The notes beneath the pieces were generated by a model that ran no database searches, had not been told where the DNA came from, and saw only the letters and a list, made by a program, of their open reading frames with translations. A DNA stretch of 64,000 nucleotides from Streptomyces akebiae (lineage in GTDB: Bacteria > Actinomycetota > Actinomycetes > Streptomycetales > Streptomycetaceae). A program made the position numbers and the translations under genes. Shown in pieces: positions 1 to 64,000 of this stretch. Positions within the stretch are counted from its first letter, which is position 1; each line of letters starts with the position of its first letter. Location: NCBI RefSeq assembly GCF_019599145.1, contig NZ_CP080647.1, positions 6,448,001 to 6,512,000 on the forward strand, in the 5' to 3' direction.

Positions 1-49
1 ACCTGGCGGGCTGATCATCGGCGACCTGCCGTCAGCCGCGGGCGCCTAG
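1..49 (+). CDS. 3' end of an unidentified gene (partial)
   Basis: An open frame runs in from the left edge and ends at TAG 47-49. It encodes PGGLIIGDLPSAAGA, with codon choice normal for this genome. Its stop overlaps the stop of the minus-strand regulator in the four bases CTAG, a common convergent layout. Too little is visible to name a product, and a chance open frame cannot be excluded. Confidence 0.35.
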   Translation, partial: PGGLIIGDLPSAAGA

Positions 50-1557
50 GCCGTCCGCGCGACCCCCGCGTGCCGTTCCAGGAACGCCGACACCCCCGAC
101 GCCCGCCGGTGCGGCAGCAGCACCCGTGCCGTACCGGCCAGCATCTGCTGGACGCGGGAGGACTGGACCTCGTCGAGGAGGTCGAGGACCCGCATACCGG
201 CGGCCGCGGCCTCGTCGGGACGCCCCCCGCGCGCGAGGTCGTCGGCGAGCTCGGCGGTGTAGAGCGCGATGTTCCGGGTGAAGTGCGGGTTCTGCAGACC
301 GGCCGCCCGGCGCGCGTGCCGGGCGGCCCGGGGCCAGTCGCCCAGCGTGGACCAGCACTGCGCCTCCAGGCCCTCCAGCTCGGCCTCCCCGTAGAAGCTC
401 ATCCACTCCGGGTCGGCCTCGGAGGCGCCCCGCCCGAACAGGGCGTGCGCCCGGGCCAGCGCCTGCTCGCAGCCGGTGCGGTCGGCGAGCCCCGCCCAGC
501 CGCCCGCCTCCCGCAGCGCCAGCAGGGACATCAGGCGAGGTGATCCCAGCGGTCGGGCGACCCGCTGCGCGGCCTGCGCCGCCCGGACCGCCTCACGCGG
601 CCGGCCCGCGTCGCGCGCCAGGAACGCCGTGTTGCAGAACGCGTGCGCCTCAAGGCCCGGGTCCCCGGACATCCGGGCCGTGGCGAGCGCCTCCGCGTAG
701 TGCGAGCGGGCGTCGTCGAACCGCCCCGAGTCATGGGCCAGCCAGCCCACGGAGATGGCCAGTTCGCCCGCCCCCGCGTACAGCCGGTCGGCGGTGGTCT
801 GCCGGGTGGTGCCCGCGTCGAGCAGGGCGTACGCGGCGCGCAACGGCGCCGAGGCCCTGCGGTACAGCCCGTCCGCGCCGTGGCGGTCGTCGAGCAGCCG
901 GATCTTGCGCACGGCCGCTTCGAGGGCCCCCGCCTCGCCCGTGCCCGCCCGGTGCACGGGCCGGGTCGCGGCCGAGGCCGCGCCACCGAGGGCGAAGGGG
1001 CCGAACGAGGCGGCCGCCATCGCGGCGGTACCTCCGGTCATGAACGCGCGACGTTGCACGTCGCTCTCCTCGTCGTTCTGGTACGCCTGGTGCGTGCCCC
1101 GCCGGCCGCGCACATAGCCCGTGTCGCCCCGCGGGTCCTGCATGTCGTACATCTCTTGCGTGTCATACGGCTCGTACGCCCCTTCCGTCTCACCCCCCGT
1201 TCCGTATGAGGAGTGCGAGCGGCTCTCGTTGCGAGGGGAGGGCGCCTCGTCGGTGGGGCGCGCCCCCCGACCGCGTACCTCCGCGCGGGGCGCGAAACCG
1301 AGGTCGGTCAGCGTGCGGCCGGGAAACATATGCAGGAACACCCGTTCGTACGCGTAGTTGGGGCAGCGGATCTCGCCCGCCTCGACCCGTCCGACGTACC
1401 GCGCGTCGCAGCTCACCCGCTCGCCGATCTCACGCGCGGCCCGCCGTACCGCAGCGGCGAACTCGCCCGGCGAGCGCTGCCCGCGCAGCTGCCTGAAGAC
1501 GAGATTCGGCCGTTGTGGACGGGGGGACTGGGACGAGGTCACCGATGACGACGTCAT
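46..1557 (-). CDS. Xre-type HTH regulator with Tat-like segment and TPR-like C-terminus
   Basis: The product is 503 residues long. Residues about 27-80 look like a divergent helix-turn-helix of the Xre type (FAAAVRRAAREIGERVSCDA, then YVGRVEAGE). A low-complexity linker rich in Gly, Tyr, Asp and Glu follows (100-165). Then comes RRAFMTGG at 169-176 and an Ala/Gly-rich hydrophobic stretch ending in ASAATRP, which resembles a twin-arginine signal in mid-protein. The C-terminal 300 residues are Ala/Leu/Arg-rich helical repeats of TPR style (HYAEALATARMSGDP, ALYTAELADDLARGG). The ATG at 1557 has a GAGAGGG ribosome site. Many Streptomyces carry such HTH-TPR proteins, often in development or antibiotic control; that role is inferred here and the target is unknown. 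Confidence 0.75.
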   Translation of the reverse strand: MTSSSVTSSQSPRPQRPNLVFRQLRGQRSPGEFAAAVRRAAREIGERVSCDARYVGRVEAGEIRCPNYAYERVFLHMFPGRTLTDLGFAPRAEVRGRGARPTDEAPSPRNESRSHSSYGTGGETEGAYEPYDTQEMYDMQDPRGDTGYVRGRRGTHQAYQNDEESDVQRRAFMTGGTAAMAAASFGPFALGGAASAATRPVHRAGTGEAGALEAAVRKIRLLDDRHGADGLYRRASAPLRAAYALLDAGTTRQTTADRLYAGAGELAISVGWLAHDSGRFDDARSHYAEALATARMSGDPGLEAHAFCNTAFLARDAGRPREAVRAAQAAQRVARPLGSPRLMSLLALREAGGWAGLADRTGCEQALARAHALFGRGASEADPEWMSFYGEAELEGLEAQCWSTLGDWPRAARHARRAAGLQNPHFTRNIALYTAELADDLARGGRPDEAAAAGMRVLDLLDEVQSSRVQQMLAGTARVLLPHRRASGVSAFLERHAGVARTA

Positions 1558-1815
1558 GGCCGGGCCCTCTCTCGCGAACCGTCGAACCATGCCGGATTCA
1601 GTAGGACTTGTATGCGTGGTGCACGGTTGGTTCCGCTGTGTCCGGCGGGGCAAGAACGTACCCGCCCCATCGGTGCCCCCACGCGAGGTTTGGCTACAAA
1701 CCGGATATCTCATCCTTGATCTGCCATGAACTGCCATCCTTTGCGGCGCAGTTTCGCCGTAGCCGTTGACAGGGCGGCGCGTTGGGCAGGGCGCTGGTAG
1801 GCGTGGGAGGCCCGG

Positions 1816-2190
1816 ATGAAGCACATCGAAGCCCGTTCCGATTGCGACCTGGTGACCGTGTCCGCGCGGCAGGGGCTGGAGGCGGTCGACATCCTCCGCC
1901 GGGGCGCCCTCGACGCGGTGGGGCCCGTCATGACGGTCGGGCCCGTTCTGCACGACGACGCGTGCGACACGCTCGGGTTCCTGGTGCCGCCCGGTACCGC
2001 GGACGCGTGGGACGTGCCGGGGAGCACGTGCACGCAGAGCGACGGCCGGGGGGCCGTGCTGGCTCCCGCGGAGGGTGCGGGCTGGCTGCTGCCGCCGGGG
2101 GAGGCGGACCTCGCGACCGATCCGACGGTGCTGCGGGCCGCGCTCGGCGAGGCGGCGCGGTTGATCGAGGCCGCGGACAATTGCCGGTGA
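1816..2190 (+). CDS. small hypothetical protein (124 aa)
   Basis: The ATG at 1816 follows a good GGGAGG site. The product has no signal peptide or membrane segment and carries a single Cys pair (DDACDTLGF, GSTCTQSD). It begins MKHIEARSDCDLVTVSARQG and is rich in Gly, Ala, Asp and Val. I do not recognise the family; it looks like a conserved actinobacterial single-domain protein. It is divergent from the Xre-type regulator, and its stop codon lies in a tandem 11-bp repeat (2183-2215). Confidence 0.6.
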   Translation: MKHIEARSDCDLVTVSARQGLEAVDILRRGALDAVGPVMTVGPVLHDDACDTLGFLVPPGTADAWDVPGSTCTQSDGRGAVLAPAEGAGWLLPPGEADLATDPTVLRAALGEAARLIEAADNCR

Positions 2191-2281
2191 GGTGCCGGTG
2201 AGGTGCCGGTGAGGTGCGCCCTTCGCCGTAGGGTGCCGGCGATGTGGCGCGGCGGTCTCCGGCCGGGCCGATAATGGGTGA

Positions 2282-3154
2282 GTGGGCAGGTCGAAGAAGG
2301 GGCGCGGGCGGCGCGGACAGGATGCCGACGCCGTGGTCGAGCAGGTGGACGGGGGACTCGCCGAGCTGCTTCCGGACCGGGAGCGCTCCCGGGCCTGGAC
2401 GCTGCTGGTCGACGGGGCGCCGCAGTCGCACGTGGATCTCGACGATCCGGCGTATCTGTCCTTCGAGTACCAGCGGCGGCTCGGGCATGTGATCGATCTG
2501 GTCGCCCCGCCCGGACGGCCCGTGCACGCCGTGCACCTCGGCGGAGGCGCCTTCACCCTCGCCCGGTACGTCGCCGCCACCCGCCCCCGCTCCACCCAGC
2601 AGGTCGTCGAGCGCGACGCGACGCTCGTTCAACTCGTCCGGCGAGAGCTGCCGTTGGACCCGAACGCGCGGATACGGGTGCGGTCGACGGACGCGCGCGA
2701 GGGGCTCGCCAAGGTGCCCGACGGATGGGCGGACCTGGTGATCGCGGACGTGTTCAGCGCGGCGCGCACCCCGGCGCACCTGACGTCGACGGAGTTCCTC
2801 ACGGACGTACGGCGGGTGGTGAAGCCCGGCGGTTGCTACGCGGCCAACCTCGCCGACGGCCCGCCGCTCGCCCATCTGCGCGCCCAGATCGCCACCGCGG
2901 CCGTCGTCTTCCCCGAACTGGCCCTGGTCGCCGACCCGACCGTGCTGCGGGGCAAACGATTCGGCAACGCGGTCCTCGTCGCCTCCGACCAACCGCTCCC
3001 GATCGCCGAGCTGACCCGCCGTGCCGCCTCCGACCCGCACCCCGGCCGGGTCGAACACGGCCGCGCGCTCGCCGACTTCACGGGCGGAGCGGTGCCGGTG
3101 ACGGACGCGGCGGCGACCGCCTCACCGGCGCCGCCGTCGTCGGTGTTCCGCTGA
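2282..3154 (+). CDS. spermidine-synthase-like SAM-dependent methyltransferase-fold protein
   Basis: The product has 290 residues from a GTG start. The Rossmann core is clear: VHAVHLGGGAFTLARYVAA holds the glycine-rich SAM-type loop (about 81-99), QVVERDATLV the acidic residue after strand 2, and DLVIADVFSAARTP the catalytic loop of the spermidine synthase family. YLSFEYQRRLGHVIDLV upstream matches the family N-terminal motif. True aminopropyl transfer is not shown: Streptomyces carry several such paralogues of unknown substrate, so the call is fold-level. It lies downstream of the 124-aa gene and convergent with the small exported protein. Confidence 0.75.
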   Translation: MGRSKKGRGRRGQDADAVVEQVDGGLAELLPDRERSRAWTLLVDGAPQSHVDLDDPAYLSFEYQRRLGHVIDLVAPPGRPVHAVHLGGGAFTLARYVAATRPRSTQQVVERDATLVQLVRRELPLDPNARIRVRSTDAREGLAKVPDGWADLVIADVFSAARTPAHLTSTEFLTDVRRVVKPGGCYAANLADGPPLAHLRAQIATAAVVFPELALVADPTVLRGKRFGNAVLVASDQPLPIAELTRRAASDPHPGRVEHGRALADFTGGAVPVTDAAATASPAPPSSVFR

Positions 3155-3175
3155 GAGCACCGCTTGCCGAGACCC

Positions 3176-3751
3176 TCAGAAGTTCTGGACGTCCACCCGG
3201 GGCGCGCTGTCGTGCCAGGTGCAGAACACCGACACCCGGTCCGAACCGGCCGCGAAGTCGACCCGGATCCACGTCTCGGTCTTCCACACCTGCATCGACC
3301 AACCCGAGCCGGGCGTCGCCGACACGAGGGTCGCGTACTCCTCGCCGAGCGAGAAGACCACCCGGCCGCCCTCGGTGTCGTAGGCCTTTACCTCACCCGA
3401 GCCACCGGAGTCGGCCGAGCCGCCGACCGAGTCGGCCGGGGCGTCGGTGCCCGGACGGGGGCCGGGCTTCGCGGACTTCGCGGGTTCGGACGGCGTGGGG
3501 GACGGCTCGTCGCCGCCGCTCTCCTTCCGTGCCCCGGCGCTCCGCGACGGCTCCGGGAGCGCGGACGGCGTGACCGGCGCGGGCCCGCCCTGGGCCTGGG
3601 CGTCGGCGGCCGTGATGGGCAGCGCGCGAGGCGGGTCGTAGGCGGTGCCGGCCATCACCGTGTGGACGCCCCACCACGTCACCGTGACCGCCGCGCCCGT
3701 GGCGAGCAGCCAGGCCAGTACGTGTAGGAGTCCTCTGCGCATCGGGGCCAT
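3176..3751 (-). CDS. small membrane-anchored or secreted hypothetical protein
   Basis: The product is about 191 residues. It starts MAPMRRGLLHVLAWLLATG, a basic N-terminus plus one hydrophobic segment (about 7-30), so it is a signal anchor or signal peptide. A Pro/Ser/Ala-rich linker (45-125) follows, then a compact C-terminal domain (VKAYDTEGGRVVFSLG to VFCTWHDSAPRVDVQNF). The start could be ATG 3751 or ATG 3742. It is divergent from the two-component genes, so it may be a sensed or regulated envelope protein; that is inference. No family recognised. Confidence 0.6.
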   Translation of the reverse strand: MAPMRRGLLHVLAWLLATGAAVTVTWWGVHTVMAGTAYDPPRALPITAADAQAQGGPAPVTPSALPEPSRSAGARKESGGDEPSPTPSEPAKSAKPGPRPGTDAPADSVGGSADSGGSGEVKAYDTEGGRVVFSLGEEYATLVSATPGSGWSMQVWKTETWIRVDFAAGSDRVSVFCTWHDSAPRVDVQNF

Positions 3752-3840
3752 ACTGCCCCACGCGTCCCGGTGGTGTCGCGGGCGGACGAGTTGTCCACAG
3801 GCCCCGACCGGCCTCTCCCGTTTGGCGTACGGTGCGGCGC

Positions 3841-4545
3841 ATGGCAAGTGTGCTCGTGGTCGAGGACGACCAGTTCGTACGCTCGGCGCTGATCAGGCAT
3901 CTGACGGACGCCGCCCACACCGTGCGCAGCGTCGGTACGGCGCTGGAGGCGCTGCGCGAGGTCGCGCATGTCCGCTTCGACGTGGTCATCCTCGACCTCG
4001 GGCTGCCCGACCTCGACGGCTCGGAGGCACTGAAGATGCTGCGCGGCATCACGGACGTCCCGGTGATCATCGCGACCGCGCGGGACGACGAGTCGGAGAT
4101 CGTCCGTCTGCTGAACGCGGGCGCGGACGACTACCTGACCAAGCCGTTCTCGGTCGAGCACCTGTCCGCCCGGATGGCGGCCGTGCTGCGCCGCTCCCGC
4201 GCCTCCGGCGGCGAGGCGCCCCCGTCCACGGTGCTCCGGGTCGGCGGCCTCGCGATCGACCCGCTGCGCCGCCGGGCCGAGCTGGACGGCGTACGACTCG
4301 ACCTCACCCGGCGCGAGTTCGACCTGCTCGCGTTCCTCGCCGGCCGGCCCGGTGTCGTCGTCGCGCGCAAGGAGCTGTTGGCGGAGGTCTGGCAGCAGTC
4401 GTACGGCGACGACCAGACCATCGATGTGCATCTGTCCTGGCTGCGCCGGAAGTTGGGGGAGACGGCGGCGCAGCCCCGCTATCTGCACACGCTGCGGGGT
4501 GTCGGGGTGAAGCTGGAGCCGCCGGGGGCGGGGGCGCGGCCATGA
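3841..4545 (+). CDS. OmpR/PhoB-family response regulator
   Basis: The product has 234 residues. The receiver domain spans 1-115: VVEDDQ gives the acidic pair, Asp52 in VVILDLGLPD is the predicted phosphorylation site, and Lys101 in LTKPFS is the conserved lysine. The winged-helix DNA-binding domain fills 130-230 (LDLTRREFDLLAFLAGRPG, then QTIDVHLSWLRRKLGE, then LRGVGVKLE). ATG 3841 is preferred; an in-frame GTG lies at 3832. The stop overlaps the kinase start (ATGA), so the two are translationally coupled. The signal sensed is unknown. Confidence 0.92.
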   Translation: MASVLVVEDDQFVRSALIRHLTDAAHTVRSVGTALEALREVAHVRFDVVILDLGLPDLDGSEALKMLRGITDVPVIIATARDDESEIVRLLNAGADDYLTKPFSVEHLSARMAAVLRRSRASGGEAPPSTVLRVGGLAIDPLRRRAELDGVRLDLTRREFDLLAFLAGRPGVVVARKELLAEVWQQSYGDDQTIDVHLSWLRRKLGETAAQPRYLHTLRGVGVKLEPPGAGARP

Positions 4546-5927
4546 GGTGGGCGCTGGTCAAGGTGTGTGTGGCGGTGACGGCGATGGTCGTGGTGGCCTT
4601 CGCGGTGCCGCTCGGGCTGGTCGTCAAGGAGATGGCGCGGGACCGGGCGTTCTCCGGCGCCGAGCGGGAGGCGGCCGCGATCGCCCCGGCGCTCTCCATC
4701 ACCACCGACCGGGAGCAGTTGGAGCGGGTCGTCGCCTCGGCCGGGTCGGACGACGGGATGGCGGTGCACCTGCCGGCGGACGGCGCGGGGTCCGCCCCGC
4801 TCGACCTGGGCCGGCAGCGCGCCTCGGACGAGGACATCGCGACCGTGCGGAAGCTGGGCCGTGCCTCCACCACCGAGGTGCCGGGCGGGTCCACGCTGCT
4901 GCAGCCCACCGCGCTCAGCTCCGGGGAGATAGCGGTCGTCGAGGTGTATGTGCCCGAGTCGGAGGTGAGCCACGGGGTCGCCACGGCGTGGGCGCTGCTC
5001 GCGGGAGTGGGCGCGCTGCTGATCGTCGGCTCGGTCGCGGTGGCCGACCGGCTCGGGGTGCGGATGGTCCGGCCCGCGCAGCGGTTGGTCGAGAGCGCGG
5101 GGGAACTGGGGGAGGGGCGACTGGGCGCACGGGTGCCGGAGAAGGGGCCGAAGGAGCTGCGGCTGGCGGCGGTGGCGTTCAACGCGATGGCGGACCAGGT
5201 GGTGGGGCTGCTGGCGAACGAACGGGAGCTGGCGGCGGACCTGTCGCACCGGCTGCGCACACCACTGACCGTGCTGCGCCTCAACGCGGCCTCGCTCGGC
5301 GACGGGCCGGCCGCCGAGCAGACACGGGCGGCGGTCGAGCAGCTGGAGCGGGAGGTCGACACGATCATCCGTACGGCACGGGAGGCCAAGCCGCAGACGG
5401 TGGTGGCGGGGCCCGGCGCCGGGTGCGACGCGGCCGAGGTGGTCCGGGAGCGGATGGCGTTCTGGTCGGCGCTCGCCGAGGACGAGGGCCGCAAGTGGCG
5501 GGTGGCCGGGGTCGAGCGCCCGGCCCGCATACCCGTGGCCCGGACCGACCTCGCCACCGCCCTGGACGCGCTCCTCGGCAATGTCTTCCGGCACACGGCG
5601 CAGGGCACGGCGTTCGCGGTCGACGTTCACAACGGCGAGGACGCGGTGATCGTTCTCGTCTCCGACGCCGGTCCGGGCATCGCCGATCCCGAGGCCGCGA
5701 TGGCCCGGGGCCGGGGCTCCGGCAGCGACGGCTCGACCGGTCTGGGCCTCGACATCGTGCGCCGCCTCGCCGAGTCGACCGGCGGCGATGTGCGCATCGG
5801 GTCGTCGGTGCTGGGCGGGACCGAGGTGCGGATCTGGATCCAACTGGGCGGTGAGGACGGGCGGGCGACAGCGCGCAGGGGGCACCGTGGGCGCAGACAC
5901 ACCGGGTTGGCCTCGGCCTTCAAGTAG
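4542..5927 (+). CDS. sensor histidine kinase
   Basis: The product has 461 residues. Transmembrane segments lie near 8-28 and 146-168 and flank an extracytoplasmic sensor region of about 115 residues. A HAMP-like segment (VRMVRPAQRLVESAGELGEG) follows. The H box is ADLSHRLRTPLTVLRL with His236 as the predicted autophosphorylation site. The N box is LLGNVFRHTA and the G boxes are SDAGPGIADP and GLGLDIVRRLAE. The C-terminal 30 residues are basic and low complexity. It starts inside the response regulator stop codon, so the pair forms one operon. The sensor domain gives no ligand clue. Confidence 0.92.
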   Translation: MRWALVKVCVAVTAMVVVAFAVPLGLVVKEMARDRAFSGAEREAAAIAPALSITTDREQLERVVASAGSDDGMAVHLPADGAGSAPLDLGRQRASDEDIATVRKLGRASTTEVPGGSTLLQPTALSSGEIAVVEVYVPESEVSHGVATAWALLAGVGALLIVGSVAVADRLGVRMVRPAQRLVESAGELGEGRLGARVPEKGPKELRLAAVAFNAMADQVVGLLANERELAADLSHRLRTPLTVLRLNAASLGDGPAAEQTRAAVEQLEREVDTIIRTAREAKPQTVVAGPGAGCDAAEVVRERMAFWSALAEDEGRKWRVAGVERPARIPVARTDLATALDALLGNVFRHTAQGTAFAVDVHNGEDAVIVLVSDAGPGIADPEAAMARGRGSGSDGSTGLGLDIVRRLAESTGGDVRIGSSVLGGTEVRIWIQLGGEDGRATARRGHRGRRHTGLASAFK

Positions 5928-5954
5928 GCGTCCGGTCGTCGGTGCCGCGTCCGG

Positions 5955-8717
5955 TCACAACCAGCGCACCGCCCGCATCCCCCGCGTCGCCACCGCCGCG
6001 TATCCGATGCCCACCGCGAGGGAGGCGAGGAGGGCGAGGACGGGGAAGTCGTGCTGGAGGTAGGGGTAGACCTGGAAGTGGGTCAGGTAGATGTAGAGGG
6101 AGCTGCCCGCGAGGAGGCCGGCGAGGCGGTTGAGGGGCCCGAGGCTGGGGAGGGTGGGGACCCAGATCAGCAGGGTCATACCGGTGATCACCAGGGCCGT
6201 TCGCAGGTGTTGGTCCGGCGGGAAGAGTCCGGGGGTGGCGAGCAGGAGGGTCGCCGTCAGGAGCCCGCGTTGCCAGGCTGTGCTCGCCCGGGCCGCCGCC
6301 CAGCCCAGGGCGAAGAGCCAGAAGACCACCGTGGGGCCGAGGTGGAAGCGGGCGGGGGCCAGATCGGGCAGGTCGTAGCGGCCGAGGAGGCCGATGGCCA
6401 GCAGGGCGAGGGGCACGCCGAACGTGCGACGGCGCTCCACGCGGTCCAGCAGGGGGAAGGCCATCAGCACGGCCAGGGCGATCAGGAAGTACAGGAGCGC
6501 CTCGATGAACCAGTAGTGCCACTCGTGGCGCTCGGGGCCCTGGTCGACGAGGCTGTTGAGGAGGAGGGCGTTGGCGGGGTCGTAGAGACCGGTCACGACG
6601 ACCGCGCCGGTGATCCACGCCGCGCTCGGGACGGCGATACGGGCGATGCTTCGCCACAAGTGTCGTACGCGCCGACGGTGTTCGGCGTCGGTGAGGTGGA
6701 AGCGGGCGAAGTTGTGGCCCGCGACGCCGATGAGGATGTGGGCGGCTCCCTGGAGGGTGAAGAGCTGGATGTGGGAGCCGACGACCAGGACGATGCCGAT
6801 GGCGCGCAGGGCGATGCCGGTTTCCAGCGTGCGGCGGGTTCGGCCGGGGGAGGGAGCCCGCTGCTGCTCGGCCGAGGCCGAGGTAGAGGGCGTCGGCGGG
6901 CGCAGGTCGCGGATCGGGCGGGTGTGCCAGTCGGGTGGGAGGGTGCCGAGTGCCTGCTCCAGGCGGAGGGACATCTCGACGTAGCCGAGGGAGTCGCCGC
7001 CCAGGCCGACGAAGGTGCTGTCCTCGGTGACGTCGGTGCGGTCGAGGATCTCGGCGTAGAGGGCGCGCAAGTCGTCCGTAGGGCGCACGTCGCCCCTGGT
7101 GCGCCCGCGGTCCGCTGGGTGCGCCAGTGCTGTCGCGGACTCGGTCGCCGTCCTGGACGCCGGTGTCGTCGGGCGGGTCAGGTGGCGTACCGCCGCGTAG
7201 TCGGGCTTGCCGGTCGACAGACGGGGGAGTTCGGTTTCGGGGAGGGCGCGGAGGCGGACGGCCCGGGGTGGGATGCCGCAGGACTCCGCCGCCAGGCGCC
7301 GGAGGCGGGGCTCGTCGGCGGTGGTGCCGGTGGCGGTGATCGCCAACTCGTCACCGTCGCCGGTGCAGTATGCCCGCACGCCGTGCCGTTCCAGTGCCGC
7401 TTCGACGCGCTGGGGGTCGATGCGCAGGCCGCGGATCTTCGCGAAGCGGCTGCGGCGGCCGACGATCTCGTAGAGGCCGTCGGAGGCCCGCCGGGCGAGG
7501 TCACCGGTGTGGAGTTCGGTGATGGTGCGGCCGAGGGAGAGATCGGCGGGGCTCTCGGCATAGCCGAGCATCACGTTGGGGCCCGAGTACACCAGCTCGC
7601 CCACATCCGGGCCGTGGTCGGCGTCACCCACCTCTCCCGCGTCTCCCACGCCCGATCCGTCGTCGCGGAGCGGATCCAGGCGGAAAGAGCCGCCGGGTAT
7701 CGGGATTCCGACGGCCTCCGGGCGGGTGGCGGCGAGGTGGGGCGGGAGGTAGGCCATGCGGGCCGTCGCCTCCGTCTGGCCGTACATGGCGAACAGGTCC
7801 CAGCCGGAGCGGTGTCCCAACTCGGCGTACCGGGCGACGCGTTCGGGTGCGAGTCGCCCCCCGGCCTGGGTGACCCGGCGCAGGTGCGGCAGCTCCATCC
7901 GGTCGAAGCCGATCCGGTCGAGGAGGTCGAAGGTGTACGGCACCCCGGCGAGCGAGGTGGCACGGGCGGCGCGGAACTCGGTCCAGAAGGCGTCGTCCGC
8001 GACCGACCGCTCGGTGAGGAGCAGTCCGGCGCCGCGCAGCAGATGGCTGTGGATGACGGAGAGGCCGTAGCAGTAGTGCATCGGGAGGGTGGTGGCCGCC
8101 CGATCGGTGTGGGTGATGCCGAGGTAGGCGGCGATGGACTCGGCGTTGGCCTGCACGTTCTCGTGCGAGAGCCGTACGAGTTTGGGTGCGCCCGTCGACC
8201 CGGAGGTGCTCAGCAGGAGGGCGAGATCCGGATGGAGGGTGTGGGCGGTGCCGGGGTGGCGCTCGTCGAGCGTCCAGGCGCCGTCGGCGTCCGGACGTGC
8301 CACCACGTCCGGGGCGTACGCGGCCGTGAGGGAGGCGACGGCGTGGTCGCTGTCGCCGGGGACGAGGAGCACCGGGTGGCCTGCGGAGAGGGCGGCCAGG
8401 TGGGTGACCAGCGCGCCCGCACGGTTGGCCCCGGCCAGCAGCACCAGCCGTCGTACGGGGCCGAGTCGTACGGCGGTGGCCGCGACGCGCTCGGCGAGGG
8501 CCCGGTAGGTGACCTCACCCGCGGGGGTGTGGAGGGCGACACGGTCGCCGTGCGCCGCGAGGTCGCGGGCGAAGGGCACCGCACGCGGTCGCACGGGCGA
8601 CCTCGGGAACGGTATCGGGGTGGGGTGGAGAGCCGAGGGACCGGACGGGACCCGAACGGGTCCGGTGGAGTGGATCACAGGGCGCGGCCTTTCCGCGACG
8701 GCGTCCGCGGGTAGCAC
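5955..8717 (-). CDS. adenylate-forming ligase / carrier / membrane acyltransferase-3 fusion
   Basis: The product has 920 residues from a GTG start with an AAGGGA site. Residues about 45-510 are an adenylating domain: LSTSGSTGAPK (169-179) is the P-loop-like core, then MYGQTEATARMAY, HTGDLARR (403-410), and STGK with Lys504 as the expected catalytic lysine. Residues about 545-605 are a carrier domain with GGDS, Ser576 being the phosphopantetheine site. From about 630 to the end is a polytopic acyltransferase-3 domain, with Arg638 and His649 in the family R-x10-H motif. The protein could activate an acyl or amino acid, load it on its own carrier and transfer it at the membrane; substrate and acceptor are unknown. 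It is divergent from an iron importer across an iron-box-like site. Confidence 0.82.
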   Translation of the reverse strand: MLPADAVAERPRPVIHSTGPVRVPSGPSALHPTPIPFPRSPVRPRAVPFARDLAAHGDRVALHTPAGEVTYRALAERVAATAVRLGPVRRLVLLAGANRAGALVTHLAALSAGHPVLLVPGDSDHAVASLTAAYAPDVVARPDADGAWTLDERHPGTAHTLHPDLALLLSTSGSTGAPKLVRLSHENVQANAESIAAYLGITHTDRAATTLPMHYCYGLSVIHSHLLRGAGLLLTERSVADDAFWTEFRAARATSLAGVPYTFDLLDRIGFDRMELPHLRRVTQAGGRLAPERVARYAELGHRSGWDLFAMYGQTEATARMAYLPPHLAATRPEAVGIPIPGGSFRLDPLRDDGSGVGDAGEVGDADHGPDVGELVYSGPNVMLGYAESPADLSLGRTITELHTGDLARRASDGLYEIVGRRSRFAKIRGLRIDPQRVEAALERHGVRAYCTGDGDELAITATGTTADEPRLRRLAAESCGIPPRAVRLRALPETELPRLSTGKPDYAAVRHLTRPTTPASRTATESATALAHPADRGRTRGDVRPTDDLRALYAEILDRTDVTEDSTFVGLGGDSLGYVEMSLRLEQALGTLPPDWHTRPIRDLRPPTPSTSASAEQQRAPSPGRTRRTLETGIALRAIGIVLVVGSHIQLFTLQGAAHILIGVAGHNFARFHLTDAEHRRRVRHLWRSIARIAVPSAAWITGAVVVTGLYDPANALLLNSLVDQGPERHEWHYWFIEALLYFLIALAVLMAFPLLDRVERRRTFGVPLALLAIGLLGRYDLPDLAPARFHLGPTVVFWLFALGWAAARASTAWQRGLLTATLLLATPGLFPPDQHLRTALVITGMTLLIWVPTLPSLGPLNRLAGLLAGSSLYIYLTHFQVYPYLQHDFPVLALLASLAVGIGYAAVATRGMRAVRWL

Positions 8718-8731
8718 GTTTCCCTTGACGC

Positions 8732-8750
8732 TTAGGCAAGCTTTACCTTA
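8732..8750. promoter_or_regulatory. candidate iron box (DmdR1/IdeR-type operator)
   Basis: TTAGGCAAGCTTTACCTTA matches about 13 of 19 positions of the Streptomyces iron box TTAGGTTAGGCTCACCTAA, as I remember it. It lies in the divergent gap between the ligase fusion and the iron ABC transporter. On the plus strand a TTGACG element (8725-8730) precedes it with a weak TTATTC at 8748, so a bound repressor would cover the transporter promoter. It also lies 15 bases upstream of the ligase start. It is weaker than the two boxes of the des region. Confidence 0.6.
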
Positions 8751-8852
8751 TTCATAGCATGTTCATAGTTGGCTAAAAAGCGTCACTACGCCACTCGCTG
8801 ACCGACGGCGCGATCTGCGGCGTAGCGGCGAGCTACGCAGGAAGGCACCCAC

Positions 8853-9908
8853 ATGCCACGCCCTCTGGCTGGCCGGATCACCGCGCTCCTCGCGGCCGGT
8901 CTGCTGCTCCCCGCACTCGCCGCGTGCGGTTCCGACGACAACGACGGCAGTGGATCGGGGGGCGATGGTGACGCCGCCCTCGTCATCTACTCCGGCCGCA
9001 ACGAGAAGCTGGTCAAGCCGATCCTGGACCAGTTGGAGAAGGCCGTCGGCGCCGATGTGGAGGTCCGCTACGGCGACAGCGCGGAGCTCGCCGCGCAGAT
9101 CCTGGAGGAGGGTGACCGCACCAAGGCCGGGCTGTTCTTCTCCCAGGACGCCGGGGCGCTCGGCGCGCTCTCCAGGGAGGGCATGCTGGCGAAGCTGCCG
9201 CAGGCCACCCTCGACAAGGTCGACAAGGCCTACCGGAGCGGCGAGGGCGACTGGGTGGGCCTGTCGGGGCGCGTCCGCGTCATCGCGTACAACCCGGACG
9301 ACGTGGCCGCGGACGAGGTCCCGGACAGCGTCCACGACGTGGTGAAGCCCGAGTGGAAGGGCAAGGTCGGCTTCGCGCCCACCAACGCCTCCTTCCAGGC
9401 GTTCGTCACCGGCATGCGCGTCCTGGAGGGCGACGACGCGACCCGGACGTGGCTGGAGGACCTGAAGGCCAACGGGGCCAAGACCTACGCCAACAACCTC
9501 GCCACCCTCGACGCCGTCGAGGCCGGTGAGGTCTCCCTCGGCCTGGTCAACCACTACTACTGGTACGAGCGGGTCGCCGAGAAGGGCGAGGACGAGGTCG
9601 ACGCCAAGCTGCACTTCCTGCCCGGCGGGGACCCCGGCGCGCTGATCAACGTGGCCGGCGCCGGCATCCTCGCCGACAGCGGTGAGCAGAACGCGACCGC
9701 CCGGAAGGCCGTGGACTACCTGCTGTCCGAGAAGGCGCAGACCTACTTCGCGGACACGACGAAGGAGTATCCGCTGGCCGCGGGCGTCACCAGCACCGTC
9801 GAGGGGCTGCCGCCGTTCGAGTCGCTCGAATCGCCCGACATCGACCTCGGCAGGCTGGAGTCCCTCCAGGAGACGCTGGCGATGCTGCAGGACGTCGGGC
9901 TGGTCTGA
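8853..9908 (+). CDS. iron(III) ABC transporter substrate-binding lipoprotein
   Basis: The product has 351 residues. It begins with a lipoprotein signal whose lipobox is LAAC followed by GSDDNDGSG. The mature part opens LVIYSGRNEKLVKPILD, typical of the Fbp/Fut ferric-binding family. NHYYWYERVAE holds the tyrosine pair that binds iron in that family. ATG 8853 follows a GGAAGG site. It is the first gene of a binding protein-permease-ATPase operon. The neighbouring iron box supports iron starvation control. A thiamine or other anion specificity is less likely because of the tyrosines. Confidence 0.88.
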   Translation: MPRPLAGRITALLAAGLLLPALAACGSDDNDGSGSGGDGDAALVIYSGRNEKLVKPILDQLEKAVGADVEVRYGDSAELAAQILEEGDRTKAGLFFSQDAGALGALSREGMLAKLPQATLDKVDKAYRSGEGDWVGLSGRVRVIAYNPDDVAADEVPDSVHDVVKPEWKGKVGFAPTNASFQAFVTGMRVLEGDDATRTWLEDLKANGAKTYANNLATLDAVEAGEVSLGLVNHYYWYERVAEKGEDEVDAKLHFLPGGDPGALINVAGAGILADSGEQNATARKAVDYLLSEKAQTYFADTTKEYPLAAGVTSTVEGLPPFESLESPDIDLGRLESLQETLAMLQDVGLV

Positions 9909-9914
9909 CCGGCA

Positions 9915-11531
9915 GTGAATACGCCTGAAGCCACCCCGCGTCCGGGAGCCACCCCGCGTCCGGGAGCCACCCCGCGTCCGGGAGCCACCTCGCGTCCCGC
10001 GACAGGCTTCGCCGCCCGCGGGGCGGACCGCAGACCACCCCTCATCCTGCTCGTCCCCGCCTGTGCGGCAGCCCTTTTCGCGCTGCTCCCGCTCGGCTAC
10101 CTCGCCGTCCGCGCGCTCGAACGGGGCCCCGCCTTCGCGTGGAAGGTCGTCGCCGACGAGCGGACGCTCCACCTGCTCGGCCGCAGCCTGGGCCTGACCG
10201 CGGTGGTCGTGGTGGCGTGTGGGGTGCTGGGTGTCTCGATGGCCTGGCTGACCGTGCGTACGGCGCTGCCGGGCGCCCGCGCCTGGTCGATCGCCACCAC
10301 GCTGCCGCTGGCCGTGCCCAGCTATGTGGCCGCCTTCACCTGGCTGTCGGCCGAACCGGACCTTGCCGGGTTCGGCGGCGCCGCGCTCGCCCTGACGCTG
10401 GTCAGCTTCCCGTACGTGCAGCTGCCGGTCGCGGCAGCGCTCAGGGGCATCGACCCGGCGCAGGAGGAAGCCGCACGCTCCCTCGGGCACGGCCCACTCC
10501 GTACGTTCCTCCGGGTCACCCTCCCGCAGCTTCGCCCGGCGGCGGCGGGCGGGGCGCTGCTCGTCGCGCTGTACGTGCTCTCCGACTTCGGCGCGGTCTC
10601 CCTCATGCGGTACGACACCTTCACCCGGGCCATCCACACCTCCTACCGCGCCTCCTTCGACCGCACCCCCGCAGCCGCTCTCAGCGTCGTCCTGGTGGTG
10701 ATGACGGTGGCCCTGGTCGCCGCCGAGGCCCGTACGCGCGGCCGTGCGGGACACGCCAGGACCGGCGGCGGGACCGCCCGCCCGGCCGCCCCCGTGCCGC
10801 TGGGCCGCTGGAAGTCGCTCGCCCTGCTGTGGTGCGGCGCGGTGGTCGCCGTGGCCGTCGCCTTCCCGCTGGGGACCCTCGGCTACTGGCTCACCGTCGG
10901 CTCCTCGGCCACCTGGGACCTCGGCGGCCTCACCGAAACGGCTTGGGCCACACTCGGCGTAGCGGCGGCGGGCGCCGCCCTCACCACCGCCCTCGCCCTG
11001 CCCGTCGGCGTGATCGCCGCCCGGCACCGGGGACGCGGCGCCCGGCTCCTGGAACAGGCCGCGTACGCGGGGCACGCCCTCCCCGGCATCACGGTCGCCC
11101 TCTCCCTGGTCTTCTTCGCCGTCCGCTACGCCTACCCCCTCTACCAGCGACTCCCCCTGCTGGTCTGTGCGTACGCGGTCCTCTTCCTCCCGATCGCGGT
11201 GGCCGCCACCCGGGCCGCCGTACTGCAGGCCCCGCCCGTCCTGGACGACGTGGCCCGCTCGCTCGGCCGTCGCCCCTGGCAGGTCCTGCGCGAGGTCACC
11301 GTCCCGCTGGCCGCGCCCGGTGTCGCCGCCGGGGCCGCGCTCACCTTCGTCGTCTGCATGAAGGAACTCCCGGCGACCCTGCTCCTGCGCCCCACCGGCA
11401 TGGACACCCTCGCCACCCGCCTCTGGACCGAAACCGGAGCGGGTTCCTTCGCGGCGGCCGCCCCGTACGCCGCCGCACTCATCCTGTTGGCCGCCGTGCC
11501 TTCGTACCTGCTGGGGAGGCACCGAACATGA
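9915..11531 (+). CDS. iron(III) ABC transporter double permease
   Basis: The product has 538 residues and about twelve hydrophobic segments in two homologous halves, as in FbpB-type permeases. Each half carries an EAA-like loop: EEAARSLGHGPLRTFLRVTLP and DDVARSLGRRPWQVLREVTVP. The GTG start at 9915 lies 6 bases after the binding protein stop. The N-terminal tail is unusual: an 18-bp unit repeated about four times (9930-10001) encodes ATPRPG repeats before the first membrane segment. The stop overlaps the ATPase start. Confidence 0.9.
   Translation: MNTPEATPRPGATPRPGATPRPGATSRPATGFAARGADRRPPLILLVPACAAALFALLPLGYLAVRALERGPAFAWKVVADERTLHLLGRSLGLTAVVVVACGVLGVSMAWLTVRTALPGARAWSIATTLPLAVPSYVAAFTWLSAEPDLAGFGGAALALTLVSFPYVQLPVAAALRGIDPAQEEAARSLGHGPLRTFLRVTLPQLRPAAAGGALLVALYVLSDFGAVSLMRYDTFTRAIHTSYRASFDRTPAAALSVVLVVMTVALVAAEARTRGRAGHARTGGGTARPAAPVPLGRWKSLALLWCGAVVAVAVAFPLGTLGYWLTVGSSATWDLGGLTETAWATLGVAAAGAALTTALALPVGVIAARHRGRGARLLEQAAYAGHALPGITVALSLVFFAVRYAYPLYQRLPLLVCAYAVLFLPIAVAATRAAVLQAPPVLDDVARSLGRRPWQVLREVTVPLAAPGVAAGAALTFVVCMKELPATLLLRPTGMDTLATRLWTETGAGSFAAAAPYAAALILLAAVPSYLLGRHRT
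9930..10001 (+). repeat. 18-bp tandem repeat inside the permease gene
   Basis: Three identical copies of GCCACCCCGCGTCCGGGA occupy 9930-9947, 9948-9965 and 9966-9983, with a degenerate fourth to 10001. They are in frame and encode the Ala-Thr-Pro-Arg-Pro-Gly hexapeptide. A multiple-of-three unit can change copy number without breaking the gene. Confidence 0.9.
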
Positions 11532-12667
11532 ACAAGCCGCATACGACCGAGACACAGGCGGCCGAGACACAGCCGGCCGAGACACGGGCGGCCGAGCCGC
11601 ACGCCGACGAGCCGCACGCCAACGAGCTGTACGTCGAGGGGCTCACGAAGTCCTACGCGGCCGGAGACCCGGTCCTGCGTGGCCTCCGGCTCACCGTCCC
11701 CGCAGGCGCGCTGGCGGCCGTCCTCGGCCCTTCCGGATGCGGTAAGACGACCCTGCTGCGCATCGTCGCCGGGTTCCTGCCGGCCGACGCGGGAACCATC
11801 AGGCTCGGCGGCCGGGTCCTGACCGGTCCCGGTGTCCACCTGCCGCCCGAGCGGCGCCGCATCGGGATCGTGCCGCAGGAGGGGGCCCTCTTCCCGCACC
11901 TGAGTGTGGCGCGGAACGTCGCCTTCGGGCTCACGGGCCTGGCCCGGGGTGAACGGCGGCACCGTACCGAGGAACTCCTGGAACTGGTCGGCCTGGCCGG
12001 ATACGGCGACCGGATGCCGCACGAACTCTCCGGCGGCCAGCAGCAGCGCGTGGCCCTCGCCCGGGCTCTCGCCCCCCGCCCCCGGCTCGTGCTGCTGGAC
12101 GAGCCGTTCAACGCCCTCGACAGCGCGCTGCGGGCCGGGGTCCGGGCCGACGTACGGGCCGCGCTTCGGGCGACCGGGGCCACGGCGCTCCTCGTCACCC
12201 ACGACCAGCAGGAAGCCCTCTCCACCGCCGACCTCGTCGCCGTCGTCCGGGACGGCCGGGTCGCCCAGTGCGACACCCCGCAGGATCTCTACCGGCGCCC
12301 CGTCGACCCCTGGGTCGCGGGCTTCGTCGGCGACGCGGTAGTGCTCCCCGCCACCGTGAACGGTGACGGCACGGCCCACACCGCGCTCGGCGCCGTCCCG
12401 CTCACCGTCCCGCCGCCGGGCCTTCGCGCCGGTACGGTCCTGCTCCGCCCGGAACAGCTCGCCCTCACCGGGCCGACCGCCGAGGGAACGGTGCGGGGCA
12501 CGGTCACCGACGTCCGCTTCTACGGCCACGACGCCATGGTCACCGTCGCCGTCGACGGGCACGACACCCCGGTCGACATCCGTGTCGCGGGCCCGCTGCC
12601 GGTGCGGCCGGGCGACGAGACCGGCATCCGGGTCCTGGGCGACGCGACGCTGCACCCGGCGGTCTGA
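11528..12667 (+). CDS. iron(III) ABC transporter ATPase
   Basis: The product has 379 residues. Walker A is GPSGCGKTT, the signature is LSGGQQQR, Walker B is LVLLDEP and the H-loop is VTHDQQEA. A C-terminal TOBE-like domain (about 270-379) marks the FbpC/PotA group of importers. The first 35 residues are a Thr/Glu/Ala-rich repeat tail (ETQAAETQPAETRAAEPHA) before the conserved start at LYVEGLTKSYA, so translation may really begin later, but ATG 11528 overlaps the permease stop as ATGA. It completes the operon. Confidence 0.9.
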   Translation: MNKPHTTETQAAETQPAETRAAEPHADEPHANELYVEGLTKSYAAGDPVLRGLRLTVPAGALAAVLGPSGCGKTTLLRIVAGFLPADAGTIRLGGRVLTGPGVHLPPERRRIGIVPQEGALFPHLSVARNVAFGLTGLARGERRHRTEELLELVGLAGYGDRMPHELSGGQQQRVALARALAPRPRLVLLDEPFNALDSALRAGVRADVRAALRATGATALLVTHDQQEALSTADLVAVVRDGRVAQCDTPQDLYRRPVDPWVAGFVGDAVVLPATVNGDGTAHTALGAVPLTVPPPGLRAGTVLLRPEQLALTGPTAEGTVRGTVTDVRFYGHDAMVTVAVDGHDTPVDIRVAGPLPVRPGDETGIRVLGDATLHPAV

Positions 12668-12810
12668 GCGGACTGCCTGCTCTGTTCGGCCGATCTTGTG
12701 TAGTCGCTGTGTCGTACATGCGTAACCCCCGCGGGTGGGGTGACCGCCGTCTGTGTCGGTCACGTTTCGACAACCAGGGATTACGTTTCAACAAAGGGGG
12801 ACAAGAAGTC

Positions 12811-12888
12811 TTGACTCATGACATGACATAGAGCTGTTATGGCGGCCACCGTGTTCGGTCGAGTTGGTTTCTGATTGTTTTCGATCAG
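12811..12888 (+). promoter_or_regulatory. candidate promoter and operator of the galactoside operon
   Basis: TTGACT at 12811-12816 and TGTTAT at 12835-12840 are 18 bases apart and resemble a housekeeping promoter. Further down, CTGATTGTTTTCGATCAG (12871-12888) is an imperfect inverted repeat that would lie in the 5' leader and could be an operator. No regulator gene lies beside this operon, so the binding protein is unknown. Confidence 0.35.
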
Positions 12889-12940
12889 TAGCCGGCGAGG
12901 GCCATTGCGACCGAACCACCTGTCCCCCAGGGAGCCGTAC

Positions 12941-14251
12941 ATGCATCTCACACCTTCCGGTCTCTCCGTCCCCGGCACGAGCCGCCGCACCCTGCTGCGC
13001 GGCATAGGCGGGGCCGCGGCACTCGGCGCTGGAGTCCCCCTGCTCAGCGCCTGTGGCGGCAGCGGTGGCGGCGCCGCCGACTCGAAGACCGTCACCGTCG
13101 GCTCCAACGCGTCGGACGCGGTGCCGAAGAAGGCGTTCGCCGAGATCTACGCGGCCTTCAAGAAGCAGTCCGGGCTCACGGTCGACGTGAACACCAAGGA
13201 CCACAACACGTTCCAGGAGCAGATCAACTCCTACCTCCAGGGCACCCCGGACGACGTGTTCCACTGGTTCGCCGGCTACCGCATGCAGTTCTTCGCGGCC
13301 AAGGGCCTCGCCACCCCGATCGACGACGTGTGGGACAAGATCGGCGGCAACTTCCCCGAGGCGATGAAGAAGCTCAGCCAGGGCGAGGACGGCAAGTCCT
13401 ACTTCGTCCCGCTGTACACGTACCCCTGGGCGCTCTTCTACCGCAAGAGCGTCTTCCAGGAGAAGGGCTACGAGGTTCCCACCACGTGGGACCAGCTGAT
13501 CGCTCTGTGCAAGCAGATGCAGAAGGACAAGCTCGTCCCGATCGCCTTCGGTGACAAGGACGCCTGGCCGGCGATGGGCACCTTCGACCAGCTCAACTTC
13601 CGTACCAACGGCTACGACTTCCACGTCGAGCTGATGGCGGGCAAGGTCGCCTGGACGGACGCCAAGGTCCGCAAGACGTTCGACCTGTGGACCGAGCTGC
13701 TGCCGTACCACCAGGAGGGCGCGGTCGGCCGCACCTGGCAGGACGCGGCGCAGACGCTGGTGTCGAAGAAGGCGGGCATGTACCTGCTGGGCTCGTTCGT
13801 GGGCCAGCAGTTCTCCAACAAGGCGGACCTGGACGACCTCGACTTCTTCGCCTTCCCGGAGATCGACCCGGCGTACGGCCAGGACACCGTCGAGGCCCCC
13901 ACCGACGGCTTCATGATGAGCAAGGCCCCGAAGAACAAGTCCGGCGCGGTCAAGCTCATGGAGTTCCTCGGCACCCCCGAGGCGGAGCAGATCTACCTCA
14001 AGGCCGACCCGAACGTGGTGGCCGCCTCCACCAAGGCCGACACCTCCTCGTACACGCCGCTGCAGAAGAAGGCGTACGAGATGATCTCGGGCGCCAAGAG
14101 CCTCACCCAGTTCATGGACCGCGACAGCCGCCCCGACTTCACCTCCACGGTGATGCAGCCGGCGCTGCAGAAGTTCATCCGCGACCCCAAGGGCGTCGAC
14201 AGCCTGCTCTCGTCCATCGAGCGGCAGAAGAAGACGATCTTCGCGTCCTGA
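12941..14251 (+). CDS. sugar ABC transporter substrate-binding lipoprotein
   Basis: The product has 436 residues from ATG 12941, which follows a GGGAG site. An earlier in-frame ATG at 12875 lacks one. The signal is a Tat-type lipoprotein: SRRTLLRGIGG, a hydrophobic run, then LLSACGG with the lipid Cys. The mature part is a family 1 solute-binding fold (FKKQSGLTVDVNTKDHNTFQ, VPLYTYPWALFYRKS). It is the first gene of an operon with two permeases and two galactosidases, so the ligand is probably a galactoside. No ATPase is encoded here; such importers in Streptomyces commonly share MsiK, encoded elsewhere. Confidence 0.9.
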   Translation: MHLTPSGLSVPGTSRRTLLRGIGGAAALGAGVPLLSACGGSGGGAADSKTVTVGSNASDAVPKKAFAEIYAAFKKQSGLTVDVNTKDHNTFQEQINSYLQGTPDDVFHWFAGYRMQFFAAKGLATPIDDVWDKIGGNFPEAMKKLSQGEDGKSYFVPLYTYPWALFYRKSVFQEKGYEVPTTWDQLIALCKQMQKDKLVPIAFGDKDAWPAMGTFDQLNFRTNGYDFHVELMAGKVAWTDAKVRKTFDLWTELLPYHQEGAVGRTWQDAAQTLVSKKAGMYLLGSFVGQQFSNKADLDDLDFFAFPEIDPAYGQDTVEAPTDGFMMSKAPKNKSGAVKLMEFLGTPEAEQIYLKADPNVVAASTKADTSSYTPLQKKAYEMISGAKSLTQFMDRDSRPDFTSTVMQPALQKFIRDPKGVDSLLSSIERQKKTIFAS

Positions 14252-14293
14252 CGACCGACCGTCCTGACGACCGACCGTCCTGACGACCGACCG
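14246..14293 (+). repeat. 16-bp tandem repeat at the end of the binding protein gene
   Basis: TCCTGACGACCGACCG is repeated three times head to tail, from 14246 to 14293, with a partial fourth. The TGA stop of the binding protein lies in the first copy. The repeat fills most of the 68-base gap before the permease. Confidence 0.85.
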
Positions 14294-14319
14294 TCCTCAC
14301 GACTGGATGACCTCCTGAC

Positions 14320-15312
14320 ATGACGACCACCCCCACCGAGAGCCCGGAGGCGGCCACGCCGCCTCCGGGCTCCGGCCCTGCCGCAAACACCGCCAGGACC
14401 GCCACCAAGGTGTCCCAGGGACACCGGCGGCTCCTCACCCGCCGCGACCGGCTCACGCTGGGCCTGATGGCGGGTCTGCCGACGTTCCTGCACGTCGCCC
14501 TCGTCTGGGTGACGGCCCTCGCCTCGATCGCGCTGGCCTTCACCACCTGGGACGGCATCGGCTTCGACTCGATCAAGTGGGTCGGGCTGGACAACTTCAA
14601 GGAGCTGTTCACCAACAACCCGCAGTTCTGGCCCGCCGTCGAGCACAACATCGTCTGGTTCGTCGTGCTCATCCTGATCCCCACGCCGCTCGGCCTGTTC
14701 CTCGCCGTGCAGCTGGACAAGAACATCCGGTTCAGCCGCGTCTACCAGACGGCGTTCTTCCTGCCCGTCGTGATGTCGCTCGCGGTCATCGGCTTCGTCT
14801 GGCAGCTGATCTACAACCCGGACACGGGCCTGATCAACAGCATCATCGGCGCCAACGAGCCCGGCCGCTACATCGACTGGATCGGCGACCCGGACCTCAA
14901 CCTCTGGGCCATCCTCATCGCCGCCTCCTGGCGCCACACCGGCTACATGATGATCCTTTACCTGGCCGGCCTGAAGGGCGTCGACCCCTCCCTGCGGGAG
15001 GCCTCCGCCCTGGACGGCGCCAACGAGTGGCAGACGTTCAAGAACGTCATCTTCCCGACCCTGCGCCCGACGAACACCGTCGTGCTGGTCGTCACCATCA
15101 TCGAGGCCCTGCGCGCCTTCGACCTCGTCTTCGTCTTCAACAAGGGTGCCGAGGGCACGGAACTGCTCTCCATCCTCGTCACCAACAACATCATCGGAGA
15201 GTCCAGCCGTATCGGCTACGGATCGGCCATCGCCGTCGTCCTCCTGGTCATCTCCCTCGCCGTGATCATCCCGTACCTGATCGCGACCTTCCGGAAGGAG
15301 CGGCGCGCATGA
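14320..15312 (+). CDS. sugar ABC transporter permease (first subunit)
   Basis: The product has 330 residues and six predicted membrane segments, starting near LMAGLPTFLHVALVWVTALA. The EAA loop is REASALDGANEWQTFKNVIFP, typical of the MalF/LacF type. The first 45 residues are a hydrophilic cytoplasmic tail rich in Pro and Thr. Its stop overlaps the start of the second permease (ATGA). Confidence 0.9.
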   Translation: MTTTPTESPEAATPPPGSGPAANTARTATKVSQGHRRLLTRRDRLTLGLMAGLPTFLHVALVWVTALASIALAFTTWDGIGFDSIKWVGLDNFKELFTNNPQFWPAVEHNIVWFVVLILIPTPLGLFLAVQLDKNIRFSRVYQTAFFLPVVMSLAVIGFVWQLIYNPDTGLINSIIGANEPGRYIDWIGDPDLNLWAILIAASWRHTGYMMILYLAGLKGVDPSLREASALDGANEWQTFKNVIFPTLRPTNTVVLVVTIIEALRAFDLVFVFNKGAEGTELLSILVTNNIIGESSRIGYGSAIAVVLLVISLAVIIPYLIATFRKERRA

Positions 15313-16238
15313 GCACCACCGTCGACACCAACGCCGCGACCGGCGGCCTCAAGAGCGACCTCCACGGCGACCTCAAGAAGCGCACGCCCGTCCGCCCCGT
15401 CCGGGTCCTGCTGCACGTCTTCCTCGCCGGCGCCGCGCTGGCGTGGCTCGCGCCCCTGCTGTGGGCCCTGTACGCGGCCATGCGCCCGTACGGCGAGACC
15501 AGCGAGAAGGGCTACGTCTCCTGGCCCGACAAGCTGAGCTTCGAGAACTTCACGAACGCGTTCACCCAGTCGGACATGACGCACTACTTCGTGAACACCC
15601 TGATCATCGCCGTCCCGGCGGTGCTGCTGACGCTGTTCCTGTCGTCGATGGTGGCCTTCTACGTCAGCCGCTTCGACTTCCGGATCAACCTCTTCCTGCT
15701 CCTGGTCTTCACGGCGGGCAACCTGCTGCCGCAGCAGGTCATCATCACCCCGCTGTACCGCCTGTACCTGCTCATCGACATCCCCGGCATCACGATGAGC
15801 GGCAAGCTCTACGACTCCGCGCTCGGCCTGGTCCTCATCCACGTGGCCTTCCAGTCCGGCTTCTGCGCCTTCGTACTCAGCAACTACATGCGCTCCCTGC
15901 CGCACGAGCTGACCGAGGCCGCGCTCGTCGACGGCGCGTCCGTGTGGCGCCTGTACTGGCAGATCGTGCTGCCGCTGTGCAAGCCCGCGATGGCCGCCCT
16001 GGCGACCCTGCTCTCCATCTGGATCTACAACGACTTCTTCTGGGCCCTCGTACTGATCTCCACCGGCGAGAACATGCCGATCACCTCGGCCCTGAACAAC
16101 CTCTCCGGCCAGTACTTCACCGACCCCAACCTGGTCGCCGCCGGCGCCCTGCTCACCGCGATCCCCACGCTGATCGTGTACTTCGCGCTCCAGCGGCAGT
16201 TCGTCAGCGGTCTGACGCTCGGCGCCAACAAGGGCTGA
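15309..16238 (+). CDS. sugar ABC transporter permease (second subunit)
   Basis: The product has 309 residues and six membrane segments. The EAA loop is TEAALVDGASVWRLYWQIVLP, as in MalG/LacG-type subunits. ATG 15309 overlaps the stop of the first permease. It would pair with that permease to form the channel for the binding protein at 12941. Confidence 0.9.
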   Translation: MSTTVDTNAATGGLKSDLHGDLKKRTPVRPVRVLLHVFLAGAALAWLAPLLWALYAAMRPYGETSEKGYVSWPDKLSFENFTNAFTQSDMTHYFVNTLIIAVPAVLLTLFLSSMVAFYVSRFDFRINLFLLLVFTAGNLLPQQVIITPLYRLYLLIDIPGITMSGKLYDSALGLVLIHVAFQSGFCAFVLSNYMRSLPHELTEAALVDGASVWRLYWQIVLPLCKPAMAALATLLSIWIYNDFFWALVLISTGENMPITSALNNLSGQYFTDPNLVAAGALLTAIPTLIVYFALQRQFVSGLTLGANKG

Positions 16239-16266
16239 CACCGGCCCCGTTCGAAAGAGAACCACC

Positions 16267-17601
16267 GTGCCCCACCCGTTCACGCCGGTCGCCTCCGTGC
16301 CCGTGGACCCCCGCACCGCGCGGGTCCACGAGGAGGGCTGGCAGTCCTGGAGCCCCAGCGGCTCCTACGCCCTCGGTGACACCCCGCACCGCCCGACGAA
16401 CCCCAACTGGGCGACCGTCTGCTACCGCCCGGGGGTCCCCGTCCCCGAGGGCACCTTCCAGGGGGAGGGCCTGCTGGCGCTCGCCCCGAAGGGCGACGAG
16501 GGCCCGGTGTGGCTCTTCGCGGCGGCCGACCCGCAGAGCGAGGTGCCGTCCATCCGGCTCGTCGCGCGGGACGGCCGCGCCGAGGTCACCGCCGACGGCA
16601 AGGTGGACCACTGGACGTACCCGGGCCCCGGCGGCATCCAGGGAGCCCTGGCCGACTGGGCCGACACCCTCGGCCTCGCGGCCCCCCGCCCGGCCCCCAC
16701 CGTCTGGTGCTCCTGGTACGAGTACTTCACCTCCGTCACCGAGGACGACATCCACGAGAACCTCCGTGCGATGGACACCCTCGACCTCCCCGTCGACGTC
16801 GTCCAGATCGACGACGGCTACCAGAAGGCCCTGGGCGACTGGCTCAGCCTCTCCGGCCGCTTCCGCTCCCGCGCGGGCATCGCGGAGGTGATCCGGGCCA
16901 GGGGCCGGCGCGCCGGCATCTGGACGGCCCCCTTCCTCGTGGACCCGTCCAGCGCCCTGGCCGCCGAGCACCCCGAGTGGCTGGTGCGCGACGAGACCGG
17001 CGGCTTCACGCACGCCGGCCGCAACTGGGGCCACGACCTGTACGTCCTCGACACCACCCACCCCGACGCGGCGGCGTACCTCACCGAGGTCTTCACCACC
17101 CTGCGCGCCGAGGGCTACGACTACTTCAAGGTCGACTTCCTCTACGCGGGCGCGCTGGACGGCGTACGCCACGCCTCCGTGGACGCCATCACGGCGTACC
17201 GCCAGGGCATCGAGCTGATCCGCTCCGCCATCGGCCCCGAGGCCTACCTCCTGGGCTGCGGGGCTCCGATCCTCCCCTCCATCGGCCTGTTCGACGCGAT
17301 GCGGGTCAGCCCCGACACGGCCCCGCACCGCCGCCCCGAGGCGGACGACTACAGCCAGCCCGGCCAGGACCCCGCCGAGTTCACCGGCGTGGGCCGCCAG
17401 TGGCAGCACGGCCGCCTCTGGGTGAACGACCCCGACTGCCTGATGGCCCGCCCCGCCGTGGAGACACGCGAGCGCTGGGCGGCCCACGTCGAGGCGACGG
17501 GCGGCCTGATGGCGTCGAGCGACCGGCTGCTCTCACTGGACACCTGGGGCGTGGAGACCACGCGCCGACTGCTGACGAAGGGCGCGGAGGCCTCCGAATG
17601 A
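16267..17601 (+). CDS. GH36-like alpha-galactosidase, short form
   Basis: The product has 444 residues from a GTG start with an upstream AAAGAG. GWQSWSPSGSY near the N-terminus, VVQIDDGYQ, and YFKVDFLYAGAL are marks of the GH36/clan GH-D alpha-galactosidases; the Asp in FKVDF is the expected nucleophile. The length is well below the usual 700 residues because the large N-terminal beta-supersandwich is much reduced. No signal peptide is seen, so it acts on imported sugar. The stop overlaps the beta-galactosidase start (ATGA). Confidence 0.8.
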   Translation: MPHPFTPVASVPVDPRTARVHEEGWQSWSPSGSYALGDTPHRPTNPNWATVCYRPGVPVPEGTFQGEGLLALAPKGDEGPVWLFAAADPQSEVPSIRLVARDGRAEVTADGKVDHWTYPGPGGIQGALADWADTLGLAAPRPAPTVWCSWYEYFTSVTEDDIHENLRAMDTLDLPVDVVQIDDGYQKALGDWLSLSGRFRSRAGIAEVIRARGRRAGIWTAPFLVDPSSALAAEHPEWLVRDETGGFTHAGRNWGHDLYVLDTTHPDAAAYLTEVFTTLRAEGYDYFKVDFLYAGALDGVRHASVDAITAYRQGIELIRSAIGPEAYLLGCGAPILPSIGLFDAMRVSPDTAPHRRPEADDYSQPGQDPAEFTGVGRQWQHGRLWVNDPDCLMARPAVETRERWAAHVEATGGLMASSDRLLSLDTWGVETTRRLLTKGAEASE

Positions 17602-19616
17602 AGCGTGAACTGAAGGTCCCCGGCATCGCCTACGGCGGGGACTACAACCCCGAGCAGTGGCCCGAGGAGGTCTGGGCCGAGGACGTACGCCTCATGCGCG
17701 AGGCGGGCGTGAACATGGTCAGCGTCAACATCTTCTCGTGGGCGCTGCTGGAGCCGCGCGAGGGCGAGTACGACTTCACCCGCCTCGACAAGATCCTCGC
17801 CCTGCTCCACGAGAACGGCATCGCCGCCGACCTGGCGACCCCGACGGCGGCCCCGCCGGCCTGGTTCTTCGTCGAGCATCCGGAGGCGCTGCCCGTCGAC
17901 CGGGACGGCCGCACCCTCTCGTACGGCAGCCGCCAGACCTTCTGCCCGTCGAGTCCCGCCTACCGCGAGGCGGCCCTGCGGATCGCCCGCGTCCTCGGCG
18001 AGCGGTACGCCGACCACCCGGCCGTCGTCATGTGGCACGTCCACAACGAGTACGGCTGCCACAACGGCGAGTGCCACTGCGACACGAGCGCGGCGGCGTT
18101 CCGCGTCTGGCTGCGGGAGAAGTACGGCGACGACCTGGCGGCGCTGAACGACGCCTGGGGCACGACGTTCTGGAGCCAGTGGTACTACGACTGGGACGAG
18201 ATCATCCCGCCCCGCGCGACGGGCGCGGTCCCGAACCCGACCCACCAGCTGGACTGGCGCCGCTTCTGCAGCGACGCGCTGCTGTCGCTGTGCAGGGCGG
18301 AGCGGGAGGTGCTGCTGGAGGCGGCCCCCTCCACGCCCGCCACCACCAACTTCATGGTGATGTTCAACTTCGACAAGCTGGACTACTGGCGCTGGGCGCC
18401 GGAGCTGGACATCGTCTCCAACGACCACTACCTCCAGTCGGCGGACCCCGAGTCGCAGATCGACATCGCGCTGAGCGGCGACCTGGTGCGGTCCCTGGCG
18501 GGCGGCAGCCCGTGGCTGCTGATGGAACACTCCACCGGCGCGGTCAACTGGCAGCCCGTCAACCGGGCCAAGACGGCGGGCGAACTGCGCCGCAACGCGC
18601 TCTCCCACGTGGCGCGGGGCGCCGACGGCATCGCCTACTTCCAGTGGCGGGCCGCCAAGGCGGGCGCCGAGCAGTGGCACTCCGCGATGCTGCCGCACGC
18701 GGGCACCGACAGCCAGATCTGGCGGGACGTCGTCCGACTGGGCGCGGATCTGCGGTCGTTGGCGGAGGTACGGGGCAGCACGGGCGTCGCCGAGGTGGCG
18801 ATCGTCTGGGACTGGAGCGCCTGGTGGGCGCTGGAACTCCCGTCCCAGCCGAGCGGTGAACTCCGCTTCCAGGAACTGGTCCGCGCCTGGTACGAGCCGC
18901 TGTGGCGCTCGGGCGTCGCGGTGGACTTCGTACGCCCCGACGCAGACCTCTCCGCCTACAAACTGGTGCTGGCCCCCAGCCTGTACCTGGTGGACGACGC
19001 GGGCGCGGCGAACCTCACCGGTTTCGCGGAGGCCGGGGGCACCCTGGCCGTCGGCTTCCACAGCGGCGCGGTGGACGAGAACGCCCATGTCCGGCTGGGC
19101 GGTTACCCGGGCGCCTTCCGCGAGGCCCTGGGCGTCCGCACGGACGAACTCTTCCCCCTGCTGCCGGGGGAGTCGGTGGGACTGAGCGACGGCGGTACGG
19201 CGTCCCTCTGGTCGGAACGGCTCGCCCCGGCGGGCGCCGAGCCGATCACGACGTACACCTCCGGCCCCCTGAGCGGGGTCCCGGCCGTCACCCGCCACAC
19301 CCACGGCACGGGCACGGCCTGGTACCTGGCCACCCGCCCGGACCCGACGACCCTGGCCTCTCTCCTGAACCGCATCAGCGAGGAAGCGGGAGTGCGCTCG
19401 GTGCGCACGACCCCCGAGGGGGTGGAGGCGGTACTGCGCCGGGGGCCGGACGCGGACTACCTCTTCCTGATCAACCACGGCGAACGGGATGCCGAGGTCG
19501 AGGTGGCCGCCGGGTCTGTCGAACTGCTGACGGGCAAGACCGTCACCACGACCGACGCCCCGGCGTCCTTGCCGGTACCGGCCGGGGACGTGGCGGTCGT
19601 CCGCGAACCCCGCTGA
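17598..19616 (+). CDS. GH42 beta-galactosidase
   Basis: The product has 672 residues. It opens IAYGGDYNPEQWPEEVWAED, a GH42 hallmark. WHVHNEYGCH carries the predicted acid/base Glu and LLMEHSTG the nucleophile Glu. CHNGECHC supplies the cysteines of the zinc cluster seen in this family. A beta-galactosidase trimerisation domain and a C-terminal beta domain follow. No signal peptide is present. With the alpha-galactosidase beside it, the operon would import and cleave mixed galactosides in the cytoplasm. Confidence 0.92.
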   Translation: MKRELKVPGIAYGGDYNPEQWPEEVWAEDVRLMREAGVNMVSVNIFSWALLEPREGEYDFTRLDKILALLHENGIAADLATPTAAPPAWFFVEHPEALPVDRDGRTLSYGSRQTFCPSSPAYREAALRIARVLGERYADHPAVVMWHVHNEYGCHNGECHCDTSAAAFRVWLREKYGDDLAALNDAWGTTFWSQWYYDWDEIIPPRATGAVPNPTHQLDWRRFCSDALLSLCRAEREVLLEAAPSTPATTNFMVMFNFDKLDYWRWAPELDIVSNDHYLQSADPESQIDIALSGDLVRSLAGGSPWLLMEHSTGAVNWQPVNRAKTAGELRRNALSHVARGADGIAYFQWRAAKAGAEQWHSAMLPHAGTDSQIWRDVVRLGADLRSLAEVRGSTGVAEVAIVWDWSAWWALELPSQPSGELRFQELVRAWYEPLWRSGVAVDFVRPDADLSAYKLVLAPSLYLVDDAGAANLTGFAEAGGTLAVGFHSGAVDENAHVRLGGYPGAFREALGVRTDELFPLLPGESVGLSDGGTASLWSERLAPAGAEPITTYTSGPLSGVPAVTRHTHGTGTAWYLATRPDPTTLASLLNRISEEAGVRSVRTTPEGVEAVLRRGPDADYLFLINHGERDAEVEVAAGSVELLTGKTVTTTDAPASLPVPAGDVAVVREPR

Positions 19617-19637
19617 CCTTCCCCGATCACGACGACG

Positions 19638-19671
19638 CAGGGCCGCGGTTTCCTTCGGGGGCGCGGCCCTG
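19638..19671 (+). terminator. hairpin terminator after the galactoside operon
   Basis: CAGGGCCGCG (19638-19647) pairs perfectly with CGCGGCCCTG (19662-19671) around a 14-base loop, 22 bases past the beta-galactosidase stop. No strong T run follows, as is usual in Streptomyces. Confidence 0.7.
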
Positions 19672-19757
19672 CCTATTCATCAGCCTGCCAGGGCGAGCCT
19701 CGGGCGGGTCGTCAGCAGGACGCGGGGAGATTCCTACTCGTTTGATAATCCGGCTTC

Positions 19758-20042
19758 GTGAGTGACACCCCGTACAGCATCGGCGAAGGCCCTGCCACCA
19801 GGGTCAGCCTCTCTCTTCCGGAGGGCACGGCGGAGGCGATCCGGCAGCGAGTCGGCAAGCGTGAGTTCTCCGCGTTCATCACCGAAGCGGTGGAGCGTGA
19901 GCTGCGCGGCCAGATCCTGGACGAGTATCTGGCCGACTACGAACAGCGCAAGGGGCCGATCTCCACCGAGGCGCAGGAGCGGGCGCGTCGCGTCTTCGAC
20001 GAGGTGTTCGCCGAGGAGGGGCAGTGGCCCGCCGCGAACTGA
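19758..20042 (+). CDS. VapB-like antitoxin (putative)
   Basis: The product has 94 residues from a GTG start. ATRVSLSLPEGTAEAIRQRV followed by FSAFITEAVERELR reads like a ribbon-helix-helix DNA-binding module. The acidic, helical C-terminus (LADYEQRKGPISTEAQERAR, VFDEVFAEEG) is what an antitoxin uses to wrap its toxin. It overlaps the PIN-domain gene by 19 bases, the normal VapBC order. It would bind its own promoter and neutralise the toxin; the pairing is inferred from layout. Confidence 0.75.
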   Translation: MSDTPYSIGEGPATRVSLSLPEGTAEAIRQRVGKREFSAFITEAVERELRGQILDEYLADYEQRKGPISTEAQERARRVFDEVFAEEGQWPAAN

Positions 20043-20437
20043 GTCACGAGGGCACCCTCGTCCTGGACTGCGAGGGCCTGTCCAAGCTGGTCGGTGATGA
20101 CGAGCCTGTCGTCGCGCTGGTCGCCGAGGCGCGTAAGAGGGGCATGGAGGTGGCCATCAGTGCTCTGACGATCATTGAGGCGGTTCACCGGCGGACGGAC
20201 CGGGCGCGGCTCGCGTGGGTGCTGTCCGGCATGCGGATCGTGCCCATCGGGGACGAGGAGGCCAAGGCCGCCTCGACCACGCTGATCGGGGCCGGTCTGC
20301 ACGGCCACAAGTACGCGATCGACGCCGCCGTGGCCGAGACGGCCCTGCGGCAGCGCCGTCCGGTGGTCATGCTCACCTCGGACATCGACGACATGGCGAA
20401 GCTCTGCGGGGAGCGGGTGCGGCTGGTCGCCGTGTAG
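20024..20437 (+). CDS. PIN-domain ribonuclease, VapC-like toxin (putative)
   Basis: The product has 137 residues from GTG 20024, with GAGGAGGGG just upstream inside the antitoxin gene. The four acidic PIN residues are all present: Asp15 in LVLDCEG, Glu52 in TIIEAVHR, Asp100 in YAIDAAVAE and Asp120 in LTSDIDD. The enzyme should therefore be an active metal-dependent ribonuclease. The RNA target cannot be read from sequence. Confidence 0.8.
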   Translation: MARRELSHEGTLVLDCEGLSKLVGDDEPVVALVAEARKRGMEVAISALTIIEAVHRRTDRARLAWVLSGMRIVPIGDEEAKAASTTLIGAGLHGHKYAIDAAVAETALRQRRPVVMLTSDIDDMAKLCGERVRLVAV

Positions 20438-20492
20438 GGCGTCGCTCCAGGGCGCCGTGGGGGTGGCGGGCCGGCGCCCACCACCCGAGAAG

Positions 20493-20936
20493 TCACTCCC
20501 AGCCGTACAGGGACATCCGGGGACCGTCGGCGAGGTAGCCGCGCAACGCGTCGGCGTCTCCCTCCACGAAGTCCTCGGGGAGGGAGTCGGTGGCGAACCA
20601 GCGGACCTGGGAGTGCTTGTGCGGTTCCCGGTTCCCGGGCTCGCCGGTCCATTCGTGGGTGACGAAGACGACGGTGAGGAAGCCGTCGGGGGCGTCGACG
20701 CCCCGGGCCGCGTGGACGAGGTGCACGACCTCCAGCGCCTCCGGTTTCACGGTCAGCCCGGTCTCCTCGTACAGCTCGCGCACGGCGGTCGCGGTGACGG
20801 GCTCCCCGGGCTCGTTCTTCCCGATGGGCAGGTGCCACCGGCCCCGGGCGAACCTGGCGTTCTCGCCCCGCTGGAGGAGGACGACCCGGCCCGCGGCCCG
20901 GTCGTGGACGATGACGGCGGCGACCAGCAAAGTCAT
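20493..20936 (-). CDS. NUDIX hydrolase
   Basis: The product has 147 residues. The NUDIX box is GKNEPGEPVTATAVRELYEE followed by TGL, with all conserved Gly, Arg and Glu residues. ATG 20936 begins MTLLVAAVIVHD at the first strand of the fold and follows AAAGGA. An in-frame ATG at 20966 (MLATYERTGHM) is an alternative start. The substrate is a nucleoside diphosphate derivative not predictable from sequence. Confidence 0.88.
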   Translation of the reverse strand: MTLLVAAVIVHDRAAGRVVLLQRGENARFARGRWHLPIGKNEPGEPVTATAVRELYEETGLTVKPEALEVVHLVHAARGVDAPDGFLTVVFVTHEWTGEPGNREPHKHSQVRWFATDSLPEDFVEGDADALRGYLADGPRMSLYGWE

Positions 20937-21280
20937 ATGACCTGTCCTTTCGTAGGTCGCTAGCATGCCGCCTATGGAGTGCTTCGCTTCCTGGCGTACC
21001 CGCCACTGAGGATCGGCCCACCGACACGTCCCACGTGATCGGTGGGTCAGTCGTGCCCCGCTCCCCTCAGCCACGAAGCCACCGAGAGGTCCCTCCATGC
21101 TCATCCGAACGTTCGTCCAGGACGACCCGGCACGACTCACCTAGCAGACCCAGTGGCTGGCATCCCCGGGCACTCTCTGACCCATGCCCGGGGCGCGGCG
21201 CTCCCCTATACGCGCCGCGCCCCGGACCCCCGCTCCCCCGTTCCCCCAGGGGGCTCCCCGGCCCCCGGCCCCGTGGTCCG
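20937..21280. other. intergenic region with strong hairpins and a tiny ORF
   Basis: No ordinary gene is seen in these 344 bases. A hairpin of 13 pairs with one bulge and a CCC loop lies at 21017-21046 (CCCACCGACACGT against ACGTGATCGGTGGG). A 15-codon plus-strand ORF (21097-21144, MLIRTFVQDDPARLT) follows a GAGAGGTCCC site. Two GC-rich hairpins nearer bglC are listed separately. Confidence 0.5.
21164..21223 (-). terminator. overlapping hairpins downstream of bglC
   Basis: CCCCGGGCA pairs with TGCCCGGGG (21164-21172 with 21185-21193), and GGGGCGCGGCG pairs with CGCCGCGCCCC (21190-21200 with 21213-21223). The two share 21190-21193, so only one can form at a time. The stronger second one is the likely terminator for the minus-strand ceb operon and for any plus-strand transcript. 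Confidence 0.55.
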
Positions 21281-22723
21281 TTACGCCGAGGTCGTCACCA
21301 GCGGCGGCAGCGCGCCCGTCCTGGCCGCCTGGGCGTACCAGTACGCGCTCGACTTGGGCGTACGGGCGAGCGTCGCGTAGTCCACGTACACCGCCCCGAA
21401 CCGCTTCCCGTATCCGTAGGCCCACTCGAAGTTGTCCATCAAGGACCACAGGTAGTAGCCCCGCACATCCGCCCCCTCGGCGATCGCGCGGCGGACCGCG
21501 CGCAGGTGGCCGTGGAGGTAGGCGATGCGCTCGGGGTCGTGGACGCGGCCGTCCGAGTCCATCTTGTCGTCGTACGCGGCCCCGTTCTCGGTCACGTACA
21601 TCGGCAGCCCCGGAGCCTCCCGCGCGTACCGCATGATCAGCTCGTGCAGGCCCGTCGGGTCGATGGTCCAGCCCATCTCCGTGCGCTCGCCCGGGGTCTG
21701 GTGGAACAGGACGTCGTCCGCGCCCGGCCACGGCGAGTGCTCGCTCGCCCCGTGGCCGTCCGCCCGGGGGCCCTTCAGGTCGGCGTCGGCCGCGCCCACC
21801 AGTGTGGGTGTGTAGTAGTTCAACCCCAGCGCGTCCAGCGGCTGGTTGGCCGTCGCCACGTCACCGTCCTGCACGAACGACCAGTCCGTCACCGACGCGG
21901 TCGCGGCGAACAGGCTCTCCGGGTACGCCCCGTGCAGCATGGGGCCGTGGAAGACACCGTTCGCGAGGTCGTCGATCCGCTTCGCCGCCGCCACGTCCTC
22001 GGGGGAGTTCGTGATCGGCCGCACCACCGACGAGTTCAGGCTCACCGCGATCGAGTTGCGGGCGGGCATCGCCGAGCGGAGCGCGGCGACGCCCAGCCCG
22101 TGCGCCACGTTCAGATGGTGGGCCGCGCGCAGCGACGCCACCGGGTCCGTACGGCCCGGCGCGTGCACCCCGGAGCCGTAGCCCAGGAACGCGGTGCACC
22201 ACGGCTCGTTGAGCGTGATCCACTGCTCGACCCGGTCGCCCAGCGCCTCGCCGACGATCCGCGCGTACTCGGCGAAGCGGTGCACGATGTCCCGTTCGGG
22301 CCAGCCGCCCGCGTCCTCCAACTCCTGGGGGAGGTCCCAGTGGTAGAGGGTCACGGCCGGCTTGATGCCCTTCTCCAGCAGTTCGTCGACCAGCCGCCGG
22401 TAGAAGTCCAGGCCGCGCTGGATCGCCGGGCCCCGGCCCGTCGGCTGCACCCGCGACCAGGAGATGGAGAAGCGGTACGAGTTGAGGCCCAGGTCGGCCA
22501 TCATCGCCACGTCGTCGCGGTAGCGGTGGTAGTGGTCGACAGCGATGTCACCGGTCTCGCCACCGGCGGTCTTGCCCGGCGTATGGCTGAAGGTGTCCCA
22601 GATGGAGGGCGTACGGCCGTCCTCCCGCACCGCCCCCTCGATCTGGTAGGCGGAGGTGGCCGCGCCCCAGAGGAAGGCGGGAGGAAAGGTCACCGGGGTG
22701 GCCGGGTTCATGGGTTCAGGCAT
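21281..22723 (-). CDS. bglC: GH1 beta-glucosidase (cellobiase)
   Basis: The product has 480 residues. [19 protein letters not shown] is the GH1 N-terminal signature. The acid/base Glu lies in [10 protein letters not shown] and the nucleophile Glu in [12 protein letters not shown]. No signal peptide is present, so it cleaves imported cellobiose or cellotriose to glucose in the cytoplasm. It is the last gene of the cebEFG cluster, after a 130-base gap. A CebR-type operator covers its ribosome site and start, so it can be controlled separately. The same arrangement is known in S. scabiei. Confidence 0.93.
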
Positions 22724-22736
22724 GGAAGCGCTCCCA
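22723..22736. promoter_or_regulatory. CebR-type operator at the bglC start
   Basis: TGGAAGCGCTCCCA differs at one position from the perfect palindrome TGGGAGCGCTCCCA upstream of cebE. On the bglC strand it supplies the GGGAG ribosome site and touches the ATG, so binding could block translation-proximal transcription directly. Confidence 0.85.
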
Positions 22737-22853
22737 TAGTGGTCGTGGAGACCGACAGTGGTGGGTGGGGGGAGGAGAGAAGAGGGGGCCGGGACGGCGG
22801 TGGCCCAGCCCCCGAGGGGGGTTTCCGCGGTGAAGCGGTCGGCGCGAGCCGGG

Positions 22854-23759
22854 TCACCCCTTGATCGCGCCCTGCATGATGCCGCCCACGATCTGCTTGC
22901 CGAACAGGAGGAAGGCGATCAGCAGCGGCAACGTGCCGAGCAGCGCACCCGCCATGATCACCGACTGGTCGGGGATGTAGCCGGTGCCGAGGGCGTTGAG
23001 GGCCACCTGGACCGTCGGGTTCTGCTGGTTCAGCGCGAGGATCGGCCACAGGAAGTCGTTCCAGGCCATCACGAAGGTCAGCAGCCCGAGCACCGCCATC
23101 GCCGGCCGTGCGGCCGGGAAGACGACGTGCCACACGATCCGCACACTGCTCGCGCCGTCGACCCGCGCCGCCTCGATCAGCTCGGAGGGCAGCGCCTGGA
23201 CCAGGTACTGCCGCATGAAGAACGTACCGAAGGCGCTGACCAGCGTGGGCAGGATGACCGTCTGCAGCTGGTTGGACCAGTTCAGGTCGCTCATCCACAG
23301 ATACAGCGGGACCACGGCCAGTTGCGGCGGGATCATCATCGTGCCGATGGTCAGCAGCAGCAGGACGCTGGAGAACCGGAACCGCAGCTTGGCGAAGGCG
23401 AACCCGGCGAGCGTGGAGAACAGCACCGTACCGACGGTGATCGTCCCGGCCACGAGCGTCGTGTTGAGCATCGCGGTGCCGAGCCCGGCCTGTTCCCAGG
23501 CGGTCTCCAGGTTCTTGAACAGGTTCCCGCCGAACCACAGCGGCGGCGGCGCCTCGGCGAGGCGCTGGCTGGTGCGCGAGGCCGCGATCGCCGTCCACAC
23601 CAGCGGTGCGAGCGAGCCCACGGCGAAGACCGTCAGGACGACGTAGGTGAGCGGCCCCGCGTGCATCTGCTTGCCCGCGCCCATCACCCGGCGGCGAGAT
23701 GCCTTCGACTCCGGGGCCCGCTCCGGTGCCCGGGGACGGGTCAGTTCGCTCGTGGTCAT
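22854..23759 (-). CDS. cebG: cellobiose/cellotriose ABC transporter permease CebG
   Basis: The product has 301 residues and six membrane segments. The EAA loop is [21 protein letters not shown] and the protein ends [14 protein letters not shown], typical of MalG-type subunits. ATG 23759 overlaps the cebF stop. It forms the channel with CebF for cello-oligosaccharides delivered by CebE; energy probably comes from MsiK, which is not in this window. Confidence 0.92.
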
Positions 23760-24784
23760 GGGGTCTTCCTCAGCCGTCGGGTGAGCAGCAGGTTGATCGC
23801 GGCCACGATCAGCAGGATCAGGAACATCGACCAGGCGATGGCGGACGCCTTGCCCAGGTTTCCGATCATGAATCCCTGGTCGTACATGTACAGACCGAGC
23901 GTCTGGTACTGGTGCTCGGAGCCGCCCTTGGAGCCGTCGGCCCCGCCGAACAGCAGGGGCTCACCGAACAGCTGGGTCGCGCCGATCGTGGAGACGACCG
24001 CCGTGAACAGGATCGTCGGGCGCAACTGCGGGATCGTCACGTGGACGAACTGCTGCCAGCGGTTCGCTCCGTCGATGGACGCCGACTCGTACAGGTCGGC
24101 GGGGATCGCCTGCATCGCCGCGAGGTAGATCAGCGCGTTGTAGCCGGTCCACCGCCAGATCACGATCGTGGAGACCGCGAACTTCGAACCCCAGTTGGAC
24201 TCCCGCCAGTTGACGGGGTCGATCCCGACGAAGTCGAGCAGCCAGTTGATCATGCCGCCGTCCCAGGAGAACAGCAGCACGAAGACCAGCGTGGCCGCCG
24301 CCACCGACGTGGCGTACGGGGTGAGCATGATGACCCGCCACACGGTCGAGCCGCGCAGCCGGTAGTTGAGCAGGTGCGCGATGCCGATCGCCACCAGCAG
24401 CTGGGGGACGGTCGCGATCACGCCGATGGTGAAGGTGACCCACAGGGAGTTCCAGAAGAAGTCCGAGGACAGCAGGTTCTGGTAGTTGTCCAGGCCCACC
24501 CAGGTCTGGTTGTCCAGGTCGGACAGCTGCACGTTGTGCAGCGAGTACCAGCCGGTGTAGAGCAGCGGGACGAGCGAGAACGCCCCGAAGATCAGGAAGA
24601 AGGGGGAGATGAAGACGTACGGGGAGGCCTTCATGTCCCAGCGGTACAGCCGGCTGCGCCACGAGTGGGTGGCCGCCGGCGGCGTACCGCGAACCTGAGC
24701 GCCCCGGACCGCGCCCGGCTCATCGCCGGGCGCGGTCTCGGCGCTCGCCGCGGAATGCGCGAGTGCCTCTTTGGAGCTGGTCAC
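23756..24784 (-). CDS. cebF: cellobiose/cellotriose ABC transporter permease CebF
   Basis: The product has 342 residues from a GTG that overlaps the cebE stop (GTGA). A 50-residue hydrophilic tail precedes six membrane segments (YVFISPFFLIFGAFSLVPLL onward). The EAA loop is YESASIDGANRWQQFVHVTIP. It is the MalF-type partner of CebG. Confidence 0.92.
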   Translation of the reverse strand: MTSSKEALAHSAASAETAPGDEPGAVRGAQVRGTPPAATHSWRSRLYRWDMKASPYVFISPFFLIFGAFSLVPLLYTGWYSLHNVQLSDLDNQTWVGLDNYQNLLSSDFFWNSLWVTFTIGVIATVPQLLVAIGIAHLLNYRLRGSTVWRVIMLTPYATSVAAATLVFVLLFSWDGGMINWLLDFVGIDPVNWRESNWGSKFAVSTIVIWRWTGYNALIYLAAMQAIPADLYESASIDGANRWQQFVHVTIPQLRPTILFTAVVSTIGATQLFGEPLLFGGADGSKGGSEHQYQTLGLYMYDQGFMIGNLGKASAIAWSMFLILLIVAAINLLLTRRLRKTP

Positions 24785-26103
24785 TGGCCGAGCACGTCCT
24801 TGATCTCCTTGCTGGCGGCGTCCCAGCCCTCCTCAGGGCTCTTGCCCTTCTGCTCGACCTGCACGATGCCGATGTCGGCGATCGCGGTGCCGATCGGCTG
24901 GTCCTTGGTGCCGAAGTGCTGCACCGGGATCGTCTTCGCCGAGTCGGAGAAGATCTGCGTCAGCGGCGCGTCGGAGAAGTACGCGGTGGTGTCGGGGCTC
25001 GGCTTGAGGGACGGGTACGCCGACGGGGTCGACGGGAAGCTGGCCTGCTTGGCGAAGACCTTGGCCTGCTGCTCGGGAGCGGTCAGCCACTTCGCCAGCG
25101 CGACGGCCTCCTTCTGGTGCTTGCTCGCCGTCGGCACACCGATGAACGCGCCGCCCCAGTTGGCCGCGGTCGGCGCCGCCGCCACGTCCCACTTGCCCTT
25201 GCCGGCGTCACCCGACTTCTCCTGGATGTAGCCGATCATCCACGCCGGGCAGGCCACCGTGGCGAAGGTGCCCTTGGCGTACCCCTGGTCCCAGGGCGTC
25301 TCGAACTGCTTCAGCTTCGCCGACATGTCGCTGGTCGCCACGGACATGGCGGCGTCCCAGGCGTCCTTGACACCCTTGGAGTTGTCCCAGATGGGGTTGC
25401 CGTCCTTGTCGTAGTAGCGCTCGGTGGCACCGCCGAGGGCCGCGTTGTAGACCGAGGAGGCCGAGTCCACGTACTTGGTGCCCGAAGGCGCCTTCTTCAT
25501 GTACTCCTCGCCCAGGGCGACGTACTTGCTCCAGTCGCCCTTCCACTGCTCGGCGAGCTTGGTGCGGTCGGTCTCCAGGCCGGCCTTCTCGAACAGGTCC
25601 TTGCGGTAGCAGATCGCCATCGGACCGATGTCGGTGCCCAGACCGATGAGCTTGCCGTCCTTGGTCGTGGCCTGCTGGTTCTTCCAGTCCAGCCACTGCG
25701 ACTTGTCGACCTCCTTGCCGAGGTCGACGAACTTGTCGCCCTGCGTCTGGACGGCCTCGGTCACGTTGCCGATCTCGATCGCCTGGATGTCGTCGGTGCC
25801 GGAGCCGGCCTGCAGCCGGGTGAGCGTCTTGGGCCAGTAGACCGAGGTCTTGGTGGTGACGTTCTCCTTGATGACGATGTCCGGGTTCTGCTTCATGTAC
25901 TCGTCGTACAGGCCGGCCTGCTTGTAGCCGAAGACGCCGAAGGTGCCGACCGTCAGCGTGATCTTGCCGTCGGTGCTGCCGCCGCCCTCGTTCGACGTGC
26001 CGTCGTCCGGGTCCTCGGAACAGCCGGCCAGCAGCCCGGCGCCCAGGGCGGCGACGGCTGCCAGGACCACCGTGTTGCGGGCGGTTCGGGTACGTGCTCG
26101 CAT
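24781..26103 (-). CDS. cebE: cellobiose/cellotriose-binding lipoprotein CebE
   Basis: The product has 440 residues. The signal is a basic N-terminus, a hydrophobic run and the lipobox LLAGC followed by SEDPDDG. The mature domain is a family 1 sugar-binding fold (LTVGTFGVFGYKQAGLYDEY). It heads the operon cebE-cebF-cebG-bglC. Identity rests on the whole arrangement: permeases, intracellular beta-glucosidase, divergent LacI regulator and a perfect CebR-type operator upstream. Confidence 0.92.
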   Translation of the reverse strand: MRARTRTARNTVVLAAVAALGAGLLAGCSEDPDDGTSNEGGGSTDGKITLTVGTFGVFGYKQAGLYDEYMKQNPDIVIKENVTTKTSVYWPKTLTRLQAGSGTDDIQAIEIGNVTEAVQTQGDKFVDLGKEVDKSQWLDWKNQQATTKDGKLIGLGTDIGPMAICYRKDLFEKAGLETDRTKLAEQWKGDWSKYVALGEEYMKKAPSGTKYVDSASSVYNAALGGATERYYDKDGNPIWDNSKGVKDAWDAAMSVATSDMSAKLKQFETPWDQGYAKGTFATVACPAWMIGYIQEKSGDAGKGKWDVAAAPTAANWGGAFIGVPTASKHQKEAVALAKWLTAPEQQAKVFAKQASFPSTPSAYPSLKPSPDTTAYFSDAPLTQIFSDSAKTIPVQHFGTKDQPIGTAIADIGIVQVEQKGKSPEEGWDAASKEIKDVLGQ

Positions 26104-26760
26104 TGCGTCCTCCTGATGCCCTGACGTGCCGACCCCCCGGCCAACGGCGTTGTTGGGCCCGTTAGTTCATGCTGCGGCTCGGGCGGGGAACGTGCGGGTT
26201 GTGTAAGTGCCAGGTACTGTGGGAGCGCTCCCACGAGTGATGTGTTGAAGGGTCGTCGGTTCGTGCGGGGGTGTCAAGGGAGCGAGCGCGGAGAGATGTC
26301 TTCGGTTATCGGGCTGTTAACTAACCCGGTGCCGGCGGCCGGTCATGTCCGAAATCGGCCGGGTCGGCCCGCGCGGGGCTTCTGGGATCGGCGTGAAAGG
26401 TCCGGGCGCGGGGTGTTCGGGCAGGTACGGACGGACGGGCCGGCGGCGTCGGACCGCCCCCGGGTCCACGCCGGACCCGCACCGGACCCGCACCGGACCG
26501 CCGGGTTCCGGGGCGGCGGCACTGTTGGACTCGTGTAACCGGCCGTCGGCGGCCGATCGGTATCCGGTCGGTGTCCGGTCGGCGGCCTGCCGGCCGTTCG
26601 TCGCGGACGGGAGGCCGCCGGGGAGTCGGCGAGGCGGTCGGCGCGGGAGCCGGGCCGGTGTCACCGACGGCGCCGTGACCCGGCCGAGCACTTCCCGTAC
26701 GTCGTACGAGGATCAGGACTGTTAGATTCCACGCCAGCGCGGTGTGAACGGGAGGCGACC
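26104..26760. other. cebE-cebR divergent intergenic region
   Basis: This 657-base gap holds the perfect CebR-type operator (26220-26233) and, apart from that, no gene I can support. Short open frames at 26242-26725 read as Pro/Arg-rich low complexity without a ribosome site. A run of near repeats of CCGCACCGGACC lies around 26470-26505. The promoter of cebR must lie near the right end. Confidence 0.6.
26220..26233. promoter_or_regulatory. CebR operator upstream of cebE
   Basis: TGGGAGCGCTCCCA is a perfect 14-bp palindrome and identical to the CebR box described in other Streptomyces. It lies 117 bases before the cebE start. CebR is released from such sites by cellobiose or cellotriose. Confidence 0.93.
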
Positions 26761-27819
26761 ATGGTGGCAGGCCACGGAGCACGAGGCCGGAGCGGTGGGC
26801 GGCCGACGTTGGAAGAGGTCGCCGCACGGGCCGGTGTGGGCCGGGGGACGGTGTCCCGGGTGATCAACGGCTCGCCCAGGGTCAGTGACGCGACCCGTGC
26901 GGCGGTCGAGGCGGCCGTCGCGGAACTCGGCTACGTCCCCAACACGGCGGCCCGCGCGCTCGCGGCGAACCGCACGGACGCGATCGCGATGGTCGTGCCC
27001 GAGCCGGAGACCCGCTTCTTCGCGGAACCGTACTTCTCCGACATCCTCAAGGGCGTGGGCGCCCAGCTGTCCGACACGGAGATGCAGCTCCTGCTGATCT
27101 TCGCGGGCAGCGACCGGGAGCGCCGCCGGCTGGCCCAGTACCTCGCCGCGCACCGCGTCGACGGTGTCCTCCTGGTCTCGGTGCACGCGGACGACCCGCT
27201 TCCCGATCTGCTGTCGCAACTGGAAATTCCGGCGGTGATCAGCGGCCCGCGCTCGGAGCACGAGACGCTCCCCTCCGTCGACTCCGACAACTACGGCGGC
27301 GGCCGCTCGGCGGTGGAGCACCTGATCGCGCGGGGCCGCACCCGCATCGCCACGATCACCGGGCGCCTCGACGTCTACGGTGCCCAGCGGCGCATCGAGG
27401 GCTACCGCGACGCCCTGGAGGACGCGGGCCGCGAGGTCGACGAGCGCCTGATCGCCCCCGGTGACTTCACGGAGGAGGGCGGCCGCAGGGCGATGCGGGA
27501 ACTCCTGGCCCGCTGCCCGGACCTCGACGCGGTCTTCGTCGAGTCCGACGTCATGGCGGCGGGCGCCCGCCAGGTCCTGCGCGAGGCGGGCCTGCGCATA
27601 CCTGACGACGTCGCCCTCGTCGGCTACGACGACTCGGCGATCGCCCGCCACATGGATCCCCCGCTGACGAGCGTTCGCCAGCCCATAGTGGAGATGGGCC
27701 GGGCCATGATCGACCTCCTCCTCGACGAGATCGCGGACCGCCGCCCGGCGGTGTCGCGGGGGTTGGAGCGGCGGCAGGTCGTGCTGCCCACGGAGCTGGT
27801 GGAGCGGGATTCCTCCTGA
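26761..27819 (+). CDS. cebR: LacI-family cellobiose repressor CebR
   Basis: The product has 352 residues. The HTH is PTLEEVAARAGVGRGTVSRV with the hinge helix at YVPNTAARALAANRT. The ligand-binding domain follows (IAMVVPEPETRFFAEPYFSD; ALVGYDDSAIARHMDPPLTS). ATG 26761 follows GGAGG; GTG 26764 is an alternative. It is divergent from cebE and should repress cebEFG-bglC through the two TGGRAGCGCTCCCA sites. In pathogenic Streptomyces the same repressor also gates phytotoxin synthesis, but no such genes are seen here. Confidence 0.92.
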   Translation: MVAGHGARGRSGGRPTLEEVAARAGVGRGTVSRVINGSPRVSDATRAAVEAAVAELGYVPNTAARALAANRTDAIAMVVPEPETRFFAEPYFSDILKGVGAQLSDTEMQLLLIFAGSDRERRRLAQYLAAHRVDGVLLVSVHADDPLPDLLSQLEIPAVISGPRSEHETLPSVDSDNYGGGRSAVEHLIARGRTRIATITGRLDVYGAQRRIEGYRDALEDAGREVDERLIAPGDFTEEGGRRAMRELLARCPDLDAVFVESDVMAAGARQVLREAGLRIPDDVALVGYDDSAIARHMDPPLTSVRQPIVEMGRAMIDLLLDEIADRRPAVSRGLERRQVVLPTELVERDSS

Positions 27820-27827
27820 GCGCGGGC

Positions 27828-27843
27828 GCGGGGCGCGCCCCGC
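27828..27843 (+). terminator. GC palindrome after cebR
   Basis: GCGGGGCGCGCCCCGC is a perfect 16-bp palindrome starting 9 bases past the cebR stop. It has no separate loop, so as RNA its centre would open. It probably ends transcription between the convergent cebR and GntR genes. Confidence 0.4.
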
Positions 27844-27881
27844 TTGCGGGCTGCTCGAACGGGGCTGGTGACGACGTTGTG

Positions 27882-28187
27882 TCAACCGGCGGATTCGGCG
27901 TCGTCGGCTGACTCGGCGACCGCGCGCTCGATGACGAACGAGCCCTTGCCGACGACCGTCCGTACGTAACCCATCTCGGCCAGCAGCACCAAGGTCTTGC
28001 GGGCCGTTCCGCGGGCGATCCCGAACTCCTGCATCAGCCGGTCGACGCCGGGCACCGCGCGGCCCAGTGCGTAGGTGCCGTTGCCGATCCGGGAGATGAG
28101 CACTGCCGCGAGCTGCAGGTACAGCGGGTCGGCCGCTTCCGGATCCAGCTCGTCGTCCGGGCCGTAGCCCTTGGGGATGTCCACCAT
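27882..28187 (-). CDS. small GntR-family regulator
   Basis: The product has about 101 residues, a bare winged-helix with almost no effector domain. DPLYLQLAAVLISRIGNGTY and RLMQEFGIARGTARKTLVLL are the GntR signature. ATG 28187 (MVDIPKGYG) is preferred; ATG 28208 adds seven residues. Such stand-alone GntR proteins are common in Streptomyces and in their integrative elements. It is divergent from the two small proteins and the kinase-like gene and may regulate them; that is inferred from position. Confidence 0.8.
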   Translation of the reverse strand: MVDIPKGYGPDDELDPEAADPLYLQLAAVLISRIGNGTYALGRAVPGVDRLMQEFGIARGTARKTLVLLAEMGYVRTVVGKGSFVIERAVAESADDAESAG

Positions 28188-28346
28188 GGCTAGACCGTAT
28201 GTGCCCATGCAAAACAGGGTTCTTCTGTGTCATGCCATGGCAGGGCATGACCAGGTTGCGCTAACGTCGGGTGTGACACGAAACGACCCCCGCGACGCGG
28301 CGAACGTCCGGGGGCGTGGCCACCAGCTTCGAAGGAGCTGACGACA

Positions 28347-28691
28347 GTGAGCATTATCCACGCGTTCCTGCGGTGGGCCCTGGGCGTACTCGCCCCCGGC
28401 ACCGGCAGGCGCCGGGCCGTGCTTCCCGGCGGCACCGCCGGATCCCCTCCGCCCCCACGAACGGATGCGTCGCCCCCTGCCCCGCGACGACTCCCGGCCC
28501 AGCGATCCCCGTACGGCCTCCACGGACCGCTCGACGGCGGCGCCACCGTCATGGTCCGGCCTTACGTCGTCGAGTCCGAGCGGGAACAGGCCCGGCAGTC
28601 CCGGCGGCGGCTCGCCCTGGTGCTCGCGGCGGACTTCGGTATCGACCTCGATGAGCATGTGGTCGGCGCGGTGGCGAAGGCGGTGGCGTGA
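28347..28691 (+). CDS. hypothetical protein (114 aa)
   Basis: The GTG start follows GAAGGAG. The N-terminus MSIIHAFLRWALGVLAPG could be an amphipathic or short membrane-associated helix. A Pro/Arg-rich linker (20-58) leads to a helical end, EREQARQSRRRLALVLAADF, then DEHVVGAVAKAVA. No family recognised. It is translationally coupled to the next gene. Confidence 0.6.
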   Translation: MSIIHAFLRWALGVLAPGTGRRRAVLPGGTAGSPPPPRTDASPPAPRRLPAQRSPYGLHGPLDGGATVMVRPYVVESEREQARQSRRRLALVLAADFGIDLDEHVVGAVAKAVA

Positions 28692-28942
28692 TGAGCGTCT
28701 GTGAACCTCCCCGCCGCCCCGACCCGCTGGGGGTGGACCTCGGTGACACCGTTCGGGACGCGCGAAGCGGGCGGATCGGCAGGGTGATGGGCTTCGTCGG
28801 CCCGTACGTCCAACTGCGGCCGGTCGGCGGCGGCCGGGAATGGGACGCCCTGCTGGAAGGGCTCAGGCCGGTGACTCGGTCCGAGGCGCTGAGGGAAGGC
28901 GTCGCCCGGAGCAACGCACGGTCGAGAGGGGAGCAGTTGTAG
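28688..28942 (+). CDS. small SH3/KOW-like hypothetical protein
   Basis: The product has 84 residues. LGDTVRDARSGRIGRVMGFV followed by GPYVQLRPVGGGREW reads as a small SH3- or KOW-like beta-barrel. The start is GTG 28688, overlapping the previous stop, or ATG 28691. It is the third member of the unit opened by the GntR gene. Confidence 0.65.
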   Translation: MMSVCEPPRRPDPLGVDLGDTVRDARSGRIGRVMGFVGPYVQLRPVGGGREWDALLEGLRPVTRSEALREGVARSNARSRGEQL

Positions 28943-28987
28943 CGGCGGCCTCGCACGCCGGGCCGTGCGTCCGGCAGCCTGGCCTTC

Positions 28988-29830
28988 ATGGAGCAGCTCG
29001 GTGGTGGGGAAAGCGCGGGCGGTCATCCGCTGTTGAACGTCGACCGGGTCGAGGAGCCCCTGGGGGCGTACCTGGCCCGGATCGGCGACGTCTTCCGGGT
29101 GTTCGGCAAACAGGACTCGGGGTGCGTGGCCTACGGTGTGCGGCTGCCGGACCGCGGCGAGCGGTGGTTCGTGAAGACGGCGATCGCTGCCGTGGGCCGA
29201 CGGTCGCTGGAGCGGGCGTGGGGCTTCCACCGGGCCGTGCGGCACCCGGTGATCGTCCCGCAGGTGCATCGGATCGCCCTGCGGGACGGGACGGCCGTGG
29301 TCATGCCCTGGCGGGACGGCGAGGTGCTGTACGACCCGGCGGAGCGCGGCCGAGGGGACCGTACGAGCCCCGGCAGCCCGATGGCACGCTTCCGCTCCCT
29401 GCCCGTCGACCGGATCGAGGCGGCCTTCGCTGACGTCCTGAACGCCCATCTCGCTGTCGAGGCCGCCGGGTACGTCGCCGTGGACCTCTACGACGGGGCC
29501 CTGCTGTACGACTTCGCGGCGGCGAAGATGCGTCTGGTCGACCTCGACGAGTACCGTCCCGGCCCCTTCGTGCTGGACGCCGAGCGGTTGCCGGGCTCCA
29601 CGCGCTTCATGGCGCCGGAGGAGTTCGAACGCGGTGCGACCATCGACTCCCGCACCACGGTCCACGCGCTGGGCCGCACCGCACGGCTGCTGCTCGACGC
29701 GGGCGACGAGGAGAGCGCCTGGCGGGGTACGGCGGCCCAACTGGCGGTCCTGGAGCGGGCCACGCACCCCGACCCGGCTCAACGCTTCGCCGGCGTGAGG
29801 GAGTTCAGGGGAGCGTGGCTGCGTAGCTGA
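28988..29830 (+). CDS. serine/threonine-kinase-like protein
   Basis: The product has 280 residues. Kinase-fold marks are RWFVKTAIAAV (the ATP-anchoring Lys), VAVDLYDGALLYDF in place of the usual HRDxxxxN catalytic loop, LVDLDEY in place of DFG, and FMAPEEFERG as the APE motif. The glycine loop is not obvious. The catalytic Asp and metal Asp seem kept, so activity is possible. There is no membrane segment. It follows the two small proteins closely and probably belongs with them. Confidence 0.72.
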   Translation: MEQLGGGESAGGHPLLNVDRVEEPLGAYLARIGDVFRVFGKQDSGCVAYGVRLPDRGERWFVKTAIAAVGRRSLERAWGFHRAVRHPVIVPQVHRIALRDGTAVVMPWRDGEVLYDPAERGRGDRTSPGSPMARFRSLPVDRIEAAFADVLNAHLAVEAAGYVAVDLYDGALLYDFAAAKMRLVDLDEYRPGPFVLDAERLPGSTRFMAPEEFERGATIDSRTTVHALGRTARLLLDAGDEESAWRGTAAQLAVLERATHPDPAQRFAGVREFRGAWLRS

Positions 29831-29841
29831 GGTCCTTCGCC

Positions 29842-30087
29842 GTGAGGGAGTCGGGGGCCAGGCCCGCCGCGTACTTCGCGGACGAGCCCGACACCACCTT
29901 CGGGATGCTGTCCGCGCGCTGCCGGAAGCAGATCACGCGCGCCGGCATGGCCGTGCTGACCGAACGGGCCGAGCAGACCGGGCGGGCCATCGGGGACTCC
30001 GAGCCGAAGGACGTGAAGCGGTTCGAGATCCAGAAACAGGAGCCGTGGACCCGTGAGGCGAGGGTCTGGCGCTACGACGACTGCTGA
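29842..30087 (+). CDS. hypothetical protein (81 aa), possibly a gene remnant
   Basis: Third codon positions in this frame are almost all G or C, so the stretch is or was coding. The GTG start lies 12 bases after the kinase-like gene. The product has Cys and Lys/Arg-rich segments (LSARCRKQITRAGMAVLTER) and ends EARVWRYDDC. I do not recognise it. It may be the C-terminal end of a longer gene whose front was lost, because no clear ribosome site precedes it. Confidence 0.45.
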   Translation: MRESGARPAAYFADEPDTTFGMLSARCRKQITRAGMAVLTERAEQTGRAIGDSEPKDVKRFEIQKQEPWTREARVWRYDDC

Positions 30088-30114
30088 GCCCGCGGCGGGT
30101 GACCGACCGCACAC

Positions 30115-30152
30115 GAACAAGCCCCGATCTGTTCCCAGATCGGGGCTTGTTC
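30115..30152 (-). terminator. 17-bp hairpin terminator beyond tRNA-His
   Basis: GAACAAGCCCCGATCTG (30115-30131) pairs perfectly with CAGATCGGGGCTTGTTC (30136-30152) around a TTCC loop. It begins 5 bases past the tRNA 3' end on the minus strand and also lies 28 bases past the 81-aa plus-strand gene, so it can serve both directions. Confidence 0.85.
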
Positions 30153-30157
30153 CTCAG

Positions 30158-30230
30158 GGTGAGTGACGGGACTCGAACCCGCGGCATCCTGGACCACAAC
30201 CAGGTGCTCTACCAGCTGAGCTACACCCAC
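30158..30230 (-). tRNA. tRNA-His (anticodon GTG)
   Basis: A full cloverleaf of 73 bases can be drawn. The acceptor stem is GTGGGTG with CACTCAC, the D arm GCTC/GAGC, the anticodon stem CCTGG/CCAGG around TTGTGGT, and the T arm GCGGG-TTCGAGT-CCCGT. The discriminator is C and the base before position 1 is G (30231), the G-1:C73 pair that identifies tRNA-His. CCA is not encoded. It lies downstream of ornA on the same strand. Confidence 0.95.
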
Positions 30231-30357
30231 CATGACCGGCGGTTCATCCGAAGGTTTCACCGACCGGCCGAGAAAAAGTGTACAGGGTCCTGAGGGGTGC
30301 CCGCGCACACGTTTCGGTGGGGGCGGTTCCGGGGCCGGACGGGCCCCGGGGCGCGGG

Positions 30358-30960
30358 CTACCCCGCGGGCAGGACGTGCTTCGCGGCGATCGTGCGGGCC
30401 GTGTCCGAGTCGGGGCCGGGCTGCGGGACGAAGATCGCCTCGCGGTAGTAGCGGAGTTCGGCGATGGATTCGCGGATGTCGGCGAGGGCCCGGTGGTTGC
30501 CGTTCTTCTCCGGGCTGTTGAAGTACGCCCTCGGGTACCAGCGGCGGGCCAGCTCCTTGATCGAGGAGACGTCCACGATGCGGTAGTGGAGGTACTCCTC
30601 CAGCGCCGGCATGTCCCGCAGGAGGAATCCCCGGTCCGTGCCCACCGAGTTGCCGCACAGCGGAGCCTTGCGCGGTTCCTTCACGTGTTCCCGTACATAC
30701 GCCAGGACCTGCTCCTCGGCGTCGGCGAGCGTCGTGCCGCCGGCCAGCACGTCGAGCAGGCCGGACGCGGTGTGCATCTCGCGCACCACCTCCGGCATCG
30801 TCTCCAGCGCCGAGTCCGGCGGGCGGACGACGATGTCGACTCCTTCGCCGAGCACGTTCAGCTCGGAGTCGGTGACGAGGGCGGCCACCTCGATGAGCGC
30901 GTCGTCCGACAGCGAGAGGCCGGTCATCTCGCAGTCGATCCACACCATGCGATCGTTCAT
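30358..30960 (-). CDS. ornA: oligoribonuclease
   Basis: The product has 200 residues. It is a DEDDh exonuclease: Asp9 and Glu11 in [11 protein letters not shown], the Asp of GTDRGFL, and [11 protein letters not shown] with the His and last Asp. It degrades 2-5 nt RNA and the linear product of cyclic-di-GMP. ATG 30960 gives the family-standard MNDRMVW start; an ATG 9 bases earlier is less likely. It lies downstream of adpA on the same strand, an order conserved in Streptomyces, with a strong hairpin between them. Confidence 0.95.
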
Positions 30961-30991
30961 GTGTCTCACCTTACGGCCCGTGACAGCCGTA

Positions 30992-31046
30992 CGGCCCGGT
31001 CCTGCACCAGGGTGATCACGGGGTGATCAGGTGCGGGACCGGGCCG
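30992..31046 (-). terminator. large hairpin between adpA and ornA
   Basis: Seventeen pairs, one of them G-U, join 30992-31008 to 31030-31046 around a 21-base loop. The loop itself contains GTGATCAC and TGATCA. It begins 33 bases past the adpA stop. It could end adpA transcripts, attenuate read-through into ornA or be a processing site. Confidence 0.65.
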
Positions 31047-31078
31047 CAGGGCCGGTACGAGCCGTGAGCACTACACCG

Positions 31079-32305
31079 CTACGGCGCGCTGCGCTGGCCC
31101 GGCAGGCGGCCCGTCGCGTACAGCTCCGGCTTGGCGCCCTCCGTGGAGAGGGACGCCGACGGCGCCAGGGCGCTCGCCGCGGCCGTGCGTCGGGCCTGGA
31201 GCGGCACCGGCGCGTGCTCCGGCGCCATCGGGGACGGCCCCGGCACACCGTGCGGGCCGTCGTGGTGGTCACCGGGCTTGTCGCCCTGCGGCCGCCGTGC
31301 CCGGTACGCCGCCCGGTAGGCGGCCGGGGACGAACCCAGCTGCCGCCGGAAGTGCCCGCGCAGCGCCACCGGCGAACGGAAGCCGCACCGCCCCGCGACC
31401 TCGTCCACCGAGTAGTCCGACGTCTCCAGGAGACGCTGCGCCTGCAGTACGCGCTGAGTGATCAGCCACTGCAGGGGAGCGCTCCCGGTGAGCGAGCGGA
31501 ACCGGCGGTCGAACGTACGACGGCTCATGTACGCCCGTGCCGCGAGCGTCTCCACGTCGAACTGCTCGTGGAGGTGCTCCAGCGCCCAGGCGACGACCTC
31601 GGCGAGCGGGTCGGCGCCGATCTCCTCGGGTAAAGACCGATCGAGGTAGCGCTCCTGGCCGCCCGATCGACGTGGTGGCACGACGAGACGCCGGGCCAGG
31701 GCCCCTGCCGCCTCGTTGCCGTGGTCCGTCCGCACGATGTGCAGACAGAGATCGATTCCGGCCGCGGTGCCGGCCGAGGTGAGTACGTCCCCGTCGTCCA
31801 CGAAGAGTTCTCGTGGGTCGACGTGGACGGACGGATAGCGCTTGGCCAGCGTCGGCGCGTACATCCAGTGTGTCGTCGCGGGCCGGCCGTCCAGCAGGCC
31901 CGCGGCGGCCAGCACGAACGCGCCGGTGCACAGGCCGACGATGCGGGCACCCTCTTCGTGCGCTCGGCGCAGTGCGTCGAGCGCTTCCTCCGGTGGCGGT
32001 GAGGTGATCGAACGCCATGCGGGCACGACCACCGTGCCCGCACGCGAGATCGCCTCCAGGCCGTTCGGTGCGGTGAGTTCCAGGCCCCCTGTGGTCCGCA
32101 GCGGGCCTTCCTCGCCCGCGCACACCAGCAAGCGGTAGCGCGGTACGCCGGCGTCCTGGCGGTCGATCCCGAACACCGACAGTGGTATGGAACTCTCGAA
32201 GATGGGGCCGCCGCTGAACAGCAGCACCGCGACGATCTCCTTGCGGCGTCGCCCGGACAGCTTCCGGGCCGCGGCTTCCGGCGCGGCGGTGGAGTCGTGG
32301 CTCAT
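31079..32305 (-). CDS. adpA: AdpA, AraC-family master regulator of development
   Basis: The product has 408 residues. The N-terminal half is a DJ-1/PfpI-like dimerisation domain (VAVLLFSGGPIFESSIPLSV; RIVGLCTGAFVLAAAGLLDG). The C-terminal half is the AraC DNA-binding domain (LAARAYMSRRTFDRRFRSLT; DEVAGRCGFRSPVALRGHFR). A single TTA codon, Leu225 at 31631-31633, lies in the linker, the place where AdpA orthologues carry it, so translation depends on the bldA leucyl-tRNA. The tail from about 335 is Pro/Ala-rich. ATG 32305 follows GAGGGGGG. It controls sporulation and antibiotic genes. Confidence 0.95.
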   Translation of the reverse strand: MSHDSTAAPEAAARKLSGRRRKEIVAVLLFSGGPIFESSIPLSVFGIDRQDAGVPRYRLLVCAGEEGPLRTTGGLELTAPNGLEAISRAGTVVVPAWRSITSPPPEEALDALRRAHEEGARIVGLCTGAFVLAAAGLLDGRPATTHWMYAPTLAKRYPSVHVDPRELFVDDGDVLTSAGTAAGIDLCLHIVRTDHGNEAAGALARRLVVPPRRSGGQERYLDRSLPEEIGADPLAEVVAWALEHLHEQFDVETLAARAYMSRRTFDRRFRSLTGSAPLQWLITQRVLQAQRLLETSDYSVDEVAGRCGFRSPVALRGHFRRQLGSSPAAYRAAYRARRPQGDKPGDHHDGPHGVPGPSPMAPEHAPVPLQARRTAAASALAPSASLSTEGAKPELYATGRLPGQRSAP

Positions 32306-32683
32306 ACTGCTAAGCCCCCCTCGGTGGTCGCGGCTCCTCGGTTGTGTCGCTCCTGCACGTTTCCCCTTGGTCCTGCACGAGTCCCCCGCCGTAAGACAGT
32401 CATGATCGAATCTACTGTGTCCCGTGGTGCCGGCGTGACCAGATCGCCAACCGGCACATTGTCGACATGGCAACTTGGCGTAAAGCATTCGATCACGAAG
32501 CGTTGCACTCGTGGGCCGTGCAGGGAAGTGCGCCTTGTCCCAGTGGCCGGTCCACGTAGGGTGCGCGCGGGCTCTGGACCCCTTTCAGTGCAGGTCGAAC
32601 GGGGGGTGGAGGGGTGTTCGACCAAGGGACGTGCAGGTGGCCGAAGTTGGCTGAAAAGATACGGGGGTGTGCGCGGAAACCGG
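32306..32683. other. adpA upstream region
   Basis: No gene is supported in these 378 bases. They should hold the adpA promoter and long leader. The least GC-rich part is around 32395-32500 (TAAGACAGTCATGATCGAATC; TGGCAACTTGGCGTAAAGCA), where a promoter and AdpA or A-factor-receptor-type sites would be expected. I could not pick a convincing match to a known operator. Confidence 0.4.
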
Positions 32684-33127
32684 TCAGTCGACCGGCGTAC
32701 TCGGGCCGGAGTTCCGTCCGCCCCCGTGCGCCCCGGAGGGGGAGCGTCCGCGCCGGCCGCGCGAGGAGGCGCGATCTTCGGCCATCGAACGGGCGGCGGT
32801 GGCGCGGGCCGCTCCGCGCTCGGACTGGCGGAGCAGGACGCGGCAGACGCCGGTGACCGCGGCGAGACCGAGGGCCGCGCCGGTGGCGCCGGCGAGCGAG
32901 GTGCCGTACCAGACGAGGACGATCGGGACGAGGACGCAGCTGAACGCCGCCCAGCGAACCACGTCCGTGGCGGTGTCGGCGGGCGTCGGGGGCGGGGGCG
33001 TGGCCGGGGGGATGTTGTCGGGTGCGGCTTCGAGGGCGGGGGTGGGGGCGGGGGCGGAGTCGGACGGGGGCGCGGTGCGGGGTGCTGTGCGGGGTGCGGT
33101 CCGGTGTGCTGTGCGGTGGGCGGGCAC
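32684..33127 (-). CDS. small membrane protein with repetitive N-terminus
   Basis: The product has 147 residues from GTG 33127, with a strong GGAGGGAG site. The first 20 residues repeat Arg-Thr-Ala-His/Pro. A Pro-rich stretch follows, then two hydrophobic segments (WAAFSCVLVPIVLVWYGTSL; GATGAALGLAAVTGVCRVLL), and a basic Gly/Arg-rich tail. Function unknown. It lies upstream of adpA on the same strand and is divergent from the universal stress gene. Confidence 0.65.
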   Translation of the reverse strand: MPAHRTAHRTAPRTAPRTAPPSDSAPAPTPALEAAPDNIPPATPPPPTPADTATDVVRWAAFSCVLVPIVLVWYGTSLAGATGAALGLAAVTGVCRVLLRQSERGAARATAARSMAEDRASSRGRRGRSPSGAHGGGRNSGPSTPVD

Positions 33128-33506
33128 TGCGGGCTCCCTCCTGGCTCCCTCGGGATCGGCTTACGGGGGTTCAACGCGTGTTCGACCCGTCGGTCACTGG
33201 TGCTGCTTGATCGGGTTGCCGTGGGGGTGCGGTCCTGGAGTGCTGTCGTGCCGCCCTCCGGGGCGGCCCGGCCCACCTTCCTGTGGAAACCGGCTGTACG
33301 TGGCAGCAACCATTGCGTTACGGGGCGGTGCTCGTGCATGCTCCCTGGAACCCCGCGCAGCCGGTGCGGGATCTGGGCGGAGGAGGCGTGCGGTCGTACC
33401 CTTGGGGGTATGGGGTTGGGAAGATGATTCCCGGACACGGCTCCGCCGCGCACCGACGTCCCATCCACGTCGTCCCATCCACGAGGATCCGAACGCCGAG
33501 ACACCC
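33128..33506. other. intergenic region before the universal stress gene
   Basis: No gene is supported in these 379 bases. They hold TACCCTTGGGGGTA (33397-33410), a short inverted repeat, and two near copies of CGTCCCATCCACG near 33460-33482. The promoters of the two divergent neighbours must lie here. Confidence 0.35.
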
Positions 33507-34037
33507 ATGGCCGGTCACGAATTCTTCGACTCCGCGGACCGCAAGCGGCGGCCCGTCGCCGATCACGCGGCGGCAGAGCCCCTTGCGGCGGAAGAGGCAC
33601 GCCCCTCCTGCGACCCCGCCTTCAAGCACGGCGTCGTCGTCGGCTTCGACGGTTCCACGTCCAGTGAGCGTGCCCTCGCGTACGCCATCGGCATGGCCCG
33701 CCGCTCCGGTTCGGGCCTGATCATCGTGCACGTCGCCAACCGGCTGCCCACGACCGTCTGGGCCGGCTGTGAGCCGCCCGTCTTCGTCGACGTCCCCGAT
33801 CACCGCACCGAGGTCCTCGGACTGGAGCTCGCCTGCGCCGACTATCTCGTCGAAGTGCCCTGGATCCTCGTCGAGCGCGGTGGTGACATCTGCCACGAAC
33901 TCGAAGAGGTGGGCCGGGAGTACGAGGCCGACGCGATCGTCGTCGGGTCGACGCACGGGATCGTCGGGCGGATCTTCGGGTCCGTCGCCGGGCGCCTCGC
34001 CAAGCGGGCGCAGCGGCCGGTCATCGTCATTCCCTGA
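33507..34037 (+). CDS. universal stress protein
   Basis: The product has 176 residues, a single Usp domain with a 40-residue acidic N-terminal extension. VVGFDGSTSSERALAYAIG opens the fold. VVGSTHGIVGRIFGSVAGRL matches the ATP-binding G-2x-G-9x-G(S/N) motif, so it probably binds ATP. ATG 33507 is the start. Stress or developmental control is likely but not visible. A shared terminator separates it from the convergent glmS. Confidence 0.9.
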   Translation: MAGHEFFDSADRKRRPVADHAAAEPLAAEEARPSCDPAFKHGVVVGFDGSTSSERALAYAIGMARRSGSGLIIVHVANRLPTTVWAGCEPPVFVDVPDHRTEVLGLELACADYLVEVPWILVERGGDICHELEEVGREYEADAIVVGSTHGIVGRIFGSVAGRLAKRAQRPVIVIP

Positions 34038-34249
34038 CCGCGCGGCGGCCGGTCGTCGTCGTTCCCTCGCGCATCCCCCGCCGCCTTTCCGGGCGGTCCG
34101 CGCCGCTTTCGGAAACGCGTAAGTCTACTGGCGCGTAGGGGTGTTTGTGTCTTTGTGAAGGGCATAACCCGCGTGATGCCGGACGGAGTGGTGTGACGGC
34201 CACGGGTAGTTGGCAGCGGCGTCGGGGTTGGGCGACCCCGGCGTACCGA

Positions 34250-34290
34250 ACGGACCCCCGCGTGATGGTTGGCATCACGCGGGGGTCCGT
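34250..34290. terminator. 18-bp bidirectional terminator between usp and glmS
   Basis: ACGGACCCCCGCGTGATG (34250-34267) pairs perfectly with CATCACGCGGGGGTCCGT (34273-34290) around GTTGG. It lies between two convergent genes, 24 bases past the glmS stop. Confidence 0.9.
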
Positions 34291-34313
34291 CCTCTTGAGA
34301 CCGGGGTGTGTCC

Positions 34314-36131
34314 CTACTCGACCGTGACCGACTTGGCGAGGTTCCTGGGCTTGTCGATGTCGCGGCCCAGGGACAGGGCCGTGTGGTAGGCGAGGAGTTG
34401 GAGCGGGATGCCCATGAGGATCGGGTCCAGCTCGTCCTCGTTCTTGGGGACGACGATCGTCTGGTCGGCCTTCTCCTGCTCCTGGTGGGCGACGGCGAGG
34501 ATCTTGCCGCTGCGGGCCTTGATCTCCTCCAGTGCGGCGCGGTTCTTCTCCAGCAGGTCGTCGTCGGGGACGATGGCGACCGTCGGGAGGGCGGGCTCGA
34601 TGAGGGCCAGCGGGCCGTGCTTGAGCTCGGAGGCGGGGTAGGCCTCCGCGTGGATGTAGGAGACCTCCTTGAGCTTCAGGGAGGCCTCGCGGGCCACCGG
34701 GTAGCCCCGCACGCGGCCGATGAAGAGCATCGAGCGGGCCTCGGCGTACTGCTCGGCCAGCTTCTTGATCTCCTCCTCCTGCTCCAGCATCTCGGAGATC
34801 TGGGCGGGGAGCTTGCGCAGGCCCGCGATGATCCGCTTGCCGTCGCGGACGGAGAGGTCACGGGTGCGGCCCAGGTGCAGCGCCAACAGGGCGAAGGCGA
34901 CCGTGGTGTTGGTGAAGCACTTGGTGGAGACGACGCAGACCTCGGGGCCCGCGTGCACGTAGATGCCGCCGTCCGCCTCGCGGGCGATCGCCGAGCCGAC
35001 GACGTTCACCACGCCGAGGACACGGGCGCCCTTGCGCTTCAGCTCCTGGACGGCCGCCAGCACGTCGTAGGTCTCGCCGGACTGGGAGACGGCGATGTAG
35101 AGGGTGTCGGGGTCGACGACCGCGTTGCGGTAGCGGAACTCCGACGCCGGCTCGGCGTCCGCGGGGATGCGGGCCAGCTCCTCGATCATCTGGGCGCCGA
35201 TCATGCCCGCGTGGTACGAGGTGCCGCAGCCGAGGATCTTGACGCGGCGGATCTGGCGCGCCTCGCGGGCGTCCAGGTTGAGGCCGCCGAGGTGCACGGT
35301 GGAGAAGCGGTCGTCGATCCGGCCGCGCAGGACGCGGTCCACGGCGTCGGCCTGCTCGTGGATCTCCTTGTGCATGTAGGTGTCGTGGCCGCCCATGTCG
35401 TACGAGGCGGCCTCCCACTCCACGGTGGTGGGCTCCGCCGTGGTGCGGGTGCCCTCCGTGGTGTAGGTGCGGAAGTCGTCGGCCTTGAGGGTGGCCATCT
35501 CGCCGTCGTCGAGGGTGACGATCTGGCGGGTGTGGGCGACCAGAGCGGCTATGTCCGAGGCGACGAACATCTCCTTCTCGCCGATGCCGAGGACGACCGG
35601 GGAGCCGTTGCGGGCCACGACGATGCGGTCGTTGAAGTCGGCGTGCATGACGGCGATGCCGTACGTGCCCTCGACGATGCGCACCGCCTGGCGGACCTTC
35701 TCCTCCAGGGTGGTGGCCTGGGAGCGGGCGATGAGGTGGGTGAGGACCTCGGTGTCGGTCTCGGAGAGGAACTCGACGCCGTCCGCTTCGAGCTTCTTCC
35801 GCAGGTCGGAGGCGTTGTCGATGATGCCGTTGTGGACGACGGCGACCTTGTTGTCGGCCGACATGTGCGGGTGGGCGTTCACGTCGGACGGGGCGCCGTG
35901 GGTCGCCCAGCGGGTGTGGGCGATGCCGGTGGTGCCCTTGAAGCGCGCGGGGACCTTGGCCTCCAGGTCCCGGACCCGGCCCTTGGCCTTGACCATCTTC
36001 AGGCCGGCCGTCTTGGGCGAGGTGACGACTATGCCCGCGGAGTCGTAGCCCCGGTACTCCAGGCGCTGCAGGCCCTCCAGGAGCAGCGGCGCCACGTCGC
36101 GCTTGCCGATGTAACCGACAATCCCGCACAT
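34314..36131 (-). CDS. glmS: glutamine-fructose-6-phosphate aminotransferase
   Basis: The product has 605 residues. Cys2 in MCGIVGYIG is the glutaminase nucleophile. RWATHGAPSDVNAHPH is the class II amidotransferase core. Two SIS isomerase domains follow (ILGCGTSYHAGMIGAQMIEE; MLFIGRVRGYPVAREASLKL) and the end is PRNLAKSVTVE. It makes glucosamine-6-phosphate for peptidoglycan and other amino sugars. The small gene upstream is 16 bases away and surely cotranscribed. No glmS ribozyme was recognised, as expected in actinobacteria. Confidence 0.95.
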   Translation of the reverse strand: MCGIVGYIGKRDVAPLLLEGLQRLEYRGYDSAGIVVTSPKTAGLKMVKAKGRVRDLEAKVPARFKGTTGIAHTRWATHGAPSDVNAHPHMSADNKVAVVHNGIIDNASDLRKKLEADGVEFLSETDTEVLTHLIARSQATTLEEKVRQAVRIVEGTYGIAVMHADFNDRIVVARNGSPVVLGIGEKEMFVASDIAALVAHTRQIVTLDDGEMATLKADDFRTYTTEGTRTTAEPTTVEWEAASYDMGGHDTYMHKEIHEQADAVDRVLRGRIDDRFSTVHLGGLNLDAREARQIRRVKILGCGTSYHAGMIGAQMIEELARIPADAEPASEFRYRNAVVDPDTLYIAVSQSGETYDVLAAVQELKRKGARVLGVVNVVGSAIAREADGGIYVHAGPEVCVVSTKCFTNTTVAFALLALHLGRTRDLSVRDGKRIIAGLRKLPAQISEMLEQEEEIKKLAEQYAEARSMLFIGRVRGYPVAREASLKLKEVSYIHAEAYPASELKHGPLALIEPALPTVAIVPDDDLLEKNRAALEEIKARSGKILAVAHQEQEKADQTIVVPKNEDELDPILMGIPLQLLAYHTALSLGRDIDKPRNLAKSVTVE

Positions 36132-36147
36132 ATATACGTATCCCGTT

Positions 36148-36405
36148 TCAGCCGTAGACGATGCGGCGCAGCTGCCTGAGCGTGAGCTCCGGCGGTGCGA
36201 CCGCCCGGTATTTCAGGTCCGCCTCGATCCGTTCGAAGATCGTCGCGTTCACCAGGCCCTGGGCCTGGAGCTCGCGGTGGCGGCGACGGACGTACTGCTC
36301 GGTCGTCTCGTCGAAGTAGGCGAGCACGTCCTGGATCACACGCAGCGCCTCGCCCCGGTTGAGGGGCGAGGATCGCGTCAAATGATCAACAAGTTCGTCG
36401 TGCAC
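36148..36405 (-). CDS. small conserved protein upstream of glmS
   Basis: The product has 85 residues from GTG 36405, which follows CCCAGGATC. A longer form from TTG 36441 adds MRNALRYPRIYR but would place a perfect palindrome right on its ribosome site. The protein is helical and charged (NRGEALRVIQDVLAYFDETT; RRRHRELQAQGLVNATIFER). No known domain recognised. Tight linkage to glmS suggests a role with or control of that enzyme; this is inference. Confidence 0.72.
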   Translation of the reverse strand: MHDELVDHLTRSSPLNRGEALRVIQDVLAYFDETTEQYVRRRHRELQAQGLVNATIFERIEADLKYRAVAPPELTLRQLRRIVYG

Positions 36406-36446
36406 TCGGTAGATCCTGGGGTACCGGAGGGCGTTTCGCAAGAATT

Positions 36447-36464
36447 CTGCCCGATATCGGGCAG
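36447..36464. promoter_or_regulatory. perfect 18-bp palindrome upstream of the glmS operon
   Basis: CTGCCCGATATCGGGCAG is a perfect palindrome 42 bases before the preferred start of the small gene that precedes glmS. It has no loop, so it looks like a protein-binding site, not a terminator. It does not match the DasR site. The cognate regulator is unknown. Confidence 0.6.
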
Positions 36465-36562
36465 GGTACTGTTACTGACCCTTGGGGGAACGTTGAGCGT
36501 GTTATGAGTGGCTGTTCGTGCGCTGTCCGCACAGGGTCCCGTATCCCGTTGCGCCCAAGACG

Positions 36563-37438
36563 TCAGAGGCGTTTGAGGACCGCCTGCTTGGCCAACGTGA
36601 ACTCCTCGTCCGTGAGCACTCCGGACCGGTGCAGGTCGCCCAGTTCGCGCAGGCGGCGCAGCAGGGCGTCGTGGTCCTCCTCGGGGGCGGCCCGGTCCCG
36701 GGGCGACGGGGGCGGAGTGAGCTCTTGCGGCGCCGCGGCCGCCGGATGCGGCAGCCGCGCCTGAACGGCCGCCGCGACCAGGGCCATCAGCGGGTCCTTC
36801 TTGAAGCCCCACAGCTCGACGGAGTTGGGGTCGTACTTGGGCGGGGCCTTGGTCGGCGCGTTCCGCACGGTGAAGCGGAGGTGGCCGTTCTCCAGGCCGA
36901 CCGAGGGATGCCACTCGACGGCCGCTATGTCCGTCAGTGACAGTGTCCGCGCTCCGGCCGCGGCCTTCGCGTCCTCGGTCTTCCAGTTCCACTCCAGCCG
37001 TACGCGGTCGCCGTCGAAGCTCGCGGTGCCGTCCCCGGCGGAGACGGAGAGCGGGACGGCCGGACCGGTGAGGAGATAGGTGTCCACCGCGTCGGTCGGC
37101 ACCTCGTCCAGGAGCAGCGCGTTGCGGATCTCGTCCACGAAGTACTCGGCGACGCCGTACCGGTCGGCGTCGACGCTCAGCTGGTACGGGTCGTCGGTGT
37201 CGGTGAGCCGGCCGCCGGTCGCCTGGAGGAGGGGGTCGGAGCCGTCGCGCAGCCGGAGCCGCAGCCGTCCCGACTTCCTGCCCTGCTCGAAGGAGATGCC
37301 CGCCAACGCGCCCAGCGGGACGGCGAGTTCACCCAGGGTCTTGCGGAGCAGGCTCACGCTCTTGTCGCGGCCCGGGGTCAGCCGCAGGGTGTCGCCGTCG
37401 AAGGTCCACGTGCCGTCCCGTTGGAGGATTTCCGCCAT
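36563..37438 (-). CDS. DUF4429-type protein with SHOCT tail
   Basis: The product has 291 residues. Two related beta-rich domains are visible: WTFDGDTLRLTPGRDKSVSL to EYFVDEIRN (1-105), and ASFDGDRVRLEWNWKTEDAK to FKKDPLMALVAAAV (135-230). These look like tandem DUF4429 domains. The end LLRRLRELGDLHRSGVLTDE followed by EFTLAKQAVL is a SHOCT oligomerisation motif. Function unknown; soluble. It is divergent from the hexosaminidase gene, and the DasR-type site lies between them. Confidence 0.85.
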   Translation of the reverse strand: MAEILQRDGTWTFDGDTLRLTPGRDKSVSLLRKTLGELAVPLGALAGISFEQGRKSGRLRLRLRDGSDPLLQATGGRLTDTDDPYQLSVDADRYGVAEYFVDEIRNALLLDEVPTDAVDTYLLTGPAVPLSVSAGDGTASFDGDRVRLEWNWKTEDAKAAAGARTLSLTDIAAVEWHPSVGLENGHLRFTVRNAPTKAPPKYDPNSVELWGFKKDPLMALVAAAVQARLPHPAAAAPQELTPPPSPRDRAAPEEDHDALLRRLRELGDLHRSGVLTDEEFTLAKQAVLKRL

Positions 37439-37468
37439 GCGGGGATTCTTCCATCGGCTGCGAGGAGA

Positions 37469-37484
37469 GATGGTCTAGACCTGA
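37469..37484. promoter_or_regulatory. DasR-responsive element (dre)-like site
   Basis: GATGGTCTAGACCTGA contains the full core TGGTCTAGACC of the DasR consensus ACTGGTCTAGACCAGT. It lies 59 bases before the hexosaminidase start and 31 bases before the divergent DUF4429 gene. DasR is the GntR-type repressor of amino-sugar uptake and chitin use, released by phosphorylated glucosamine. Confidence 0.85.
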
Positions 37485-37542
37485 AGGGGGTGGAGAGGCG
37501 ATGGTGGGAGGCGCACAGTTCGATAAGTGGAGGGAGCTCGTC

Positions 37543-39162
37543 GTGAGATCGCACCACGGATCGACCCGCCTTCTCGGCTCGCTGCTGCTGGTGGTGGCGG
37601 CCGGGATCTTCGCCGTGGGAGCCACGCCCGTGTCCGAGAACGCCCCTGCCGACGCCTCTGCCGACGCCGCCACCGTCCCGCTGGGGCGGGTGATCCCGGC
37701 CCCCGCCTCGGTCCGGGCCGACGGAGAGCCGTACCGGCTGACGAGCGGTACGCGCATCGTCGTGGACGGCGGCCCCGAGGCTCACCGGGTGGGGGAGTAC
37801 CTCGCCGGGATCCTGCGGCCCTCGACGGGATACCGGCTGCCGGTGACCGAACGCCAGGAGGCCGGAATCCGCCTCCGGTTGGCCCCCGGGGAGACGGGTC
37901 TCGGCCAGGAGGGGTATCGGCTGCGGAGCGGACGCTTGGGCGTCACCCTCACCGCCCGCGCGCCCGCCGGGCTCTTCCACGCCGTCCAGACCCTGCGCCA
38001 ACTGCTGCCCGCCGCCGTCGAGAAGGACTCCGTGCAGCCGGGCCCCTGGCTGGTCGCGGGCGGCACGATCGAGGACACCCCGCGCTACGGCTGGCGCGGC
38101 GCGATGCTGGACGTCTCCCGCCACTTCTTCACCGTCGGCCAGGTGAAGCGCTACATCGACCAGTTGGCGCTCTACAAGTTCAACAAGCTGCATCTGCACC
38201 TCTCCGACGACCAGGGCTGGCGCATCGCGATCGACTCCTGGCCGCGCCTCGCCTCGTACGGCGGCTCCACGCAGGTCGGCGGCGGCCCCGGCGGCCACTA
38301 CAGCAAGGCCGACTACCAGGAGATCGTCCGGTACGCGGCCTCGCGTCACCTGGAGGTCGTCCCCGAGATCGACATGCCGGGTCACACCAACGCGGCGCTC
38401 GCCTCCTACGCCGAGCTGAACTGCGACGGTGTCGCGCCCCCGCTCTACACCGGCACCGAGGTCGGATTCAGCTCCCTGTGCGTCGACAAGGACGTGACGT
38501 ACGACTTCGTGGACGACGTCGTACGGGAGCTGGCCGCGCTCACGCCGGGGCGGTACCTCCACATCGGCGGCGACGAGGCGCACTCCACCAGCCACGAGGA
38601 CTACGCGAAGTTCATGGACCGGGTGCAGCCGGTCGTCGAGCGGTACGGCAAGACCGTGGTCGGCTGGCACCAGCTGACCGGGGCCGCGCCGGCGCGGGGT
38701 GCTCTCGCGCAGTACTGGGGGCTGGACAGCACGGGTGCGGAGGAGAAGGAGCGGGTGGCCGCCGCCGCGCGCAACGGGACGGGGATCGTGCTGTCGCCCG
38801 CCGACCGGATCTACCTCGACATGAAGTACGACAAGGACACGCCGCTGGGGCTGGACTGGGCCGGGTACGTGGATGTGCGGCGGGCGTACGACTGGGATCC
38901 GGGGGCCTATCTGGCGGGGGTGCCGGCGGGGGCTGTCCGGGGGGTCGAGGCGCCGTTGTGGAGCGAGACGATCGTGACCTCGGAGGATGTTGAGTACATG
39001 GCGTTCCCGAGGGTGGTGGGGGTTGCCGAGTTGGGGTGGTCGCCGGTGGGTGCGCTCGACTGGGAGGGGTATCGGGTGCGGTTGGGTGCGCAGGGGGCGC
39101 GGTGGGATGCGTTGGGGGTTGGGTACTTTCGGGCGCCGGGGGTGCCGTGGGGTGCGCGGTAG
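37543..39162 (+). CDS. secreted GH20 beta-N-acetylhexosaminidase
   Basis: The product has 539 residues from GTG 37543, which follows GGAGGGAG; an in-frame ATG at 37501 lacks such a site. A signal peptide (about 1-35, LLGSLLLVVAAGIFAVGATP) is followed by a GH20b domain and the catalytic barrel. HIGGDEAHST holds the Asp-Glu pair, in which Glu is the acid and Asp assists the acetamido group. It releases GlcNAc from chitin fragments or wall material outside the cell. The upstream dre supports DasR control. Confidence 0.92.
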   Translation: MRSHHGSTRLLGSLLLVVAAGIFAVGATPVSENAPADASADAATVPLGRVIPAPASVRADGEPYRLTSGTRIVVDGGPEAHRVGEYLAGILRPSTGYRLPVTERQEAGIRLRLAPGETGLGQEGYRLRSGRLGVTLTARAPAGLFHAVQTLRQLLPAAVEKDSVQPGPWLVAGGTIEDTPRYGWRGAMLDVSRHFFTVGQVKRYIDQLALYKFNKLHLHLSDDQGWRIAIDSWPRLASYGGSTQVGGGPGGHYSKADYQEIVRYAASRHLEVVPEIDMPGHTNAALASYAELNCDGVAPPLYTGTEVGFSSLCVDKDVTYDFVDDVVRELAALTPGRYLHIGGDEAHSTSHEDYAKFMDRVQPVVERYGKTVVGWHQLTGAAPARGALAQYWGLDSTGAEEKERVAAAARNGTGIVLSPADRIYLDMKYDKDTPLGLDWAGYVDVRRAYDWDPGAYLAGVPAGAVRGVEAPLWSETIVTSEDVEYMAFPRVVGVAELGWSPVGALDWEGYRVRLGAQGARWDALGVGYFRAPGVPWGAR

Positions 39163-39200
39163 GGGGGTGGGGTGCGTGTCTCGTCGGCGGGTGCGGGTGA

Positions 39201-39233
39201 GTGGGGCTTCTCGCGCAGTTCCCCGCGCCCCTG
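39201..39233 (+). repeat. 33-bp intergenic repeat, copy 1
   Basis: The segment begins GTGGGGCTTCTCGCGCAGTT and ends CCCCGCGCCCCTG. It is repeated exactly, in inverted orientation, at 45531-45563. The following CCCCTG-AAAAG-CAGGGG forms a small hairpin. Elements of this type are scattered between genes in Streptomyces chromosomes. Confidence 0.9.
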
Positions 39234-39337
39234 AAAAGCAGGGGCTGCGCCCCGTGCTTTTCCCGTCCGCGGTCCGTCGGCTTTCGCGTCCGCGGCTGCG
39301 TCGCCTTTGGCCCGCAGCTGGATGACGGCCCCATGCG

Positions 39338-39374
39338 ACGGGCACCTCGGAGGACCGTACTCCGAGGTGCCCGT
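39338..39374. terminator. 14-bp terminator between hexosaminidase and desD
   Basis: ACGGGCACCTCGGA (39338-39351) pairs perfectly with TCCGAGGTGCCCGT (39361-39374) around a 9-base loop. It lies 22 bases past the desD stop and serves the convergent hexosaminidase as well. Confidence 0.88.
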
Positions 39375-39395
39375 CAGTTTGTGGTGGGGCGGTGG

Positions 39396-41168
39396 TTACA
39401 GGCCCGCTATGGGGTTCTTCAGGTTGCCGACCAGTTGGAGTGCGCCCGCCGGGTCCGCGAGGTCGACCATCTGCTTGTTGTTGCGGAGTTGGAGGCGGTT
39501 GAGGCAGGACAGGGCGAACTCGGGGGCGAACATGTCGTACTGGGCGAACTTGTCGGCGAGTTCGGGCATCGCGTGCTGGTAGTCGCGGACGGTCTCGGCG
39601 ACCGTGCGCCAGAAGTCCTCCTCGTCCAGGACGCCCTCCTCGGCGAGGTTCGCGGCCAGGAAGCGGAAGAAGCAGTCGAAGACGTCCGTGAAGAGGGACA
39701 GGAGCTTCTTGTCCTCGGGGACGTCGACGCGGAGGCGTTCGACCGTCGGTGGGAGCACCGCGTCCGGGTCCATGACCGCGATCTCCTCGGCGATGTCCTT
39801 GTAGATCGCCCGCTCGACCACGCCGTCCTTCAGGACCAGGATCACGTTCTCTCCGTGCGGCATGAACACGAGGTCGTAGGCGTAGAAGCTGTGCAGGAGC
39901 GGGGTGAAGTACGCCTTCAGATAGCGGCGCAGCCAGTCGGTCGGGGTCAGCCCCGAGCGCTCGATCAGTGCCGCCGCGAAGCCCCTGCCCTCGTGGTCGA
40001 CATGGACCAGGGAGGCCATCGTCGCCAGGGACTCGCCCTCCTGGAGCATGGACACCGGGCTCTCGCGCCACAGCGCGGCCAGCATCTTGCGGTACGCGGA
40101 GAACTTGTCGGTGGCGGCCTCGTACTCCAGGTGCCGGTAGCCGACGGCCGCGCGCTCCCGGATGATCGACAGACCCGTGGACTTCAGGACCGGGTCGCTG
40201 TCGATGAGCCCGGCCAGCCAGTCGTTGATCGCCGGCGTCGCCTCCATGTACGCCGCCGACAGGCCGCGCATGAAGCCCATGTTGAGGACGGACAGGGCCG
40301 TCTTGACGTAGTGCTTCCCGGGGGCGGAGCTGTTGAAGAACGTCCGGATCGACTGCTGGGCCAGGTATTCGTCGTCACCCTCGCCGAGGCAGACCAGGTG
40401 CTGCTGGGCCACCTCGGCGGCGAAGGTGACGGAGAGCTTGTTCCACCACTGCCAGGGGTGGACCGGGATGAAGAGGTAGTCGGCGGGGTCCAGTTCGAGG
40501 TCGGTGAGGACCGAGCGGAAGCGGGCGACCGTCTCCGCGCCCAGTTCGTCCCGCAGGAAGGCCTCGTACTCGATGCCCACGCCCGCCGTGAACGCCGCCC
40601 GGGAGCGGTGCGCGGCCAGCCAGACCAGGCGGACCGGGTTCGCCGTCTCGGGAGCGTAGGACAGGTACTCGTGGACGCCGAAGCCGAGGCGGCCGTTGTT
40701 GGCGACGAAGCAGGGGTGGCCCTCGGTCATCCCGGTCTCGATGGCCTGGAAGCCGGCGTCCACCAGCTCGGCTACGGGCGTCTGCGGCTTGGTGAGCTTG
40801 TAGCAGGTGCCGGCGAGGGTGGAGGAGATCTCCTCCAGGTAGACCGGGAGGATCTCGTCGCTCAGGCCCAGGGACCGCTTCAGCTCGATGAAGAAGTCCA
40901 GCGCGGCGAGGGGGAGGTCGACGCCGTCCCGGCGACGGGTGATCGAGTCGGCGTCGACCTGCCAGTGGTCGAGGGCACGCCGGACGGCGGTGAACCCGTA
41001 GCGGGTCTGACCGTCGTCGCTGCGGACCTCGAAGCGGCCGTCGGCGGTGGCCTCCGGCGTGATGAGCCGCTCGTGGGCGAACTCGGCGAGGGCCTTGCGG
41101 ATGAGCAGGCGGTTGGCCCGTGCCCAGCGGTGGGGGGACAGATGCGCTACGGCGTCGGACAGGGTCAT
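39396..41168 (-). CDS. desD: desferrioxamine synthetase DesD (NIS synthetase)
   Basis: The product has 590 residues of the IucA/IucC family. The ATP-binding and synthetase core is visible in EGHPCFVANNGRLGFGVHEY, then DYLFIPVHPWQWWNKL and SSAPGKHYVKTALSVLNMGF; the FhuF-like C-terminal part contains YAYDLVFMPHGENVILVLKD. It activates N-succinyl-N-hydroxycadaverine and joins three units, finally closing the ring of desferrioxamine E. ATG 41168 overlaps the desC stop (ATGA). It is the last gene of desABCD. Confidence 0.96.
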   Translation of the reverse strand: MTLSDAVAHLSPHRWARANRLLIRKALAEFAHERLITPEATADGRFEVRSDDGQTRYGFTAVRRALDHWQVDADSITRRRDGVDLPLAALDFFIELKRSLGLSDEILPVYLEEISSTLAGTCYKLTKPQTPVAELVDAGFQAIETGMTEGHPCFVANNGRLGFGVHEYLSYAPETANPVRLVWLAAHRSRAAFTAGVGIEYEAFLRDELGAETVARFRSVLTDLELDPADYLFIPVHPWQWWNKLSVTFAAEVAQQHLVCLGEGDDEYLAQQSIRTFFNSSAPGKHYVKTALSVLNMGFMRGLSAAYMEATPAINDWLAGLIDSDPVLKSTGLSIIRERAAVGYRHLEYEAATDKFSAYRKMLAALWRESPVSMLQEGESLATMASLVHVDHEGRGFAAALIERSGLTPTDWLRRYLKAYFTPLLHSFYAYDLVFMPHGENVILVLKDGVVERAIYKDIAEEIAVMDPDAVLPPTVERLRVDVPEDKKLLSLFTDVFDCFFRFLAANLAEEGVLDEEDFWRTVAETVRDYQHAMPELADKFAQYDMFAPEFALSCLNRLQLRNNKQMVDLADPAGALQLVGNLKNPIAGL

Positions 41169-41728
41169 ACGGCTACTCCTCGGGCAGCCAGGCTCTGGCT
41201 GCGAAAGAACTGCTCTCGCGTGCAGAAGCTCAGCAGTGCGCGCTTCTCCGGCTTGTCGATCTCGCGGTCGGGGACGAAACCGACGACTTCGTTGAGGGCG
41301 TGGACGGCCTTGTTGGACACGTCCGGCTCGACGACGACCCGGTGGGTGGCCGGGTCCTCGAAGAGGTGCGCCATCACGGCGGTGATCACGGCCCTGGTGA
41401 AGCCGTGCACCGGGGTGTCCGTCGGCGGCACCAGGAAGTGCATGCCGACGTCCCCGGGCTCGGGCTCGTACAGGCCGACGAGTTCGCGGTGGGCGGGGTC
41501 GTACTTCTCCATGAGGAACGCGGGTTCGCCGTCGCGCAGCCCCAGCAGGGCGTGGTGGTGCGGGTCGGCCGCGATCTCCATGTACGCCCGCTCGACGTCC
41601 TCCAGCCTGGCGTCCTGCATCATCCAGTACGCCGCCTTGGGGTGCGTGACCCAGCCGTGCAGCAGCTCGGCGTCGGTGAGCGGGTCCAGGGGACGGAAGG
41701 TGAAGTCCGTGCCGTTCAGGCCGCTCAT
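41165..41728 (-). CDS. desC: N-hydroxycadaverine acyltransferase DesC
   Basis: The product has 187 residues of the IucB/RhbD acyltransferase group (GNAT fold). Motifs are [37 protein letters not shown] and [20 protein letters not shown]. It acylates N-hydroxycadaverine with succinyl- or acetyl-CoA. It overlaps desB upstream and desD downstream by four bases each, so the operon is fully coupled here. Confidence 0.95.
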
Positions 41729-43014
41729 ACGGCGAACTCCTGGAAGGCGATCGTCTTCTCCACCGGGTAGTACTCGGTGCCGAGCAGCTCGCGGATGATG
41801 TACGCGTTGCGGTACGCGCCCATGCCCAGGTCGGGCGAGGTGATGCTGTGGGTGTGGACGCCCGCGTTCTGGAGGAAGATCCCCCGGCCGGTGGTGTCGA
41901 TCGCGTAGTTGCGGGCCACGTCGAAGCGGCCGTGGCCGTCGAAGACCAGCCGGTCGTTGATCGAGGAGAGGAAGGCCGGCGGCCGGTAGTGGTAGCCGGT
42001 GGCCAGGACCAGGCCCTCGGTCTCGATCTCGAAGTCCTTGCCCTGCTCGTCCTGGCGCAGGCCGAGAACGTACCGCCCGTCCTCGTGCGTGGCGCTGTTG
42101 AGGGACGAGTTGGTGAGCAGGCGGGTCGGTACCGGGCGGCCGCCGGCGGTCACGTTCTTCTGGTAGAGCAGGTCGAAGATCGAGTCGATCAGATCCCCGT
42201 TGATGCCCTTGAACAGGCCCTTCTGCTGCTTCTCCAGCCGGTAGCGGGTCTCCTCGGGCAGCGCGCGGAAGTAGTCGATGTAGTCCGGGGACGTCATCTC
42301 CAGCGTCAGCTTGGTGTATTCGAGGGGGAAGAACCGCGGGGAGCGGGTGACCCAGTTGAGCTGGTAGCCGTGGACGTCGATCTCGGAGAGGAGTTCGTAG
42401 TAGATCTCCGCGGCGCTCTGGCCGCTGCCGACGATCGTGATCGACTTCTTCGACCGCAGCTCCGCCTTGCGGTGCATGTACTGCGCGTTGTGGAAGAAGT
42501 CGCCGCCCAGGTCCTGGCAGGCCTCGGGGATGTACGGGACGGTGCCCGTGCCGAGGACCAGCCGCCGGGCACGCAGGACGTCCCCGTCGGCCGTGCGCAC
42601 GGCGTAGACGTCGTCCTCGTACGTCACCTCCGTCACCGTCGTGCTGAAGCGGACGTTGCTCAGCCGGCCCGCTGCCCAGCGGCAGTAGTCGTCGTACTCG
42701 ACCCGCAGGGGGTAGAAGTTCTCGCGGATGTAGAACGAGTACAGGCGGCCCGAGTCCTTCAGGTAGTTCAGGAAGGAGTACGGGGAGGTCGGGTCGGCGA
42801 GGGTGACCAGGTCCGACATGAACGGGGTCTGGAGGTGGGCGCCGTCGAGGAACATCCCCGAGTGCCACTCGAAGTCCGGCTTCGAGTCCAGGAAGATCCC
42901 GTCGAGTTCGGCGATGGGCTCGGTGAGGCAGGCGAGGCCGAGGTTGAAGGGTCCCAGTCCGATGCCGATGAAGTCGTAGGTCTTCACGGCGGGTTCAGGA
43001 AGCGACGCGGTCAA
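41725..43014 (-). CDS. desB: cadaverine N-monooxygenase DesB
   Basis: The product has about 429 residues. The FAD site is [16 protein letters not shown], the NADPH site [17 protein letters not shown] and the family C-terminal motif [10 protein letters not shown]. It hydroxylates cadaverine at nitrogen using NADPH and oxygen. I chose TTG 43014 ([15 protein letters not shown]) because GGGAGAATCCC sits just before it. ATG 43041 is the alternative and has no such site. Either start overlaps desA, by 20 or 47 bases. Confidence 0.93.
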
Positions 43015-44440
43015 GGGATTCTCCCAGGTACTGCTCGGCATGGCCGGCGATCAGATCGAGCACGGCGGCGATGTCCTCGGCCGTGGTCTCGGGGTTGAGC
43101 AGGGTGAACTTCAGGTAGTGGCGACCGCCGACCTTGGTGCCCGCGACCACGGCGTCGCCGGAGGCGAACAGGGCCTTGCGGGCGTACAGGTTGGCGCGGT
43201 CGATCTCCGCCGGGTCGGTGACGGCCTCGGGGATGTAGCGGTAGACCAGCGTGGAGAGCTGGGGCTGCACGACGACGTCGTAGCGCGGGTCGGCGGCGAG
43301 CAGTTTCCAGCCCTCCTCCGCCAGGTCGCAGACCTCGTCGAAGAGCTGGCCGATGCCGTCGGCGCCCATCGTGCGCAGGGTCATCCACAGCTTGAGCGCG
43401 TCGAAGCGGCGGGTGGTCTGCAGGGACTTGTCGACCTGGTTGGGGATGCGCTCGGTGACCATGCGGCGCGGGTTGAGGTACTCCGCGTGGTAGGTGGCGT
43501 GGCGCAGGGTGTCTCCGTCGCGGACCAGGACGGCGGACGAACTCACCGGCTGGAAGAAGGACTTGTGGTAGTCCACCGTGACGGAGTCGGCGCGTTCGAT
43601 GCCGTTCAGCAGGTCGCGGCGCTTGCGGGAGACGAGGAGGCCGCAGCCGTAGGCGGCGTCGACGTGCATCCAGGTGTCGTACTGGGCGCAGAGCTCGGCT
43701 ATCTCGGGCAGCGGGTCGATGGAACCGAAGTCGGTGGTGCCGGAGGTGGCGACGACGGCCATGGGGACGAGGCCGTCGTTCCTGCAGCGCTCCAGCTCAC
43801 GGGCGAGCGCCATGGTCTGCATGCGCTTGTCGCCGTCGACGGGGATGGAGACGACCGCGTCCTGGTCCAGGCCCAGCAGTTTCGCCGACTTCTTCACACT
43901 GAAGTGGCTGACCTCGGAGGCGAAGATCCGCAGTTTGGCGGTGCTGTCGGTTTTGGCCTCCTCGCGGGCGAGGAGCAGCGCCTGGAGGTTGGACTGCGAG
44001 CCGCCGGAGGTGAACACCCCGTCGGCGGACGGACCGAACCCGATGCGCTCGCTGGTCCAGTCGATCAGTTTGCGCTCGATCAGGGTGCCGCCGGCCGACT
44101 GGTCCCAGGTGTCCAGGGAGGAGTTGACGGCGGAGAGCACGGCCTCGCCCAGCACGGCCGGGATGACGACCGGGCAGTTGAGGTGGGCGAGGTAGCGCGG
44201 GTGGTGGAAGTAGATCGCGTCCCGCAGATAGACGTCCTCCAGCTCGTCGAGGACGGCGGCCGTGTCGTGCAGCGGCTTGTCGAGGTCGATCTTGTCGATG
44301 CGGGGGGAGAGGGCGTCGACGGTGACACCGGTGAACGGTCGTTCGGTGGTGGCGAGTTTGGCCGCCACCCGCTCCACGCCTTCGGTCACGGTGCGGCGGT
44401 ACCGCTCCGCGGTCGTGTCATTGAGCAGGTGCGAGCGCAT
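42995..44440 (-). CDS. desA: PLP-dependent lysine decarboxylase DesA
   Basis: The product has 481 residues, the group II decarboxylase fold. Lys293 in [10 protein letters not shown] binds [14 protein letters not shown] holds the conserved Asp, and [16 protein letters not shown] is the PLP phosphate region. It turns lysine into cadaverine, the first step of desferrioxamine synthesis. ATG 44440 follows GGAGGACC. The iron box 74 bases upstream should repress the whole desABCD operon when iron is ample. Confidence 0.96.
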
Positions 44441-44513
44441 GGGGAGGTCCTCCGAGCGGGGCGGTCCGGGTGGGACGGAGAGGTGAGTGGGGGGTGACAT
44501 CACGTCGTCCAAC

Positions 44514-44532
44514 TTAGGTAAGCCTAACCTAA
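44514..44532. promoter_or_regulatory. iron box of the desABCD operon
   Basis: TTAGGTAAGCCTAACCTAA is a near-perfect 19-bp palindrome and matches the DmdR1 iron box that controls des in other Streptomyces. It lies upstream of desA and past the siderophore-interacting gene, so it should serve desA. Confidence 0.95.
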
Positions 44533-44613
44533 TTAACTTGAGCGAAATCCTGGCTCGGCCGTGACCGTGGTCACTTCAGTGACTCCGGTTCCGGTGCCGG
44601 CGGTGACGCCCGA

Positions 44614-45471
44614 CTATTCGCCGCGCTCCCGCAGTTGCTCCTCCGTCAGGCCCTCGCGCCAGTACCCGACGAAGGTGACGCGCCGCTTGTCGATCCCGCG
44701 CTCCCGCACGAGATGACGGCGCAACTCCTTCACGCGGCCGGACTCACCGGCGATCCAGGCGTACGGCAGCTCACTGGGCGGCAGTTGGGCCGCACGGATG
44801 GTGTCGAGGGCGGTCGGCGCCCCCTCGCTCCGCACCAGCCAGGTGATCTCGGCGTCGGCCTCCGTCACCAGATCCTGGATGTCCCCCGCGTGGTGGACCT
44901 CCAGCCAGACCCGCGCCCGCGTACCGGCAGGCAGCGACTCCAGGATCGCCGAGGCGGCGGGCAGCGCGGTGTCGTCGCCCCAGATCAGCACCAGGTCGGT
45001 GTCGGTCGGCGGACGGAAACGGATCGCGCGGTTGTCCGCGATCGCGGGCCCGAGCAGCACGACCCGGTGTCCGGGGGCGGCCTGGGCGGCCCACCGGGAC
45101 GCCGGACCGGCGGGCGCGGCGGCCCCCGGCTCGACCCCGTGCAGCACGAAGTCGATGTCGATCTCGACGGTGTCGCCGTGGACGTCCGAGCGGAGCCCCC
45201 GCAGGGTGTACGAACGCATCACCGCCCGTACGTCGTCCGGCAGTTCCCGCCACCCCTGCCACCAGCCGTCGCCCAGCTCGAAGGGGATGGCCGGGGTGTC
45301 CTGCCCCGGATGCGGCAGAAAGAGGGAGAGTGACTGATCCCGGCCGTCGGAGTGGAAGTACCTCAGATCGTCCCCCGCGAACGAGACACGCACGAGAGAC
45401 GGCCCCAGCCGCTCCGTCCGCACGACCTGAAGGGAGAAGAAACGGAAGGGGGTGGCTACGGCCGTCGTCAT
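44614..45471 (-). CDS. siderophore-interacting protein (ferric reductase type)
   Basis: The product has 285 residues of the ViuB/SIP family. The FAD site is MRSYTLRGLR, and LVLIWGDDTALPAASAILES with LPYAWIAGESGRVKELRRHL forms the NADPH part. It reduces iron in imported ferrioxamine to release it. ATG 45471 follows AGGAG. It lies between desE and desA; no iron box is seen directly before it, so it may be transcribed with desE. Confidence 0.92.
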   Translation of the reverse strand: MTTAVATPFRFFSLQVVRTERLGPSLVRVSFAGDDLRYFHSDGRDQSLSLFLPHPGQDTPAIPFELGDGWWQGWRELPDDVRAVMRSYTLRGLRSDVHGDTVEIDIDFVLHGVEPGAAAPAGPASRWAAQAAPGHRVVLLGPAIADNRAIRFRPPTDTDLVLIWGDDTALPAASAILESLPAGTRARVWLEVHHAGDIQDLVTEADAEITWLVRSEGAPTALDTIRAAQLPPSELPYAWIAGESGRVKELRRHLVRERGIDKRRVTFVGYWREGLTEEQLRERGE

Positions 45472-45530
45472 GAGATGGGCTCCTGAATCAGGGGCGGTAC
45501 GAATGTGGGAGGGGGCGACCCCGGGAGACT

Positions 45531-45563
45531 CAGGGGCGCGGGGAACTGCGCGAGAAGCCCCAC
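45531..45563 (-). repeat. 33-bp intergenic repeat, copy 2 (inverted)
   Basis: This is the exact reverse complement of 39201-39233. It fills part of the 122-base gap between desE and the siderophore-interacting gene. With copy 1 it brackets that gene and desABCD. Confidence 0.9.
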
Positions 45564-45593
45564 CGGAGCCGCAGCCGCCCCACGACCTCGGCC

Positions 45594-46646
45594 TTAACTG
45601 ACCTTCTTCGCCTTCTCGATCGCCTCGGCCAGCTCCTCGAGAAGTGGCGCGCACTTGTCGTAGGACAGGATCGGCTCGGGGTTACGCCCGATGACCTGAC
45701 CGGCCTTCACCGCGGGAAGCTTCTTCCACGTCGCCTCCTCGATCGCGTCCGGCTGGATCGCCGACGTGCGGTTGTCCATGATGATGACGTCCGCGTCGTA
45801 CTTGTCGACGTTCTCCCAGCTGAGGTTCTCGAACCAGCCGCCACTGGCCTTCAGCGCGGCGGCGCTCGGCTCGACGAAGTTCACGCCGAGGGCCTTGAAG
45901 TACTCCAGGTCGATGGAGAGGTTCGAACCGGACACGTAGAAGATGTCCTGGCTGGCGGAGCCGGCGAGCACCTTGATGTCGGGCTTGGCCTTGGTGGCCG
46001 CGCGCAGCCGGGCGGCCGCGTCCTCGAACCGCTTCTTGGCGGCGGTGATCTTCTCGGACTCCGTGTCCGCGCCGAGGGACTTGGCCAGCTCCAGCACGCG
46101 CTGCAGCGGCTCGGTCAGCTGACGGTCGTACGCGGAGATGCCGACGCTCGGCGCGAGCTTGGCGATCTTGTCCTTGGAGGCCTCGGGCACGTACCAGAGG
46201 GTGCCGGCGTCGTCGAACATCGTGGTGATGAGGACGTCGGGGGAGAGGGAGGCGTACTTCTCGACGTTGAACTCGTCCCAGACGTTGCCGAGGATGGTGA
46301 CCTTGTTGATGTCGAGGTCGCCGGCCTGGACGTCGGCCTTGCCGTCGGCGGTCCTGGTGGGGCCGAAGACGCCCTTGACGCCGATGCCGTAGTCGTGGAG
46401 CGCGGCGGCGACACCCACGAAGGCGACGATGGTCGACGGGACCTCGTCGGTCTTTACGGTCTCGCCGCGGTCGTCCTTGAACGACCAGGGGCCGGACTTG
46501 GCGGCAGCCGTCTCCTTGTCGGAGCCAGTGCTGCTGCTCGTCGAGTCCTCGTCCCCGCAGGCGGCGAGCACGGCACCGAGACCGAGTGCGCCACCGGCGG
46601 CGAGGATGCCACGGCGGGTGAGGTGAGCGGCTCTGGCGTTGGACAT
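45594..46646 (-). CDS. desE: ferrioxamine-binding lipoprotein DesE
   Basis: The product has 350 residues. A Tat-like signal (TRRGILAAGGALGLGAVLAA) ends at the lipobox LAAC followed by GDED. The mature part is a FhuD/BtuF-type binding fold (TIVAFVGVAAALHDYGIGVK; ASLSPDVLITTMFDDAGTLW; DADVIIMDNRTS). It captures ferrioxamine B and E for an ABC importer encoded elsewhere. An iron box lies 54 bases upstream. Confidence 0.95.
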   Translation of the reverse strand: MSNARAAHLTRRGILAAGGALGLGAVLAACGDEDSTSSSTGSDKETAAAKSGPWSFKDDRGETVKTDEVPSTIVAFVGVAAALHDYGIGVKGVFGPTRTADGKADVQAGDLDINKVTILGNVWDEFNVEKYASLSPDVLITTMFDDAGTLWYVPEASKDKIAKLAPSVGISAYDRQLTEPLQRVLELAKSLGADTESEKITAAKKRFEDAAARLRAATKAKPDIKVLAGSASQDIFYVSGSNLSIDLEYFKALGVNFVEPSAAALKASGGWFENLSWENVDKYDADVIIMDNRTSAIQPDAIEEATWKKLPAVKAGQVIGRNPEPILSYDKCAPLLEELAEAIEKAKKVS

Positions 46647-46699
46647 GTGTATGGCTACTTTCGAACGGGGCGGAGTGCCGCCCGAGGGCGAGTTCGAAG

Positions 46700-46718
46700 G
46701 TAGGTTAGCCTAACCTCA
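46700..46718. promoter_or_regulatory. iron box of desE
   Basis: GTAGGTTAGCCTAACCTCA has a perfect inner palindrome AGGTTAGCCTAACCT and matches the DmdR1 iron box. It lies 54 bases before the desE start. Confidence 0.95.
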
Positions 46719-46903
46719 TCCGTTGTCCAGAGGGTGGTTCCAGGGAGTGGGATACCCGGGTCCACTCCCGCCTCAATCTTTGAATCGCCTGTGAATCAAA
46801 GGTCGTTGCGCGCTGGCGAGCGTCGATGGGGTGTAAACCTGTGGCTTGCGTCACCAATGTGCAGGGTATCGCGGGGAGTTCCGGCCGCATCCCATACGGG
46901 GCA

Positions 46904-46937
46904 AAAAGGTACCCGGCTCGCGTGTGGCGAGCCGGGT
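46904..46937 (-). terminator. rho-independent terminator of the acyl-CoA degradation operon
   Basis: On the minus strand ACCCGGCTCGC pairs with GCGAGCCGGGT (46927-46937 with 46911-46921) around a 5-base loop, followed by ACCTTTTT with a true T run (46904-46908 read as A on the plus strand). Classic terminators of this kind are uncommon in such GC-rich DNA. Confidence 0.9.
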
Positions 46938-47022
46938 GGGAGAGTGCCGGAGGCGCACTGTCATCGCTGATTCCGGCCATCATTCGAACGTACGCTGTCG
47001 ACCGGCGGCGACGGCCCGTCGG

Positions 47023-48183
47023 TCAGCCGACGAGACCCAACTCCCGGGCGATCAGCATCCGTTGCACCTCGCTCGTGCCCTCGCCGATCTCCAGGATCTT
47101 CGAGTCGCGCCACATGCGGGCCACGGGGTATTCGTTCATGAAGCCGTAGCCGCCGTGGATCTGGGTGGCGTCGCGGGCGTTGTCCACGGCGATCGTCGAC
47201 GAGTACAGCTTCGCCAGGGCGGCCTCCTTCTTGAAGGGTTCGCCGGAGACCAGCCGGTAGGCGGCGTCGCGCCAGGCCAACCGAGCCGTGTGGGCCTTCA
47301 TCTCCATGTCGGCGATCTTGAACTGGATCGCCTGGTTGGCGCCGATCGGGCGACCGAAGGCGTGACGTTCCTTCGCATACTTCACCGACTCGTCCACACA
47401 GCCCTGGGCGAGGCCCGTGGCGAGGGCCGAGATGGCGATGCGGCCCTCGTCGAGGATGCGCAGGAACTGGGCGTAGCCGCGGCCCAGTTCGCCGAGGAGG
47501 TTCTCCGCGGGGACCCGTACGTCGGAGAAGGACAGCTCCCGGGTGTCGGAGGCGTTCCAGCCGACCTTGGAGTAGGGCGCCGCGACCGTGAAGCCGGGGG
47601 TGCCCGACGGGACGATGATCGACGAGATCAGCGGCTTGCCCTCCGGGGTGCGGCCCGTCACCGCCGTGACCGTGACCAGGCCCGTGATGTCCGTGCCCGA
47701 GTTGGTGATGAAGCACTTGCTGCCGTTGATGACCCATTCGTTCGTCGACTCGTCCAGGCGGGCCGTCGTACGGGTCGCGCCCGCGTCCGAGCCGCCGTCC
47801 GGTTCCGTCAGGCCGAACGCGCCCAGCATCTCGCCGGAGCACAGCCGCGGCAGCCACTGCGCCTTCTGGGCCGGTGTGCCGAAGAGGTGGATCGGCATCG
47901 CGCCCAGGGAGACCCCGGCTTCGAGGGTGATGGCCACGGACGAGTCCACCCGGGCCAGCTCCTCCAGCGCGATGCCGAGCGCCAGATAGTCGCCGCCCAT
48001 GCCGCCGTACTCCTCGGGGAACGGCAGTCCGAACAGCCCCATGCGGCCCATCTCGCGCACGATCTCGTACGGGAACTCGTGCCGCTCGTAGAAGTCGCCG
48101 ATCTTGGGTGCGACGACGTCGTGCGCGAACTCCTCGACCGTACGGCGGAGTTCTTCCAGTTCGGGGGAGAGACGGTGGTTCAT
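47023..48183 (-). CDS. acyl-CoA dehydrogenase (isovaleryl-CoA type, probable)
   Basis: The product has 386 residues. Family motifs are GAFGLTEPDGGSDAGATRTT, the FAD-binding QIHGGYGFMNEYPVARMWRD, and EIGEGTSEVQRMLIARELGL. It takes two hydrogens from an acyl-CoA and passes electrons to ETF. It is the last gene after the HMG-CoA lyase and two carboxylase subunits, the gene set of leucine/isovalerate breakdown, so isovaleryl-CoA is the likely substrate. The exact substrate is inferred from context. Confidence 0.9.
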   Translation of the reverse strand: MNHRLSPELEELRRTVEEFAHDVVAPKIGDFYERHEFPYEIVREMGRMGLFGLPFPEEYGGMGGDYLALGIALEELARVDSSVAITLEAGVSLGAMPIHLFGTPAQKAQWLPRLCSGEMLGAFGLTEPDGGSDAGATRTTARLDESTNEWVINGSKCFITNSGTDITGLVTVTAVTGRTPEGKPLISSIIVPSGTPGFTVAAPYSKVGWNASDTRELSFSDVRVPAENLLGELGRGYAQFLRILDEGRIAISALATGLAQGCVDESVKYAKERHAFGRPIGANQAIQFKIADMEMKAHTARLAWRDAAYRLVSGEPFKKEAALAKLYSSTIAVDNARDATQIHGGYGFMNEYPVARMWRDSKILEIGEGTSEVQRMLIARELGLVG

Positions 48184-48188
48184 GGATG

Positions 48189-49139
48189 TCACTGCTCCTT
48201 CAGGTCCTCGTGGCCCTCGTCGTCCTCGTGGGACAGGGCTCGTACGGTGCGGGACGGGCTGGGTCGGCCCAGGTGTCCGGCCATCCACACGCTGGTGGCG
48301 ACGAGACGGCCGAGGTCGACGCCGGTGTCGATGCCGAGTCCGCGCAGCATCCACACGAGGTCTTCGGTGGCGAGATTGCCGGTGGCGGACTTCGCGTACG
48401 GGCAGCCGCCGAGGCCGCCCGCGGAGGCGTCCACGGTGGTGACGCCGTGCTGAAGCGCCGCATAGGTGTTGGCGAGGGCCTGGCCGTACGTGTCGTGGAA
48501 GTGCACGCCGAGCTTGTCCACGGGGACGTCGAGTTCGGTCAGCAGCGCCCGTACGTGACCCGGTGTCGCCACCCCGATGGTGTCGCCGAGGCTGAGTTCG
48601 TCGCAGCCCATGTCGAGCAGGGCGCGGCAGACCTTGGTCACCTGGGGGATCGGGACCGCGCCCTCCCACGGGTCGCCGAAGCACATCGACAGATAGCCGC
48701 GGACGTGCGCGCCCTCCGCCTTCGCGCGGCCGACGACCGGTGCGAACATCGCCAGTGCCTCGTCGACCGTGCGGTTGAGGTTGGCCTTGGCGAAGGACTC
48801 GGTGGCGCTGGCGAAGACGGCGATCCGGCGGGCGCCGAGCGCGAGGGCGCGGTCGAGGCCGCGCTCGTTGGGGACGAGGACGGGGAGGGCCACCGGCAGG
48901 TCGCTCACGAGCGGGAAGACCCGCTCCGCGTCGGCCAGTTGGGGCACCCACTTGGGGTGGACGAAACTGGTGGCCTCGATCGTGGTGAGTCCCGCGTCGG
49001 CCAGGCGGCGGACGAACTCCGCCTTGACCTCGGTGGGCACGGTCGACTTCTCGTTCTGCAGGCCGTCCCGGGCACCGACCTCGTGGATCCGGACGCGGGC
49101 CGGCAGACCGGGTTCGCGGACCGTCATGGGCAGGGTCAT
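48189..49139 (-). CDS. hydroxymethylglutaryl-CoA lyase
   Basis: The product has 316 residues, a DRE-TIM metallolyase. [15 protein letters not shown] holds the Arg and metal-binding Asp, [11 protein letters not shown] the metal His pair, [12 protein letters not shown] a barrel motif, and [15 protein letters not shown] the active-site Cys. It cleaves HMG-CoA to acetoacetate and acetyl-CoA, the last step of leucine breakdown. ATG 49139 overlaps the carboxylase stop; ATG 49127 is a later alternative. The C-terminal 20 residues are acidic and atypical. Confidence 0.93.
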
Positions 49140-51175
49140 CGCTCCACCTCCTCGTGGGGTGCGACGACCGCGAGGACCTGGTCCATGGCGACCGTCGTGC
49201 CCGGTGTGACGTCCAGCTCGGCGACCGTCCCGGCGTGCGGCGCGGAGACCACGTGCTCCATCTTCATCGCCTCCACCACCAGCAGGCTCTGACCGGCGGT
49301 CACCTCGTCCCCGACGGCCACCTTCACCACGGTGACGGTGCCGGGCATGGGGGCCATTAGCGAGTCGGCGCCGGCGTGCGCGGAGCGGCTCAGGGACGCC
49401 GCCACGGGGTCGTGATCGCGCACGTGCCAGGCGTCGCCGTCGCGGCCCAGCCAGTCGGCGGCGTGGTCGAAGGTGTGGGTGACGCCGTCGAGGTGGAGCG
49501 TGAGCCGGCCCTCGCCCCCGGGACGCGGGAGCGCGCACCCGGACCCCCGCAGGGGGGTGTCGGTCCCGTCCGGCAGCACCTCGGTCGTGCCGTCCGCCGC
49601 ACGGCGCACCCGCACGGTCACCGGCTCGTGCCCCGGCAGTCGCAGATGGTGCGCCGTCCAGGCCCGCTCACCGCCCAGCCGCCAGCCGACGGCCGCGTCG
49701 AACGGATCGGTCCAGCCGGAGCCGGTGCCGGAGTGGCCGCCGCCGTCGGCCGGGGTCAGCGCGGCCTGGCGCAGCAGCGCCGCCGCCGCGAGGACCTCCA
49801 CCGGCACCTCGTCCCGCACCAGCCCGTCCACCTCCCGCTCGACCAGCCCCGTGTCCAACTCGCCCGCCACCACCGCCGGGTGGGCCAGCAGCCGCCGCAG
49901 GAACCCGGCGTTCGTCTGGACGCCCAGGGTGACCGTCTCCGCGAGGGCCGCCCTGAGCCGGCGCAGGGCGGTGGCGCGGTCGGGGCCGTACGCGATGACC
50001 TTGGAGAGCATCGGGTCGTACAGCGAGCCGACCTCCGTGCCCTCGCTGAGGCCGGAGTCCGTGCGGACGCCGTCGCCCTGGGGTTCGCGCAGCCGCAGGA
50101 TCGTGCCGCCGGAGGGGAGGAAGCCGCGCGCGGGGTCCTCGGCGCAGAGGCGGGCCTCGACCGCGTGCCCCGTCAGCGTCACGTCCTCCTGACCGAACGC
50201 CAGCCGCTCGCCCGCCGCGACCCGCAGCTGCCACTCCACCAGGTCGACACCGGTGATCAGCTCGGTCACCGGGTGCTCCACCTGGAGGCGGGTGTTCATC
50301 TCCATGAAGTAGTACGAGGACGGGTCACCGCCGGGGACGATGAACTCGACCGTGCCCGCGCCGGAGTAGCCGCAGGACCGGGCCGCCTGGACGGCCGCCT
50401 CGCCCATGGCGGCTCGGGTGGCCTCGTCGAGCAGGACGCTGGGCGCCTCCTCGATGATCTTCTGGTGGCGGCGCTGGAGGGAGCATTCGCGCTCGCCGAG
50501 GTGCACCACGTTGCCGTGGCCGTCCGCCAGGACCTGGATCTCGATGTGCCGGGGGCGGTCGATCCACCGCTCCACGAGGAGGGTGTCGTCGCCGAAGGAG
50601 GCGCGGGCCTCGCGGCGGGCGGCGGCGATCTCGTCGGCCAGCACGGCCGCGTCCCGGACCAGCCGCATGCCCTTGCCGCCGCCGCCCGCGCTGGGCTTCA
50701 GCAGTACCGGCATGCCGATCTCCCGTGCGGCGTCGACGAGTTGGCCGTCCGTCAGACCGCTGCCGCTGGAGCCGGGCACCACCGGCACCCCGGCCGCCCG
50801 GACCGTCTCCTTGGCGCGGATCTTGTCGCCCATGAGGGAGATGGCGTCGGCGGGCGGACCGATGAAGACGAGGCCCGCGTCGGCGCACGCCCGCGCGAAG
50901 GCGGCGTTCTCCGCGAGGAAGCCGTACCCCGGGTGCACCGCCTGTGCGCCCGTGCGGGCAGCCGCCTGAAGCAGCCGCTCGGCCACGAGATAGCTCTCGC
51001 TCGCCGGGGCCGGACCGATCCGTACCGCCGTGTCGGCCTCCCGGACGTGCCGGGCGTCGGCATCCGCGTCGGAGTACACCGCGACGGAGCGGACGCCCAG
51101 CGACCGCAGGGTGCGGATGACGCGGACGGCGATCTCGCCCCGGTTGGCCACGAGAACCGTGTCGAACATGCTCAC
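49136..51175 (-). CDS. biotin-dependent acyl-CoA carboxylase alpha subunit
   Basis: The product has 679 residues from GTG 51175, spaced 7 bases from GGGGGAG; ATG 51169 is the alternative. The biotin carboxylase part ([54 protein letters not shown]) spans 1-450. The biotin carrier domain at the end has [11 protein letters not shown], whose central Lys is biotinylated. The partner beta subunit lies upstream. Neighbours favour 3-methylcrotonyl-CoA as substrate, but acetyl- or propionyl-CoA cannot be excluded. Confidence 0.92.
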
Positions 51176-51188
51176 TGTCAGCTCCCCC

Positions 51189-52805
51189 TCACATCCGGAA
51201 GACGCCGAACTGGGGGTCACCCAGGGGCGCGTTGGCACAGGCGGTCAGGGCCAGGCCCAGGACCTGGCGGGTGTCGAGGGGGTCGATGACCCCGTCGTCC
51301 CACAGCCGGGCGGTGGCGTAGTAGGCGTTGCCCTGGCGCTCGTACTGGGCGCGGATCGGGTCCTTGAAGGACTCCTCGTCCGCCGCCGGCCAGTCCTCGC
51401 CGCGCGCCTCCAACTGGTCCCGCTTCACGGTCGCGAGGACGGACGCGGCCTGCTCGCCGCCCATCACCGAGATCTTGGCGTTCGGCCACATCCACAGGAA
51501 GCGCGGCGAGTACGCCCGGCCGCACATCGAGTAGTTGCCCGCGCCGTACGAGCCGCCGATGACGACCGTCAGCTTGGGGACGCGGGTGCAGGCCACCGCC
51601 GTCACCATCTTGGCGCCGTGCTTGGCGATGCCACCCGCCTCGTAGTCCCGGCCGACCATGAAGCCGGAGATGTTCTGCAGGAAGACCAGCGGGATGCCGC
51701 GCTGGTCGCACAGCTCGATGAAGTGGGCGCCCTTCTGGGCGGACTCGGAGAACAGGATGCCGTTGTTGGCGACGATCCCGACCGGGTGCCCGTGGATCCG
51801 GGCGAAGCCGGTGACGAGGGTCTGCCCGAACTCCGCCTTGAACTCGGCGAACCGGGAGCCGTCGACCACGCGCGCGATGACCTCCCGCACGTCGTACGGG
51901 GTGCGGGAGTCGACCGGCACCGCCCCGTACAGCGTGTACGGATCGACCTTGGGCTCGACGACCGGTTCGACCGACCAGGGCAGCGGGCCCCGGGCGGGCA
52001 GGGTGGAGACGATGGTCCGCACGATGCGCAGGGCGTGGGCGTCGCTCTCCGCGAGGTGGTCGGTGACACCCGAGATCCGGGAGTGCACCTCGCCGCCGCC
52101 CAGCTCCTCGGCGGTGACGACCTCACCGGTGGCGGCCTTCACGAGCGGCGGGCCGCCGAGGAAGATCGTGCCCTGCCCCCGGACGATGACGGCTTCGTCG
52201 CTCATGGCGGGGACATACGCGCCGCCGGCCGTGCACGAGCCCAGCACGGCGGCGATCTGCGGGATGCCCGCCCCCGACATCCGCGCCTGGTTGTAGAAGA
52301 TCCGGCCGAAGTGCTCACGGTCGGGGAAGACCTCGTCCTGCATGGGCAGGAAGGCACCGCCGGAGTCGACGAGGTAGAGGCAGGGCAGGCGGTTCTCCAG
52401 GGCCACCTCCTGCGCGCGCAGGTGCTTCTTCACCGTCATCGGGTAGTAGGTGCCGCCCTTGACGGTGGCGTCGTTGGCGACGACGACGCACTCGCGCCCG
52501 CCGACCCGGCCGATCCCGGCGATCACCCCCGCCGCCGGTGCCTGCCCCTCGTACAGCCCGTCGGCGGCCAGGGGCGCCAGCTCCAGGAACGGGGAGCCGG
52601 GGTCGAGGAGGGTGTCGACCCGGTCGCGCGGCAGCAGCTTGCCGCGCGCGGTGTGCCGGGCGCGCGCCTTCTCGCCGCCGCCGAGCCGGGCGGCGGCGAG
52701 CTTGCCGCGCAGCTCGTCCGCCAGCGCGCGGTGGGCCTCCTCGTTGGCCCGCCAGGCTTCCGACGCGGGGTCGGCCGCGCTGTGAAGCTCCGGTGCCTCG
52801 TGCAT
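51189..52805 (-). CDS. acyl-CoA carboxylase beta subunit (methylcrotonyl-CoA type, probable)
   Basis: The product has 538 residues of the carboxyltransferase family. [20 protein letters not shown] and [20 protein letters not shown] are typical of methylcrotonyl-CoA carboxylase beta chains, as is [20 protein letters not shown]. The C-terminal half ends with [20 protein letters not shown]. It moves the carboxyl group from biotin on the alpha chain to the acyl-CoA. It heads the minus-strand operon, and two TetR-type operators lie directly upstream. Confidence 0.93.
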
Positions 52806-52824
52806 CCTGCGAACCCCTCACCTA

Positions 52825-52840
52825 GTTAATGAGCGTTAAC
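52825..52840. promoter_or_regulatory. operator 1 of the divergent TetR regulator (candidate)
   Basis: GTTAATGAGCGTTAAC is a 16-bp inverted repeat with the pattern GTTAxxGxxCGyTAAC. It lies 20 bases before the carboxylase beta start. A second site of the same pattern follows 29 bases away. Confidence 0.75.
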
Positions 52841-52853
52841 GCATTTCCCTCAG

Positions 52854-52869
52854 GTTAACGACCGCTAAC
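52854..52869. promoter_or_regulatory. operator 2 of the divergent TetR regulator (candidate)
   Basis: GTTAACGACCGCTAAC is a 16-bp inverted repeat with the same pattern as operator 1. It lies 23 bases before the TetR start, so the pair can control both divergent genes. Confidence 0.75.
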
Positions 52870-52891
52870 CTCCCTGTCTAGAATTGCTCAC

Positions 52892-53491
52892 ATGACCACC
52901 AGAACCGACGCCCCCACCCGTCGCGAGCAGATCCTCAAGGAGGCCGCGCGGCTCTTCGCCGAGCGCGGCTTCCACGGCGTCGGTGTCGACGAGATAGGAG
53001 CCGCCGTGGGTATCAGCGGCCCCGGTCTCTACCGGCACTTCGCCGGCAAGGACGCGATGCTCGCCGAGCTGCTGGTCGGCATCAGTGAGCAGCTCCTGAC
53101 GGGCGCCAAGCGGCGGCTGGCGGAGGCCGACGGGGGGCCCGCCGACGTGGTCCTCGACTCGCTCATCGAGGGGCACATCGACTTCGCCCTGGACGACCGC
53201 CCCCTGATCACCCTGCACGACCGTGAGCTGGACCGCCTCCGCGACAGCGACCGCAAGCTCGTACGCCAGCTCCAGCGCCAGTACGTCGAGCTGTGGGTGC
53301 AGGTGCTGCGCGAGGTCCACCCGGGCCTCACGGAGCCCGCCGCCCGCTCCGCCGTGCACTCGGTCTTCGGCCTGCTGAACTCCACGCCGCACCTCGGCCG
53401 CCCCGGCTCCCTCCCGGGTCGGACGGCCATGGCGGAGTTGCTGCACCGGATGGCGCGGGGGGCGTTCGGGGCGGCTGCGGCGCCGGAGTGA
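52892..53491 (+). CDS. TetR-family regulator of acyl-CoA catabolism
   Basis: The product has 199 residues. The HTH is EAARLFAERGFHGVGVDEIG followed by AAVGISGPGLYRHFAGKDAM. The C-terminal ligand domain contains LITLHDRELDRLRDSDRKLV. It is divergent from the carboxylase operon, and two 16-bp operators fill the gap, so it should repress that operon and itself, probably released by an acyl-CoA. The ligand is inference. Confidence 0.9.
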   Translation: MTTRTDAPTRREQILKEAARLFAERGFHGVGVDEIGAAVGISGPGLYRHFAGKDAMLAELLVGISEQLLTGAKRRLAEADGGPADVVLDSLIEGHIDFALDDRPLITLHDRELDRLRDSDRKLVRQLQRQYVELWVQVLREVHPGLTEPAARSAVHSVFGLLNSTPHLGRPGSLPGRTAMAELLHRMARGAFGAAAAPE

Positions 53492-53684
53492 CGAGCGTTA
53501 CGGAGGGAAGGGTCTGGACGGGCTTCGCTACCCGCCGGTACGGTTGTCTGAGCAAGCGCTTAGCCGTGTCCGGTGGGCCGCGACCATCTGCCGATGGACC
53601 GCGACCCTCGGCCGAGGAACCCCGACGGCGAGCAACCAGGTACGCGAGAGCGGCGCCGGTTTAGGCGCAAGAAGGGTGGCGGCG

Positions 53685-54842
53685 GTGCGCCGTACGGTGT
53701 TCAACGAGGATCACGAGGCGTTCCGGGAGACCCTCCGTGCCTTCATCGAGGCCGAGGTCGTGCCGGTGTACGACGAGTGGCTCGCCGCGGGCCAGGCGCC
53801 GCGCGACTTCTACTACAAGCTCGCCGAGCTCGGTGTCTTCGGCATCCGCGTCGACGAGGAGTACGGCGGCGCCGGCATCGACTCCTACAAGTTCGAGGCC
53901 GTCCTCTACGAGGAGACCGCCCGCGCGGGCATCACCTTCGGTGGCTCCGGCGTGCACGTGCTGCTCGGCCTGCCCTACATCAAGCTGCTCGCCACCGACG
54001 AGCAGAAGAAGCGCTTCCTGCCGAAGTTCGTCTCCGGCGAGGAGATGTGGGCCATCGCGATGACCGAGCCGGGCACCGGCTCCGACCTCGCGGGCATGCG
54101 CACCACCGCCAAGCTCTCCGAGGACGGCACGCACTACGTCCTCAACGGCGCCAAGACCTTCATCACCGGCGGCGTCCACGCCGACCGCATGATCGTCTGC
54201 GCCCGCACCGCCTCCGCCACCGCCGAGGACCGCCGCCACGGCATCTCCCTCTTCGTCGTGGACACCAAGGCCGAGGGCTACTCGGTCGGCCGCAAGCTCG
54301 ACAAGCTCGGCCTGAAGACCTCCGACACCGCCGAGCTGGCGTTCGTCGACGTCAAGGTGCCCGTCGAGGACCTCCTCGGCGAGGAGAACAAGGGCTTCTA
54401 CTACCTCGGCCACAACCTCGCCTCCGAGCGCTGGGGCATCGCCTACGGCGCCTACGCGCAGGCCAAGGCGGCCATCCGGTTCGCCAAGGACTACGTCAAG
54501 GAGCGCACCGTCTTCGGTCAGCCGGTGGCCGCCTTCCAGAACACCAAGTTCGAGCTGGCCGCCTGCCAGGCCGAGGTCGACGCCGCCGAGGCCGTCGTGG
54601 ACCGCGCCACCGAGGCGCTGGACGCGGGCGAGCTGACCGCCGCCGAGGCCGCCTCCGCCAAGCTGTTCACCACCGAGGTCGCCCACCGCGTCATCGACCG
54701 CTGCCTCCAGCTGCACGGCGGCTACGGCTTCATGAACGAGTACCCGATCGCCCGGCTGTACGCGGACAACCGCGTCAACCGCATCTACGGCGGCACCAGC
54801 GAGATCATGAAGACGATCATCGCCAAGGACATGGGTCTGTAG
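53685..54842 (+). CDS. acyl-CoA dehydrogenase
   Basis: The product has 385 residues from GTG 53685 (MRRTVFNEDHEAF), 9 bases after AAGAAGG. The open frame extends further upstream without a better start. Motifs are WAIAMTEPGTGSDLAGMRTT, QLHGGYGFMNEYPIARLYAD and IYGGTSEIMKTIIAKDMGL. A DEKK-type Ala/Gly-rich helix pair completes the fold. It lies downstream of the TetR gene and before the thioesterase, suggesting a role in fatty or long-chain acyl-CoA oxidation. Confidence 0.92.
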   Translation: MRRTVFNEDHEAFRETLRAFIEAEVVPVYDEWLAAGQAPRDFYYKLAELGVFGIRVDEEYGGAGIDSYKFEAVLYEETARAGITFGGSGVHVLLGLPYIKLLATDEQKKRFLPKFVSGEEMWAIAMTEPGTGSDLAGMRTTAKLSEDGTHYVLNGAKTFITGGVHADRMIVCARTASATAEDRRHGISLFVVDTKAEGYSVGRKLDKLGLKTSDTAELAFVDVKVPVEDLLGEENKGFYYLGHNLASERWGIAYGAYAQAKAAIRFAKDYVKERTVFGQPVAAFQNTKFELAACQAEVDAAEAVVDRATEALDAGELTAAEAASAKLFTTEVAHRVIDRCLQLHGGYGFMNEYPIARLYADNRVNRIYGGTSEIMKTIIAKDMGL

Positions 54843-54893
54843 GGACACGGGTCTGTAAGGCACCGGAAACCGCTGCACAGTACAACTGACCTC

Positions 54894-55781
54894 ATGAGTC
54901 AGCCCGCGTTCCAGTCTCTCCTCGATCTGCTCGACCTGGAGCAGATCGAGGAGAACATCTTCCGCGGCCAGTCCCGGCCCGCCATCGTCCCCCGGGTCTT
55001 CGGCGGGCAGGTCGCGGCCCAGGCGCTCGTCGCCGCCGGGCGGACCGTCCCCGCCGACCGGCTCCCGCACTCCCTCCACGCGTACTTCCTGCGCATCGGC
55101 GACGCCGGCGCGCCCATCGTCTACACCGTGGAGCGCATGAACGACGGCCGCTCCTTCACCGCGCGCCGCGTCGTCGCCGTCCAGCACGGCCAGCCGATCT
55201 TCGCCCTCTCGGCGTCCTTCCAGCGGTACGAGGACGGCCTCGACCACCAGGCCCCGATGCCCGCCGCGCCCGACCCCGAGACCCTCCCCACCGCCGAGGA
55301 ACGCCTCCCGGCGTACGACCTCGACCCGGCCGTCGTGGAGAAGATGCTGGAGGCCCGCGCCGCCGTCGACCTGCGCTACGTCGACGACCCGCCCTACGGC
55401 CGCTACGGCGAGCCCCGCGAACCCCGCTCCCAGGTCTGGTTCCGCGCCAACGGAAAGCTCGACGACGACCCCCTGCTGCACGTCGTCCTCGCCACCTACG
55501 TCTCCGACATGACGCTCCTCGACTCCATCCTGCTCGCGCACGGACGCGGCGGCTGGGCCGTCGGGGACGTCGTCGGGGCCTCCCTCGACCACGCCATGTG
55601 GTTCCACCGGCCCTTCCGCGCCGACGAATGGCTCCTGTACGACCAGGAGTCACCGTCGGCGGCGGCCGGCCGGGGTCTCGGCCAGGGCCGGATCTACACC
55701 CAGGACGGCCGCCTCGCGATCTCCGTCATCCAGGAGGGCGTGGTGCGCGTCCCGAGGGACCCCGGGACTACTCCCCGCTGA
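54894..55781 (+). CDS. acyl-CoA thioesterase II (TesB-like)
   Basis: The product has 295 residues, a double hot-dog fold. FRGQSRPAIVPRVFGGQVAA and HAYFLRIGDAGAPIVYTVER form the first half. ASLDHAMWFHRPFRADEWLL and GRIYTQDGRLAISVIQEG in the second half carry the conserved Asp and Gln of the TesB active site. It hydrolyses acyl-CoA to free acid and CoA. It overlaps the convergent phosphatase-like gene by 14 bases. Confidence 0.92.
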   Translation: MSQPAFQSLLDLLDLEQIEENIFRGQSRPAIVPRVFGGQVAAQALVAAGRTVPADRLPHSLHAYFLRIGDAGAPIVYTVERMNDGRSFTARRVVAVQHGQPIFALSASFQRYEDGLDHQAPMPAAPDPETLPTAEERLPAYDLDPAVVEKMLEARAAVDLRYVDDPPYGRYGEPREPRSQVWFRANGKLDDDPLLHVVLATYVSDMTLLDSILLAHGRGGWAVGDVVGASLDHAMWFHRPFRADEWLLYDQESPSAAAGRGLGQGRIYTQDGRLAISVIQEGVVRVPRDPGTTPR

Positions 55782-56562
55782 GCCCCGCCTGCTCCAGCAG
55801 GTACGCCGACATCGGGTCGTAGTGGCGCGGGCTGACCACGTGGTCGTCCAGGGGAACCACGACCTGGAGGGTGCCCTCGGACTCGCCGAGGAAGAGGGCC
55901 GGGTCGTTGGAGTCCGCGTACCCGACGGAGTCGATGCCGAGCTGGCCGGCGCAGCCCGCCCAGCCGTGGTCGGCGACGACCAGGTCGGGCAGCGGCCGGC
56001 CGGCGCCCTCCAGGCCCCGCAGGATGGCGCGCATCGGCTCGGGGGAGTGGGTGTGCCACAGCGTGGCGCCGTGTTCGAGGACGGCCACGTCCGCGAACTG
56101 CATGACGTACCCCTCCTCCGTCTGCAGGCCGTCCGGGATGACGACGATCTCGCAGCCGGCCGCGCGCAGCGCCCGCGCGGTCTCGTGGTGGACCTGGAGC
56201 AGCCCGCCGGGGTGCCCGGTGGCGAACAGGACGCGCTGCCCGCCCTCCGCCGCCTTGCGCAGCCGGGCCGCCATGCGCTCCAGCGCGTCGACCGTCAGGT
56301 CCGGGTCGATGGTGTCCTGGCCGTAGCGGTACCCCGGGTCGTCGTTCACGCCGACGCGCTCCGCCATCACGGCCAGCACGTCCTGCTCGTCGCTCCAGCG
56401 GTCGCCGAGCTCCAGGCCGAGCCAGTAGTGGCGGTTGCCGTTGGCCAGTTCGCGGTAGTGGGAGAGGTTGTTCTCGCGCGGCGTGGCGACGTCGCCCGCG
56501 ATACGCGTCCGTACGAGGTGTTCGACGAGCTCGGCGCGGCTGGGGGTCCCGGGTATCGGCAT
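55768..56562 (-). CDS. phosphatase-like conserved protein
   Basis: The product has 264 residues. It is soluble, with Rossmann-like stretches VLFATGHPGGLLQVHHETAR, CEIVVIPDGLQTE and LVVADHGWAGCAGQLGI. HWDs and Asp/His-rich segments (TLWHTHSPEPM) could be metal sites. Close relatives are often annotated as phosphatases in Streptomyces; I cannot confirm the chemistry from sequence. ATG 56562 is the start, with a weak ribosome site. Confidence 0.65.
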   Translation of the reverse strand: MPIPGTPSRAELVEHLVRTRIAGDVATPRENNLSHYRELANGNRHYWLGLELGDRWSDEQDVLAVMAERVGVNDDPGYRYGQDTIDPDLTVDALERMAARLRKAAEGGQRVLFATGHPGGLLQVHHETARALRAAGCEIVVIPDGLQTEEGYVMQFADVAVLEHGATLWHTHSPEPMRAILRGLEGAGRPLPDLVVADHGWAGCAGQLGIDSVGYADSNDPALFLGESEGTLQVVVPLDDHVVSPRHYDPMSAYLLEQAGLSGE

Positions 56563-56659
56563 GCGTCCATTGTGAGGCAGACAACTGCGCGAGTCGCGGG
56601 CGTCCCGCCCGCTGCGACCTGCGTCACTCCGCGTCGGCCGGTCGAGCGGGCCCGTCGGC

Positions 56660-58300
56660 TCACTCCTGCCGCAGCGCGAACCACAACTCCATGCGGACGT
56701 CCGGGTCGTCGAGATCCGTGTCCAGCAACGCGGCGCAGCGGGCGACGCGTTGGCGGACCGTGTTGCGGTGCACGGACAGGGCGACGGCCGTGCGGTCCCA
56801 ACTGCCGTGCAGGGAGAGCCAGGTGCGCAGGGTTTCGGTGAGCGCGGCGGCACCGGGGGCGGCGGTGAGCGGGGCCAGCAGGGCCTGGGCGTGGGCGGTC
56901 GCGTCCTCCGGCGGCACGAGTTGGGCCAGCGTCGTCGGGAGCCCGTGCCGGACCAGCGCCGCCCGGGTGGCCCGGGCGCGGGCCAGAGCGCGGGCGGCCT
57001 GTACGTCGGCGGCGGGCCACGCGTGCGGCTCGGCGGGGGCGCTCACCCCGCACGTCCAGCCGGGCTGCTCGGGGATCTCGCGGTCGGCGGGGACGAGGAC
57101 GCGTACGACGCCGCCGTGGGCGTCGGCCAGCGCGGAGCCGAGGGCGGCGCCGAGCGCGGCGGCGGCCAGGGCTTCCGGCCGGGGGGCGCCCTCGGCGGGG
57201 CGGGCGTGGACCACGTGCCAGTGGGTGCCCGCGCCCAGGAGCGGAGCGACCTCCTGCGGCTCGGCGCCGAGCAGGAGCCGTACCAGCGCCGAGGTGCGGG
57301 CCGCGCCGGTGCCGCTGCGGTGTTCCCCGGTGAGGAGGGAGAGGAGGACGGCGGCGACCGAGGCGATGGTGTGGTCGCCGGGGGTGCGGTGGGGGGTGGC
57401 GATGCCGAGGGTGAAGCCCTGTCCTGGGGAGGTGAGGGCGTAGGCGGCGAGGTGGGCGCCGTCGGCGGTGTCGGTGGCGGAGGTGGGGGTGGGGCTGGGG
57501 CTGGGGCTGGGGGTGCGCGGGGAGGGCTCGGGGGATCGCGGAGGCGTGGCGGGTGCGGGTGGTTCGTGGTTGGTCGCGCGGTTCCTCGTGCCGCTGAGGG
57601 GTCTGGGGCGGACCACGGCCGTCAGGGCCGCCAGGCCCTGGTCGGCCGCCTCGCCGTGCGTGCGTCCGTACGACGCCAGTTCCGTGCCCTCCGGGCCGTA
57701 CAGCACCGCCCGGCCGGAGACGCGCCGGGCGAGCTGGCGGAGGACCGCGTGGACCGGGTCCGGGCGGGACGCGGCGGCTGCCAGGCCCTGCTGGGCCTCG
57801 GTGACGCGACGGAGTTCGGCGTGGCGGGCGCGGGCCATCAGCAGCCAGACCGCGCGGGCGACGCCGGAGAAGGTGGTGCTGGGCGGGACCTCGATCAGGG
57901 GCAGGCCGTGGGCGTCACAGGCGGCTGCCAGGGCCCCCGGGACGCGGTCGTGGACGGGGGCGACGCCGAAGCCGAGGGCCGCGCCGCCCGCCGCGACGAT
58001 GCGCGCGACGTAGCCGTCGAAGTAGTCGTCCGAGGAGGCGTCCGAGGAGGTGTCCCAGGAGGCGCCCGGGTCGGCCGCCGCCGGGATGTGCACGCCGGCC
58101 GTCAGCAGCAGCTCGCCGCCGAGCAGATACGGGTACGGGTCCGACATCTCCGAGGTGTGCGCCCAGTGGATCGCCGTCCCCGCGTCCACCGGGCCGGCGA
58201 TCTGCCGCAGGCCCAGGTCGCCATGGGCCAGCAGCGCCGAGAGGGGCACGGGCGGGGTGGGCGGGACGGCGGGGGCGGCGGGGGCGGCCGGGTCCGGCAT
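56660..58300 (-). CDS. PucR-family transcriptional regulator
   Basis: The product has 546 residues. An N-terminal PucR domain (LLAHGDLGLRQIAGPVDAGT; YLLGGELLLTAGVHIPAAAD) is followed by a central GAF-like part broken by a Pro/Ser-rich linker at about 235-275, and a C-terminal CdaR-type HTH (LRTWLSLHGSWDRTAVALSV followed by HRNTVRQRVARC). The linker is encoded by a low-complexity run and a diverged copy of the 33-bp element (57574-57597). It is divergent from the agmatinase-family gene and probably controls it; PucR proteins often regulate nitrogen or purine catabolism. Confidence 0.88.
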   Translation of the reverse strand: MPDPAAPAAPAVPPTPPVPLSALLAHGDLGLRQIAGPVDAGTAIHWAHTSEMSDPYPYLLGGELLLTAGVHIPAAADPGASWDTSSDASSDDYFDGYVARIVAAGGAALGFGVAPVHDRVPGALAAACDAHGLPLIEVPPSTTFSGVARAVWLLMARARHAELRRVTEAQQGLAAAASRPDPVHAVLRQLARRVSGRAVLYGPEGTELASYGRTHGEAADQGLAALTAVVRPRPLSGTRNRATNHEPPAPATPPRSPEPSPRTPSPSPSPTPTSATDTADGAHLAAYALTSPGQGFTLGIATPHRTPGDHTIASVAAVLLSLLTGEHRSGTGAARTSALVRLLLGAEPQEVAPLLGAGTHWHVVHARPAEGAPRPEALAAAALGAALGSALADAHGGVVRVLVPADREIPEQPGWTCGVSAPAEPHAWPAADVQAARALARARATRAALVRHGLPTTLAQLVPPEDATAHAQALLAPLTAAPGAAALTETLRTWLSLHGSWDRTAVALSVHRNTVRQRVARCAALLDTDLDDPDVRMELWFALRQE

Positions 58301-58468
58301 GGTGTGCGTTCCTTCTATCCAGCACGGCTCGAATGGATGAAACGTACACTTCGCAGTCGTTCGTCGGCCACCTAGTGTCGGTGCCGCCACCGGCCGGTGG
58401 CGGAGTCGTACCGAGTGGGACATACGCGGCACACTCGCGGTGAGACGTACGAAAGAAGGCAGAACCTC

Positions 58469-59491
58469 ATGACTGACCCCGAGACGACCCGTGGCCCCGT
58501 CGACGCGCCCCGCGGACCGGTCGACTCGCCCCGCGGCCCGGTCGACTCCTCCCGTGTCCCGCGCTACGCCGGACCCGCGACCTACGCCCGGCTGCCGCGC
58601 CTGGACGAGGTGGGCCGGGCGGATGTCGCCGTCGTGGGAGTGCCGTTCGACTCGGGTGTCTCCTACCGGCCGGGCGCCCGCTTCGGCGGCAACGCGATCC
58701 GCGAGGCGTCCCGGCTGCTGCGCCCCTACAACCCGGCCCAGGACGCCTCCCCGTTCGCCCTCGCCCAGGTCGCGGACGCCGGTGACATCGCGGCCAACCC
58801 GTTCAACATCAACGAGGCGGTGGAGACGGTCGAGGCGGCGGCGGACGAGCTGCTCGGGACGGGCGCCCGGCTGATGACCCTCGGCGGCGACCACACCATC
58901 GCGCTCCCGCTGCTGCGGTCGGTCGCCAAGAAGCACGGCCCGGTGGCGCTGCTCCACTTCGACGCGCACCTCGACACCTGGGACACGTACTTCGGCGCCG
59001 AGTACACGCACGGCACCCCGTTCCGGCGGGCGGTCGAGGAGGGCATCCTGGACACGTCCGCCCTCTCCCACGTGGGCACGCGCGGGCCGCTGTACGGCAA
59101 GCAGGACCTCACCGACGACGAGAAGATGGGCTTCGGGATCGTCACGTCGGCGGACGTGATGCGGCGCGGGGTGGACGAGATCGCCGACCAGCTGCGCCAG
59201 CGGATCGGGGACCGTCCCCTCTACATCTCCATCGACATCGACTGCCTCGACCCGGCCCACGCGCCGGGCACGGGCACGCCGGAGGCGGGCGGCATGACCT
59301 CGCGGGAGCTCCTGGAGATCCTGCGCGGCCTGGCCGCCTGCAACCTGGTCTCCGCCGACGTCGTCGAGGTGGCGCCCGCGTACGATCACGCCGAGATCAC
59401 CGCGGTGGCCGCCTCGCACACGGCGTACGAACTCACCACGATCATGTCCCGGCAGATCGCCGCAACCCGTGAGGAGAACGAAGGCAAGTGA
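58469..59491 (+). CDS. speB: agmatinase-family ureohydrolase
   Basis: The product has 340 residues. The two-manganese site is built from [22 protein letters not shown] and [14 protein letters not shown]. The first 30 residues repeat Arg-Gly-Pro-Val-Asp-Ser-Pro from a 21-bp tandem repeat. The enzyme splits urea from a guanidino compound. Agmatine is the usual guess, but guanidinobutyrate or another guanidino acid is equally possible in this family. Its stop overlaps the ThDP enzyme start (GTGA). Confidence 0.88.
58490..58552 (+). repeat. 21-bp tandem repeat in the agmatinase gene
   Basis: Three imperfect 21-base units (58490-58510, 58511-58531, 58532-58552) encode [14 protein letters not shown] and RGPVDSS. 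The unit is a multiple of three, so the frame is kept. It lies before the conserved core. Confidence 0.85.
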
Positions 59492-61173
59492 CCCACGACC
59501 ACGACCTGGTACTCCGCCCGACGGCCGCCCAGACGGAGGCCGCGCTGAACCCTCCCCCCGGCCGCACCGGCGGGGACCTGGTCGTGGAGACGCTGGCCGG
59601 GCTCGGCGCGACGACGGTCTTCGGGCTCCCCGGCCAGCACGCGCTCGGCCTGTTCGATGCGCTGCGCCGCTCCGACCTGCGCTACATCGGTCTGCGGGTG
59701 GAGAACAACGCGGGGTTCGCGGCGGACGCGTACGGCCGGATCACGGGCGAGGCGGCGCCGCTGCTGCTGTCCACCGGGCCGGGCGCGCTGACGTCACTGG
59801 CGGCGCTGCAGGAGGCGGCGGCGGCCTCGGCCCCGGTCCTCGCCATCAGCAGTCAGATCCCGACCGCGGGCCTGGGCGGCGGGCGCCACGGCTACCTCCA
59901 CGAACTGCCGGACCAGGCGGCCTCGTTCCGGGGTGTGGTGAAGTCCGTCCACACCGTCCGCACCCAGTCCCAGATCCCGTCCGCGATCGAGGCCGCCTGG
60001 AAGTCGGCGCTGTCGGCCCCGCACGGCCCGGTGTGGGTGGAGATCCCGCAGGACGTGCTGCTCGCCGAGACGTCGATCCCGGTGGTGACGGGCGGCGACG
60101 CCTTCCCCGAGGAACTGCCCCCGCGCCCCGAACTGACCGCGCTGGCCGCCCATCTGCTGTCGACGGCGGCCCGTCCGGCGATCATCGCGGGCGGCGGGGT
60201 GGTACGGGCGGACGCCTCCGGCAAGCTGCGGATGCTGGCGGAGCGGCTGTCGGCGCCGGTCGTGACGACGTACGGGGGGAAGGGGGCCTTCCCGTGGACG
60301 CACCCGCTGTCGCTCCAGTCCTGGCTGGAGGACCGGCACACGACGGACTTCCTGGAGGACGCGGACGTCCTGCTGGTCGTCGGCTCGGGCCTCGGTGAAC
60401 TCTCCTCGAACTACCACACGTTCAAGCCCCGGGGCCGGGTCGTCCAGATCGAGGCGGACCTCGGGAAGCTGGAGTCCAACCATCCCGCGCTGGGCATCCA
60501 CGCGGACGCGCGGCTGGCGCTGACGGCGCTGCTGGAGACGATCGAGGGGCCCCGGGAGGACGCGGCGGCGCCGGAGCGGGTGCGGGACGTGCTCGCGAGG
60601 GTGCGTGAGCGGATCGACGGACAACGACTCACCCTCGAACAGGACCTGCTGGCTTCCATCCGGCGGGCTCTGCCGGCCCGGACTCCCTCCTTCTGGGACA
60701 TGACGATCCTGGCGTACTGGGCCTGGTCCGCGTTCGACCCCAAGCACCCCAACACCATGCACTCCGCGCAGGGCTCCGGCGGCCTCGGCTACGCCTTCCC
60801 GGCGGCCCTCGGCGCGGCGGCGGCCGACCCGACCCAGCCGGTGCTGGCCGTCTCCGGCGACGGCGGCGCGCTGTACTCGATCGCGGAGCTGGCCACGGCC
60901 CGGCAGTACGACCTCGACGTCACCTGGCTCATCGTCGACGACGGCGGCTACGGCATCCTGCGCGAGTACATGACCGACGCGTTCGGCCAGACGACCGGCA
61001 CGGAACTGACCCGCCCGGACTTCGTGGCCCTGGCCGAGTCCTTCGGCGTCCCGGCCACCCGGACGACCCCCGAGACCCTCGCGGCCGACCTGACCAAGTC
61101 CCTTGCCACGCAGGGCCCTTCGGTGGTCGTGCTGCCGACGGTGCTGCGGATGTTCGCGCCGACGCACTTGTGA
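59488..61173 (+). CDS. thiamine diphosphate-dependent enzyme, acetolactate-synthase-like
   Basis: The product has 561 residues from a GTG. The catalytic Glu is in [16 protein letters not shown]. The ThDP site is [20 protein letters not shown], then [13 protein letters not shown], where DD replaces the usual NN. The middle domain is ALS-like ([20 protein letters not shown]). It probably decarboxylates a 2-keto acid or joins two. Translational coupling to the ureohydrolase points to catabolism of a guanidino or amino compound. Substrate unknown. Confidence 0.85.
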
Positions 61174-61182
61174 TGACGCACG

Positions 61183-61824
61183 TCACCTGACGCGGTCAGG
61201 GGCGGAGGCGGGCGGCCAACCCCTCGAAGTAGCCGCGGTGCACGGCGGGCAGGTCCACCTGTTCGGGTCCAGGAGCCAGAGAAGGTGGGCCCCTTCCAGG
61301 AAGGCGGCCACCTCGGTGGCCAGCGTCGTCGGGTTCACGTCCGGGCGGGCCGAGCCGTCCGATGTCGCGCGGGTGAAGAGAGCCGTCAGGTGGGTGCCGA
61401 GGGCTCGGCCCCGGTCGCGGAACCAGGTGTGCAAGGCCGTGCCGGGCGTCAGGTTCTCGGCCGTCAACGTGGTGTGCAGGGCGGTCAGTTCGCGCTCGGT
61501 GGCCGCCGTGTGCTCGGCGTCGCGTACGAACCAGTCGAAGGCCTCCGTGAGGGTGGGCTCGGAGGCCGGGGTGGCCGACAGGCGGGCCAGGGCGCGGCGG
61601 TCGGCCTCCTCCAGCACCGCCTGGACCAGGCCGTCCTTGCTGCCGAAGTGGTGGATGAGGGCGGAGGGGGTGACGCCGGCCTGTTCGGCGATCGCGGCTA
61701 CGCCCGTGCCTCGTACGCCCTGCTGGGAGAAGAGCGTGATCGCCGCGTCCACCATCGCGCGGCGGCGTTCCACGCCCCGCTTCTGCCCTGTCCCTTGACT
61801 CCCGGCATGCGATCCCCGCGCCAC
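61183..61824 (-). CDS. TetR-family regulator with an apparent C-terminal frameshift
   Basis: The product has about 213 residues from GTG 61824; the start is uncertain. The HTH is ITLFSQQGVRGTGVAAIAEQ followed by AGVTPSALIHHFGSKDGL. After LLDP the frame reads NRWTCPPCTAATSRGW, which is unlike any TetR tail. One base added near 61264-61267 restores EQVDLPAVHRGYFEGLAARL and a stop at 61196. So a G (minus strand) seems lost, by mutation or by sequencing error. DNA binding should be intact; ligand binding may suffer. Confidence 0.8.
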   Translation of the reverse strand: MARGSHAGSQGTGQKRGVERRRAMVDAAITLFSQQGVRGTGVAAIAEQAGVTPSALIHHFGSKDGLVQAVLEEADRRALARLSATPASEPTLTEAFDWFVRDAEHTAATERELTALHTTLTAENLTPGTALHTWFRDRGRALGTHLTALFTRATSDGSARPDVNPTTLATEVAAFLEGAHLLWLLDPNRWTCPPCTAATSRGWPPASAPDRVR

Positions 61825-61959
61825 ACGGCCTGACCGGCGCCCGCGGGCGTGGGTGCGGCGCGCGTACCCGGTACCGACGGGCACGCGCGCCGCGAGTGGT
61901 GTCGGCACGGAGCGAGGTCTCGGCGCAGAGAGACCGGTCCCAGCGCAGAGCGACCGGGC

Positions 61960-63456
61960 TCAGCGCAGAGCCGCTCCGAACATCGCGTCCGTGACCGGGC
62001 CCGCCACGTCCCCGGGGCCGAAGGCCAGGGCCGACGTGGTGGTCGGGCCGGTGGTGGTGCCGGGGAGGACCCAGACGGCTCCGTTGTCGCTGTTCTCGGC
62101 GGGGGCGCCCACGGCGAGGTCGGGGTGACCGTTGCCGTTGAGGTCCAGCAGGGCCGTGGTGGTACCGAACTTGTCGTCCGCCTCGGCGACCCCGGGGATC
62201 CCGGCGGTGTTCTGGTGGAAGACCTTGGTGCCGGCACCCGTGACACCGGAGGCGGTGCCCGGGACGAGGGCGACCGAGCCGGTGTTCACGATGGCGTCGA
62301 CGTCCTCGTACGCGATGCCGAGGGCGATGTCGGCGTAGCCGTCGCCGGTGACGTCGGCGACCGAGACCGCCGAGCCGACCAGGTCGCCCTCCTCCTGCGC
62401 GCCGGGGAAGCCGGGCAGGCTCTGGTCGAAGGTCTGGACGTTCCCCTCGGACGTGCCGGTGGGCGAGCCGTAGGCCACGCGGACCTGGTCGGACCAGCCC
62501 TCGGCGCCCACGACCACGTCGTCGTAGCCGTCACCGTTCACGTCGCCGATGCCGGTGCCGGCCGGGTCGCGGCTCGTGTCGTCCCCGGGTGCGAAGCCGC
62601 GGGTGAAGCCCGAGGCGCCGCCCAGGAGCAGGCGGTTGCCCCAGGTGCCGTCGCCCGTGTAGTGCCACTGGACGATGTCGTCCCGGCCGTCGCCGTTGAC
62701 GTCGCCGACCTGGCCGGAGACGACCGGGCCGGTGATGGAGGACGGGCCGTTCTCGCAGCCGCCGCCGGTGTCGCACGACGCGTCGTCCTCGTACCAGCCC
62801 CACCAAAGGGACTTGTCGAGGAGGGGGAGGACCGCGGCGGGCTTGCCCGCGCGGGAGATCGGGCCCTTCCACAGGGCCGCGGGCGCGCCCTCGGGGTCGT
62901 CGCCGCCGACGGACTGCGCGGAGAACAGCGCGAGGTCGGTCTTGCCGTCGCCGTCGAAGTCGCCCGCCTGCGGGGCCGCACCGTACTGGGCGATGCTCGT
63001 ACCGCCGGTCAGCCCGGACGACGAGCCCCAGACGATCACCGACCCCGCCGTGCCGCCGGCGATCACCAGGTCGCCGTAGCCGTCACGGTCCAGGTCGCCC
63101 TTGGTGAACGTCGAGCCGAAGCGCTGGTTGGCGGTGGCGGAGCCGGGCACGCCGCTCGTCGACCGGCTGATCAGCTTCTTCTTCGTGGGGGAGACCCCGC
63201 TCTTCGAGCCGTACAGGACGGCCACATAGCCCGCCTTGGCCTTCGAGGACACCGTGGCGTTCGGGGCGCCCACGACCAGGTCGGCGTACCCGTCGCCGTT
63301 GAAGTCGTCCGCCACGCCCACCGTCGCGGGGGCCGCCGAGGCCGGGCCGAGCGACAGGGCGGTCAGCCCTCCGGCCAGCAGGACCACCGCGGCCAAGGGG
63401 GCGCTCACGCGCGCGGTACGGGTGCTGCGTCGTGCTGCTGCTCGTGCTCGTGACAT
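61960..63456 (-). CDS. secreted FG-GAP repeat protein
   Basis: The product has 498 residues. A signal peptide (basic start, LAAVVLLAGGLTALSLGPAS, ending ASA-AP) is followed by about seven FG-GAP/VCBS repeats with calcium-type loops: DFNGDGYADLVVGAPN, DLDRDGYGDLVIAGG, DFDGDGKTDLALF, DVNGDGRDDIVQW, DVNGDGYDDVVVGAEG, DVTGDGYADIALG and DLNGNGHPDLAVGAP. It should fold as an integrin-alpha-like beta-propeller outside the cell. The ligand is unknown. Confidence 0.9.
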   Translation of the reverse strand: MSRARAAARRSTRTARVSAPLAAVVLLAGGLTALSLGPASAAPATVGVADDFNGDGYADLVVGAPNATVSSKAKAGYVAVLYGSKSGVSPTKKKLISRSTSGVPGSATANQRFGSTFTKGDLDRDGYGDLVIAGGTAGSVIVWGSSSGLTGGTSIAQYGAAPQAGDFDGDGKTDLALFSAQSVGGDDPEGAPAALWKGPISRAGKPAAVLPLLDKSLWWGWYEDDASCDTGGGCENGPSSITGPVVSGQVGDVNGDGRDDIVQWHYTGDGTWGNRLLLGGASGFTRGFAPGDDTSRDPAGTGIGDVNGDGYDDVVVGAEGWSDQVRVAYGSPTGTSEGNVQTFDQSLPGFPGAQEEGDLVGSAVSVADVTGDGYADIALGIAYEDVDAIVNTGSVALVPGTASGVTGAGTKVFHQNTAGIPGVAEADDKFGTTTALLDLNGNGHPDLAVGAPAENSDNGAVWVLPGTTTGPTTTSALAFGPGDVAGPVTDAMFGAALR

Positions 63457-63891
63457 GCACGTCCCTTTCGGGTCGGGGGGTTTCGGCGGGGCGGAAGCGC
63501 CGCGTCCATGTAGTCCGACTCGATTGGGGGTTCGCCGGTTGTACGTCCGAATGTCATGGGTGCGTAACTGCCGGGCCCCTGGACGCGGGGGGCGTCCAAG
63601 AGGGCTCCAGGCGGGTGCCGCCGGGTGGGTTCCCGGGTGGGGTACGGCCTCCGTGTCTACGTCACGTCCGACGGGTCCAGGCGGTACACGCTCGCCGACT
63701 GGCCGGCGCCGGCGCCACCGGCACTGTCCGACGACGTCCCGCTTCCGCCGTACTCGCTCGCCTTCCGGCGCGCACTGTGGTGTGGCCGGCAGTCGGCTGT
63801 GCATTCACGCAGGCGGAAGTAAAGGTGCGGCTGTGGGAACGGCGGACCCCCGACCCGTACGGGTCGGGGGCTCACCGTGCTCGGGGTGGGG
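63457..63891. other. intergenic region at the right end
   Basis: The promoter of the FG-GAP gene must lie at the left side. The centre has open frames on both strands (63625-63822 plus; 63657-63875 minus) with fairly high GC at third positions but no clear start or ribosome site; neither is called. A terminator palindrome lies at 63847-63870. Confidence 0.5.
63847..63870 (-). terminator. 24-bp palindrome after the endonuclease gene
   Basis: The arms are CCCCCGACCCGT and ACGGGTCGGGGG, with no spacer between them. It starts 22 bases past the stop of the minus-strand endonuclease gene and is probably its terminator. Confidence 0.65.
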
Positions 63892-64000
63892 CTACCAGAT
63901 CGCCTCGACCCACTCCGGGTGGTCGATGAACGGGTTCCGGTTGCCCTGGTAGTTGCTGTAGATGAGGTCGTTGCGGCGCTCCTCGAAGGAGTCCGGCGGG
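63892..64000 (-). CDS. 3' end of an endonuclease I (EndA/NucM-like) gene
   Basis: The gene enters from the right edge and ends at TAG 63892-63894. The visible 35 residues contain RRNDLIYSNYQGNRNPFIDH followed by PEWVEAIW. This is the C-terminal motif of the endonuclease I family of His-Me-finger nucleases, in which the conserved Asn and His help bind magnesium. Streptomyces homologues are secreted nucleases. The 5' part lies outside the window. Confidence 0.85.
   Translation of the reverse strand, partial: PPDSFEERRNDLIYSNYQGNRNPFIDHPEWVEAIW

Follow-up and report, generated by a model that had tools for sequence, protein, structure and literature searches.

What does a single protein that could activate, carry and transfer an acyl group do beside a ferric-iron importer? 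A sequence-only reading of 64,000 nucleotides of Streptomyces akebiae DNA (the whole stretch analysed here, referred to as the window) had raised this question. It had described an adenylating domain, a carrier domain with an intact GGDS serine and a membrane acyltransferase-3 (AT3) domain with the R-x10-H motif, fused in 920 residues, had called this architecture unusual, and had placed it divergently beside an iron importer and an iron-box-like site, suggesting a surface or siderophore-related acylation made under iron limitation. Our analysis relies on the following features:

5955..8717, minus strand: fusion gene, 920 aa (adenylation, carrier and AT3 domains, in this order), from the open frame and Pfam
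7173..8585, minus strand: adenylation domain, residues ~45-515, with the A10 lysine Lys504 and the pocket residues Cys216 and Arg320
6918..7085, minus strand: carrier (PP-binding) domain, residues ~545-600, from Pfam; Ser576 codon at 6990-6992
5961..6836, minus strand: AT3 membrane domain, residues ~628-919; Arg638 at 6804-6806, His649 at 6771-6773
8732..8750, no strand assigned: candidate iron box (DtxR/IdeR/DmdR1 type), reading TTAGGCAAGCTTTACCTTA on the plus strand, in the divergent promoter, with five mismatches to the consensus
8853..9908, plus strand: FbpA-like ferric-iron substrate-binding protein, the divergent partner, with Tyr235-Tyr236 and, by eye, a lipoprotein-like signal
9915..11531, plus strand: FbpB-like permease with two BPD_transp_1 stretches (Pfam)
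11528..12667, plus strand: FbpC-like ABC ATPase (ABC_tran, TOBE_2), start approximate

The fusion gene lies on the minus strand, a detail that the earlier description of 5955..8717 had not given. Pfam bore out the presence of all three domains in one 920-residue chain, each above its gathering score: AMP-binding at residues 154-386 (E 2.1e-38), PP-binding at 549-595 (E 6.9e-7) and Acyl_transf_3 (PF01757) at 636-901 (E 7.1e-11; 42.2 bits against a gathering score of 31). Ser576 is the last residue of the GGDS motif, and R638-x10-H649 is also there. Translation may in fact begin at GTG codon 14 (base 8678), a position at which 11 of 15 aligned relatives start. The opposite plus strand holds an 887-aa open frame (6051-8714), which we take to be a shadow frame of this DNA with its high G+C content. 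A sensor histidine kinase gene (HAMP, HisKA, HATPase_c; 3645-5927) is located just downstream of the fusion on the other strand and has a match in only one of the 80 other loci.

We aligned the window protein with 52 relatives that are 45-88% identical to it (n = 53), and prepared a second alignment of 20 sequences, comprising the window protein, two from the first set and 17 others, at 37-48% identity to the window protein and including some named Ilumatobacter or Ilumatobacteraceae. Lys504, Ser576, Arg638, His649, Arg320, Trp736, Glu739, Tyr877 and His880 are invariant in the first alignment (53/53), and Ser873 is found in 52/53. The second set keeps the same residues in 20/20, except for Tyr877 (10/20) and Ser873 (19/20). 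The adenylation motifs TSGSTG and TGD are present together with Lys504 in 53/53 (PF00501 superfamily); going by their motif names, we take TSGSTG, TGD and the A10 lysine to be core motifs of NRPS-type adenylation domains. Since the catalytic residues are invariant in both alignments, Ser576 and the R638/H649 pair of the earlier description among them, the fusion is a conserved and presumably working protein and no chance frame.

Over the first alignment, Pfam assigned AMP-binding to 53/53, PP-binding to 52/53 and Acyl_transf_3 to 50/53 sequences (AT3 at E 0.001). In a first protein search, 3,753 of 7,991 scored candidates were relatives at E 0.001 (the best 120 of 3,753 listed), and a second search yielded 4,738 at E 0.001; the names among the matches listed in both were 'AMP-binding protein' or none. 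In an even sample of the phylum Actinomycetota, the fusion occurs in 11/149 genomes and 10/117 genera (E 1e-90), and in a sample of the genus in 6/13 genomes. The three-domain architecture is thus patchy yet widespread, and the word 'unusual' holds for the literature searched, not for the genomes.

The GGDS serine, Ser576, is the candidate phosphopantetheine site of the carrier (PF00550). In the predicted model, the linkers on both flanks of the carrier domain have low confidence. As the adenylation domain fills a structure search with the whole model, the AT3 part was folded alone. Judging from our own reading of the listed helices, this model has about ten membrane helices, and it resembles the ten-helix TmAT fold in its HGSNAT-like form. 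We compared the part with the AT3 motifs DxxR, RXXR, R-x10-H and S-x3-Y as given in the available sections of PMC9833829 and PMC12423673. R638 and H649 of R-x10-H, within helix 1, are kept throughout both alignments (53/53 and 20/20), and S-x3-Y is kept in the closer relatives, with Tyr877 in only half of the distant set. The Asp of DxxR is missing in 53/53, where an acidic residue stands three places earlier (632; 53/53). The exact RXXR spacing is not found at the cytosolic end of helix 3 (Ser690 in the window protein; Arg in 0/53), where a shifted motif, R689-x3-R693, has Arg in 31 and 43 of 53 and in 19 and 18 of 20 sequences. An NCBIfam scan of 45 AT3 parts assigned no family.

The adenylation part has its closest solved-structure match by sequence in VinN (E 3.3e-26; PDB 3wv5/3wvn), a 3-methylaspartate-activating adenylation enzyme whose structure was solved with 3-methylaspartate. 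A structure search placed VinN at rank 9, with the lowest rmsd (2.5 Å) and the highest identity (29%) among the rows listed. VinN Arg331 aligns with Arg320 of the fusion, invariant in both alignments, and VinN Asp230 and Ser299 are replaced by Cys216 and Ala285. We assume the roles of these VinN residues and take Asp230 to be the amino-group contact; position 216 presumably also corresponds to PheA Asp235, the Asp of alpha-amino-acid enzymes. This position is Cys in 50/53, Ser in two and Val in one sequence of the first alignment, and Cys in 14/20 and Ser in 6/20 of the second. Amino-acid activation was therefore dropped as the first choice, the PheA Asp235 position being Cys or Ser. With Cys216 in the place of Asp230 and Arg320 in that of Arg331, the substrate would lack an amino group there and perhaps carry a second carboxylate. 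Such a non-amino acid is weakly favoured, since the same Arg occurs in a relative that otherwise differs and is encoded next to a glycosyltransferase. An NCBIfam scan of the fusion left all models listed (25 of 80) under their cut-offs.

This relative (L098:1999-7179, genome G001) is an adenylation protein 38% identical to the fusion that has the QTEATAR motif in common with it and is without AT3. Its neighbours are a second AMP-binding protein, a family-2 glycosyltransferase and an epimerase, and the whole looks like a separate glycoconjugate-acylation locus. We considered it as a split version of the system and rejected this, as none of the seven proteins scanned there is an AT3.

The divergently placed importer was confirmed as a binding protein, permease and ATPase, with the box at 8732-8750 next to it. 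The binding protein (8853-9908) matches ferric-binding proteins, the best PDB entry being 7w3w (E 2.2e-76), and the Fe3+-binding tyrosine pair Y235 and Y236 is present in 52/52 rows (window copy counted twice). The Haemophilus influenzae FbpA ligands His9 and Glu57 correspond to Asn50 and Gln98 in the window protein (His in 14/52 and Glu in 9/52 rows); because these equivalents differ, we file it as FbpA-like only. No second FbpA-like protein was found in the S. akebiae genome at E 1e-15.

Among 80 related loci, the binding protein and the ATPase lie less than 10 kb from the fusion in 50, and all three partners do so in 49. Genes in these loci were called by a simple script that missed or mirrored some of them, and the importer counts therefore rest on tblastn. 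In 47 of the 50 loci the nearest importer gene is at most 500 bp from the fusion. The importer is divergent in 30 loci, upstream in the same direction in 11 and convergent in 5, and in 4 the enzyme is upstream; that the neighbour persists through such rearrangement strongly suggests that the two work together. In the genus sample of 13 genomes, the binding protein is present in 6/6 genomes with and 0/7 without the fusion (p 6e-4), and three further genomes of the genus, contained in the phylum sample, have neither. Across the phylum sample, the binding protein (E 1e-20) is found in 11/11 genomes with and 46/138 without the fusion, at a p of 1.3e-5 that is uncorrected for kinship and counts the S. 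akebiae genome among the 11. The two genes adjoin in 5 of these 11 genomes and stand apart in 6, so the association is not mere linkage. Outside the genus it is one-way: the importer protein occurs without the fusion in the 46 phylum genomes and in 4/8 genomes of the same order. At four Arthrobacter and Pseudarthrobacter loci (L051, L053, L057, L062), the ferric-binding protein next to the fusion shares only 31-32% identity with that of the window, suggesting a different FbpABC type in the same place.

A single box with five mismatches in 19 bases is weak alone, and its weight comes from conservation. A box adjoins the fusion or its transporter gene in 69/80 related loci, against 0.15 expected from dinucleotide shuffles. 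Of sites with at most five mismatches, 88 fall in the 35.6 kb surrounding the two gene starts, compared with 3 in the remaining 1.57 Mb of these loci; with at most four mismatches there are 56 near the gene starts, in 49 loci, and 0 elsewhere. The box is present in 47/50 loci with FbpABC and in 22/30 without FbpABC in the stretch, in 5/5 genus relatives carrying the fusion, and in 5/10 loci of the even phylum sample, for which ~1.5 kb of flank was covered. At ten Arthrobacter-type loci it stands 31 to 33 bases ahead of the fusion gene.

For the S. akebiae genome, the box pattern was widened until the window site fitted, and at most one mismatch was allowed. This yielded eight places, four of them exact, among which the window site ranks by construction of the pattern; the reversed control yielded none. 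Five of the other seven places adjoin siderophore or iron-uptake genes. One of the five, the exact place at 44514-44532, lies between desferrioxamine-type decarboxylase and siderophore-interacting reductase genes, and the other four adjoin genes for a siderophore-interacting reductase, a Peripla_BP_2 protein, a FecCD permease and a lysine/ornithine monooxygenase. The two remaining places are at a DUF2470 protein and at a neocarzinostatin-like domain protein ~2 kb from the Peripla_BP_2 site; we take both genes to be haem-uptake genes. The near-perfect box at 44514-44532 served as a positive control, belonging to a desferrioxamine-type locus (41725-46646; Lys/Orn monooxygenase, PLP decarboxylase, siderophore-interacting protein and periplasmic binding protein) ~35 kb from the fusion. 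A chance box was rejected on the strength of the shuffles, the position and the genome-wide reversed control. The available part of a paper on the S. coelicolor DmdR1 regulon names no such fusion gene, and that of PMC13061897 has nothing on it. The literature searched yielded neither expression nor regulator-binding results for the gene. Taken together, the suggested link to iron limitation now stands on comparative genomics (box, FbpABC neighbourhood and binding-protein co-occurrence) rather than on one look-alike site. These patterns support a putative iron control of the fusion, and the predicted tie to ferric-iron uptake is tighter than co-regulation alone would give.

No further partner emerged from the neighbourhoods. 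Once importer mirror frames and further ABC ATPases are set aside, each neighbour cluster occurs in at most 6/80 loci; clusters 9 and 12, which do not come from one lineage and have no annotation, occur in 5 and 4 of 80. The recurrent clusters 3, 5 and 6 proved to be mirror frames of importer genes, and in cluster 4, 10 of 22 members are other ATPase-like frames away from the importer. At loci without FbpABC, none of the 20 neighbour proteins scanned is a siderophore synthesis or envelope gene product. A shared operon with other enzymes was likewise rejected: the Pfam-matched proteins among these 20 are housekeeping or unrelated, for example methionine synthase, Pup ligase, proteasomal ATPase and Ser/Thr kinase, as well as a luciferase-like enzyme, DNA glycosylase, SDR and MFS proteins. 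Five Nocardia copies (L073, L076, L077, L084, L085) are without iron box and without FbpABC in the stretch examined, and in one of them (L076) the fusion adjoins genes for methionine synthase and a PAC2-family protein. These copies may have undergone a change in role or regulation.

With these data, we tentatively propose a self-contained, Dlt-like trans-membrane acylation machine that is induced by iron starvation and works with an FbpABC-type importer, a reading we consider quite possible though short of probable. The cytosolic adenylation domain would activate a carboxylic acid other than an alpha-amino acid, perhaps with a second carboxylate, and the acyl group would pass to the phosphopantetheine arm on Ser576. 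The carrier, borne on flexible linkers, would then dock where the AT3 domain opens to the cytosol, and the arm would enter the pore used by acyl-CoA elsewhere in AT3/TmAT proteins. As the fused carrier has the same phosphopantetheine arm, the arm could replace CoA in the AT3 pore, by analogy with what is proposed for DltC and DltB (PMC11035591). Lastly, the acyl group would reach an acceptor at the outer face, and a secreted or surface ligand would hold or free Fe3+ for the neighbouring binding protein. We infer the induction, the detail of the first three steps, the sidedness and, above all, this last step. An extracytoplasmic acylated product helping FbpA to get Fe3+ is the best-supported role. 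A further version is rather unlikely: a metallophore system made of one protein and needing no siderophore cluster, in which a polycarboxylic acid from central metabolism would pass as a phosphopantetheine thioester via the AT3 pore to become an outside iron ligand, which would deliver Fe3+ to a dedicated FbpABC importer.

The product could instead belong to the envelope, with a wall or lipid-linked glycan acylated under iron shortage in Dlt-like fashion and the importer linked through shared regulation only. The available parts of PMC9558356 describe AT3 proteins as acylating extracytoplasmic glycans, the AT3-less L098 protein with its QTEATAR motif adjoins glycosyltransferase and epimerase genes, and the fusion stands apart from the importer in 6/11 phylum genomes. 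However, FbpABC adjacency in four arrangements and the co-occurrence in the genus go beyond the needs of shared regulation, the 20 neighbours scanned at loci without FbpABC hold no envelope gene, and other neighbours each reach at most 6/80 loci. We regard envelope remodelling as rather unlikely. Decoration of a conventional siderophore encoded at another locus of the genome, such as desferrioxamine or a peptide of the coelichelin kind, is improbable. The desferrioxamine-type genes ~35 kb off in the window do have the box, as does a locus with ornithine/lysine monooxygenase, formyltransferase and FecCD permease, but no cluster other than FbpABC exceeds 6/80 loci (clusters 9 and 12 lacking annotation) and siderophore genes are absent from the 20 scanned neighbours of loci without FbpABC. 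Moreover, the partner is of the FbpABC type, not a siderophore importer. According to the available parts of PMC3534580, such importers take up free ferric ions, which speaks against the finishing of an ordinary siderophore, and the accessible text of PMC12161575 ascribes acylation and capping of desferrioxamine to DesC and DesGH.

Little credence can be given to a polymer synthetase, in which the adenylation and carrier part would feed a membrane domain that joins many units of a single hydroxy-polycarboxylic acid monomer into an exported iron-binding polyester. The layout of adenylation, carrier and membrane parts is broadly that of the poly-lysine, poly-ornithine and polymalate synthetases, as far as described in the sections of PMC10522769 and PMC9210645 available. 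Cys at position 216 in 50/53 sequences and the invariant Arg320 would also fit such monomers. Against this, the membrane domain is AT3/TmAT and not of the six-helix, three-beta-helix type of the PosA model, and we know of no polymerising AT3. It is equally hard to favour a cytosolic-side transfer, with a lipid or small molecule as acceptor and the AT3 domain as a mere anchor or product exporter, since the R-x10-H histidine, which faces the extracytoplasmic side in the OafB model (PMC9833829, available part), is invariant in the fusion.

If the trans-membrane acylation machine holds true, it would add an iron-acquisition route to bacteria studied for their siderophores, and it would provide a compact system for acyl passage across a membrane, with donor loading, carrier and pore in one chain. 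Should the one-protein metallophore reading be true, the enzyme would, to our knowledge, be the first AT3 enzyme fed by its own carrier arm and not by CoA, and the new route would extend across Actinomycetota. The case also shows that conservation of a regulator box can suggest a role for an enzyme where the scanned neighbours show no siderophore gene.

Among known systems, the Dlt pathway (DltA, DltC, DltB) of teichoic acid D-alanylation is similar in its ATP-dependent activation, phosphopantetheine carrier loading and integral membrane acyltransferase; in the available parts of PMC11035591, its carrier docks at the cytosolic side of the membrane acyltransferase and transfer takes place outside. 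Dlt consists of separate proteins with an MBOAT transferase, whereas the fusion is one chain with an AT3 domain; its substrate is an amino acid, whereas the amino-binding Asp position of the fusion is Cys or Ser; and the iron box is a feature of the fusion locus, unlike Dlt. Epsilon-poly-lysine synthetase, PosA and polymalate synthetase combine adenylation, carrier and membrane parts in a single chain, as the fusion does. However, the model of the PosA membrane domain has six helices and three beta-helices (PMC10522769, PMC9210645, in part), and the C-terminal domain of epsilon-poly-lysine synthetase comprises ~730 residues, including six helices as well as three soluble parts (PMC10522769, same part), compared to the AT3-type domain of ~290 residues and, in the model, ~ten helices. 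OafB, OatA and HGSNAT (AT3/TmAT) have Acyl_transf_3, R-x10-H and the HGSNAT-like fold in common with the fusion, which differs from this family in the shifted RXXR spacing, the absent DxxR Asp and the loss of Tyr877 in 10/20 distant relatives. Known AT3 members use acyl-CoA as the donor, as stated in the available portions of PMC9558356 and PMC9833829, whereas the fusion has its own carrier. The fusions named in the accessible parts of AT3 papers, including PMC9558356, are SGNH, alanine-racemase and unspecified eukaryotic ones only. FbpABC, SfuABC and HitABC match the window importer in their ferric-binding protein, permease and ATPase, and the available part of PMC3534580 mentions no acylation enzyme with them. 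We found no description of the fusion or of its FbpABC link in the full-text literature searched, which leaves out most subscription papers. We regard the fusion as a case of carrier-fed trans-membrane acyl transfer, a known kind of process, in which the membrane part differs, all parts sit in one chain and an iron box is conserved.
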